Positions 1 through 38,336 of a stretch of 38,336 bases of DNA are shown here, in pieces. The notes below the pieces were generated by a model, which saw only the letters and a list, made by a program, of their open reading frames with translations, was not told the origin of the DNA and did not search any database. Position numbers and translations under genes: made by a program. Numbering within the stretch: position 1 is the first letter of the stretch; every line of letters starts with the position of its first letter. The stretch covers positions 1 to 38,336 of the forward strand of contig MHAY01000065.1 of assembly GCA_001804705.1 (NCBI GenBank), in the 5' to 3' direction. Source of the stretch: Ignavibacteria bacterium RIFOXYC2_FULL_35_21 (GTDB lineage: Bacteria > Bacteroidota > Ignavibacteria > Kapaibacteriales > UBA2268).

Positions 1-86
1 GACACCCTTGTCTTTAGCTAACGATTCCCACTATCAAGGCTCGTTCGGGACTTTCACCCTGTAGTTATAGTTCATGCCAGGCACAC
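1..86 (-). mobile_element. 5' end of a group II intron (truncated by window edge)
   Basis: Read on the minus strand from 86 down to 1, the sequence starts GTGTGCCTGGCATGAAC, then GGGTGAAAGTCCCGAAC, and reaches CAAGGGTGTC at the window edge. The GTGYG start, the GGGTGAAAGTCCC block and the AAGGGTGTC block are hallmarks of the 5' part of domain I in bacterial group II introns. The intron begins directly after TTTTTTGTTA, just past the intrinsic terminator that ends the ribosomal cluster. Insertion behind a terminator hairpin is the known target preference of class IIC introns, so class IIC is inferred. The reverse transcriptase and domains V/VI would lie beyond position 1 and are not visible. 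An intron fragment without a reverse transcriptase is the main alternative. Confidence 0.75.
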
Positions 87-90
87 TAAC

Positions 91-117
91 AAAAAAGGCA
101 TCATTGCTGATGCCTTT
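91..117 (-). terminator. Intrinsic terminator of the ribosomal supercluster
   Basis: On the minus strand a 7-bp perfect stem GGCATCA / TGATGCC with a GCAA tetraloop is flanked by AAA upstream and followed by TTTTTT. It lies 26 bases past the rplQ stop codon and is the only terminator-like structure seen in the ribosomal cluster. It is also the probable landing site of the group II intron that starts 4 bases after its T-tract. Confidence 0.9.
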
Positions 118-143
118 ATAAAAAATTATATTCACAATACGAA

Positions 144-821
144 TCAGGATTTTTCTTCATCCCCTGATTCGTCTTTTGGTTCTTCTTCTGATGTATCAGC
201 CGATTCATCAGCAACTTCTTCTTCTTCTGTCTCTGCTATCGGTTTTTCGGGCATTTTTGGTTTAATTGCTTTTTTGTCAACTTTGTCTTCGGCTACTTCA
301 GTCTCATGTGCCTCTTCAGATTCAGTTTTCTTTGCTTTCTTACCCCTTTTCTTCGACTCGGCTTTCTTTGCCATAGCTTTTTTTCTTGCCTTCAGAGATA
401 CAGTGCCATCCTGCGGAGCAGACCAGTCAACCAATTCGATAATAGCAGCTTCTCCACCATCGCCTCTGCGTGTACCGAGTTTAGTAATTCTACAATAGCC
501 ACCGGGCCTTTCCTCGACAAGCGGTGCAATCGTATCGAATAATTCCTGCAAAACAGCTTTATTTCTTATATCCCTTCCTACTACTCTGCGGCTGTGAACA
601 TCAACCTTCTGCCCTTCGGCAAGCAATCCGCTTTTCTCATTCTGCAGTGCTTTCTTGGCTTTGGTGATTAACTGTTCGGCGAAGGGCCTCAGCTCTTTTG
701 CCTTGGCAAGCGTTGTTTTAACATGTTTATGTTCAAACAATGAAGTCGCAAGGTTTTTCATTAACGCTTTCCTGTGCGATGCCGTCCTGTTTAGTTTTCT
801 TCCTCTAACCTGGTGTCTCAT
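144..821 (-). CDS. rplQ: 50S ribosomal protein L17 with long charged C-terminal tail
   Basis: Residues 1 to about 135 are a standard L17, a large-subunit protein near the peptide exit site (MRHQVRGRKLNRTASHRKAL start, ending around IIELVDW). Residues about 136-225 are an extra low-complexity tail. It begins Lys-rich (KARKKAMAKKAESKKRGKK) and becomes strongly acidic towards EEEPKDESGDEEKS. Typical bacterial L17 is about 115-140 residues, so the protein is much longer than usual, although charged C-terminal tails on L17 do occur in FCB bacteria. It is the last gene of the alpha operon segment, 49 bases after rpoA, and is followed by the terminator. Confidence 0.96.
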   Translation of the reverse strand: MRHQVRGRKLNRTASHRKALMKNLATSLFEHKHVKTTLAKAKELRPFAEQLITKAKKALQNEKSGLLAEGQKVDVHSRRVVGRDIRNKAVLQELFDTIAPLVEERPGGYCRITKLGTRRGDGGEAAIIELVDWSAPQDGTVSLKARKKAMAKKAESKKRGKKAKKTESEEAHETEVAEDKVDKKAIKPKMPEKPIAETEEEEVADESADTSEEEPKDESGDEEKS

Positions 822-870
822 TTTAATTCTCTGTCAATTCAAAACAAAAAAAGTTTTTCCCAATTCAATT

Positions 871-1896
871 TTAATAATTGTCGCTAAGCAAACTTACTTT
901 CTTAGGTTCATCCTTAATATACTTGTCTATATTCATTCCGAATTCTAGCCCAAATGAATGTACGACTTCACCTAATTCGGCAAGAGATTTTCTTCCGAAA
1001 TTCCTGAATTTCAGCAGTTCATGCTCCTGCAGGGATATTAATTCTGCAAGGTTCTTTATGTTTGCCGCCTTAAGGCAGTTATGTGCCCTGACCGATAATT
1101 CAAGCTCGTCAACCGGAGTCAGCAAAATTTTACGAAGCCTGTTCCTTTCGGCTTCCTTTACTTCTTCCTCGACCGGAATTGGCTGTGGAACTTCTTCTTC
1201 TTCTTCGTTAAAGTGAATAAAAAGCTTAATATGGTCATTCATAATTTTTGCCGAATTATGCAAAGCATCATCAGGTGCTATTGTACCATCGGTAATAACA
1301 TCGAGAATAAGTTTTTCATAATCGGTTTTCTGGCCTACTCTATAAGGTTCAATAGTATATATTACATTCTTAATCGGAGTATATATAGCATCGATAGGAA
1401 GCATACCAATCGGAAAATCCGTCAACTGATGGTCTTCTGCCGGAACATAACCTTTACCTCTGCCGATTCTAATCTCGACGTCAAATTCGGCATCATCAGC
1501 CAGCGTTCCGATGTAATGGTTTGGGTCAAGCACTTCTATGTCGTTGGTAGCTTCCTGTATGTCCTTTGCTGTCCATACAAGCGGCCCTTTCAGGTGGAAA
1601 TTAATCCACTGAGCTTTTTTATCTACGGTTTTCAATCTGACCGACTTCAGATTAAGAATAATTTCCGAAACATCTTCAATCACACCGGGGACAGTCTGAA
1701 ACTCATGCAAAACATCGGTAATCTTAACACCGATTATTGCAGCACCGGGAATAGAAGATAAAAGAATACGGCGGAGCGAATTACCGATGGTCACGCCATA
1801 GCCTTGCTCCAGCGGTTGAAGAACAAATCTTCCGTGGTCCTTTTTTTGTGTTTCCTCAATCTGTACCCTCTCGGGCATTTGCATTTGAATATTCAT
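871..1896 (-). CDS. rpoA: DNA-directed RNA polymerase subunit alpha
   Basis: 341 residues, a normal length. The N-terminal domain (about 1-230), which dimerises and nucleates RNA polymerase assembly, contains GYGVTIGNSLRRILLSSIPG. A very acidic linker (EEEEEVPQPIPVEEEV, about 231-246) leads to the C-terminal domain (about 255-322). Arg270 in SVRAHNCLK corresponds to Escherichia coli Arg265, which contacts UP-element DNA and activators. About 20 residues beyond the usual end are Lys/Asp-rich. The gene sits between rpsK and rplQ; the rpsD gene normally found just upstream is absent. Confidence 0.98.
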   Translation of the reverse strand: MNIQMQMPERVQIEETQKKDHGRFVLQPLEQGYGVTIGNSLRRILLSSIPGAAIIGVKITDVLHEFQTVPGVIEDVSEIILNLKSVRLKTVDKKAQWINFHLKGPLVWTAKDIQEATNDIEVLDPNHYIGTLADDAEFDVEIRIGRGKGYVPAEDHQLTDFPIGMLPIDAIYTPIKNVIYTIEPYRVGQKTDYEKLILDVITDGTIAPDDALHNSAKIMNDHIKLFIHFNEEEEEVPQPIPVEEEVKEAERNRLRKILLTPVDELELSVRAHNCLKAANIKNLAELISLQEHELLKFRNFGRKSLAELGEVVHSFGLEFGMNIDKYIKDEPKKVSLLSDNY

Positions 1897-1960
1897 ACTT
1901 GCCTGTTCTGCTGTTTATTAATTAAATGGCTGTTAATTTAATTTCCCAAAAAAAATTTAA

Positions 1961-2347
1961 TTATACCCTTCTCCTTTTCGACGGCCTGCAACCGTTGTGA
2001 GGTATCGGGGTTTTATCGAGAATACTGTGAACCTCGAGGCCTGCCATTGTCAAAGCCCTTATGGCGGCTTCTCTTCCTGCTCCCGGGCCTTTTACGACAA
2101 CATCAACCTTCCTCAATCCGAGGTCAAAGGCTTCTTTTGCTGTTCTTTCGGCTGATACCTGCGAGGCATAAGGTGTGTTCTTTTTTGAACCTCTAAAACC
2201 GTTTTTGCCTGCCGAGGACCAGCAAATAGTATTACCATACATATCTGTGATGGTAACCATAACATTATTGAACGATGCCCTGATGAACACCTTTCCGTGT
2301 ATATCGGATACAATTTTCTTTTTTGTTTTCTTCTTTACAGTTGCCAT
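1961..2347 (-). CDS. rpsK: 30S ribosomal protein S11
   Basis: 128 residues, matching the usual S11 length. It binds 16S rRNA in the platform, near the mRNA exit. Recognisable blocks are [18 protein letters not shown], the [16 protein letters not shown] block and the C-terminal [10 protein letters not shown]. It lies 53 bases after rpsM. The 64-base gap to rpoA holds no gene, so rpsD, normally next, is missing here. Confidence 0.98.
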
Positions 2348-2400
2348 GTTATTTCAAAAATTATTAATAAAAATAAAATTCTATTAAGTTAGCGATGGGG

Positions 2401-2784
2401 CTATTTCTTAGCCATAGCCTTTTTCTTACCTGCAACGGTTTTACGTTTACCTTTGCGCGTTCTGGAATTAGTTCTTGTTCTCTGCCCCCTGACCGGCAAC
2501 CCTTTCCTGTGCCTTAATCCGCGGTAGCATCCAATATCCATAAGCCGCTTGATATTCATCTGAACTTCCGAGCGAAGCTGCCCTTCAACCTTTACGGTTT
2601 CCTGTAAAACAGAGCGAATACGGGCTATCTCATCATCCGTCCAATCGTTAACTTTTTTGCTTTCGTCAACTTCGGCTTTAGCTAACACCTTTTCTGATGT
2701 TTTCTTGCCGATTCCGAAAACATAAGTAAGCCCGATAACACCGCGCTTATTTTTTGGAAGGTCTATACCTGCAATTCTTGCCAC
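2401..2784 (-). CDS. rpsM: 30S ribosomal protein S13
   Basis: 127 residues. The start [20 protein letters not shown] and the [20 protein letters not shown] block are diagnostic of S13, the small-subunit head protein that forms intersubunit bridges and approaches the P-site tRNA. The basic tail ends GKKKAMAKK. It follows rpmJ by 22 bases and precedes rpsK, as in most bacteria. Confidence 0.98.
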
Positions 2785-2806
2785 AACATTACTCCTTATT
2801 TAAGAA

Positions 2807-2923
2807 TTAACCCTGTCTTTGCTTAAAGCGGGGATTCTTTTTATTAATAATATAAATTCTACCTTTTCTGCGTACAATCTTATCGTCAGGATTTCTTTTC
2901 TTAATGGATGCTTGTACTTTCAT
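2807..2923 (-). CDS. rpmJ: 50S ribosomal protein L36, zinc-free form
   Basis: A 38-residue gene: it starts [14 protein letters not shown] and ends [12 protein letters not shown]. The MKV start, RRKGR core and FKQRQG end are L36 signatures. Canonical L36 has a C-x2-C...C-x4-H zinc ribbon. Here every cysteine and the histidine are replaced (RNPDD, IINKK), so this is a C-minus version that should fold without zinc. It sits between infA (37 bases) and rpsM (22 bases), its usual place. Confidence 0.95.
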
Positions 2924-2960
2924 CTTTATCTCTTTATCTATATTTTTAAATACTAAATTC

Positions 2961-3179
2961 TTATTTATAACGGTAGATTATTCTACCCTTCGACAAATCA
3001 TAAGGGGATAATTCAACCGTAACTTTATCACCCTGCAAAATTTTAATAAAATTCATTCTCATTTTTCCTGATATATGTGCCAAAATTTTATGGCCATTTT
3101 CAAAACGAACAACAAATTGAGTGTTGGGGAGAGTCTCCTCAATAATTCCATCAACACGAATCAATTCCTGCTTCGACAT
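2961..3179 (-). CDS. infA: Translation initiation factor IF-1
   Basis: 72 residues, exactly the usual length of this single-domain OB-fold factor, which occupies the ribosomal A site during initiation. Visible signatures are [20 protein letters not shown], the [11 protein letters not shown] block and the [17 protein letters not shown] end. It lies 6 bases after map and 37 bases before rpmJ, the conserved map-infA-rpmJ order. Confidence 0.98.
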
Positions 3180-3185
3180 ATATCA

Positions 3186-3971
3186 TCATTCCCTAATAGT
3201 CAAAATTAATGGATAACGGTCATCAACGATAACTGTATGCTCAAAATGAGCTGCCGGCTTACCATCCACAGTCCTGACAGTCCAGCCGTCCGATTCTGTT
3301 CTAACCAATTTTGTACCTGCATGAACCATCGGTTCAATTGCAAGAGCCATACCTTTTTCAAGTTTTACATTCGGATATTTCGACCTGTGCAGAAGCGGCG
3401 GTACAAAATTCGGGATAGGTGGCTCTTCGTGAAGATTTTTCCCAATCCCATGTCCAACCAGTTCCCGTGTTACCGAATAGCCCTTGCTTTCTACATACTC
3501 CTGAACAGCTCTCGATATATCATACACTTTGTTTCTGCTGACAGCTTTTTCTATACCAAGCATCAAGGATTCCTGTGTGATTCGCATCAGTCTTGCCTTA
3601 TCATCGCTTATTGTGCCTACTGCATAAGTAACTGCACTGTCACCGAAGTATCCGTCAAGCTCTGCACCGCAGTCAATCGAAACAATCTGCCCTTCCTCAA
3701 GTTTCCTTTTTCCCGGCATCCCGTGAACCACTTCATCATTAATTGATACACAAAGCGTATAAGGAAACTTTTTGCCGTCAACCATATAACCCTTGAATGC
3801 AGGTTTTGCACCTTTTGACAAAATATAATCCTCCGCTATTTTGTCAATCTCAAGAGTCTCGGTGCCGGGCTTCATAAACTTCTCGACTAAAGTAAGTGTT
3901 TCGGCAACTATTCTGCACGATTTTTCTATCTTGCTGATTTCATTTTCGGTTTTTATTGATGGGAATTTCAT
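3186..3971 (-). CDS. map: Methionine aminopeptidase, type I
   Basis: 261 residues; removes the initiator methionine from nascent proteins. The five metal ligands of the pita-bread fold are visible: Asp100 (SIDCGAELDG), Asp111 (GYFGDSAVTY), His174 (LVGHGIG), Glu213 (IEPMVHAG) and Glu244 (HFEHTVIV). His83 in EVVHGMPG is the conserved substrate-site histidine. No N-terminal SH3-like extension is present, so this is the short bacterial type Ia. It lies 13 bases after secY; adk, often found between them elsewhere, is absent. Confidence 0.98.
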   Translation of the reverse strand: MKFPSIKTENEISKIEKSCRIVAETLTLVEKFMKPGTETLEIDKIAEDYILSKGAKPAFKGYMVDGKKFPYTLCVSINDEVVHGMPGKRKLEEGQIVSIDCGAELDGYFGDSAVTYAVGTISDDKARLMRITQESLMLGIEKAVSRNKVYDISRAVQEYVESKGYSVTRELVGHGIGKNLHEEPPIPNFVPPLLHRSKYPNVKLEKGMALAIEPMVHAGTKLVRTESDGWTVRTVDGKPAAHFEHTVIVDDRYPLILTIRE

Positions 3972-3984
3972 TTCTATACCCGCA

Positions 3985-5328
3985 TTAAAAACCGCCTTGT
4001 CCGACCCTGCCTTTTATTTTACCGCTCTTCATGAAGCCGTCATAATGCCTCATCAGCAGGTAGGATTCTATTTGCTGTAATGTATCAAGCGCCACGCCTA
4101 TTATAATCAGCAAGCTTGTACCTCCAAAGAACGAAGCGAAGTTGCTTGTAACTGCAAATATATTTGTAACAAAAGTCGGTAATATCGCTACTATAGCCAG
4201 GAATATAGAACCCGGCAATGTTATTCTCGTTAAAATTTGGTCTATGTATTCTGAGGTTGGTTTCCCGGGCCTGATGCCGGGGATAAAGCCACCCTGCTTT
4301 TTCATGTTATCTGCAATGTCTTTCGGATTGAAAACAATTGCAGTATAAAAATATGTAAAGAACACAATCATTAATCCGTAAATACCCGCATAAACAAATG
4401 ACTCGTAGCTGAAAAGCCTTGCAAGTGTTGAAAGAAACTCTGATTCCGGAAAAAAGCTCAATACTGTATTTGGAACAAACATCAATGACTGTGCAAAAAT
4501 TATAGGCATTACACCTGCGGTATTCACCCTTAGAGGTATATATTGTGTTGTTCCTCCATATACCTTCCGCCCGACCTGCCTTCTTGCATATTGCACAGGG
4601 ATTCTCCTCGCACCCTGAGTAACCAATACAACGCCGGCAATAATTGCAACCAATATCACTAAAATGATTAATTCAACAATCCAGTTCCTCTGGCCAACTT
4701 CAATTAGCTTATACTCCTGGAAAACTGATTCAGGCAGCCTTGCAATTATTCCAATAAATATTATTAAAGATATACCATTCCCAATGCCTCTGTCTGTGAT
4801 TTGCTCGCCCAGCCACATCATAAAAACCGTTCCTGCTGTAAGCAAAAACACTGTTGAAATTGTGAATAACACAGGGTCAACAGGCACAAGCGGGGCCCCT
4901 GTAGTAACTGTGTTTAAATGCCTGACAGTCGTTCCGTAAGCCTGAAGAGCTGATATCCCTACGGTTAACATTCTTGTCCACTGGTTTATTTTTCTTCTGC
5001 CTTCTTCACCTTCTCTTTGAAGCCTTTGAAGTTCCGGAACAACAATCCCGCCAAGCTGAAGAATTATTGATGCCGTAATATATGGCATCACACCAAGAGC
5101 AAAAATGGCAGCGTTAGACCATGCACCTCCAACAAACAAGTCAAATAAACCAAACAGGGTGCCTTCATCCGAACCCATTGTTGTTTGAAGCACTCCAATA
5201 TCAATACCCGGAAGAGTAATATGCGCCCCAACTCTGACTACAACAAGTATAAGCAGAGTGGTAATCATCCTCTTCCTAAGCTCTTCTATCCTGAAGATAT
5301 TCTGTATTGTCTGAACAAAACTACTCAT
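3985..5328 (-). CDS. secY: Preprotein translocase subunit SecY
   Basis: 447 residues with about ten hydrophobic segments, forming the protein-conducting channel of the Sec system in the inner membrane. The family blocks GVMPYITASIILQLGG, EEGRRKINQWTR and GMGN-like ITDRGIGNGIS are clear, as is PNTVLSFFP. The C-terminal region with the MRHYDGFMKSGKIKGR tail is cytosolic. The start codon overlaps the end of rplO by 8 bases, which suggests translational coupling. Confidence 0.98.
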   Translation of the reverse strand: MSSFVQTIQNIFRIEELRKRMITTLLILVVVRVGAHITLPGIDIGVLQTTMGSDEGTLFGLFDLFVGGAWSNAAIFALGVMPYITASIILQLGGIVVPELQRLQREGEEGRRKINQWTRMLTVGISALQAYGTTVRHLNTVTTGAPLVPVDPVLFTISTVFLLTAGTVFMMWLGEQITDRGIGNGISLIIFIGIIARLPESVFQEYKLIEVGQRNWIVELIILVILVAIIAGVVLVTQGARRIPVQYARRQVGRKVYGGTTQYIPLRVNTAGVMPIIFAQSLMFVPNTVLSFFPESEFLSTLARLFSYESFVYAGIYGLMIVFFTYFYTAIVFNPKDIADNMKKQGGFIPGIRPGKPTSEYIDQILTRITLPGSIFLAIVAILPTFVTNIFAVTSNFASFFGGTSLLIIIGVALDTLQQIESYLLMRHYDGFMKSGKIKGRVGQGGF

Positions 5329-5782
5329 GAATCGTTACTGTCCCTCCGGCAGTTTCAATTTTTTGCTTTGCCGATGCCGAAACACTATGTGCTTCAACTT
5401 TCAATGCTGTGTTAACAGCACCATTGCCAAGAATTTTCAAGGGCAATGATTTTTTACCGATAACACCAAGTTTGTATAAAATATCAAAACTTACTTTATT
5501 ATCTTCGATTTTATTTTTTTCAACCAATTCCTGAAGTTTACCGACATTAACGACCTGGTATTCAACGCGGTTCCGGTTGAAAAAACCGAACTTCGGAAGC
5601 CTTCTGTTCAACGGCATTTGTCCTCCTTCGAACCATACATGTACTCTTGCACCGGCACGAGACTGCTGTCCTTTATGCCCCTTTGTGGATGTTCCCCCAA
5701 AGCCTGAACCGGGGCCTCTTCCGATTCTTTTCTTTTTATGTCTGGCGCCTTCAGCGTGTTTTAAATTTCCAATGTGTTTCAT
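5321..5782 (-). CDS. rplO: 50S ribosomal protein L15
   Basis: 153 residues. It has the glycine-rich N-terminal extension of L15 (GRGPGSGFGGTSTKGHKGQQ) that threads into 23S rRNA, the GGQMPLNRRLPKFGF block, and the C-terminal globular domain ending GGTVTIHE. It overlaps secY by 8 bases and follows rpmD by 18 bases. Confidence 0.98.
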   Translation of the reverse strand: MKHIGNLKHAEGARHKKKRIGRGPGSGFGGTSTKGHKGQQSRAGARVHVWFEGGQMPLNRRLPKFGFFNRNRVEYQVVNVGKLQELVEKNKIEDNKVSFDILYKLGVIGKKSLPLKILGNGAVNTALKVEAHSVSASAKQKIETAGGTVTIHE

Positions 5783-5800
5783 TTTAATAATGTCTCTTTA

Positions 5801-5986
5801 TTAATTTGCAACTTGTTCAACTTTTACCAAATGCTTAACGACTTCGAGCATCCCCCTTGTCTGAGGGTTGTCAGGCAGAATATTCGAGTAATTTGGCCTG
5901 CCTAAGCCGAGTGCCTCGATTGTAAGCTTTTGCTTTTTGCTTCTGTCAATTATACTCCTAATCTGCGTTACTTTAAGTTTATTCAT
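5801..5986 (-). CDS. rpmD: 50S ribosomal protein L30
   Basis: 61 residues, the usual size: MNKLKVTQIRSIIDRSKKQK, then LGLGRP and a C-terminal MLEVVKHLVKVEQ. An upstream in-frame start at 6001 would add five residues (MTGDK). The start at 5986 is preferred because AGGTGAT lies just upstream of it and it fits the family length. It lies between rpsE and rplO, as expected. Confidence 0.96.
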   Translation of the reverse strand: MNKLKVTQIRSIIDRSKKQKLTIEALGLGRPNYSNILPDNPQTRGMLEVVKHLVKVEQVAN

Positions 5987-6015
5987 TTTATCACCTGTCA
6001 TACGGCTCGTTCAAA

Positions 6016-6519
6016 TTATCCGTTAATAACTTTTTCAACTGGAATTCCACGTCTTGCGGCAACTGCTGCGGCATCATTAAGCTGTAACAATCCCTGCATT
6101 GCTGCTTTTACTGTATTGTGAGGATTAGAAGAGCCAAGGCTCTTGGTCAAAACGTCCTGAACCCCTGCTAGCTCGAGTATGGCACGAACACCGCCTGCGG
6201 CGATTACGCCTGTTCCGGGGCTTGCGGGCCTGATTAGAACTTTTGCAGCACCGAATCTTCCGATAACTTCATGGGGTATTGTAGAACCTTGCAGGCGAAT
6301 AGATGAAATATGCTTTTTTGCAGATTCCGTTGCTTTTGCTACTGCATCAACAACCTCACCTGCTTTGCCTAAGCCATAGCCGACTTTTCCATATCCGTCT
6401 CCAACCACAACGATTGCAGAAAAGCTGAATCTTCTTCCGCCTTTCACTACCTTTGCGGTCCTTCCCACATAAACAAGTTTATCTTTTAATTCAAGTTCAG
6501 ATGCTTTTACCTTCGACAC
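6016..6519 (-). CDS. rpsE: 30S ribosomal protein S5
   Basis: 167 residues; a small-subunit protein near the mRNA entry tunnel, important for decoding accuracy. The N-terminal double-stranded-RNA-binding domain ([43 protein letters not shown]) is followed by the C-terminal domain with [22 protein letters not shown] and [11 protein letters not shown]. It follows rplR by 22 bases. Confidence 0.98.
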
Positions 6520-6541
6520 TTCTTACTCCTTTTGTCTTTAA

Positions 6542-6913
6542 TTAAAATTCAAGGCCATTTTCACGTGCTGCATCAGCCAAAGCCTTAATACGTCCATGGT
6601 ACAAATAACCATTCCTATCGAATGCAACTTTTTTAATATTTTTTTCAATTGCTGCTTTTGCAATAGCCGCACCAACCAGTTTACTTTTTTCAATTTTTTT
6701 CGTTTTTGGAGTTACTTTTTCTGCTACATCTTTATTTAATGTAGAAGCGAAAGCCAAAGTTTTTCCCTGCTCATCGTCAATAATCTGAGCATAAATATGT
6801 TTAAGGCTTTTCGTAACGGTCATTCTTGGTTTATCCGGTGTACCGCTTATTTCCTTTCTCACCGAAAGTTTTCGCCTCAATCTTCTTTTCTTTTTTATAT
6901 CGTTAGATTTCAT
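6542..6913 (-). CDS. rplR: 50S ribosomal protein L18
   Basis: 123 residues; binds 5S rRNA in the central protuberance with L5. The basic start ([19 protein letters not shown]), the [19 protein letters not shown] block and the C-terminal [20 protein letters not shown] are typical of L18. It follows rplF by 32 bases. Confidence 0.98.
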
Positions 6914-6945
6914 GGCTAACCATCAACTCATAAAAATTAAAAATA

Positions 6946-7485
6946 CTACTTAGCTGTTGTCTTGCCGGCTTTATGCCTGACATATTCATTTTCATACCTG
7001 ATTCCCTTTCCTTTGTATGGCTCCGGCGGCCTTAAATCTCTTATTACCGCGGCAGTTTGTCCAACCAATTGCTTGTCAATACCATTTACTATAATAGTAT
7101 TTGGGCTGGGTGAACTTATATCAATCCCTTCGGGTGGAACTACCATAATCTGATGGGAATAGCCAAGGGCTAAAATCAATCTTTTACCTTTCATTTCAGC
7201 TTTATATCCAACTCCGATAATCTGCAGAGTTTTTGAATACCCGTTGACGACACCTTCAATAACATTAGCCGCCAATGCACGTGAAAGACCATGTAGAGAT
7301 TTCACCTTCTTCTCATCATTAGGCCTGACAAATGTTATAATATTATTATCTATGTTTAAATCAATCTGGTCAGGCAGTTTCATAAATAGTTCGCCTTTAG
7401 GGCCTTTAGCCTTAAGAACACGGCCTTCAACACTCACCTGAACTTTAGGCGGAATATTAATCGGTTTTTTACCTATACGTGACAC
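6946..7485 (-). CDS. rplF: 50S ribosomal protein L6
   Basis: 179 residues, two repeated L6 domains; located at the base of the L7/L12 stalk next to the sarcin-ricin loop. MSRIGKKPINIPPKVQVSV starts the first domain, and GVGYKAEMKGKRLILALGYS joins it to the second. PPEPYKGKGIRYENEYVRHK is the conserved RNA-binding end. It follows rpsH by 24 bases. Confidence 0.98.
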   Translation of the reverse strand: MSRIGKKPINIPPKVQVSVEGRVLKAKGPKGELFMKLPDQIDLNIDNNIITFVRPNDEKKVKSLHGLSRALAANVIEGVVNGYSKTLQIIGVGYKAEMKGKRLILALGYSHQIMVVPPEGIDISSPSPNTIIVNGIDKQLVGQTAAVIRDLRPPEPYKGKGIRYENEYVRHKAGKTTAK

Positions 7486-7509
7486 TTTTATATCTCCTGT
7501 ATTCCTCTG

Positions 7510-7905
7510 TTACCAAATAGTGCAAAGCAATTCACCGCCTATATTAAGCTGGCGGGCTTGTTTATCGGACATAATCCCTTTCGACGTTGATATAATCGAT
7601 ATCCCCAGCCCATTTTTAACACGGGGTATCTTATCAGCAGGAGAATATACTCTCCTCCCGGGTTTGCTCACACGCTTCATCTCGTTGAAAGCAGGTTCTC
7701 TCTTGTAATACCTTAAAGTTATCCTGATATAACTTCGGTTACCGTCTTCAGTTCTTTCAAAGTCGCTGATGAAGCCCTGGTCCTTCAATATTGAAGCTAT
7801 CCCAAGCTTGGTGTTCGAGCAGGGTATATCAACCGATTTATGCTTTGCTTTCCCTGCATTTCGAATCTGAGTTATAAAATCAGCTATAGTATCTGTTACT
7901 GGCAT
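7510..7905 (-). CDS. rpsH: 30S ribosomal protein S8
   Basis: 131 residues; a central 16S rRNA binder in the platform and, in E. coli, the translational repressor of the spc operon (not tested here). MPVTDTIADFITQIRNAGKA and the C-terminal NGLGISIISTSKGIMSDKQA with GGELLCTIW are diagnostic. It follows rpsN by 22 bases. Confidence 0.98.
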   Translation of the reverse strand: MPVTDTIADFITQIRNAGKAKHKSVDIPCSNTKLGIASILKDQGFISDFERTEDGNRSYIRITLRYYKREPAFNEMKRVSKPGRRVYSPADKIPRVKNGLGISIISTSKGIMSDKQARQLNIGGELLCTIW

Positions 7906-7927
7906 AATACTTTCAATAAATTTGTAA

Positions 7928-8197
7928 TTACCAACTTGCTTTTCTAATACCGGGAATTTTCCCTTCCAATGCTAACTGCCGAAACATATGCCTGCAAAGG
8001 CCAAATCTTTTGTAAACTCCCCTGCCGCGTCCTGTGACGGAGCATCTGCTGCGAATCCGTGTTGGCGAACTGTTGCGGGGTAGTTTTTGTAATCCTTCAT
8101 AATCACCGAGTTTTTTCAACTCGGCACGCTTTTGGGCATACTTCTCAGCCAGCCTTATTCTTTTATTGTTCCGTGCGACAATTGCTGTTGTTGACAT
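7928..8197 (-). CDS. rpsN: 30S ribosomal protein S14, zinc-free short form
   Basis: 89 residues: [20 protein letters not shown] at the start and [11 protein letters not shown] at the end. The zinc-binding S14 is 61 residues with two C-x2-C pairs. This one is the longer C-minus type with an added N-terminal segment. Its two isolated cysteines (RCSVTGRG and GLCRHMFR) do not form C-x2-C pairs, so no zinc site is expected. It sits between rplE (9 bases) and rpsH. Confidence 0.97.
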
Positions 8198-8206
8198 AAA
8201 TCCTTC

Positions 8207-8860
8207 TTAATCACGTTTACGAAATGGAAAACCAAACTCAGAAAGAAGAGAATGGGACTCTTCATCTGTTTTTGCATCTGTTACAAATGTTATATCGAGC
8301 CCTGTGATTTTATTGACCTTGTCAACATCAATCTCAAGGAAAATTATCTGTTCTTTGATTCCTAAAGTATAATTGCCCCTGCCGTCAAAACTCTTATCGG
8401 AAAATCCTCTGAAGTCTCTGATTCGGGGTGAAGCAATATTAATGAACCTGTCAAGAAACTCATACATTCTTGCTCTTCTCAATGTAACCTTAGTGCCAAT
8501 AGGCATACCTGCTCTAAGCTTAAAGTTAGAAATAGCTTTTTTGGCTTTTGTTATCACTGGCCTTTGACCGGCAATAAGTTCCAATTCGTTCACAGCCGAT
8601 TGAAGAAGTTTGGTATCCTGAGTTGCCTGTCCCACGCCCATATTCATTGTTATATGCTTTAGCTTCGGTACCTGCATTATAGATTTATAACCGAATTTTT
8701 TCATTAGAGCAGGAATAATATTTTCCCTGTAAAAAGCTTCCAGTCTCGGTTTTGGTACAGGCTTGCTGTCCTTAACGTCTTCAAGCCTTTTGCCTTCGGG
8801 CTTCATATCGAGCTTCTTTGTTGCTCCTCCTGGTTGCGAACCTGATTTTGCCTTTGCCAT
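8207..8860 (-). CDS. rplE: 50S ribosomal protein L5 with N-terminal extension
   Basis: 217 residues. The L5 core starts near residue 38 ([20 protein letters not shown]) and includes [19 protein letters not shown], the [14 protein letters not shown] block and the [13 protein letters not shown] block; it binds 5S rRNA and contacts P-site tRNA. About 37 residues of Lys/Gly/Pro-rich sequence precede the core, longer than usual (~180 residues total). The start is not certain: the ribosome-binding signal at 8860 is weak and distant, and Met19 is an alternative, but both starts leave an extension. Confidence 0.96.
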
Positions 8861-8888
8861 ACAATATTATCTAAATATCCTAATATCC

Positions 8889-9209
8889 TTATAAATTTTT
8901 ATCATTAGTTTTTGCATACCTGACGGGAATTGATTTGCCGTCTTTTTCTTCGAACCTGATTCCGATTCTCGAAGCATTTTTATCGGAATCAACTATCAAC
9001 ACATTTGAATAATCTATTGGCATTTCTTTGCTGACAATGCCACCCTGCTGGTTCTTGGGATTTGGCTTCATGTGCTTTTTCCTGATGTTAACACCTTCGA
9101 CAAGGATTTTATTTTTGGAAGGATATACTTCGAGAACCCTACCGGAAACCCCTTTGTCATTCCCTGACAGAACCTGTACTATTTCGCCCTTTTTTATTCT
9201 CATTTTCAT
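8889..9209 (-). CDS. rplX: 50S ribosomal protein L24
   Basis: 106 residues from the chosen ATG; an early assembly protein of the large subunit with a KOW motif (KKGEIVQVLSGNDKGVSGRV, about residues 5-24) and the NIRKKHMKPNPKNQQGGIV block. A GTG start at 9221 would add four residues and overlap the rplN stop. The ATG at 9209 has GGTGA about 7 bases upstream and fits the family start, so it is preferred. Confidence 0.96.
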   Translation of the reverse strand: MKMRIKKGEIVQVLSGNDKGVSGRVLEVYPSKNKILVEGVNIRKKHMKPNPKNQQGGIVSKEMPIDYSNVLIVDSDKNASRIGIRFEEKDGKSIPVRYAKTNDKNL

Positions 9210-9220
9210 AACATTCACCA

Positions 9221-9589
9221 CTAAATAACTTCAGGTGCAAGAGAAATAATTTTCATATAATTTTTTTCGCGAAGTTCACGTGCAACAGGGCCAAAAATAC
9301 GTGTGCCTCTTGGCTCGCCTGCCGCATTTAATATAATCGCCGCATTATCATCGAATTTAATGAAAGAACCGTCTTTCCTTCTTACTTCTTTGCATGTACG
9401 AACAATGACCGCACGGCAAACTTCGCCTTTCTTGACATTTGAATTTGGCAGTGCAGACTTAACCGAGACAACCACAAGGTCTCCAAGCCCTGCATAACGC
9501 CTCGCATGACCCCCAAGAACCCTGATGCATCTCACCTTCTTGGCTCCTGAATTGTCTGCTACGACTAAATTTGTTTCTTCCTGTATCAT
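9221..9589 (-). CDS. rplN: 50S ribosomal protein L14
   Basis: 122 residues, the exact typical L14 length. [20 protein letters not shown], the [20 protein letters not shown] block and [20 protein letters not shown] are diagnostic. L14 forms intersubunit bridges and is a docking point for the silencing factor RsfS. It follows rpsQ by 19 bases and precedes rplX by 11. Confidence 0.98.
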
Positions 9590-9608
9590 TTTATTAAACT
9601 CCTAAGCT

Positions 9609-9983
9609 TTATTTTGCTTTTTCAACTATTTCTACGAGTTCCCATCTCTTATTACGGCTGAGCGGCCTGCACTCTTTCACCTTCACTGTGTCGCCGATTG
9701 TGCACTCATTCTTTTCGTCATGTGCCATAATCTTTTTAGTTTTCTTATAATACTTTTTATAAAGCGGATGGGCTACCTGGCGTACTATTTTCACAACGAT
9801 AGTTTTGTCAGCCTTATTCGAAAAAACCTTACCCTGCAGAACCCTTTTATTCGATTTCTTAGGTTCCGATTCTTCTTCTTCGGTTTTTTTCCCGGCTTCT
9901 GCAATTGGCTGTACTATATCTTCTACAACCTGTGCAACAGGTTCCATTTCATTCATAATTTCTTGTCCTGTTTCCTGTTCCAT
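9609..9983 (-). CDS. rpsQ: 30S ribosomal protein S17 with acidic N-terminal extension
   Basis: 124 residues against the usual 80-90. The OB-fold S17 core starts near residue 46 ([20 protein letters not shown]) and ends with the [20 protein letters not shown] block; it binds 16S rRNA helices in the body. Residues 1-45 are an acidic extension rich in Glu ([15 protein letters not shown] and [10 protein letters not shown]). The start is well fixed: the ATG comes one base after the rpmC stop and no other in-frame start near the core has a clear ribosome-binding site. Confidence 0.95.
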
Positions 9984-9984
9984 A

Positions 9985-10188
9985 TTATTTCACTCTCTGG
10001 CGTTCATGAATTATAGTTCTCATTCTTGCTATGTCTCTTCTTAATATTCTCAGATAAGCCGTGTCATGAAGCTGGCTCAAAGCATGCTGGAACTTTTGTT
10101 TAGCTAAGGTTTCCTCTGCTTCTTTCAGCGACTGAGCCAATTCCATTTCATTCAACTCACCAAGGTCTTTTGTTTTTCGTGGTTTCAT
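9985..10188 (-). CDS. rpmC: 50S ribosomal protein L29
   Basis: 67 residues, the family size; a helical hairpin at the peptide exit site near the trigger factor and SRP docking point. [20 protein letters not shown] and [19 protein letters not shown] are typical. The frame stays open to 10248, but those extra 20 residues lie inside rplP and do not look like L29. The ATG at 10188 comes one base after the rplP stop, suggesting coupled translation. Confidence 0.96.
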
Positions 10189-10189
10189 C

Positions 10190-10606
10190 TCAAACCAAAT
10201 CAATACGTGATACAAATTTTGTTTTAATAGGTAATTTATGAGAAGCAAGCCTCAATGCTTCTTCGGCTGATTTACGCGGCACACCGTCAACCTCGAACAT
10301 GATTCTTCCGGGACGGACAACTGCTACCCAGCCTTCCGGGCTTCCTTTACCGCTTCCCTGCCTGGTTTCAGCGGGTTTTTTGGTATAAGGCTTATCGGGG
10401 AAAATCCTAATCCAAACTTTCCCGTCACGCTTCAGGAACCTGTTAATCGCAATACGGGCGGCTTCAATCTGCCTGTTTGTTATCCAGGCATTTTCGAGTG
10501 CTTTAAGTCCGAATGAACCAAAAGTTACAATCGCTCCCCTAAAAGCCTTGCCTCTTCTTCTGCCCCTTTGTGTCTTGCGATATTTTACTCTCTTTGGAGA
10601 TAACAT
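10190..10606 (-). CDS. rplP: 50S ribosomal protein L16
   Basis: 138 residues; large-subunit protein that positions A-site tRNA near the peptidyl-transferase centre. [20 protein letters not shown], the [20 protein letters not shown] block and the [20 protein letters not shown] block are diagnostic. It follows rpsC by 30 bases and precedes rpmC by 1. Confidence 0.98.
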
Positions 10607-10636
10607 CGTTACTTGCTTTCAATTAATGAAACTTTT

Positions 10637-11278
10637 CTAAGATAATTGTTTACCGATTATTTCGCCCTTGCAAATCCATACTTTCACTCCTATGCTTCCG
10701 TATATAGTCTGTGCGGTTGCAATTGCATAGTCAATATCAGCACGAAGCGTATGCAAAGGAATTCTTCCTTCTTTATATTGTTCCGTCCTTGCCATTTCGG
10801 CTCCTCCGAGCCTGCCGGCACACATAATCCTGATGCCGCTCGCTCCCATTCTCATAGCTGATGACACCGACTGCTTCATTGCACGCCTGAAAGAAATTCT
10901 TCCTTCGAGCTGCTGAGCTATATTTTCTGCAACAAGATAAGCATCCAATTCGGGACGTTTGATTTCACTTATAAGAATTTTAACATCGTCCCTGCTTGTG
11001 AACTTCTTGATTTCTTCTTCGAGCTGAGTGATGTCCTTGCCCGACCTGCCGATAATCACACCCGGACGTGAAGTGTTAATGGTTATCCTCAATTGCTTCG
11101 CTGTTCTTTCGAGTATAAGTCTCGACACGCCTGCTTTTTTCAAACGACTCTTAATATAACTTCTGACTTTAATATCTTCCGTAAGCTTACTCGCCATATT
11201 TCTCTCATCGAACCAGTTAGCTTCCCACTGCTTTATTATACCTAAACGAAGCCCTATCGGATGTGTTTTTTGTCCCAA
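10637..11278 (-). CDS. rpsC: 30S ribosomal protein S3
   Basis: 213 residues; lines the mRNA entry tunnel. MGQKTHPIGLRLGIIKQWEA opens the N-terminal domain. The KH type 2 RNA-binding loop is visible as GVIIGRSGKDI, and the C-terminal domain holds GIRIMCAGRLGGAEMARTE and HTLRADIDYAIATAQTIYG. It follows rplV by 15 bases. Confidence 0.98.
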   Translation of the reverse strand: MGQKTHPIGLRLGIIKQWEANWFDERNMASKLTEDIKVRSYIKSRLKKAGVSRLILERTAKQLRITINTSRPGVIIGRSGKDITQLEEEIKKFTSRDDVKILISEIKRPELDAYLVAENIAQQLEGRISFRRAMKQSVSSAMRMGASGIRIMCAGRLGGAEMARTEQYKEGRIPLHTLRADIDYAIATAQTIYGSIGVKVWICKGEIIGKQLS

Positions 11279-11293
11279 GTTTAAAACTCCTTA

Positions 11294-11638
11294 TTAATCC
11301 TTTGTTGCAACAACTATTGTTAAATGATTAGAGCGTTTTCTTACTCTATATGCCCTGCCCATCGGAGCAGGCCGAATTCTCTTTACAATCGGGCCGCAAT
11401 CAACATAGGCGGTTTTAACAAAAACTTCTTCGTTTTTAACCGACTTACCGTCTTCAATATTCGATAGATTAGAAATAGCTGATTTCAATACTCTTTCGGC
11501 ATCCTTTGCCGCAAGTTTAGTCGAAAAGTGCAAAGTCGAAAAAGCTTCAGCCGCATTTTTCCCCCTTATCAAATCAACAACCAGCCTCATCTTACGGGGT
11601 GATGACCTTATGAACTTTTTTATTGCTTTTGCTTCCAT
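11294..11638 (-). CDS. rplV: 50S ribosomal protein L22
   Basis: 114 residues from the chosen start. L22 lines the exit tunnel with its extended beta-hairpin. MEAKAIKKFIRSSPRKMRLV at the start and the C-terminal hairpin RIRPAPMGRAYRVRKRSNHL are typical. Upstream in-frame starts (TTG at 11656, ATG at 11653) would add 5-6 residues. The ATG at 11638 is chosen because GGAG lies 9 bases upstream and the MEAKA start matches the family. Confidence 0.96.
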   Translation of the reverse strand: MEAKAIKKFIRSSPRKMRLVVDLIRGKNAAEAFSTLHFSTKLAAKDAERVLKSAISNLSNIEDGKSVKNEEVFVKTAYVDCGPIVKRIRPAPMGRAYRVRKRSNHLTIVVATKD

Positions 11639-11656
11639 TTTTCCAATCTCCATCAA

Positions 11657-11959
11657 TTATTTCTTACCTGCAGGTGCCGGGGCACTTTTTTGTTCTTTCC
11701 TATGGCCCGAGTGTCCCCTGTATATCCTGGTCGGTGAAAATTCACCGAGCTTATGCCCGACCATATTTTCAGTTATATAAACAGGGATGAATTTGTTGCC
11801 GTTATGTACGGCAATAGTTTGCCCCACAAATCCGGGAGTTATAGTCGAAGCTCTCGACCAGGTTTTGATTACCTTCTTCTGGTTGGACTCATTCAGAGCG
11901 TCAACCTTTTTCTGCAGTTTATAATAAACAAAATATCCTTTTTTTAACGAACGCGACAT
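11657..11959 (-). CDS. rpsS: 30S ribosomal protein S19
   Basis: 100 residues; small-subunit head protein near the A-site finger. [19 protein letters not shown], the [20 protein letters not shown] block and the [20 protein letters not shown] block are clear. A short Ala/Pro/Lys tail ([10 protein letters not shown]) adds a few residues to the common 90-93. It follows rplB by 17 bases. Confidence 0.98.
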
Positions 11960-11976
11960 AATTCAACCTGTAAAAA

Positions 11977-12813
11977 TTAACCTTTTCTACTGCGAATAAT
12001 ATTTTTATTTGATAATTTTCTCTTTTTACGAGTTTTTAAGCCCTTTGAAAATTGTCCCCATGGCGACCTCGGATGCTGTCTTCCACCACCGGACTTAGAA
12101 GCGCCTTCGCCACCACCCATTGGGTGGTCAATCGGGTTCATTGCCATTCCGCGTGTCTGAGGCTTTTTGCCAAGCCAGCGAAGTCTCCCTGCTTTTCCCC
12201 ACTGAATATTCTCATGGTCGCCGTTGCTTACGATGCCCAGGGTGGCAGTGCAATTTGAAGGAAGAATCCTTATTTCACCCGAAGGAAGTTTTACCTGAGC
12301 TGACTTATCATCAACTGCAACAAGCTGAGCCGACATTCCTGCACTTCGCACAAGCTGTCCGCCTTTGCCGGGCTTCATTTCAACATTATGAATGAACAAA
12401 CCAACCGGGATTTTCCTTAAGGGCAATGTATTTCCGTCTTTAAATTCAACATTATCGCCGGCAACAATTTTCTCTCCAACTTTCAATTTGTCCGGTGCCA
12501 GTATATATGTTTTCACACCGTCTTCATATTGAACCAATGCAATCCTTGCAGAGCGGTTAGGGTCATACTCGATAGTAATGACTTCAGCCTTCATGTTTAA
12601 CTTATTACGCTTGAAGTCAATTATTCTGTATCTCCTCTTATGTCCTCCACCGCGATGGCGTGAGGTTATCCTGCCCGTATTATTTCTTCCGCCCGATTGT
12701 TTCAAAGCCACTGTCAATGGCTTATAAGGCTTATCGGATGTTATCTCCTCGAATGTACTCAAAGAGTAGAACCTTGTTCCGGGTGTTATTGGTTTTAAAT
12801 TTCTCAGTGCCAT
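11977..12813 (-). CDS. rplB: 50S ribosomal protein L2
   Basis: 278 residues; binds 23S rRNA near the peptidyl-transferase centre and is needed for subunit joining. [20 protein letters not shown] and [11 protein letters not shown] mark the N-terminal domain. The C-terminal catalytic-centre loop reads DHPMGGGEG; the second His of the common DHPHGGGEG is Met here, a variant I associate with Bacteroidetes and relatives. It follows rplW by 36 bases. Confidence 0.98.
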
Positions 12814-12849
12814 TTTTCTTCTACTAATAATTTCTTCTAATCCTATATT

Positions 12850-13152
12850 TTATTCGGCTCCTGCCGCACCGCCAACCACATCAATAGATTGGCCTTGTTT
12901 CAATGTAATAAAAGCTTTTTTCCTTAAGGCTGTTTTACCCCGCATTATACCTTTCCTGGTAAAACGGCTTTTAATTTTTCCTTTGACTCTTGCAGTCCTG
13001 ATGCTGATTATATTAACCTCGAACATCTTTTCGACAGCATGCTTGATTTGAATCTTATTCGAACGGGGGTCAACTTCAAATACATATTGTCCCTGCTCCT
13101 GATTCCTCATAGCTTTTTCCGTTACGATTGGTTTCTTAATTATCTCTATCAT
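12850..13152 (-). CDS. rplW: 50S ribosomal protein L23
   Basis: 100 residues; at the tunnel exit, where trigger factor and SRP dock. IIKKPIVTEKAMRNQEQGQY, the VDPRSNKIQIKHAVEKMFEV block and the GKTALRKKAFITLKQGQSID block are typical. A small Gly/Ala tail (VVGGAAGAE) ends the protein. It follows rplD by 16 bases. Confidence 0.98.
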   Translation of the reverse strand: MIEIIKKPIVTEKAMRNQEQGQYVFEVDPRSNKIQIKHAVEKMFEVNIISIRTARVKGKIKSRFTRKGIMRGKTALRKKAFITLKQGQSIDVVGGAAGAE

Positions 13153-13168
13153 AGCTTCACCATCAGCA

Positions 13169-13795
13169 TTAATTGCTTAAAGTATTATGAACAACATCAA
13201 CAGCTTTTTTAAACAGTAAAAGTTTCTTATGGCTCAAAATCTCATAAGTTGAGATTTGAGCAACCGGATAAACAGTTACGTTAGGAATATTTCTTGTAGA
13301 GAGGTAAATCATGTCGTCTTTTTCGGGAAGGAGTATCAGTAGTTTTTCATTTTCCAATTTAAGATTCCTGATAACTTCTGCCATCTGTTTGGTTTTTATC
13401 TCAGCAAACGAAAAATCCTCGATAACCATAAGATTATTTTCTTCGCACCTTGCAGAAAGAGCCGATAATTTGGCAAGCCTTTTAACTTTCTTCGATAAAC
13501 TTATAGTGTAACTATGAGGTTTCGGGCCATGAATCGTTCCGCCGCCTACCCAAACAGGAGACCTCGATGAACCTGCTCTTGCTGTTCCTCTGCCTTTTTG
13601 CCTCCAGGGTTTTTTGCCGCCGCCTCTAACTTCTGAACGTACTTTTGTCTTCGCATTTCCCTGCCTTTTGTTTGCAAGGAAAGCAACGACTGCCTGGTAC
13701 ATGGCATGTTCATTAGGCTTGATGGCAAAGATTTCATCCTTGAGCTCTATCTGCCCCGATTGCTTACCTTCTTTTGTATATATATCTACTAACAT
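13169..13795 (-). CDS. rplD: 50S ribosomal protein L4
   Basis: 208 residues; its extended loop lines the exit tunnel. The loop reads SEVRGGGKKPWRQKGRGTAR with AGSSRSPVWVGGGTIHGPKP after it. The C-terminal alpha/beta domain includes the ENNLMVIEDFSF block. In E. coli L4 also represses the S10 operon; no such leader is evident here. It follows rplC by 8 bases. Confidence 0.98.
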   Translation of the reverse strand: MLVDIYTKEGKQSGQIELKDEIFAIKPNEHAMYQAVVAFLANKRQGNAKTKVRSEVRGGGKKPWRQKGRGTARAGSSRSPVWVGGGTIHGPKPHSYTISLSKKVKRLAKLSALSARCEENNLMVIEDFSFAEIKTKQMAEVIRNLKLENEKLLILLPEKDDMIYLSTRNIPNVTVYPVAQISTYEILSHKKLLLFKKAVDVVHNTLSN

Positions 13796-13803
13796 TTTAA
13801 GCC

Positions 13804-14427
13804 CTATTGCTTAACAATTTCTAATAAAGTATTTTTATATCCCGGAACATTTCCTTTAATAAGTATAACGTTCTGCTCCGGAATTATATCCACTATTTCA
13901 AGGTTTCTGATAGTTGTCGGCTTACCACCCATTCTTCCTGCCATTCTCAAGCCTTTGAAAACTCTTGACGGATAGGAAGACGAGCCGATTGAGCCCGGGT
14001 GCCTTGCCCTGTCAGACTGCCCGTGTGTAGTCATTCCAACACCGCTGAAATGATGCCTTCTAACAACTCCCTGGAAACCTTTTCCCTTACTTGCGCTCGT
14101 AACCCTTACTTTGTCGCCTTTTCTGAATTGGTCAACTTTCAAAAACTCGCCAATACTCAGATTTATAACCAAATCTCTGAATTCTTTCAAATATCTGACA
14201 GGTTCGATGCCTGCTTTAGCGAAGTGCCCTTTTAAAGGTTTATTGATTTTTCTTTCGGGGATATTTTCATAACCGAGCTGAACCGAGTTATAACCATCAT
14301 TATCAGATGTTTTCAACTGCACTATAGGACATGGACCGGCCTGAACAACGGTACACGGTATCTGCTCACCGCTGTCCGTGTAGATGCTCGTCATTCCAAG
14401 CTTTTTCCCAAGTAATGCCCCTGTCAT
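13804..14427 (-). CDS. rplC: 50S ribosomal protein L3
   Basis: 207 residues; an assembly-initiator protein of the large subunit. MTGALLGKKLGMTSIYTDSG opens the protein; the long loop that reaches the peptidyl-transferase centre reads GMTTHGQSDRARHPGSIGSS, followed by the YPSRVFKGLRMAGRMGGK block. The glutamine that PrmB methylates in E. coli (GSIGQNQ) is replaced by Ser here. It follows rpsJ by 14 bases. Confidence 0.98.
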   Translation of the reverse strand: MTGALLGKKLGMTSIYTDSGEQIPCTVVQAGPCPIVQLKTSDNDGYNSVQLGYENIPERKINKPLKGHFAKAGIEPVRYLKEFRDLVINLSIGEFLKVDQFRKGDKVRVTSASKGKGFQGVVRRHHFSGVGMTTHGQSDRARHPGSIGSSSYPSRVFKGLRMAGRMGGKPTTIRNLEIVDIIPEQNVILIKGNVPGYKNTLLEIVKQ

Positions 14428-14441
14428 CTTTACTCCTTTAA

Positions 14442-14750
14442 TTAAACTTTAACCTCTACGTCAACTCCGGCAGGTAATTCCAGCCGCATCAATGCATCTA
14501 TTGTCTTTTGGGTCGAGCTGAAAATATCAATCAGCCTCTTATGGATTCTTGCCTCAAACTGCTCACGCGATTTTTTATCTACGTGAGGTGAACGGTTCAC
14601 CGTATAAACCGAACGCTTCGTAGGCAGCGGAATCGGGCCGGAAACTATTGCTCCGGTCTGTTTTACTGTTCTTACAATCCTTTCGCTTGATTTATCAATC
14701 AAGTTATGGTCGTACGATTTCAATTTTATTCTTATTCTTTGTGTTGCCAC
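14442..14750 (-). CDS. rpsJ: 30S ribosomal protein S10 (NusE)
   Basis: 102 residues, the usual length. [20 protein letters not shown] and the [20 protein letters not shown] block are diagnostic, as is the C-terminal [10 protein letters not shown]. Besides its place in the small-subunit head, S10 acts as NusE in transcription antitermination complexes. It lies 58 bases after tuf with no promoter or terminator seen in the gap, so it is probably read through from the str genes. Confidence 0.98.
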
Positions 14751-14808
14751 GATTTACTCCATTAATCTTTAATTCGGGCTTCCAAATTCAATTTTAATTT
14801 CGAAATTA

Positions 14809-16020
14809 TTATTCGATTATCTTTGTAACGACTCCTGCACCCACAGTTCTGCCGCCCTCACGGATAGCAAATCTCAATCCTTCTTCCATAGCCACGGGTG
14901 TAATAAGCTCTATTGTCAGGTTATCGAGATTGTCGCCCGGCATAACCATTTCAACTCCGGGAGGGAGATGAAGTACGCCGGTAACGTCTGTTGTCCTGAG
15001 ATAGAACTGGGGCCTGTAACCTGCAAAGAATGGTGTATGCCTGCCGCCCTCTTCCTTCTTCAAAAACACTACCTGTGCATTGAATTTATGATGAGGTGTA
15101 ATCGAACCGGGTTTTGCAATAACCATTCCTCGTTCTAATTCATTTTTATCAACACCGCGAAGCAGAAGCCCTACGTTGTCGCCTGCCTGGCCTTCATCCA
15201 GAAGTTTACGGAACATTTCGACTCCGGTGCAAGTTGTTTTCTTATGCAATCCGAAACCGACAATCTCAACTTCCTCGCCGACTTTTACTTTGCCGCGCTC
15301 AATTCTGCCTGTTCCAACTGTTCCTCTGCCTGTAATTGAGAAAACGTCCTCGACCGGCATTAAAAACGGTTTGTCAACTTCACGAATAGGTGTCGGGATG
15401 TATTCGTCAACAGCTTTCATCAGTTCAAAAACACAATCCAGTCTTGGGTCATCGGCTTTTACCGATGCATCTGTGCCTGCCTGAAGTGCCTGAAGTGCCG
15501 AACCTTTGATAATCGGTATTTCATCGCCGGGAAATTCATAAGATGTAAGAAGCTCACGAAGCTCCATCTCGATAAGTTCCAAAAGTTCAGGGTCGGCTAT
15601 ATCAACTTTGTTAAGGAATACAACGATTTTCGGAACGCCTACCTGGCGTGCTAAAAGTATATGCTCTCTTGTTTGAGGCATTGGTCCGTCATCTGCGGCA
15701 CAAACAACAATTGCTCCGTCCATCTGAGCGGCACCGGTAATCATATTCTTAATATAATCAGCGTGGCCCGGGCAGTCAACGTGTGCGTAGTGGCGCTTAT
15801 CTGTTTCATATTCAACGTGTGCAGTGGCAATCGTGATTCCACGTGCACGTTCCTCGGGGGCATTGTCAATCGAGTCGAATGTACGTATTGCCGTATTAGT
15901 GCCTCTTTTTGCCAACGCCATTGTTATAGCGGCAGTTAATGTGGTCTTGCCGTGGTCGACATGGCCAATAGTACCAATATTAACATGTGGTTTAGAGCGA
16001 TCAAATTTTTCTTTTGCCAT
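14809..16020 (-). CDS. tuf: Elongation factor Tu
   Basis: 403 residues. The GTPase delivers aminoacyl-tRNA to the ribosome. G1 is GHVDHGKT (19-26), switch I contains [13 protein letters not shown]3 is DCPGH (82-86) and G4 is NKVD (137-140). The two beta-barrel domains follow, with [13 protein letters not shown] and the C-terminal MVMPGDN and [18 protein letters not shown] blocks. It sits between fusA (90 bases) and rpsJ, the classic str order. Only one tuf copy is visible in this window. Confidence 0.99.
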
Positions 16021-16110
16021 TTTGAAATGCTCCTTTTTTAATTTTATGAATAATAATTATTTAATTAATTTTCTTTAAAAACACTTATAACAATCTTTTT
16101 AAAAGTAATT

Positions 16111-18159
16111 TCAATTTTTTATGAACGCAGGTTCATAATGCGAATATGTCATCGTGTAAACTGCTCTTCCCTGGCTCAGTGACCTCAATTTTGTTACGTA
16201 TCCGAACATTTCGGATAGCGGTGCAGCACCTTTAATCACCTGCATTACACCTCTTTGATTGATTCCTTCGACTCTTCCCCTTCTTGCGTTCAGGTCTGCT
16301 ATTATATCGCCTACATATTCTTCCGGTGATACTACTTCAACTTCGAATACAGGTTCAAGCAATATAGTACCTGAATTTCTTAATCCGTCTTTGACAGCAA
16401 TAGAGGCAGCAATTTGGTAAGCAAGTTCGGTTGAGCTTTCCTGATTATATGAGCCTCCAACAATATTAACTTCGATGTCAATAACAGGATACCCGTTCAT
16501 TCCAACCTGGAGTGCTTCATTAACCCCTTTATTAATCGCTGAGTGAAATTGTTTTGGAATTTTGTCATCCTTAATATTATTATTAATGATGATGCCTTTG
16601 CTTCTCTGTGCCTGTTTCATCTCAATTATAACATTTCCGTACTGAGCTTTACCGCCGATTGGCTTATCGAAAACACCTTCCTGCCTGATTGCACCTGCTA
16701 TGGTTTCTCTGTAAGCTACCTGGGGTTTCCCGACTTTAGCCGGAATATTGAACTCCCTGAGTAATCTATCAACGATGATTTCGAGGTGAAGTTCACCAAC
16801 ACCGCTGATGATGATTTGTCCGCTTTCTTCATCGAGTTTGAATTTAAAAGTCGGGTCCTCATCAACAAGCTTTTCGAGCGACTGCAGGAGTTTTTCCTGG
16901 TCGGCTAAAGTTTTGGCTTCAATTGCTTGATTTATGACTGGTTCGGAGAAATGAATCTGTTCATAAGCTATCGGGTGTTTCACATCGCAGAGTGTATCAC
17001 CGGTTTTTGTAAACCTCAAACCGGGTATCGCTACGATTTCTCCTGCTGCTGCTTCCTGAACTTCATCTCTCTTGTTCGCATGTAAAATGAGGATTTTGTT
17101 TATTTTTTCCTGCTTTCCTACATAGGAATTGAGAACTGAATTTCCGATTTTAACAGCGCCCGAATATATCCTTACAAACGTTAACTTTCCCACAAACTGG
17201 TCGGTTAATATCTTAAAAGCCAGTCCGGAAAAGGGTTCATCTTCAAAAGGCTTCCTGCTGATTAGTTTTTCATGGTCTTTCACATCAAATCCCTGATATT
17301 GTTTTATATTATCAGGTGAAGGCATGTAATCAATCACAGCATCGAGCAATGGCTGAACGCCAATATTACTTAAAGATGAGCCGCAAAGGACGGGAACAAA
17401 CCTTAACTCCAAAGTGCCTTTTCTCAAGCCTTTTTTGATTTCTTCTTCTGTCAGCGATTCGCCGTCAAGGTATTTACCGAGAAGTTCATCGTCGGTTTCT
17501 GCAACCGATTCGAGCATCTTAGCCCTGAAGTTTTCGGCGATTATACGATAATCTTCGGGAATAGCCGATTCTTCATAATTCAATCCCTGGGTTTCAATAT
17601 CGAAGTAAATTGCCTTCATTTTAATAAGGTCAATAATACCTTCAAAATTATCTTCCGAACCAATGGGAATCTGAATCGCAACAGGATTGGTTTTCAATCT
17701 TGAAACCATCATCTCGAGGACATTTTCAAAGTTTGCTCCGAGCCTGTCCATTTTATTCACATAAGCAATTCTCGGTACATTGTACATTTCCGCCTGATGC
17801 CAAACCGTTTCCGATTGAGGCTCGACACCTCCGACACCGCAGAAAAGAGCAATTGCTCCGTCGAGAACTCTTAGGGAGCGTTGAACTTCGGCTGTAAAGT
17901 CCACATGGCCCGGAGTATCGATAATATTAATCTGATAATCCTTCCAAAAGCAGGTGGTGGCAGCGGCAGTTATCGTTATGCCTCTTTCCTTTTCCTGCTC
18001 CATGTAGTCCATGAAGGCATTGCCGTCATCAACTTCTCCTATCCTATGCAAATAGCCGGTATAATATAAAATTCTTTCCGTCGTTGTGGTTTTACCGGCG
18101 TCTATATGAGCCATTATGCCAATGTTTCTTAATTTCGATATTTCTTTTACCCGTGGCAT
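16111..18159 (-). CDS. fusA: Elongation factor G
   Basis: 682 residues, slightly shorter than the usual 690-700. It is the translocase GTPase. G1 is AHIDAGKT (17-24), switch I/II contain [13 protein letters not shown] and DTPGHVDF, and G4 is NKMD. Domain IV-V blocks such as [17 protein letters not shown], the domain IV tip [17 protein letters not shown] and the domain [21 protein letters not shown] block follow. The C-terminus stops soon after [12 protein letters not shown]. It follows rpsG by 46 bases within the str operon. Confidence 0.98.
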
Positions 18160-18205
18160 AATTTCTCACCAAGGAAATTTCAGTTGACAAAGAACGATTC
18201 ATTAA

Positions 18206-18673
18206 TTACCATTTGAAATGTGCGAAAGCTTTGTTTGCTTCTGCCATTTTATGCACATCATCTCTTTTCTTAACAGAGGCACCTTCACCGTTTGCGGCAG
18301 CAATAAGTTCGGCGGCTAATCTAAGCGCCATTGATTTATCTCTGCGTGCCTTTGCGTATTGTTTTATCCACCTGAGAGCAAGGGCAATTCTCCTGTCCTC
18401 GCGAACCTCGATAGGAACCTGGTATGTTGCCCCTCCGACTCTCCTCGACCTAACCTCAAGCACGGGTGCAACATTTGAGAGTGCCTTGCGAAAAACTTCG
18501 AGGGGGTCAGACTTAGTTCTTTGGGCTATCGTTTCAAATGCTTCGTAAACTGCTTTACGGGCTGTGCTTTTTTTGCCCTGATACATAATATTATTCACAA
18601 GCCTCGAAACGACCAAATCGTTGTATTTCGGGTCAACATCCAAACGTCTTTTTTCTGCTCTTCTTTTTCTCAT
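18206..18673 (-). CDS. rpsG: 30S ribosomal protein S7
   Basis: 155 residues; nucleates small-subunit head assembly and lines the E site. [20 protein letters not shown], the [20 protein letters not shown] block and the [20 protein letters not shown] block are characteristic. In E. coli it also represses the str operon; no evidence either way here. It follows rpsL by 31 bases. Confidence 0.98.
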
Positions 18674-18704
18674 ATCGTCTTACTCGCAATTCACTGAATT
18701 AAGT

Positions 18705-19085
18705 TTATGCAGATTTCTTTGGTTTCTTGGAACCATATTTCGACCTGCCCTGTTTTCTGCCTTCGACTCCCTGTGTGTCTGCAGTACCGCGAATAATATG
18801 GTATCTCACACCGGGTAAGTCTTTAACTCTGCCGCCGCGGAGATATACTAATGAGTGCTCCTGCAGGTTATGCCCTTCGCCGGGAATGTATGACGTTACT
18901 TCAAAACCTGTAGTCAATCTGACACGGGCAACTTTCCTTAATGCCGAGTTCGGCTTCTTCGGAGTAGTTGTATATACCCTCGTGCATACCCCTCTTCTTT
19001 GGGGACATGATTTCAATGCCGATGATTTACTCTTTACTGTAACCTTCTTTCTCGGCTTCCTGATTAACTGGCTTATAGTTGGCAC
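18705..19085 (-). CDS. rpsL: 30S ribosomal protein S12
   Basis: 126 residues; decoding-centre protein and first gene of the supercluster. [20 protein letters not shown] and [17 protein letters not shown] are diagnostic. The lysines at the classic streptomycin-resistance positions (TPKKPN and GRVKDLPG) are wild-type. The start is GTG at 19085, set by GGAG seven bases upstream and the family start MPTISQL. The promoter at 19135-19166 should give a leader of about 40 bases. Confidence 0.98.
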
Positions 19086-19134
19086 TCAATTACTCCAAAA
19101 TATAATATTTAAAAAAAAATTTCGACAGAGCTTA

Positions 19135-19166
19135 CAAACTTATTGAAAAAAATTTAAAATTCAAAA
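19135..19166 (-). promoter_or_regulatory. Bacteroidetes-type promoter of the ribosomal supercluster
   Basis: On the minus strand TTTTG (19162-19166) is followed, after exactly 19 bases, by TAAGTTTG (19135-19142). This fits the Bacteroidetes primary-sigma consensus TTTG-N19-TAnnTTTG with no mismatch. The spacer is AT-rich. Transcription would begin near 19128, about 43 bases before the rpsL start. No other promoter of this type was noticed inside the ribosomal cluster, although I did not scan it exhaustively. Confidence 0.8.
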
Positions 19167-19329
19167 CAATTTGTTCATTTAATTAATATTTCTGAAATTT
19201 TTCTTGGGGATTTAATAAATAATTATCCTGTCTTTGCTGAGAAGTATTGCAATTCATCTCTGCAATGTAACAGGTCTCGACTAATCGGATAATAAATACT
19301 TATTAAATTAAAACCTGAGAGAAATAAAA

Positions 19330-19360
19330 AAAACCGCATACTTGAAGCATACGGCCTTTT
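19330..19360 (-). terminator. Intrinsic terminator after the ASH-repeat T9SS gene
   Basis: On the minus strand CCGTATGC-TTCAA-GTATGCGG forms an 8-bp stem including two G-U pairs and is followed by eight Ts. On the plus strand the same positions would be A-C mismatches, so the hairpin works only for minus-strand transcription. It lies about 28 bases past the stop of the gene ending at 19382 and insulates it from the rpsL promoter. Confidence 0.85.
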
Positions 19361-19381
19361 TAAAAAATAATCAAAAATATT

Positions 19382-21598
19382 TTATTTCAATATAACAATT
19401 GGCAGTCTAACCTGTGTGTCACCCACATTAGCAATGATATAATAATTACCGGACGCAAGCTTTGCAGTCGGTACATCCATCTCGAGCCTGTAATCGCCGG
19501 GGCTAAGAGTTGAATTAATAAAAGTGGAAATCCTGTTTCCGAGTAAATCCACTAAGAAAATTTCTACATTGTTTTGTGCCTCACCTTTCAATTCATAATT
19601 AACAGCAGCCTTGCCATAATTCGGATTCGGCATTGCCTTCATGCTGAATAGTTCATTAATGGCATAAATTGTGCCGTCATTTACTCCAACCGTATCTTCC
19701 CTGCCAACACCGGAAAAATATATTTTATAATTTGAGTCAATTGATGAGTTGGATTTAATTTGAACGGCTGCCTGATATGATGTCTCATTGCCGGGTGTAA
19801 ATCGAACCTCAAGTAAATGCTCATCATTAGGAGCAAGTGTTCTGGGAACATCAGCCGAGCCTTCTATAAAACTAAATGCAGAAGAATCATTTTGAATAAA
19901 ATTAATACTGTCAATGACAAGGTCGGCAGTGCCAACATTTTTTAATGTAATTGGAAATACATTGTCGTATCCAATCAATACTGTATCGAAATTAACCAAA
20001 GATGAGCTCAACAGGATTTTTGGTTTAGCTTCGGCACCCTTGCCATATAATTTAATATAAGTGAAAGCGTTGTCCCCTTTTTGATTTGTTAATAATTTTA
20101 TTTCCCCTGTATAGGATTTACCAGGTTCTTGTGGAACGAATCTAATTTGGAAAGTATAACTGCTATCAGGTTTAACCATAAAACCTGATTCTCTATTCTC
20201 ATAAGTGAATGAGCCAAGGCCATTACTGTCACCATCATGGGTGAAATTGTTATAATTGATAATTAGTGGTGCTGTTCCAATATTTTTAATGACAATCGGA
20301 ATAACTCCTATTTTACCGATTTTTACTTCTCCAAAATCAACAGAAGTAACAACATCAATAATAGGTCCCTGGTCAGCATCTTTCCCTCCAGTACCTTTGA
20401 GTTCCATCATAAAAGTAGATGGATGTCCCCCGGAGTTAGATTCGAATGAAAGAATTTCAAGGTATGAACCTTCTACGGTTGGAGCAAATTTAATAAAAAT
20501 TGAGTGAGTATCGAGAGGCTGAATATTAAAATTTGTAGGACCTAATATTTCAAATGTTCCAGGGTCATAAGTTTCATCAATATAAATATCTTCAATCTTC
20601 AATTCCTGCCTGCCATAATTGGTTATAACAAGTTTTCTACTTGTATCGGTATTTATCTGTCTACCACCGAATTGAAGTGGATCAGGTAGAACTTGTAAAA
20701 AAGGGCCTATTTTCGGAACATCAAACAAAAGCCAGTTAAAAGCATACCAAAGTTCAGTTGCATGTCTTGGGATTGAACCGACTGAACATAAGTATTCAGT
20801 ACCATAGCACCAAAAAACCATTTTTGAATGAGGAGTATGTGTCCTTACACCCATAATTGTATCAGTCATTGGTGTATTGATAATTTTAATATCGTCATAT
20901 ATTTTTGAAAACCAGTCAATAGGAGTAAATCTCCAGTCATCGGGCCTGACCCTGAAAGCTTCTAATTCTCTCACAAATCTCCATGGAGGAGCCGGTTCAA
21001 TGCCATTTTCTCCTCTTATAAGATTACCCCATTTCCTTGTCCCGTTTGCAAGTGAATCATCAGTAACACCGTTTATTGTGTAGCCGTCAGGAATCCATGA
21101 GTTTCCTTGTATATGACTTGTTGTAACTTTGAATGGTTCGTCAACACCAAGATAATCATAGAAAAATTGCTGAACTGCTTGGTTTGGCTGAGATTGAAAT
21201 GCTTTCCACAAAAGTGACCTGCCAATTATAATAACTCTTTTTCCAGCCGCTTCCATTTCTTTAATTTTATTTAGTACAGAAATTCCACCTGGTGTCGTAA
21301 AATTCAAAGGCGTATCCCCCATGGGAAAAACAGCAACATCAAAGCTTGTTATATTGTAATTTGAAAATGTAGCATCGGAAAAAGGCAACTTTACCAGTAG
21401 ATCTCCATAAGGATATTTATGAATCGGGTCATAATAAAGTTGGTCAAATGCATTTGATATCACCACTTCATCAGTGTTAGTAATAACATCCAGATTGTCA
21501 AACAAAACATAATAATATTGCTGTGCCGCTGATGATTTTTCAGTGCTGACAAAAAGCAGTACAAATGATAATAAAAAGTAAAAAAACAATTTTTTCAT
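19382..21598 (-). CDS. Secreted ASH-repeat (choice-of-anchor D) protein with T9SS sorting domain
   Basis: 738 residues from the ATG at 21598, which has GGGAG six bases upstream (an in-frame TTG at 21610 is less likely). A signal peptide (KKLFFYFLLSFVLLFVS) starts it. Residues about 25-290 form a Rossmann-like region with FDVAVFPMGD and AAGKRVIIIGRSLLWK, similar in outline to a glutamine-amidotransferase-like fold. Three ASH/HYDIN-type immunoglobulin-like repeats follow, each opening with an F-G/D-x-V-x-I-G pattern such as SVDFGEVKIGKIGVIPIVIK. The last ~80 residues are a type A T9SS sorting domain (MPNPNYGKAAVNYEL ... SGNYYIIANVGDTQVRLPI). It is probably exported to the cell surface; its substrate is unknown. 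Confidence 0.85.
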   Translation of the reverse strand: MKKLFFYFLLSFVLLFVSTEKSSAAQQYYYVLFDNLDVITNTDEVVISNAFDQLYYDPIHKYPYGDLLVKLPFSDATFSNYNITSFDVAVFPMGDTPLNFTTPGGISVLNKIKEMEAAGKRVIIIGRSLLWKAFQSQPNQAVQQFFYDYLGVDEPFKVTTSHIQGNSWIPDGYTINGVTDDSLANGTRKWGNLIRGENGIEPAPPWRFVRELEAFRVRPDDWRFTPIDWFSKIYDDIKIINTPMTDTIMGVRTHTPHSKMVFWCYGTEYLCSVGSIPRHATELWYAFNWLLFDVPKIGPFLQVLPDPLQFGGRQINTDTSRKLVITNYGRQELKIEDIYIDETYDPGTFEILGPTNFNIQPLDTHSIFIKFAPTVEGSYLEILSFESNSGGHPSTFMMELKGTGGKDADQGPIIDVVTSVDFGEVKIGKIGVIPIVIKNIGTAPLIINYNNFTHDGDSNGLGSFTYENRESGFMVKPDSSYTFQIRFVPQEPGKSYTGEIKLLTNQKGDNAFTYIKLYGKGAEAKPKILLSSSLVNFDTVLIGYDNVFPITLKNVGTADLVIDSINFIQNDSSAFSFIEGSADVPRTLAPNDEHLLEVRFTPGNETSYQAAVQIKSNSSIDSNYKIYFSGVGREDTVGVNDGTIYAINELFSMKAMPNPNYGKAAVNYELKGEAQNNVEIFLVDLLGNRISTFINSTLSPGDYRLEMDVPTAKLASGNYYIIANVGDTQVRLPIVILK

Positions 21599-21801
21599 AA
21601 TAACTCCCAAAGAGTTTATACATAGTTTAATTATTCATATTCAATATTAAAGATGAAAGAACCCATAATTTATTTTAATACGGATTCTTTCTTTTTTTAT
21701 TAACTCATGTTACGCAACATGATATTAATTTCAAAGGAATAGAATTTTCAATGAAAAATTTTCAAAACATTTAAGAAACATTTGAAAAATATTCTCATTA
21801 T

Positions 21802-21870
21802 GTCATACCCGCGAAAGCGGGTATCCATAAAGTTGCTCCAGAACTGGATTCCTGCTTTCGCAGGAATGAC
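21802..21870. repeat. Dispersed double-hairpin repeat (GTCAT...ATGAC)
   Basis: A 69-base element bounded by GTCAT and ATGAC. It contains two perfect hairpins: ATACCCGC-GAAA-GCGGGTAT and ATTCCTGC-TTTC-GCAGGAAT. The two hairpins also pair with each other in inverse order (GCGGGTATCCA against TGGATTCCTGC). Repeats of this type (GTCATTCCTGCGAAAGCAGG) are widespread between genes in many bacterial genomes. Only one copy is in this window. Confidence 0.75.
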
Positions 21871-21965
21871 TATCTTGCATAACATTTCAATTTTTCGGAT
21901 TTATCAAATCTGTAAAATGTCGTAAAGTTCATTTAAATTTTAAAATTGAAAATTCTCCCCTCTGT

Positions 21966-21987
21966 CCCCTCCTTAATTAAGGAGGGG
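21966..21987. repeat. Perfect 22-base palindrome just after the Omp28 gene
   Basis: Arms CCCCTCCTTAA and TTAAGGAGGGG make a perfect palindrome, flanked by GGGGTGGT-like sequence. The CCTCCTTAATTAAGGAGG motif is a common dispersed repeat in FCB genomes. Lying 17 bases past the stop of the gene ending at 22004, it could also slow or end minus-strand transcription, but no T-tract follows it. Confidence 0.7.
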
Positions 21988-22003
21988 AATAGAAGGGGTG
22001 GTC

Positions 22004-24748
22004 TTATTTCTCAATCACAATCGGTAAATGTAGCGCTTTACCGTTTATTCTTGCTATAATATAATACACACCTGAGCTTAATCCTTTAGCATCGAATACC
22101 ACGCTGTAATCACCTGCGGCAAGGTTTTTGGATATAAGCCCGGAAACAGTCATGCCTCTTGCATCAATGACAGATATGTTAACCATTCCACCATTTCCGG
22201 CTACTGTATAACTTATCGTTGTCTTTGAACTGAACGGGTTGGGGCCGACACTAACAGAAATCGAGTTGCCGTCCTCATCCTGCACTCCGACAGCATTGCC
22301 GCCGATTCCGTCTAAATCAACAGAAAGCTTATTACCGTTGATAGCATTTGAATTAATTTCAATAACTCCTTTGTAAGATATTTTCTCTACCGGACTAAAT
22401 TTAATCGTAATATTTGTTTTTGCACCCGGTTGAACCGTAACAGGGAATGATGCCGGTGAAACTACCTCGAAAATATCACTGACATCCGAAACGATATTCA
22501 ATGAAGATATGGACAAAGCCTGTTCGCCTGTATTTGTAATTTCAAGCACTCTGTCCTTCGGGTCATTTATAGGCACTTCGCCGAAGTCAATTGCCTGGAC
22601 ATCTGCTGATATTTCAGGGCCTGCATTGCTTGCAGTGCCGTTTCCTTTTAAGTTTACGACTATTTCACCATCATTAACTGCATTCGACTTAATAGTAAGG
22701 TCAACATCATAGCCAAACTCCGATGAAGGCTTGAAACGGGCTGTTACAGTTTCCGACATGCCTGGCTGAACGCTGAATGGTACCGACGGGCTTACTATTG
22801 TAAACACATTTGAATATTCCCACTCAACCGTCATTTCGCTGACATTCAGCACTTCCTCGCCTGTGTTTTCAATATCAACAGTCATGTCCTTCTGGCTGTT
22901 AACTGCAACATCGCCGAAATCAAGTTCCGTTACAGAGCTTGCTATCTTCGGACCAACACCATTGAGCCATTTCAAAGAATTACCAATCAGATTATTTCTT
23001 GCTGTGAGATTTGTAATCAACACAGGATTAAACCCAATTAGAACAATTCTTGCATTAGACACTTCTGAACGAACAGCTACTATAGTATCTGCAAATTTAT
23101 GCTTCAAAATCGGAAAAGTTTTAGGATTATTTACATCGATTGCTTGTGTTATCCAATGTCCTTTTTGGAAAGTTCTATCAAATCCGTTTGTAATCGGGTC
23201 ATTCGGGTATCCGACAATTGTAAAGTTCCAACCTGAAGATTCCCCCTGCCAACAATTGCCACCATAAGAACAGCCAACTTTAAACATAAGGTTGGGAGAA
23301 GAAAACTCCATTTCAGGAACTGATAAAGCTCCGGAAATCAAAATAGGTGTACCTCCATCAATCATTGTTTTAATTGCACCTGCTTCCTCATCACTCAATG
23401 TACCTTCCTCACCGAAAGTCCAAACGATTGTATTCAGTTTATTGAACTTATTGTAAATCGGGACAAAATCTGATGAGTTAATATCAAAATATCCTGTATT
23501 ACCTGAATTTGTTATTGTTGCTCCTAAACTTTTTGCACCGTTTTCAGCATCATCAACGACCTGGAATTTATCAATCTCTGCAGATACTGCTGTTACAGAA
23601 CCTTTTCCTTCTGTTGCACTAGAATTATTTTTTTCTTTAACCGATATTTCAGCATCGCCTATACCAATCATATCGCCGGGTGTTAACTGAAGTGTAACTG
23701 TTTTCTTGCCAAGAGGGCCGATAACTAATTCATCAGCTAAGACGCCGTCCTTTGATGTTCTCGCAGCACCGCTCGGAAGCAGAACAGTAGCATTCCAGTT
23801 CGAAGGAGTCCTCGATGATTTTGTTACATTGATGTTATAAGTTCTCTGTGTGTTTGTCAGGTTTTTAATTTCAAAATCACTCTGAGTGGTTTCGCCAAAA
23901 CCAACAACAGAGGTTTGAGAACCTGCCGTACAGGTGAATTCCATATCGGCCTGACCTTCAACGCCTTCAACGCAATTAAGTATTTGCCTGTCTCCGTTAT
24001 TCGTATGATACTTTTGCACAACACCTATCAGTTTAACATTTGCCCAGTTCCAATCAGCAGGTATATTAAATGTATATGAGTAATTATATTTTTCTCCATT
24101 TTTAACATTCGGAGGTATAATACTTTCTGTACCCCAGGAACCACCCATCAATTTTCTCACTACATGCTGATGATAATAATTTGAACCGCCGCTAACTTGA
24201 CTAACGGCTTTAATGTCATTTTCAATTATATAAACATTAAAACGAAAAATACCTGTCATGTCTTTTTGAAATGTTCCGCTTATATCCATCTTTAATTGAC
24301 GGGATGTGTTATTCCATTGATATAATAACTTGACATCAACATCAGCAGTATCATTTAATACAATACCTGCAGCTTGGTCCCATCCTCCTCTACCTATTGC
24401 AATAGCGTATTGAGGAGGTTGTCCTTGTTGTGCAATGTTCCACACCCACCTATCTATAAATGCGGACGGGTAACTGGAGACACCCATAGTTGCTCTGTAA
24501 TCATTAACTTCTGAAATTTCAAGCCAATCGTTCCAATGAAACGCTGCAGCAAGCACCTTACCCTGGTATTTATCAACAACTTCTTTCATTACTATTGCGC
24601 CAGCAGGACAATATGTGCACCACTCGCCGGTGAACTCTTCCAATAAAACTCTTTTTTGTACCTGGGCATTAGTATAACTGCCAATAAGTACCAACATCAG
24701 CAGAATAGCAAATAATCTGCCGAACAAAGTAGTAGAATTAAATTTCAT
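22004..24748 (-). CDS. Omp28-like thioredoxin-fold protein with ASH repeats and T9SS sorting domain
   Basis: 914 residues. The start is fixed by GGGAGGTT two bases before the ATG. A signal peptide (about 1-28, LFAILLMLVLIGSYTNAQ) precedes a thioredoxin-like domain with a redox pair in GEWCTYCPAG (Cys44, Cys47), in the manner of Omp28-related outer-membrane proteins. A second region (about 395-600) has a Rossmann-like outline (LNTIVWTFGEEGTLSDEEAG, GGTPILISGAL). Two ASH repeats follow (VTELDFGDVAVNSQKDMTVD and VQAIDFGEVPINDPKDRVLE). The last ~80 residues are a T9SS sorting domain (GPNPFSSKTTISYTV ... LPIVIEK). It is probably surface-anchored; the CxxC suggests a redox role. Confidence 0.88.
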   Translation of the reverse strand: MKFNSTTLFGRLFAILLMLVLIGSYTNAQVQKRVLLEEFTGEWCTYCPAGAIVMKEVVDKYQGKVLAAAFHWNDWLEISEVNDYRATMGVSSYPSAFIDRWVWNIAQQGQPPQYAIAIGRGGWDQAAGIVLNDTADVDVKLLYQWNNTSRQLKMDISGTFQKDMTGIFRFNVYIIENDIKAVSQVSGGSNYYHQHVVRKLMGGSWGTESIIPPNVKNGEKYNYSYTFNIPADWNWANVKLIGVVQKYHTNNGDRQILNCVEGVEGQADMEFTCTAGSQTSVVGFGETTQSDFEIKNLTNTQRTYNINVTKSSRTPSNWNATVLLPSGAARTSKDGVLADELVIGPLGKKTVTLQLTPGDMIGIGDAEISVKEKNNSSATEGKGSVTAVSAEIDKFQVVDDAENGAKSLGATITNSGNTGYFDINSSDFVPIYNKFNKLNTIVWTFGEEGTLSDEEAGAIKTMIDGGTPILISGALSVPEMEFSSPNLMFKVGCSYGGNCWQGESSGWNFTIVGYPNDPITNGFDRTFQKGHWITQAIDVNNPKTFPILKHKFADTIVAVRSEVSNARIVLIGFNPVLITNLTARNNLIGNSLKWLNGVGPKIASSVTELDFGDVAVNSQKDMTVDIENTGEEVLNVSEMTVEWEYSNVFTIVSPSVPFSVQPGMSETVTARFKPSSEFGYDVDLTIKSNAVNDGEIVVNLKGNGTASNAGPEISADVQAIDFGEVPINDPKDRVLEITNTGEQALSISSLNIVSDVSDIFEVVSPASFPVTVQPGAKTNITIKFSPVEKISYKGVIEINSNAINGNKLSVDLDGIGGNAVGVQDEDGNSISVSVGPNPFSSKTTISYTVAGNGGMVNISVIDARGMTVSGLISKNLAAGDYSVVFDAKGLSSGVYYIIARINGKALHLPIVIEK

Positions 24749-25120
24749 AGAACCTCCCTTATGATTAATGAAATAATTTATTTAAAAAAGTTTATTTCAA
24801 GTGCCTCGTTGAATCAATCTAATAACAAGAAAAAAATAAAAAATGTTACACGCTTATCGCATTTACCTTTTATTCATATTACATTAATTATTGTTAATTA
24901 CAAAATATAAACTTACACTGAAATATAATAAAAAGCAATAAAATTTTCTAACTATTTACAAAATAGCATTGCTCCAATATTAAATGACACATGAAACCCG
25001 ATTTGGTCTCAGAATTTTGAAAATAATTTTTATCAAGAGAAAGGTAAATGTTTGGAATTGCTTATATTGAAATGCCTTATGAAATATTTTTATCTATTGA
25101 TTATTTGAATGGTAAATAAG
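24749..25120. other. Gene-free AT-rich gap
   Basis: About 370 bases between two minus-strand genes. It must hold the promoter of the Omp28-like gene, but no TTTG-N19-TAnnTTTG match was found. No terminator, repeat or credible coding frame was seen. Confidence 0.6.
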
Positions 25121-25684
25121 CTAATTAGTTTGCAGGGGTGGTCCTACAACCTTCATATCATGTTCTTCAAAAGTCTTATTTATTTCTTCCTGGGTGGGTG
25201 AAGCAGTCCACATAGCGGTTTTTCTGAAAAATTCTTCCATTTTCCCTGATGGTTGATAAGCAACAATCAATCTTCCCTTTTCCTTTAGCTGAACAAAGGC
25301 ATGAGGAATTCCTCTTGGCAGGAAAATAGTGTCGCCTGCTTTCATCTGATATTTGTCATCTCCCACCTGATAAAGATATTCTCCTTCAATCACGTAAAAC
25401 ATTTCATCCTGATTTGGGTGTATGTGCAATGGAGGTCCGCCCTTATAGGTCAGCCCTGTTTGTTCAAATACTGATAATTGTCCGGCAGTATCTTTTGATG
25501 AAATTTTAAGGTCAAGTATATTTGATGTAACACCCATCATTTTACTATGAGTATTAAACCTGTCTTCACCTGAATGGACTTTGAATCCTTTTACTGTTCT
25601 CGGTATGATATTGTTTTTTATTTTGGAAAATACGAGTAATGGATAAGCTGCAAGTGCTGTCCATATAAATTTTCTGCGTTTCAT
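25121..25684 (-). CDS. Exported cupin-domain protein
   Basis: 187 residues. The N-terminus (MKRRKFIWTALAAYPLLVFS) is basic then hydrophobic, an export signal with a Tat-like RRKF motif. A single cupin beta-barrel spans about 50-150. The first motif gives metal ligands His87, His89 and Glu94 (LHIHPNQDEMFYVIEG) and the second gives His128 (GDTIFLPRGIPHAF). All four usual ligands are present, so it probably binds a divalent metal, as in quercetin-dioxygenase-like cupins. The substrate cannot be told from sequence. It lies 62 bases after the SRPBCC gene and could share its transcript. Confidence 0.88.
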   Translation of the reverse strand: MKRRKFIWTALAAYPLLVFSKIKNNIIPRTVKGFKVHSGEDRFNTHSKMMGVTSNILDLKISSKDTAGQLSVFEQTGLTYKGGPPLHIHPNQDEMFYVIEGEYLYQVGDDKYQMKAGDTIFLPRGIPHAFVQLKEKGRLIVAYQPSGKMEEFFRKTAMWTASPTQEEINKTFEEHDMKVVGPPLQTN

Positions 25685-25745
25685 TTATGTAAAATTTACG
25701 ATAAAAATGTCTTATAATTAATTGACTGTCATTATGAGATGAGCA

Positions 25746-26246
25746 TTATTTCAGGCTTTCAGCGAGCTTGTCGAAGGATTGGTTCCATCCTTGACTTGCC
25801 ATATCACCCATCTCGCCTGCAGGCATGCCTTTATGATTCAGTGTCATCATGGTCTTGCCCTTGATATCGTCTAAGATAACAGTTACCTCAAATTCTAACG
25901 GGAAGTCCCCAACCATGCCATAGTGGGTAGCTGGTACAACATTGCCATGTTCGTCTGCAAAGCTATCGGTGCAAACAAGGCGCTCATGTTCTACGATTTC
26001 CCTGTAAACACCAGTGCTCCAGTAATCCTTTCCTTCGGGAGCTCTCATGCAGAAAAGATATTTTCCGCCGACACGTAAATCAATTTTACAAACAGGTGCA
26101 GTAAAGTCTTTCGGTCCCCACCACTTTGTAGCATAATTTGGCTCTGTCCATGCTCTCCAGACGAGTTCCCGGGGAGCTACAAATATTCTTGTTATGACAA
26201 GTTCATTAACTGCTGCTGCTTCGTTGGGATTATCAATGTTGCTCAT
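25746..26246 (-). CDS. SRPBCC / AHSA1-like domain protein
   Basis: 166 residues from the ATG at 26246, which has GGAG six bases upstream; a TTG at 26258 is less likely. Signatures of the AHSA1 (Aha1 C-terminal-like) START superfamily are ITRIFVAPRELVWRAWTEP, the KWWGPKDF block and the C-terminal GWNQSFDKLAESLK. The fold has a hydrophobic cavity that binds small ligands; the ligand is unknown. It lies 17 bases after the zinc-ribbon gene and is probably cotranscribed with it. Confidence 0.9.
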   Translation of the reverse strand: MSNIDNPNEAAAVNELVITRIFVAPRELVWRAWTEPNYATKWWGPKDFTAPVCKIDLRVGGKYLFCMRAPEGKDYWSTGVYREIVEHERLVCTDSFADEHGNVVPATHYGMVGDFPLEFEVTVILDDIKGKTMMTLNHKGMPAGEMGDMASQGWNQSFDKLAESLK

Positions 26247-26263
26247 AATGTACTCCAATTATT

Positions 26264-26482
26264 TTAATTACATCCGCAACCACCGCCACATCCGCAACTG
26301 TGGGAATGTCCCTCATGCTGGTGAGAGCCTGCTATTGCTCCTGAATTGTAAATCACAAATCCTTCGGTATAATCTTTTGCTGAATGACAACTGCAAATCT
26401 TATCTTCGAGTCTTTCGCCTTCTTCGACAATAACCTGCTTTTCGTTTCCGCAACGCTCACATGAATAATTATATATTGACAT
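26264..26482 (-). CDS. Small zinc-ribbon protein with Cys/His-rich tail (FmdB-like)
   Basis: 72 residues. An N-terminal FmdB-like zinc ribbon has SIYNYSCERCGN (Cys8, Cys11) and a second knuckle C-S-C-H (Cys30, Cys32, His33). The last ~20 residues are a metal-binding tail with four His and four Cys (HQHEGHSHSCGCGGGCGCN). The function is unknown; metal binding or sensing is a fair inference. It is first in a small operon with the SRPBCC gene, driven by the promoter at 26521-26552. Confidence 0.8.
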   Translation of the reverse strand: MSIYNYSCERCGNEKQVIVEEGERLEDKICSCHSAKDYTEGFVIYNSGAIAGSHQHEGHSHSCGCGGGCGCN

Positions 26483-26520
26483 AATAAACCTATATTTAAA
26501 AATTGATATAAATTATTAGG

Positions 26521-26552
26521 CAAAATTAAATATTAATTTAATCAAAACAAAA
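26521..26552 (-). promoter_or_regulatory. Bacteroidetes-type promoter of the zinc-ribbon/SRPBCC operon
   Basis: On the minus strand TTTTG (26548-26552), 19 bases, then TAATTTTG (26521-26528): an exact match to TTTG-N19-TAnnTTTG. Transcription would begin about 30 bases upstream of the zinc-ribbon start codon. Confidence 0.75.
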
Positions 26553-26586
26553 TTTATAAAAATAAACGAGACAAGTCGTCGGAAAA

Positions 26587-26617
26587 TTGTAATTAAGGCA
26601 AAATCATTATATTTTTG
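26587..26617 (+). promoter_or_regulatory. Bacteroidetes-type promoter of the restriction-modification genes
   Basis: TTG (26587-26589), 20 bases, then TATTTTTG (26610-26617), matching the -7 consensus TAnnTTTG exactly and the -33 TTG in part. It lies 57 bases upstream of the endonuclease start codon. It diverges from the minus-strand promoter at 26521-26552, with the two cores only 34 bases apart. Confidence 0.65.
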
Positions 26618-26674
26618 CTGAAAAATGAAATCAATTAGTATTTAAATAATAATAAATATAAATTACATAGTATT

Positions 26675-27817
26675 ATGTCTTACGAATCTGTTGATAAATT
26701 ACAGAAAGCATTAGTCGAAAATGTCTTTCATTATGCAAAAGACTCTAAAAAAGCTGCCGGAAGAGCCCTTGGCACATTAGTAGAAATCATAACTTATTAT
26801 TTATTAAAAACCTGGGATTTTAATAATTACATTTCAATTGAAAAGGGACTCAAAGAATATGGTAATCCTGAAATCTCACACAATGTTGAATATTCATTGC
26901 ATCCAATAATACGTTCTACAGACTTATTAATCAACAAAACTGAGAAATCAATAACAGCAAGTCAGATTTTAAAAGAGCTTAACAATCAGAATTTCAGCTT
27001 ATCAGGATTAAGTAGAAAGACAAATAATTTATTAAGTAAAGAAGGTATTCTTCGTAATGCATGTGCTATTGCTGAATCGAAAAATTCTTTTTTGTTATGC
27101 AGTATAAAATCACAAAAGGGACCAAATATTGAACTCTGTGTTTATGAACAGAACAGTAAGCCTTTTGCAGTTTTTGAATGTAAACGAGTTGGTGTTGAAG
27201 AAGGTATAAGCAAAGGTCCCCAAACAATTGAAAAAGCAAAACAAGGTGCTTATGTAGCGAGAACTGCATCTTCACTCCAGAAAATCCGTACTGAGTCAGG
27301 AGAAATGTATGGAATTATATATAAAAGTGATAATACTTTTTATATAAAACCTTATACTGAATTCATGGAAGAAATAATTTTTTCTAATAACACTGAATTA
27401 CTTCGTAGATTCATAATGACTATTGGTGTTGTTAGCAATCATGGGAATTGGTTTACGTCTGAAAACCAAAATAAAGAAATGAAGGTACTTGCTCAATCAT
27501 ATGATTGGTTATTGTTTTTATCTGATAAAGGACTTTCTGAATTTATTGATAAATTAATTATGAATCCTAAAAGAATACATCTTCCTATTCGGGATGCTTT
27601 TATTTCAAGTTATTCTGAAAAGAAAGTAAAGAATCAGTTTACAAAAGTACAGATGAATCTTGATGCCGACCGGATTTTATTAGATTATTTTTCTATTAAT
27701 AAAAAAAAGATTGAAAGTTGGTTCAATGTGATATCTCCTAAAAAGAAACATTTATCCGAATTAAAAAGCGAATTAAATGAGTTAAAAAATAAAAATTGGA
27801 AAGAAATACTAAAATGA
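26675..27817 (+). CDS. Putative type II restriction endonuclease
   Basis: 380 residues. I do not recognise a named family. A PD-(D/E)XK-like core is visible at Glu153 (NIELCVYE) and Glu168-Cys-Lys170 (FAVFECKRVG), followed by a conserved-looking Lys/Gln helix (KGPQTIEKAKQGAYVA). It is Lys/Asn-rich and AT-rich, with a coiled C-terminal end. The best evidence for its role is context: its stop overlaps the methyltransferase start by the four bases ATGA, the tight coupling typical of restriction-modification pairs. An ApaLI-type or other GATC-family endonuclease is possible; a non-restriction nuclease cannot be excluded. Confidence 0.7.
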   Translation: MSYESVDKLQKALVENVFHYAKDSKKAAGRALGTLVEIITYYLLKTWDFNNYISIEKGLKEYGNPEISHNVEYSLHPIIRSTDLLINKTEKSITASQILKELNNQNFSLSGLSRKTNNLLSKEGILRNACAIAESKNSFLLCSIKSQKGPNIELCVYEQNSKPFAVFECKRVGVEEGISKGPQTIEKAKQGAYVARTASSLQKIRTESGEMYGIIYKSDNTFYIKPYTEFMEEIIFSNNTELLRRFIMTIGVVSNHGNWFTSENQNKEMKVLAQSYDWLLFLSDKGLSEFIDKLIMNPKRIHLPIRDAFISSYSEKKVKNQFTKVQMNLDADRILLDYFSINKKKIESWFNVISPKKKHLSELKSELNELKNKNWKEILK

Positions 27818-28413
27818 GTGCAGGAAGAAAAATAAATACATTCAGTCAGGATTGGGGTACACCCGAAAAATATGTGGAAGCTATAAAAGAATTTTTCGGT
27901 GGTAAAATTGTTTTAGATCCATGTTCAAATGACTTTTCAATAGTTGGTGCTGAAGTTGAATATAAGTTACCTAAGCAAGATGGATTAAAGAGTAGTTGGA
28001 ATTATTCAAATATTTATGTTAATCCTCCATACGGTTTAGATAAAGAGCATGGAACATCTATTAAAGACTGGTTAAGAAGATGTTTAATTGCAAATAAAAA
28101 GTATAATTCCGAAGTTCTCGCATTAGTCCCAGTTGCTACAAACACCGGGCATTGGAAAAGATATGTCTTTGGACATGCAAATTCGATTTGTTTTTTATAT
28201 GATACAAGACTCAAATTTTTAATCAATGGAATGAATGGTGGAAAAGGTGCCCCTATGTCTTGTGCCATGATTTATTGGGGTGCTAACTCCGATAGATTCT
28301 ATTCAGTTTTTCATAATTTTGGAGCTGTCGTTGACATTAGAGATTTAAAGGGAAAGAAATTCGGAGAACTCTCTGAAAATCCTCAAATGTTTATACATCT
28401 TGAAGAAGCATAA
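27814..28413 (+). CDS. Phage-type Dam-like DNA N6-adenine methyltransferase
   Basis: 199 residues from the ATG at 27814 (the frame is open to 27796 inside the upstream gene). It resembles the small single-domain phage Dam family (PF05869 type). Motifs are WGTP (14-17), LDPCS (34-38), part of the AdoMet pocket, and the catalytic NPPYG (70-74, the D/N-P-P-Y motif of amino-methyltransferases). LALVPVATNTGHWKRYVFG and a C-terminal GAPMSCAMIYWG follow. It probably protects the host from the adjacent endonuclease. The target (GATC in phage T1 Dam) is not certain here. Confidence 0.85.
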   Translation: MSAGRKINTFSQDWGTPEKYVEAIKEFFGGKIVLDPCSNDFSIVGAEVEYKLPKQDGLKSSWNYSNIYVNPPYGLDKEHGTSIKDWLRRCLIANKKYNSEVLALVPVATNTGHWKRYVFGHANSICFLYDTRLKFLINGMNGGKGAPMSCAMIYWGANSDRFYSVFHNFGAVVDIRDLKGKKFGELSENPQMFIHLEEA

Positions 28414-28521
28414 TTTTATTTCTATGGTTTGATGAAAGGACATTTTCTTTTTATCAATCCTTAAATTTTTTATTACTTAAATTATTTAAATTAATTTATT
28501 TTTATCTGATAAAGGAAAATT

Positions 28522-29814
28522 ATGTTACAAACAGTTGTTCAAAAGATTCTTGCGAGGGCTTCAGGTAAATCCCATGTTGACGTAGGTGATGTGCTTGAGC
28601 CAAGGGTTGACCTTGCAATGTCACATGAAAACGCCGCACTTGTGATGAATCAGTTTCTTGAAATTTACGAAGGCACGGGGTTGGAAGCTAAAATATGGGA
28701 CCCGTCAAAAATAGCTATCATTTTCGACCACAGGGTTCCTGCAGAAAGCAAGAAGACAGCCACGAATCAAAAAAAGATAAGAGAATTTGTTGCTGAGCAG
28801 GGCATTGCAAAATTCCACGACATACGCGGAGATGAGATGGGTATCTGCCACCAGATATTGCCTGAATACGGATATGTACGTCCGGGTTATGTGGTTGTCG
28901 GTACTGACAGCCACACAACCAGCCATGGAGCATTGGGAGCATTCTCATTTGGCATTGGTGCTACCGAGATGGCTTCCGTATGGACACTCGGAGCGATTCT
29001 TAATATTGAAGTTCCTGCAACAATCAAGGTGGTTGTGAATGGGAAATTCCAAAGACATGTTGCTCCAAAAGATTTGATTCTATATTTAATTGGGCAATTA
29101 ACAGCCGAGGGAGCAAATTTCAAGGTAATAGAATATCATGGCGATACTATCAGAAACATGGATACATCCGGAAGATTAACTATCTGCAACATGAGCGTGG
29201 AAGCAGGAGCTACTTCGGGTATTGTTCCTTCTGATGAAGAGACAGTCAGATACCTGAGAGAAGTTGCCGGTGTGAAAGATGAGATTAACTTAGTTGTACC
29301 TGACTCAGATGCTTCGTATGTTCAAGTAATTGATATTGATGTTACATCTCTTGTTCCGCAAATTGCATGCCCTCACACAGTTGATAATGTTAAGCCTGTA
29401 AATGAAGTTGTGGGATTGAAGATAGACCAAGTTGTAATTGGTTCCTGCACAAACGGGCGTTTGGATGACCTCGAAATAGCAGCTTCAATGCTAAAAGGTA
29501 AAAAGGTGGCAAAAGGAACAAGAATGTTAGTATTTCCTGCATCAGGCAAAATATACAGAGAAGCAATGGTAAAGGGATATCTGTATGATTTGATGGAAGC
29601 AGGTGCAGTCATAGCAAACCCGGGATGTGGCCCATGTCTTGGAGTTCACCAGGGGGCATTGGGTGACGGCGAAAGAGCTTTATCAACAACTAACAGGAAT
29701 TTCAAAGGCAGAATGGGTAATCCTGTTTCTGAAGTATATCTCTGTTCACCCGCAGTAGCGGCGGCAAGTGCTTTAACAGGTGTAATCACAAATCCGAATA
29801 ATGGGAGTAAATAA
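28522..29814 (+). CDS. leuC: 3-isopropylmalate dehydratase, large subunit
   Basis: 430 residues. It is the aconitase-family subunit that carries the [4Fe-4S] cluster in leucine biosynthesis. Cluster ligands are Cys309 (IGSCTNGR) and the pair Cys369/Cys372 (NPGCGPCLG); GTDSHTTSHGALGAFSFGIG is the substrate-site block. It is shorter than the 466-residue E. coli type and looks like the two-subunit type of archaea and thermophiles, whose members may act on isopropylmalate, citramalate or homoaconitate. AAAGG lies just upstream of the ATG. No leuA or leuB is nearby. Confidence 0.94.
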   Translation: MLQTVVQKILARASGKSHVDVGDVLEPRVDLAMSHENAALVMNQFLEIYEGTGLEAKIWDPSKIAIIFDHRVPAESKKTATNQKKIREFVAEQGIAKFHDIRGDEMGICHQILPEYGYVRPGYVVVGTDSHTTSHGALGAFSFGIGATEMASVWTLGAILNIEVPATIKVVVNGKFQRHVAPKDLILYLIGQLTAEGANFKVIEYHGDTIRNMDTSGRLTICNMSVEAGATSGIVPSDEETVRYLREVAGVKDEINLVVPDSDASYVQVIDIDVTSLVPQIACPHTVDNVKPVNEVVGLKIDQVVIGSCTNGRLDDLEIAASMLKGKKVAKGTRMLVFPASGKIYREAMVKGYLYDLMEAGAVIANPGCGPCLGVHQGALGDGERALSTTNRNFKGRMGNPVSEVYLCSPAVAAASALTGVITNPNNGSK

Positions 29815-29815
29815 T

Positions 29816-30313
29816 ATGGCAAAAGTAATTTATAAACTCGAAGATGATATTTCCACCGATATAATTTATCCCGGCAGATACATGGCTACTGTGCTTCCGA
29901 CTGAGACTCCGCAATACGCTTTTGCAGACATTGCAGACTTGAATAAAATGCTGAATGATAAACAAGTTCCTCAGAATAGTGTAATTATTGCCGGAAAAAA
30001 TTTCGGCTGCGGCTCCTCGCGAGAGCAGGCTTGCTCAACATTGAAAGGGTATGAGTTAATTATTGTTGCAAGAAATTTTGCAAGAATCTTTTTGCAGAAC
30101 AGCATCAATCTCGGTTTGCAGACTATTGTCTGTCCTGACGTGGAGGCTTCTGTAGGTGATGATATGGAAATATCAGGCAATAAATTAATTAATAAAACAA
30201 CCGGGAAAAGCTTTGATATAATTCCTTTGCCCCAGGCAAGACAAGCGATAATTGATGCCGGAGGATTAATTCCATACACAAGAAAAAGATTGATGGAGAA
30301 GACTGGAAAATAA
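29816..30313 (+). CDS. leuD: 3-isopropylmalate dehydratase, small subunit
   Basis: 165 residues from the ATG at 29816, one base after the leuC stop, with GGGAG inside leuC as ribosome-binding site. The frame is open to 29801 but the family start is MAKVIYKLEDDISTDIIYPG. The swivel domain has the GKNFGCGSSREQA catalytic loop (61-72) and NSINLGLQTI. DDISTDIIYPGRYMA carries the substrate-recognition loop. Forms the heterodimer with LeuC; the exact substrate (isopropylmalate or a close relative) cannot be set from this alone. Confidence 0.94.
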   Translation: MAKVIYKLEDDISTDIIYPGRYMATVLPTETPQYAFADIADLNKMLNDKQVPQNSVIIAGKNFGCGSSREQACSTLKGYELIIVARNFARIFLQNSINLGLQTIVCPDVEASVGDDMEISGNKLINKTTGKSFDIIPLPQARQAIIDAGGLIPYTRKRLMEKTGK

Positions 30314-30370
30314 TTCTGAATTGCACATCAGAAGATATTTCTTTAAAAAAAATATTTAATAAAATAAAAT

Positions 30371-30388
30371 TATAACAATTTTGTTATA
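30371..30388 (+). promoter_or_regulatory. Palindromic operator upstream of higBA
   Basis: TATAACAATTTTGTTATA: two 8-base arms inverted around a TT centre. It ends five bases before the higB ATG. It is well placed to be the binding site of the HigA antitoxin, which in this family represses its own operon through such palindromes. There is no Shine-Dalgarno sequence between it and the ATG. Confidence 0.6.
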
Positions 30389-30393
30389 TTTGT

Positions 30394-30738
30394 ATGAGTA
30401 TAAATATTGGATATTTTAAAACAACATCAGGTCGAATACCAGTTATGGAATTTATTGATTCCCTTGATGTAATACAAAAAGCAAAATTAATTCATGTTAT
30501 TCAACTATTGGAAGAATTTGGAATATCATTAACATTACCACATGCAAAACAAATAGAAAGTAAATTATGGGAGTTGAGAGCTAGTGCTGAAAGAATAATA
30601 TATTTTATTTTTTCAAAAGAAAAAGCAATACTTTTACATGGATTCACAAAAAAAAGAGATAAAATTCCATATAAAGAAATTACAATAGCAAAAAAAAGAT
30701 ATTTAGAATTAATGGAAAGGTATAAAAATGACATTTAG
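30394..30738 (+). CDS. higB: HigB-like toxin (phage Gp49-like / RelE superfamily)
   Basis: 114 residues. FKTTSGRIPVMEFIDSLD is the N-terminal signature of Gp49-like HigB toxins, and KLWELRASAERIIYFIFSKE followed by LLHGFTKKRDKIPYKEITIA matches the mRNA-interferase core and its C-terminal end. Such toxins cleave translated mRNAs on the ribosome. The toxin-first order and the 11-base overlap with the antitoxin gene are typical of higBA. No ribosome-binding site is visible before the ATG, so it may be translated weakly or leaderless. Confidence 0.9.
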   Translation: MSINIGYFKTTSGRIPVMEFIDSLDVIQKAKLIHVIQLLEEFGISLTLPHAKQIESKLWELRASAERIIYFIFSKEKAILLHGFTKKRDKIPYKEITIAKKRYLELMERYKNDI

Positions 30739-31006
30739 GGAACATAAAGCTCAATTGATGAAAGACCCTGAGTTTAAAAAAGAATATGATAGATTAGAAC
30801 CAATCTATGGATTAATACGTGAATTAATTAGATATAGAATTAAAAACGGTTTGACTCAAGAAGAATTAGCACTTCGCATCGGTACAAAACAAAGTGCTAT
30901 TTCAAGGCTGGAGTCAACAAAGCAAATGCCATCACTTAGCTTTCTACGTTCTGTTGCCAATGCTTTGGATATGGAATTACATTTCCGTTTGATTCGTAGA
31001 AATTAA
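30728..31006 (+). CDS. higA: HigA-like antitoxin, XRE-family HTH
   Basis: 92 residues. A Cro/C1-type helix-turn-helix is visible: LTQEELALRIGTKQSAISRL at about residues 43-62. The N-terminal part (REHKAQLMKDPEFKKEYDRL) is typical of HigA and neutralises the toxin. It overlaps the toxin gene by 11 bases. It probably represses the operon at the palindrome 30371-30388. Confidence 0.92.
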   Translation: MTFREHKAQLMKDPEFKKEYDRLEPIYGLIRELIRYRIKNGLTQEELALRIGTKQSAISRLESTKQMPSLSFLRSVANALDMELHFRLIRRN

Positions 31007-31092
31007 TCAAATATTTTAGCTTATGATTTGTCTAATAAGTAAGGATTTTTCAATAAAATTGATTTTTAACATGATACTTGAGAAATTATTAT

Positions 31093-31320
31093 ATGAGTGG
31101 AATTAATTATATAGAAAATCAAAGCAGTCTTGTTATTTTGATTGATAAATCAGCAATAAGCAAGGAACAACTTGATTTGACAAGACAATTTTTCCTGTAC
31201 GATGATATAGATACATCTCATATTCCGTATGTTGATGATGATGAACAGAAAGATATTGAAGAAATTTTAAAAAATGAAGACTGTCACATCATTGGTTCAA
31301 AAACCACTTATAATTTATGA
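31093..31320 (+). CDS. Probable antitoxin of the RelE-type pair
   Basis: 75 residues from the ATG at 31093; an in-frame TTG at 31078 is less likely. I do not recognise a named family. It is acidic towards the C-terminus (VDDDEQKDIEEILKNED) and Ile-rich. Its start has only GAGAA-like sequence about ten bases upstream. The stop overlaps the next gene by four bases (ATGA), so it is read as the antitoxin of the toxin that follows, by context rather than by sequence. Confidence 0.65.
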   Translation: MSGINYIENQSSLVILIDKSAISKEQLDLTRQFFLYDDIDTSHIPYVDDDEQKDIEEILKNEDCHIIGSKTTYNL

Positions 31321-31602
31321 AAATCGAAATAATTCACTCAAAAGAAACACTAAAATTCATTGAAAAACATTCAAATTTATTAGACCGCTCACATCTTGAT
31401 GGCCTTGTTATTAAGGCAGTCAGAAAAATCACTAAGATTGAAAATAATAATATTGATATAAAAAAAATTAAAAGGCAGCAACAAGAATTATTTCAGAATT
31501 AGAACAGGAAATATTAGAATTATTTTTAAAGTTGATTTTGGAATCATTATAATTGCATTTGTTAAAGAAGTCGAATTCAGAGGGAATATATACAAAAAAT
31601 GA
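31317..31602 (+). pseudogene. RelE/ParE-family toxin, frameshifted in an A8 run
   Basis: The first frame encodes 61 residues (MKIEIIHSKETLKFIEKHSN ...) and stops at 31502. From 31468, another frame reads LKGSNKNYFRIRTGNIRIIF and ends EFRGNIYKK at 31602. That second part is a clear RelE/ParE C-terminal half (R-x-R-x-G-x-x-R-I-I-F). The frame jump falls in an A8 run at 31460-31467. Removing one A joins both into a 94-residue toxin of normal size (50 + 44). The gene may be a real pseudogene, a sequencing error, or be rescued by slippage on A8. Its 3' end overlaps the pyrE start by four bases. Confidence 0.8.
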
Positions 31603-32117
31603 CACGTAAAGAACTTGGAAGAGCTATATTTGAAACATCATACCTTACGGGAACTTTTCTACTGCGTTCGGGAAAAATCAGCAGTGAATATTTCGACAAA
31701 TACCTGTTCGAGAGCATACCTGAATTGCTCGAGGAAATAGTAAAGCAAATGCTTCCAATCATGCCAAAAAATTTTGATATGATTGCCGGACTGGAGATGG
31801 GAGGTATTCCAATTGCAACACTTATTTCGCATAAGACAGGCAAGCCCTGTGTTTTTGTACGAAAAAAGTCTAAAGAATACGGAACTAAAAAGCTTGCCGA
31901 AGGTGAAGATATTCAGGGAAAAAAATTATTGATTGTCGAAGATGTTATTACAAGCGGTGGACAGGTAATTCTAAGTGTTACCGATTTGCGCCAACGGGGT
32001 GCAATAGTTAACAACGCAGTTTGTGTGATTGACCGTCAACTTGGCGGCAAGGAGACTTTAGCTAAGAACAATATCGAGCTTGTTCATCTATTCACAATGA
32101 ACGAACTCAAAGTGTGA
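31599..32117 (+). CDS. pyrE: Orotate phosphoribosyltransferase
   Basis: 172 residues; joins orotate and PRPP to make orotidine monophosphate in pyrimidine synthesis. The PRPP-binding motif is LLIVEDVITSGG (110-121) and the flexible catalytic loop FVRKKSKEYGTKKLAEG (86-102). MIAGLEMGGIPIATLIS is also typical. The start overlaps the stop of the restored toxin frame by four bases, which suggests it is translated from the toxin transcript. Confidence 0.96.
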   Translation: MTRKELGRAIFETSYLTGTFLLRSGKISSEYFDKYLFESIPELLEEIVKQMLPIMPKNFDMIAGLEMGGIPIATLISHKTGKPCVFVRKKSKEYGTKKLAEGEDIQGKKLLIVEDVITSGGQVILSVTDLRQRGAIVNNAVCVIDRQLGGKETLAKNNIELVHLFTMNELKV

Positions 32118-32180
32118 TTGAATAAAAAATATTATCACACTTCGATAAACTGATGATGACACATTATTAGAAAATGGTTA

Positions 32181-32203
32181 ATGTCAGGAGTAACTCCTGA
32201 CAT
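32181..32203. repeat. Hairpin between pyrE and the element 32221-32354
   Basis: A 10-bp perfect stem: ATGTCAGGAG, loop TAA, CTCCTGACAT. It lies about 64 bases after pyrE and has no T-tract, so it is not a standard intrinsic terminator. It may be a dispersed repeat or an mRNA 3' end stabiliser. Confidence 0.65.
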
Positions 32204-32220
32204 GGCTGACAAGGATTAAA

Positions 32221-32354
32221 TGAATAGCCACTACTTTCAAGTAGTGGTGATATTAATAACCACAACACTGGGATTTATCCCCTAATTAAAATAAGTGACT
32301 AAAGTCTGAAGGCCGTCGTGAAACACCCCACTATCTGAAGATAGTGGCTATTCA
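32221..32354. repeat. Dispersed 135-bp inverted-end element, copy 1
   Basis: 134 bases bounded by the perfect 11-base inverted repeats TGAATAGCCAC and GTGGCTATTCA. Each end is itself a 9-bp hairpin: CCACTACTT-TC-AAGTAGTGG at the left and CCACTATCT-GA-AGATAGTGG at the right. The middle holds GGGATTTATCCC and TAAGTGACTAAAGTC. It aligns along its whole length, inverted, with 36550-36686. It sits between the convergent genes pyrE and 32442-33464 and contains no coding frame. Confidence 0.85.
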
Positions 32355-32441
32355 AATTGGAAACAAATTTATTTTTTTCTTTCACGAATGCATAGGTGTA
32401 TGCCAAGAAAACAGAATTCATTTATAAATTAATAATGCAAT

Positions 32442-33464
32442 CTATAATTTCAATAATTGTTCTGTCAATGATGAGGTAAGCTCTCTCAATTTATAAATAT
32501 CATCTTCTTTGAGTATGCCTTTCTCAAAACGAACCGGATAAAGTTTTTCATCTTTAATTTTATATAAGCCAAGCTCGAGTTCAGCACCTTCTTTGACCCT
32601 TTTTAAAGTACCTGTGATGTAATAATCAACCTGGAATTTTCCGAGAATTTCCATTTCAAACTTAGAGGGTGCCCTGTAGTTCTCAGCAAAATAAAGTTTA
32701 AACAATTTATAAATAGTGTCGCGTGTTGCTATGTCATATATAACAAAATCCCGGCAATCCTTTGCTGTCTCGAAAATTGTCTCCAGCATATCATACGAAG
32801 CTACTGCCATGCGAGAGTATAAATCCCATATATAAAGTTCCTCATCGTCCTGGAAATCAATACCCCCAATAATTAAAGTTGGTGCAGGTATGACATTGAA
32901 TTTTCCATCCAAAGAAGCATACATCATTGAATCTTTCAAACAAACAGCTACTGCCCTTTGAACTGCCGCCAGAAGTGATGGGTCATACAAAACCTGCTCA
33001 TCTTTCTCCTTAATGAAATGTAGAAGTGCATAACCTGTTCCTTCAGTTTTTTCATCGAAATCGTCAGCATCAACTGCAGATATATCTACCCTGAGCATGT
33101 TTTCAACACGGTTGATATTTAAGAAAAGGATTTTATTTACATTAAGCTTTTCTGCAATAGCGGCTGCTGTTGGTGCTTTATTTTGGTCAACAATTGTTTG
33201 AGCAATAGAATCCCTCATACTAAAGGGAACAAGGTGAAATCTTTCGGTCAGGCTTCCCGCAAGCGCCATAGCTGATTCTACTTTTGACAGAGTAAGGTCG
33301 CTTGCTTCCTTCCCTAATTTGACATCGGCAATCATGAACAATTCAGATTTCCTTGTATCGGCTTCTTTAGAAGTTGTTGAAACACTTGAATCAGCCAACA
33401 ATCCATTCACAAAGATTATTGAATTAAGAAATACAAGAATTGTAATTTTAAATAAGTTTCGCAT
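32442..33464 (-). CDS. Secreted hypothetical protein, TolB/CsgG-like outline
   Basis: 340 residues. A signal peptide (about 1-25, KITILVFLNSIIFVNGLLAD) starts it. I do not recognise a named family. Residues about 42-180 read like the N-terminal domain of TolB/CsgG-type periplasmic proteins (FMIADVKLGKEASDLTLSKV, AAAIAEKLNVNKILFLNI). A second half (about 190-330) has a similar build with ILGKFQVDYYITGTLKRVKE. There is no lipobox cysteine. It is divergent to the NifU gene, 162 bases away. Probable location is the periplasm. Confidence 0.65.
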   Translation of the reverse strand: MRNLFKITILVFLNSIIFVNGLLADSSVSTTSKEADTRKSELFMIADVKLGKEASDLTLSKVESAMALAGSLTERFHLVPFSMRDSIAQTIVDQNKAPTAAAIAEKLNVNKILFLNINRVENMLRVDISAVDADDFDEKTEGTGYALLHFIKEKDEQVLYDPSLLAAVQRAVAVCLKDSMMYASLDGKFNVIPAPTLIIGGIDFQDDEELYIWDLYSRMAVASYDMLETIFETAKDCRDFVIYDIATRDTIYKLFKLYFAENYRAPSKFEMEILGKFQVDYYITGTLKRVKEGAELELGLYKIKDEKLYPVRFEKGILKEDDIYKLRELTSSLTEQLLKL

Positions 33465-33563
33465 TTATTTCTATTTTGAAAATTTTACTTATACTAATTA
33501 CGTTTGAGCATTTTAAAAATTTTCTATTAAACATGTCGTTATTTGTATATTTTACAAAAATCC

Positions 33564-33595
33564 TTTTGTAATTCGTGGAAATATTATTATTATTG
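33564..33595 (+). promoter_or_regulatory. Probable promoter of the NifU-domain gene
   Basis: TTTTG (33564-33568), 19 bases, then TATTATTG (33588-33595). The spacing and -33 are consensus; the -7 element TAnnTTTG has one mismatch. It lies 31 bases upstream of the start codon. Confidence 0.5.
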
Positions 33596-33626
33596 AAAAA
33601 GAATTTTCAAAAGAAAGGTTAATGAA

Positions 33627-33869
33627 ATGTCCGATAATGATGTATTGTATCAAAATGTTTCGAATATAATCGAGAAAGAAATCAAGCCTTATATCGAAGC
33701 TGACGGTGGTAATATCAAGCTCAAAAATGTTGAAGACGGTGTTGTTTACGTTCATCTCTCAGGTGCATGTGCCGGCTGTCCGGGTGCGGCAATGACTCTT
33801 AAAGGCGGAGTTGAAAGAATACTCAAGATGAAACTTAATGACGTTAAGGAAGTAAGGCTGGCATATTAG
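33627..33869 (+). CDS. NifU C-terminal domain Fe-S scaffold protein
   Basis: 80 residues. The stand-alone NifU C-terminal (Nfu) domain holds the cluster-binding CxxC pair Cys48/Cys51 in HLSGACAGCPGAAMTLKGGV, and the N-terminal IIEKEIKPYIEADGGNIKLK block is typical. It assembles and hands on [4Fe-4S] clusters to target enzymes, plausibly including the cluster of LeuC encoded about 4 kb upstream (inference). AAAGG lies just upstream of the ATG. Confidence 0.95.
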   Translation: MSDNDVLYQNVSNIIEKEIKPYIEADGGNIKLKNVEDGVVYVHLSGACAGCPGAAMTLKGGVERILKMKLNDVKEVRLAY

Positions 33870-33937
33870 TTAGCCATACTTTTAACCCGGATTATTCATT
33901 GAAAAATAAATTATATGCGAAAGGTAAGTATAGCACG

Positions 33938-34010
33938 GTCATTCTGAGGAGTGTAGCGACGAAGAATCTCTTACAATGGTGTGAGATGCTTCGACTTCGC
34001 TCAGCATGAC
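33938..34010. repeat. Dispersed GTCATTCTGAGG...CAGCATGAC repeat
   Basis: A 73-base imperfect inverted repeat: GTCATTCTGAG pairs with CTCAGCATGAC, and GAGTGTAGCGACGAAGAATC pairs loosely with GAGATGCTTCGACTTCGCTC. This is a widely dispersed intergenic element in FCB and other genomes. Only one copy is in this window. It lies between the convergent NifU and OmpA genes. Confidence 0.75.
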
Positions 34011-34086
34011 ATTATTAAGATTTTCTTGCATTTCTAATGAATAATTTGGGTTTAATTATTGATTTGTTAGACTGGGTTGAAAATTA

Positions 34087-34116
34087 AAGCCACGGCTTAT
34101 GCTGTGGCTTTTTTTA
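34087..34116 (+). terminator. Intrinsic terminator after the NifU-domain gene
   Basis: AAAGCCACGGC-TTAT-GCTGTGGCTTT is followed by a T-tract; one G-U pair makes it better on the plus strand than on the minus strand. It lies about 220 bases past the NifU stop, behind the repeat at 33938-34010. Confidence 0.75.
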
Positions 34117-34156
34117 TAGCTTTAATTCGTATATCGTTTTTCGATGTAAACTTCAA

Positions 34157-34279
34157 TTCTATAAATATGCCGCAACTATGTTGCTCTATAAGATATTGAA
34201 TTGCGTAGCAATGACATATTTATAGAAAGACAAATCCAAATTATTCGGAATCGCATAGCGAGGGCATATTCTATAATAT
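34157..34279. repeat. TTCTATAAATATG inverted-repeat element with partial second copy
   Basis: TTCTATAAATATG (34157-34169) and its exact inverse CATATTTATAGAA (34215-34227) enclose two smaller hairpin arms. A partial repetition follows: GAATTGCGTAGCAATGACATATT resembles GGAATCGCATAGCGAGGGCATATT at about 34247-34270. Elements of this kind recur in Bacteroidetes-group intergenic regions. It ends at the OmpA stop codon and could serve as its 3' hairpin. Confidence 0.6.
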
Positions 34280-36451
34280 TTATCTCATCTTCATTATCTC
34301 AATCTCTACGGTTCTGCTTAGGAATCGCTCTTCAGGTGTTGAGTAGGAATAAATTCCCAATGGATATTTTGTTGCACCCATTCCTTCGATTTTTGTGATT
34401 TTTGCAAAAGTCATAAGAGAACGGACTGTATTACTTATTTCCCTTGCCCTCATTTCCGAAAGATATTCATTGGTCCTGTCTGTGCCGAGAAAATCGCAGT
34501 AACCCAAAATTGACATTGTCGAGTTGCCGTCCAGAATTTTCAGAAATTCTTTAATTTGATTCCTGTACAGGCTTTCGAGAATAAATTGGGAAACATCAAA
34601 CAATGGAAGAATCAGTCTCTCTATCAGCGTATCAACTGTGTCCCTGTTGATTTTTACATTTCTCATCGAGAGAGCCGCCTCGTCTTTGTCATCAAAGAGT
34701 TTATACGATATGCTCAAAGGTGCAGTGGCACTCATAGAACGAAAATCCTTTGGTATAACATCATAATAAACGGCCTGTGGTTTGCTTTTCTTTCCTTCAT
34801 TCGTTATTACTTTATCAAAGATTGATGAAGTGAGCATCCAACGGTTTACTCCTTCTTTAGAACTACCCTGCGGGTCATACATTACGAGTGTCGGCTCAAC
34901 TTTGAGCGGCTCGAGATAGTAATTTCCCTGTACAGGAGCAAGTAATTCAGGTGATGATGATTCTATTTCAACCCGCCTGTTTTCCGAATAACCAAATTCA
35001 GACTGGCTTATTGTTCTGAATTCAGGATGACAGTTATTCAATGGTGGATTTATCGTAATGCGGCTTTCCTCGATATTAAATGTATTTACTAAATAATCCT
35101 TAACAGTCTTTGCTCTTTGATTTGCAAGAGTGCAATTTATTTTTTCAGTTGTCGGGTCAGTGGTTCCTGATAGGGTTATTTTAGATGTCGGATTATCAAC
35201 CATTCTTCTACCTATGATATTCAGCACGTTTCTATGGTATATAACCGAATTTGGCTCCAGTTCTGTCTCGGAGAAAGTATTATTTTGTGAAAGGAGGTAA
35301 TATCTTTCGGGAATTTTACTTGTGTTATGCTCGAAAAATACATAAGGCAGAACAGGATAAATATCGCGCCGGAGCTGAACAGTTGCGTTGAATGAAGTTA
35401 CGGGAGAGAGTCTCTTTCCGGCTGAATCCGTTTCATACAATCCGATATTAGCAATTAAATTTGCTCCCCCAGATGTTGGCAGATATAATGTATCAACCCT
35501 GGATATCTCTTCCAGATAAACAATTGTATCCCTGTTCTCAATTTCTCTCTGAGTGATTACAGGTTCACCGGGAGAAAGATATTTAGCCGAATATTTATTC
35601 GATTGAATTGTAATCGTATCTATTAAATAATTTTTTCTTTTCAGCTCGATAAGCCTTTCGGGTGAGTATTTGAGCGATATTCCTGCATATAATGAATTGA
35701 TTTTCCATTTATTGTTTGACGTCCAGTTATTTTCACCGATTACAGGTGTAATACCATAAGTAAAAAACACTTCGGGTGCAAGGAGCAAAGAGCCTGACTG
35801 GTTGAGAAGAATTTCATAGCTCAATCCTGCAATTGCTGAGACATCAAAAGAATTGACATTAAAAATCTTTCCGTTAGCCTTCAATTCTTTTCCATTATTT
35901 TCAATAAAGACCATGTTTGAGGGTTGTACGATTTTATCATATTGCTCAAAACTATTTTCAAGATAAATACCGGCATTCGCACCGATATGAAAGAAAAGCC
36001 TGCCTACAGACTTCAGACTGAACATCGGAGAAAATGAAAATGTCGAAAGCTTAGCCTTAAATTCTCTGTCAATTTTCGCATTAAATTGTGATTGTCCATT
36101 TTGTACAAGTGTATCAAATCTTAAATCGAACTTACCGCTTTTATCAAAGTAATTTGCCCTGACTCCCAGCAGGAGCCAGTTTGTTAGAGGCATTTCGAAC
36201 AGAAGCCCAAATCCGTATCCGTCGCCTGTGCCATTATTAAGTCCGGCACAGCAATTTTTTATATTTGGAAGTGAATTAATTTTTGAATCATGCCAGTTGT
36301 AACCATATTGACCAAACAATCCATACCTTGGATTCAACTTGTAAGGGTCATTGATTAATTGGCTCGAAAGAACTGAACAAGAGATTGTCAGAATAAAGAC
36401 AATCATTGCTAATTTAATAAAAGTATTTTTTACCCGGCAGCAGGTTTTCAT
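34280..36451 (-). CDS. Outer-membrane protein with two OmpA-like domains
   Basis: 723 residues from the ATG at 36451, which has AGGTG five bases upstream (the frame is open to 36475). A signal peptide precedes an N-terminal region (about 35-265) with alternating aromatic strands (LSTFSFSPMFSLKSVGR) that looks like a beta-barrel. An extended middle follows. OmpA-like domain 1 (about 368-497) has Asp432 (TTDP), Arg446 (ANQRA) and NRRVEI. Domain 2 (about 612-721) has Asp653 (GYCDFLG), Arg668 (EMRA) and SRTVEIEI. The Asp and Arg are those that bind peptidoglycan. It probably ties the outer membrane to the cell wall at two points. Confidence 0.88.
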   Translation of the reverse strand: MKTCCRVKNTFIKLAMIVFILTISCSVLSSQLINDPYKLNPRYGLFGQYGYNWHDSKINSLPNIKNCCAGLNNGTGDGYGFGLLFEMPLTNWLLLGVRANYFDKSGKFDLRFDTLVQNGQSQFNAKIDREFKAKLSTFSFSPMFSLKSVGRLFFHIGANAGIYLENSFEQYDKIVQPSNMVFIENNGKELKANGKIFNVNSFDVSAIAGLSYEILLNQSGSLLLAPEVFFTYGITPVIGENNWTSNNKWKINSLYAGISLKYSPERLIELKRKNYLIDTITIQSNKYSAKYLSPGEPVITQREIENRDTIVYLEEISRVDTLYLPTSGGANLIANIGLYETDSAGKRLSPVTSFNATVQLRRDIYPVLPYVFFEHNTSKIPERYYLLSQNNTFSETELEPNSVIYHRNVLNIIGRRMVDNPTSKITLSGTTDPTTEKINCTLANQRAKTVKDYLVNTFNIEESRITINPPLNNCHPEFRTISQSEFGYSENRRVEIESSSPELLAPVQGNYYLEPLKVEPTLVMYDPQGSSKEGVNRWMLTSSIFDKVITNEGKKSKPQAVYYDVIPKDFRSMSATAPLSISYKLFDDKDEAALSMRNVKINRDTVDTLIERLILPLFDVSQFILESLYRNQIKEFLKILDGNSTMSILGYCDFLGTDRTNEYLSEMRAREISNTVRSLMTFAKITKIEGMGATKYPLGIYSYSTPEERFLSRTVEIEIMKMR

Positions 36452-36549
36452 GCTACACCTATATATTTCAATCATTTATATAAATGTTAATAGATAGAGC
36501 AAAAATTTTGCCAAGTATTTAAAAGGTTAGGATTAATTAGGATTAATGA

Positions 36550-36686
36550 TGAATAGCCACTATCTTTAGATAGTGGGGTTTTATTACTCTGTCACTTTCC
36601 GACTTCAGTCACTTAAATCCATTACCGGATAAATCCTGTGTAGCAGAATAAACATACCTCCACTACTTAAAAGTTGTGGCTATTCA
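36550..36686. repeat. Dispersed 135-bp inverted-end element, copy 2 (inverted)
   Basis: 137 bases with the same perfect 11-base terminal inverted repeats as 32221-32354. Its reverse complement aligns with copy 1 over the whole length. Shared blocks include GGATTTATCC, TAAGTGACT, and the right-end hairpin CCACTATCT-..-AGATAGTGG, where only loop bases differ. The left-end hairpin has one stem mismatch. It lies between the OmpA-type gene and the DUF2318-like gene. Confidence 0.85.
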
Positions 36687-36707
36687 TTTTAAAAAAAATG
36701 ATATAAA

Positions 36708-37436
36708 TCATTTACCAATATTGAACATTCTGAAATACACTTTTTCAGCTTCTTCAACTGTCATTATATAAACACCACAAGCAAGACTGCTGATGTTAAA
36801 AGATAAATCAGTTGAAGAACTTGTAACAGAATTAAGAATATGTCCGTTCAAATCGAATATACTTATATTTCGTTCAGCAGACACAGGCATTTTCAGGAGC
36901 AATTCATTATCTTTTACATTTATTATAAATGATGATGGTAAAACTTTCGGGTCATTAACACCTGAATATGGCTCCGGAGGAAATAGATAAGCACCCTTTT
37001 CTATTTCAGAATTTTGGATGACAATTTCATCAGCATTAATTGTATGAGGAAGATACCCGGGCCAGCAGCCTCCCTGCCCCTGGGAACCGAGGTTTTCGAT
37101 TGGATATTGATTGCCGCAATTGTTGCATTTCATAATATCACCGTTCTGAGAATATCCTTTATCTGCATTGTAGCAAACTTCACAGGCATTGAATGCAGTC
37201 TTGATATTACCATTACCATCCTGAACAATGAAGTATTCAATTTCCTTTTTTGTCGTTGCATTAATGATATATGTGTAGGAATAATATTTCGCTGTTGTTG
37301 ATATTTCCGAAACGGGATGTCTTTTATCCTGTGCTTGTGCATTTGTGCCGGCACTGAAAATATATAATAAAATCAGGAATAAGAAACTAATTCCCGATAA
37401 AAGAATAGTATTTATTTTAGTAAAAATTGTTTTCAT
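36708..37436 (-). CDS. DUF2318-like Cys-rich protein with T9SS sorting domain
   Basis: 242 residues from the ATG at 37436, with GGGAG six bases upstream (the frame is open to 37460). A signal peptide (NTILLSGISFLFLILLYIF, about 9-35) is followed by a DUF2318-like region with Cys85 and Cys88 (NACEVCYNADKGY), Cys104 and Cys107 (MKCNNCGNQYP) and Cys124 (GGCWPGYLP). The pattern suggests metal or cluster binding. The last ~70 residues are a T9SS sorting domain (ISIFDLNGHILNS ... GVYIMTVEEAEKVYFRMF). DUF2318 is usually part of a cytoplasmic-membrane protein, so a T9SS-exported version is unusual. Confidence 0.75.
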   Translation of the reverse strand: MKTIFTKINTILLSGISFLFLILLYIFSAGTNAQAQDKRHPVSEISTTAKYYSYTYIINATTKKEIEYFIVQDGNGNIKTAFNACEVCYNADKGYSQNGDIMKCNNCGNQYPIENLGSQGQGGCWPGYLPHTINADEIVIQNSEIEKGAYLFPPEPYSGVNDPKVLPSSFIINVKDNELLLKMPVSAERNISIFDLNGHILNSVTSSSTDLSFNISSLACGVYIMTVEEAEKVYFRMFNIGK

Positions 37437-37709
37437 AAATGCTCCCATAGATTTTTTCAAATAACTTCACTAATTCAAATTCATATTTCATAGTAAGGTT
37501 TCAATTTTAATATTATTTAATAAGTAAATATAAGAAAATATTTCTTAACATATCAATGAAAAAAATATAATTTTGTTTAATTGATAATTTAGAATGGATA
37601 ATTGAAAATGAAATTCGTTAGGTGTTTCTTGTTATGACTAGTGACTTTCGACTATTCACTGTTGACTTAAAGAATTTTCAATGAATTTTCATTTTGAAAT
37701 TTCAATTTC

Positions 37710-37743
37710 AAATGGGTTGAAAATATTCAACCCCTACAATTTA
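37710..37743. repeat. 34-bp palindromic direct repeat, copy 1
   Basis: AAATGGGTTGAA, AATA, then TTCAACCC and CTACAATTTA. It is identical to copy 2 at 37757-37790, separated from it by 13 bases. The core forms an 8-bp stem (GGGTTGAA / TTCAACCC). Confidence 0.85.
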
Positions 37744-37756
37744 ACATTCAACATCC

Positions 37757-37790
37757 AAATGGGTTGAAAATATTCAACCCCTACAATTTA
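37757..37790. repeat. 34-bp palindromic direct repeat, copy 2
   Basis: Exact second copy of 37710-37743, with the same hairpin core. It lies 19 bases past the stop of the broken T9SS gene on the minus strand. Confidence 0.85.
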
Positions 37791-37809
37791 AATCCAACAC
37801 TCAAAACTT

Positions 37810-38336
37810 TTATCTCAAAACCACAAATTTTCCTGAATAGGCTTTGCTCCCCGATTTCACAACACAGAAATAAATGCCGTTAGGAAGCGTGGAGCAGTCA
37901 AATTCAATGCGTTTGCCGTATGTGTTTTGTGTGAGCAGTTCAGTCCCGAGGCAATCGAATATAGAAACACGAGTATTGCTCATTAATTCAGGAGAATATT
38001 CGATTGTGATTTTGTCGGTGGCGGGATTGGGGGAAACCTTGATTTCATAAATTGATTTTTGTTCAGGTTTATTATCCTCTGCACTGAGTATGACACCACC
38101 TTCGCGGAATACTGAGAGACCCCAGGTTCTTTTGGTATTTCTAAATAAACGGCTACTCTATCTAAATAGTAAAAATCATTTAGCCCTTCAATTTTACTTA
38201 GATATTCTACAATGCTGTCTCTATTTACATATTCGTTGAATCCTATAAAGAATACTCTTGAGCCAATATGATTTGAATCAGTTATTTCCGGAGATATTTT
38301 TCTAAAATAATAACTGCCAAATTTATTCTCCAACTC
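37810..38336 (-). pseudogene. Frameshifted 3' end of a T9SS-secreted protein (partial)
   Basis: The gene enters from the right edge in one frame (ELENKFGSYYFRKI ... DRVAVYLEIPK). At 38130-38133 (a run of four A on the coding strand) the natural protein must change frame. From there the correct frame reads RTWGLSVFREGGVILSAED, then a T9SS sorting domain: VSPNPATDKITIEYSP ... LPNGIYFCVVKSGSKAYSGK and ends FVVLR at 37810. One extra A at the run would join the frames. The other frame goes on to 37983 as meaningless sequence. This is the end of a cargo protein of unknown function, either a true pseudogene or a one-base sequencing error. Confidence 0.75.

Follow-up and report, generated by a model that had tools for sequence, protein, structure and literature searches.

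Insertion sequences of the IS200/IS605 group have asymmetric left and right ends, with hairpins and with guide sequences lying 5′ of each. By comparison, the ends of the element described here are inverted copies of one another, while a Y1/HUH TnpA, subterminal hairpins and the lack of a clear target duplication are common to both. Closer parallels are found in REPINs and their RAYT genes, which share with our element an inverted hairpin pair, conserved outer tags, a variable spacer and compensatory changes, as well as intergenic placement, no coding capacity and a link to a Y1 gene (PMC3116915, PMC3733652). Like a REPIN, it consists of two inverted hairpins with a short spacer and exists in many copies. 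In contrast to REPINs, however, it is ~135 bp long with a second, inner hairpin pair, the gene lies inside a same-ended element in its parents, and the transposase is of the Y---Q--HH (subclass 1.2) type rather than class 2. The REPIN foot consensus GTAG/CGTC is also replaced, at the left foot by ATAG in 37 of 41 aligned rows and AAAG in 3; GTAG occurs in 1 and CGTC in none. A further REPIN trait, a cognate Y1 gene with these hairpins on both sides, was found at two loci of relatives (L100 and L112) and not found in the present genome.

PATEs of Haloquadratum derive from archaeal IS605-type transposons and are described without terminal inverted repeats (PMC3119063). Palindromic ends, no transposase, no target duplication and an origin as core-deleted Y1-type derivatives are shared with them, but our element has 11-13-bp perfect inverted ends. 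Among TnpA_Y1 proteins, subclass 1.2 carries the motifs DH[IV]H, WQ and Y---Q--HH and includes Bacteroidetes hosts; its published description gives 'no' for REP, and states that members in general lack typical terminal IS200 structures and do not share IS properties (Quentin et al. 2018, PMC6006769). In the open-licence PMC literature, as far as its accessible text goes, no mention was found of REPs or miniatures in connection with Y1 subclass 1.2.

Layout and copy number

The window, that is, the whole stretch of 38,336 nucleotides of Ignavibacteria DNA that was analysed, carries two copies of the element with the following features.

32221..32354, + strand: copy 1, miniature element, 134 bp (DNA search and covariance model)
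32221..32227, + strand: copy 1, left terminal tag TGAATAG (tag counts over rows)
32228..32247, + strand: copy 1, outer left hairpin CCACTACTTTCAAGTAGTGG (compensatory changes in 4 of 8 pairs)
32271..32280, + strand: copy 1, inner left hairpin GGATTTATCC, 'core' (same place in parent L100; 2.2% departures)
32297..32306, + strand: copy 1, inner right hairpin GACTAAAGTC, 'core' (1.8% departures)
32328..32347, + strand: copy 1, outer right hairpin CCACTATCTGAAGATAGTGG (compensatory changes in 4 of 8 pairs)
32348..32354, + strand: copy 1, right terminal tag CTATTCA, the left tag inverted (41 of 41 rows)
36550..36686, − strand: copy 2, miniature element, 137 bp, opposite orientation (covariance model)
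36557..36576, − strand: copy 2, outer right hairpin (element orientation)
36601..36610, − strand: copy 2, inner right hairpin, GACTTCAGTC on the + strand
36627..36636, − strand: copy 2, inner left hairpin, GGATAAATCC on the + strand
36660..36679, − strand: copy 2, outer left hairpin, with one T.T mismatch (+ strand)

An earlier note on this DNA had aligned 32221-32354 (+) and 36550-36686 (−) end to end in inverse orientation, and both copies were recovered at exactly these positions. Claimed at 11 bp, the perfect terminal inverted repeat has that length in copy 2, while in copy 1 it extends to 13 bp. With a covariance model, whose construction the note had advised, copies 1 and 2 scored 135.5 bits (E 1.5e-24) and 122.0 bits (E 1.1e-21), rows of both having helped to build it; their resemblance is not due to chance. 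The left tag is TGAATAG in 37 of 41 rows, TGAAAAG in 3 and TGAGTAG in 1 (L020), and the right tag CTATTCA (ATAG read inward) is present in all 41. Copy 1 lies between genes, one encoding a phosphoribosyltransferase and the other matching nothing in Pfam.

Both copies belong to a large family. Copy 1 as a DNA query found at least 40 full-length places (best 40 of 116 candidates), copy 2 not being among the matches listed. Across the 4.15-Mb genome, with 150 of 3067 candidates scored, the covariance model found at least 146 matches over the two strands, corresponding to at least 102 distinct places, at least 101 non-overlapping and at least 90 of at least 120 bp. The note had named a lack of further copies as evidence against its reading; at 101 or more non-overlapping places this is clearly not the case, and its observation is confirmed and was understated. 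Since the copies have diverged to a mean column identity of 76%, most insertions are old. Furthermore, the element (query R1) matched in 4 of 4 searched genomes of the genus, G000 among them, with at least 83, 81, 67 and 63 match rows per genome (both strands; up to 83 candidates scored each). Over all 40 genomes searched, 13 had matches. Sister species carry dozens of miniature copies.

Conservation of the hairpins

The note placed the changes in the loops and had the stems keep their pairing, which held only partly. All outer hairpins but one are fully paired, the exception among the four being the T.T mismatch at 36660-36679 of copy 2 (an AA pair at alignment columns 12/24), but raw rates are similar: over 40 distinct rows, departures from the commonest base affect 78 of 1280 stem cells (6.1%) and 23 of 320 loop cells (7.2%). 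This comes near the situation that was to count against the proposal, stem changes as frequent as loop changes. The stem changes are mostly compensated, however, and selection on the hairpins is therefore still supported. In the local outer hairpins, both partners of a pair have changed in 29 cells; shuffles gave 5.8 ± 1.8, and none of 500 reached the observed count, whereas pairing of the left arm with the right arm gives 3 against 2.0 (137 of 500 as high). The compensatory changes thus back two local end hairpins and not left-arm/right-arm pairing.

The inner hairpins show about 2% departures against 6.1% in the outer stems. This pair is the best conserved part of the element after the end tags, so that the core is probably still functional; conservation of this strength (about 2% departures) calls for a function.

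Insertion sites and genomic context

The base at −1 is A/T in 34 of 34 copies and that at +1 in 35 of 35, in flanks of 72% A+T. No consistent target duplication, for which a search had also been proposed, emerged: direct repeats of 2, 3 and 4 bp occur at 12, 5 and 3 of 34 copies against 9.6, 3.2 and 1.4 expected, only slightly in excess, and repeats of 5-9 bp at none. These data bear on whether the element could be an ordinary terminal-inverted-repeat MITE moved by a DDE transposase, its hairpins being incidental. Such a MITE would have a perfect terminal repeat like the one seen here, 11-13 bp and imperfect to 27 bp; yet each local hairpin covaries while the left and right arms do not, target duplications are not consistent, and where parents with such ends were found, the gene inside was of Y1/HUH type (the gene search covered Y1). 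We rejected a DDE-type MITE on the first two of these grounds and regard it as very improbable.

None of the 28 tested copies overlaps an ORF of at least 100 aa, against 1044 of 1178 random placements, and neighbouring genes are convergent at 7, divergent at 5 and co-directional at 16 of these copies. The copy 1 site is without the element in G001 and G003, and in the set of genomes compared copy 1 is specific to its lineage; the orthologous intergenic site of copy 2 is occupied also in G001 and G002. No clean empty site was obtained at copy 1, the region differing by ~250 bp in all. What was observed is presence and absence between species, and mobility of the miniatures is inferred. Besides, 20 copies are embedded in a composite repeat of greater length. 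A search for an uninterrupted form of this composite gave, among the matches listed (40 of 70 candidates scored), only right-flank stretches abutting the element. Six near-identical copies lie inside a composite and suggest recent copying.

Parent elements and their transposase

The earlier note had likened the pair to a REP doublet or MITE moved in trans by a Y1 transposase and proposed looking for a transposase gene with the same ends. This fits what was found. In 53 scanned Y1 matches (6 in the present genome and 47 in 12 relatives), R1 matched at both gene ends in three, L100 in the same genus and L112 and L097 in two further genomes from the same family (23-59 bits), L112 (genome G007) belonging to another genus. 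L100 spans 583 bp, in which the shared ends and inner hairpins surround a Y1/HUH transposase gene at element positions 74-517; with the two miniature halves aligned to it separately, the counterpart of GACTAAAGTC there is GGCTAAAGCC, adjoining the gene. With L100 as query, matches to miniatures in four genomes are confined to ~78 positions at its start and ~79 at its end, and the gene-region matches listed are, self aside, other Y1 gene loci. Because the miniatures match only the outer ~70-80 bp of the parent on each side, they look like internal-deletion derivatives.

Among the matches listed, the full-length L100 element occurs once in G003 and not in G000-G002. Few cognate Y1 genes beside many non-coding copies is a REPtron-like situation, as might be expected of domesticated REP doublets with a host role (supercoiling, mRNA stability), the Y1 gene being a housekeeping nuclease and not a transposase. 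Against this, the genomes compared show copy 1 to be lineage-specific, the L100, L112 and L097 genes lie inside two inverted ends and not beside an array, and the near-identical composite copies suggest recent copying; domestication is highly improbable.

TGAATAG-hairpin ends are present at none of the six Y1 genes found in the present genome, which were accordingly rejected as cognates; the mobilising enzyme would therefore be absent, unassembled or different. Among these six, L033 comes closest in protein (59% to L100) and carries TGAATAACCCC, but it has CCCCATGCTTCAGCATGGGG / CCTCACACTAAAGTGTGAGG doublets and matches R1 only weakly, at 32.7 bits. G007 pairs the full element L112 with nine miniatures; in each arm of their outer stem-loops, no more than one base departs from CCACGAGCTTTAGCTCGTGG. 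Their inner hairpins are GACTTTAGTC/GGGATTTATCCC and those of L112 are GGCTTTAGCC-type, so the miniatures are not a fresh deletion of L112. The left tag is TCAATAG in 6 of these 9 miniatures, and a TGAATTG tag is present in many relatives. Judged against shuffles, inverted flanks beat all 100 in 43 of the 77 transposase relatives tested.

Unrelated loci also share the same ends, 12 of 80 lying above threshold in the between-locus comparison. On visual inspection, several further Y1 genes of these genomes seem to lie within palindrome arrays of their own, so one genome may hold several populations.

The L100 protein scores 65.4 bits with the NCBIfam IS200 transposase model (cut-off 55) and aligns with ISHp608 TnpA across the HUH and Tyr motifs; with REP_Tyr_transpos it reaches 31.2 bits, below the cut-off of 80. 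L100 and L112 have the motifs DHIH, WQ and YIKNQE[ED]HH, while the HUH motif of L097 is DHCH and not DH[IV]H. A classical RAYT (class 2 TnpA_REP), the enzyme type first suggested, was rejected for L100 on the REP_Tyr_transpos score and the Y---Q--HH motif. The candidate enzyme is instead a Y---Q--HH Y1 protein, of 'subclass 1.2' type by its motifs and its length near 148 aa. It shares with that subclass the DH[IV]H, WQ and YIKNQ-EHH motifs, this length and Bacteroidetes hosts; in contrast to the published description, many members here have inverted hairpin flanks and three lie in a bounded element (PMC6006769).

The parents also bear on the core, which had been thought possibly a structured RNA. 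In the parent, the transposase gene lies between the two inner hairpins, so the presence of the core can be explained without a structured RNA. The conservation of the hairpins, the siting of copies between genes and the lower variation of the inner hairpins (about 2%) than of the outer stems (6.1%) would suit a conserved structured RNA, or a processing or terminator signal, spread by unrelated means. But no Rfam family reaches its gathering score in the window, the 28 copies show no clear orientation preference toward their neighbours, and the core adjoins the transposase gene in the parent. With no Rfam match and the core present in the parent, we rejected RNA as the main identity, which is very unlikely, although some copies may have a secondary RNA role.

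Discussion

Taken at the level of sequence, the element is very probably a non-autonomous miniature of REPIN/MITE type, an internal-deletion derivative of a ~0.56-0.58-kb one-gene element with a Y1 transposase of 'subclass 1.2' type that would move it in trans. Movement could proceed from single-stranded element DNA, for example on the lagging-strand template, with a transposase dimer supplied in trans binding the end hairpins. The TGAATAG tag beside each hairpin foot would guide the choice of cut, the nick would be made via a 5′-phosphotyrosine bond, and strand joining would place the element at another site with A/T on its flanks. A second binding site may be provided by the conserved inner hairpins.

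We further lean, with less assurance, towards the view that 'subclass 1.2' HUH proteins are active or recently active transposases of widespread symmetric double-hairpin elements, in which an outer tagged and an inner GGCTTTAGCC-like hairpin stand inverted on either side of the gene, each lineage breeding its own population of miniatures, which lack the gene and have outer hairpins that follow the enzyme resident there. The element is a putative DNA partner for a transposase group without a previously reported one and, if this is true, an orphan branch of HUH single-strand nucleases gains a testable DNA substrate. Symmetric ends on a Y1 enzyme pose a mechanistic question, because those of IS200/IS605 are asymmetric. 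Parent, deletion derivative and a population of ~100 copies, side by side, would trace a route from a self-contained transposon to a REPIN-like family.

Probable gene-bearing parents of the miniature elements

Two inverted copies of a ~135-bp element had been claimed for the window, and both are present on opposite strands. Together with the gene-bearing element that matters most for their interpretation, they are as follows.

32221-32354, + strand: copy 1, perfect terminal repeat of 13 bp
36550-36686, - strand: copy 2, perfect terminal repeat of 11 bp
L100:1350-1932 (G003, a genome of the same genus): L100 parent element, 583 bp

Read along its length, L100 has the left end of the family, then GGATTTATCCACTTA, then a minus-strand gene for a Y1 transposase (of 142 or 147 aa, depending on the start codon), then AATAAGTGGCTAAAGCC, and finally the right end of the family. 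The miniatures align to its first and last ~70 bases. When L100 was used as query against the four genomes of the genus, the miniature matches listed were confined to positions 1-78 and 505-583, and the listed matches to the gene region lay at other Y1 gene loci. Since the miniatures match only the outer parts of L100 and the gene occupies element positions 74-517, the puzzling core, read from these alignments, is the inner hairpin pair bracketing the transposase gene. No second full-length element occurred in these four genomes (G000-G003) among the matches listed.

A Y1 transposase gene with the same ends had been proposed as a check, and such genes were found in relatives. A full element of 560 bp, L112, was found independently of L100 in G007, and in G006, another genome of the same family, L097 is a full element bounded by TGAATAGGAACGGGCTTCAGCCCGTT ends. 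Of 53 Y1 matches from the own genome and 12 relatives, only L100, L112 and L097 had matches to the miniature-family model (R1) at both gene ends; the own genome had no both-end match. Weaker matches were seen at L033 (32.7 bits) and L103 (31.2 bits), and marginal ones (E above 0.4) at L098, L108 and L130. L100 and L112 carry the motifs DHIH, WQ and YIKNQE[ED]HH, and L097 carries DHCH. The L100 and L112 proteins score over the NCBIfam IS200 cut-off and under the REP-transposase cut-off, and the L100 protein can be aligned to the structure of ISHp608 TnpA across its HUH and Tyr motifs. DH[IV]H, WQ and Y---Q--HH are the motifs of TnpA_Y1 subclass 1.2 in Quentin et al. 2018 (PMC6006769), a subclass which that paper lists as having no REP, as mostly devoid of the usual IS200 terminal structures and as not sharing IS properties.

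G007 also holds nine miniatures of 136-143 bp, six of which have the left tag TCAATAG. In each arm, their outer stem-loops depart from the left one of L112 by no more than a single base, and their inner hairpins (GACTTTAGTC, GGGATTTATCCC) are closer to those of the window family than to those of L112. Thus, judged from two genomes, the outer hairpins would appear to track the resident element and the inner part the miniature lineage.

Copy number and hairpin conservation

Further copies exist in the own genome, an assembly of 4.15 Mb in 105 contigs with 97.75% completeness. A DNA search with copy 1 gave at least 40 full-length places (best 40 of 116 candidates), and these plus copy 2 formed a covariance model of 41 rows. 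The model gave at least 146 matches, both strands counted (best 150 of 3067 candidates), corresponding to at least 102 distinct and at least 101 non-overlapping places, at least 90 of which span at least 120 bp; these place counts are a lower bound, and the short entries include partial copies.

In the two local outer hairpins (8 + 8 pairs), 97.7% of cells were paired (40 distinct rows), and 29 double-changed cells retained pairing, against 5.8 ± 1.8 in 500 shuffles, a test inflated by kinship among copies. Examples are columns 12/24 (T-A to G-C, 13 rows) and 15/22 (C-G to T-A, 6 rows). Pairing of the left with the right arm, tested on the same alignment, gave 3 double-changed cells versus 2.0 in shuffles, with 137 of 500 shuffles as high. 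Because the local pairs covary and the arm-to-arm signal vanishes, the hairpin of each end seems, from this alignment, to be preserved independently of the other, as would be expected with a Y1 enzyme that reads hairpins.

Departures from the commonest base amounted to 0.7% in the tags, 2.2% and 1.8% in the inner hairpins and 36.1% in the spacers. The earlier note held that changes fall in loops while stems stay paired. The pairing is borne out; the loop bias is not, as outer stems vary about as often as outer loops (6.1% versus 7.2%), yet in compensatory pairs. The covariation tests concern the outer hairpins, the inner ones being near-invariant. Miniatures of two genera (own genome and G007) have conserved GGATTTATCC and GACTAAAGTC as their inner hairpins, which are less variable than the outer stems.

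Insertion sites

Target duplications were not evident. Dropping 5 of 40 copies with near-identical flanks left 35, among them still a few with similar flanks and one with no left flank. Left and right flanks matched directly over 2 bp in 12 copies, over 3 bp in 5 and over 4 bp in 3, slightly more than the expected 9.6, 3.2 and 1.4, and over 5-9 bp in none. The base adjoining the element was A or T in 34/34 left and 35/35 right flanks, the flanks being 72% A+T. No copy among 28 overlapped an ORF of at least 100 aa by more than 30 nt, as against 1044 of 1178 random placements (of the 40 copies, 2 near contig ends and 10 with short flanks were left out); neighbouring genes occur in all orientations.

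The copy 1 site lacks the element in the sister genomes G001 and G003 (anchor distance 393 bp in the window versus 128 and 77), and BLAST pieces in a third sister, G002, leave 46 bp versus 365 in the window. It is not a clean empty site, because the extra ~250 bp in the window also holds the TGTCAGGAGTAACTCCTGACA repeat. This palindrome (32182-32202) lies directly left of copy 1 and recurs in arrays beside L035, a RAYT-like Y1 gene of the own genome. At the copy 2 site, G001 and G002 carry the element in the same orientation, and G003 lacks it.

Some copies have unusual surroundings. One (L006:1460-1680, G000:C52) has the same ~35-bp stretch on both sides, an unusual duplication around the insertion. 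Twenty copies (L281-L303, own genome) have in common a ~70-bp right flank ending in TAATTTGTCATATTTTTGTTTTACCATCGC, and some share the left flank too; by sequence, this composite seems to be duplicated as a whole, and the matches listed (own genome, best 40 of 70 candidates) include no element-free version. L122:1014-1564 (G000:C36) is a tandem array of one full copy followed by six ~70-bp right-part units.

Other repeats also occur in the window. An inverted pair at 34160-34225 (TATAAATATGCCGCAACTATGTTGC...GCGTAGCAATGACATATTTATAG), whose palindrome family also forms an array next to Y1 gene L094 in a sister genome, is possibly another REPIN-like population. A dispersed repeat lies at 33938-34011 (GTCATTCTGAGGAGTGTAGCGACGAAGAATCTC...GATGCTTCGACTTCGCTCAGCATGACA; more than 20 matches listed in G001), and two tandem 47-bp units with the hairpin GGGTTGAAAATATTCAACCC occupy 37690-37783. 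By eye, the Y1 genes L032, L033, L034, L094, L095, L099 and L103 each apparently lie amid their own short palindrome or repeat family.

Relatives of the transposase

A scan of named genomes confirmed 539 relatives, of which the best 80 by similarity to the query were taken, including two sources of the query itself (L160, L191). By title, these 80 are mostly Ignavibacteria and Bacteroidetes, with some Acidobacteria, Neomarinimicrobiota and others; a script matched both HUH and Y patterns in 67. Flanks were tested in 77 of them, leaving out L173 and L200 (truncated reading frames) and L201 (too little flank), and all 77 have Y---Q--HH. Upstream and downstream flanks formed an inverted repeat beating all 100 shuffles in 43/77, hairpins of at least 7 bp stood on both sides in 40/77 (versus 2.3% of shuffles), and both features coincided in 32/77. 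Hairpins resembling the inner ones (GGCTTTAGCC and its variants, allowing one mismatch) occurred on both sides in 46/77, a raw count without shuffle control. The 34/77 whose flanks fail to beat all shuffles include many Flavobacterium, in agreement with the 2018 description of subclass 1.2 (PMC6006769).

Comparison with known systems and proposed mechanism

By layout, the element works like a miniature IS and like a REPIN, as the latter is described in PMC3116915. However, it stands apart from three known systems. The tag differs from the GTAG/CGTC of REPIN/RAYT systems given in PMC3733652 (GTAG in only 1 of 41 left tags), and the parent transposase is not a class 2 enzyme; the target duplication of DDE-MITEs is lacking; and the element has inverted ends, unlike PATEs as described in PMC3119063. 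It is therefore classed with none of these.

PMC6006769 and PMC8266576 describe the TnpA of IS200/IS605 as binding single-stranded hairpins, with a tetranucleotide on the 5′ side of the hairpin foot guiding the cut and the tyrosine forming a 5′ link. A subclass 1.2 dimer may act likewise on the two inverted hairpins, with TGAATAG as a putative guide or cut site. Considering their conservation, the inner hairpins may perhaps also be required. Such a dimer would then move the element that carries the gene as well as the derivatives that lack it.
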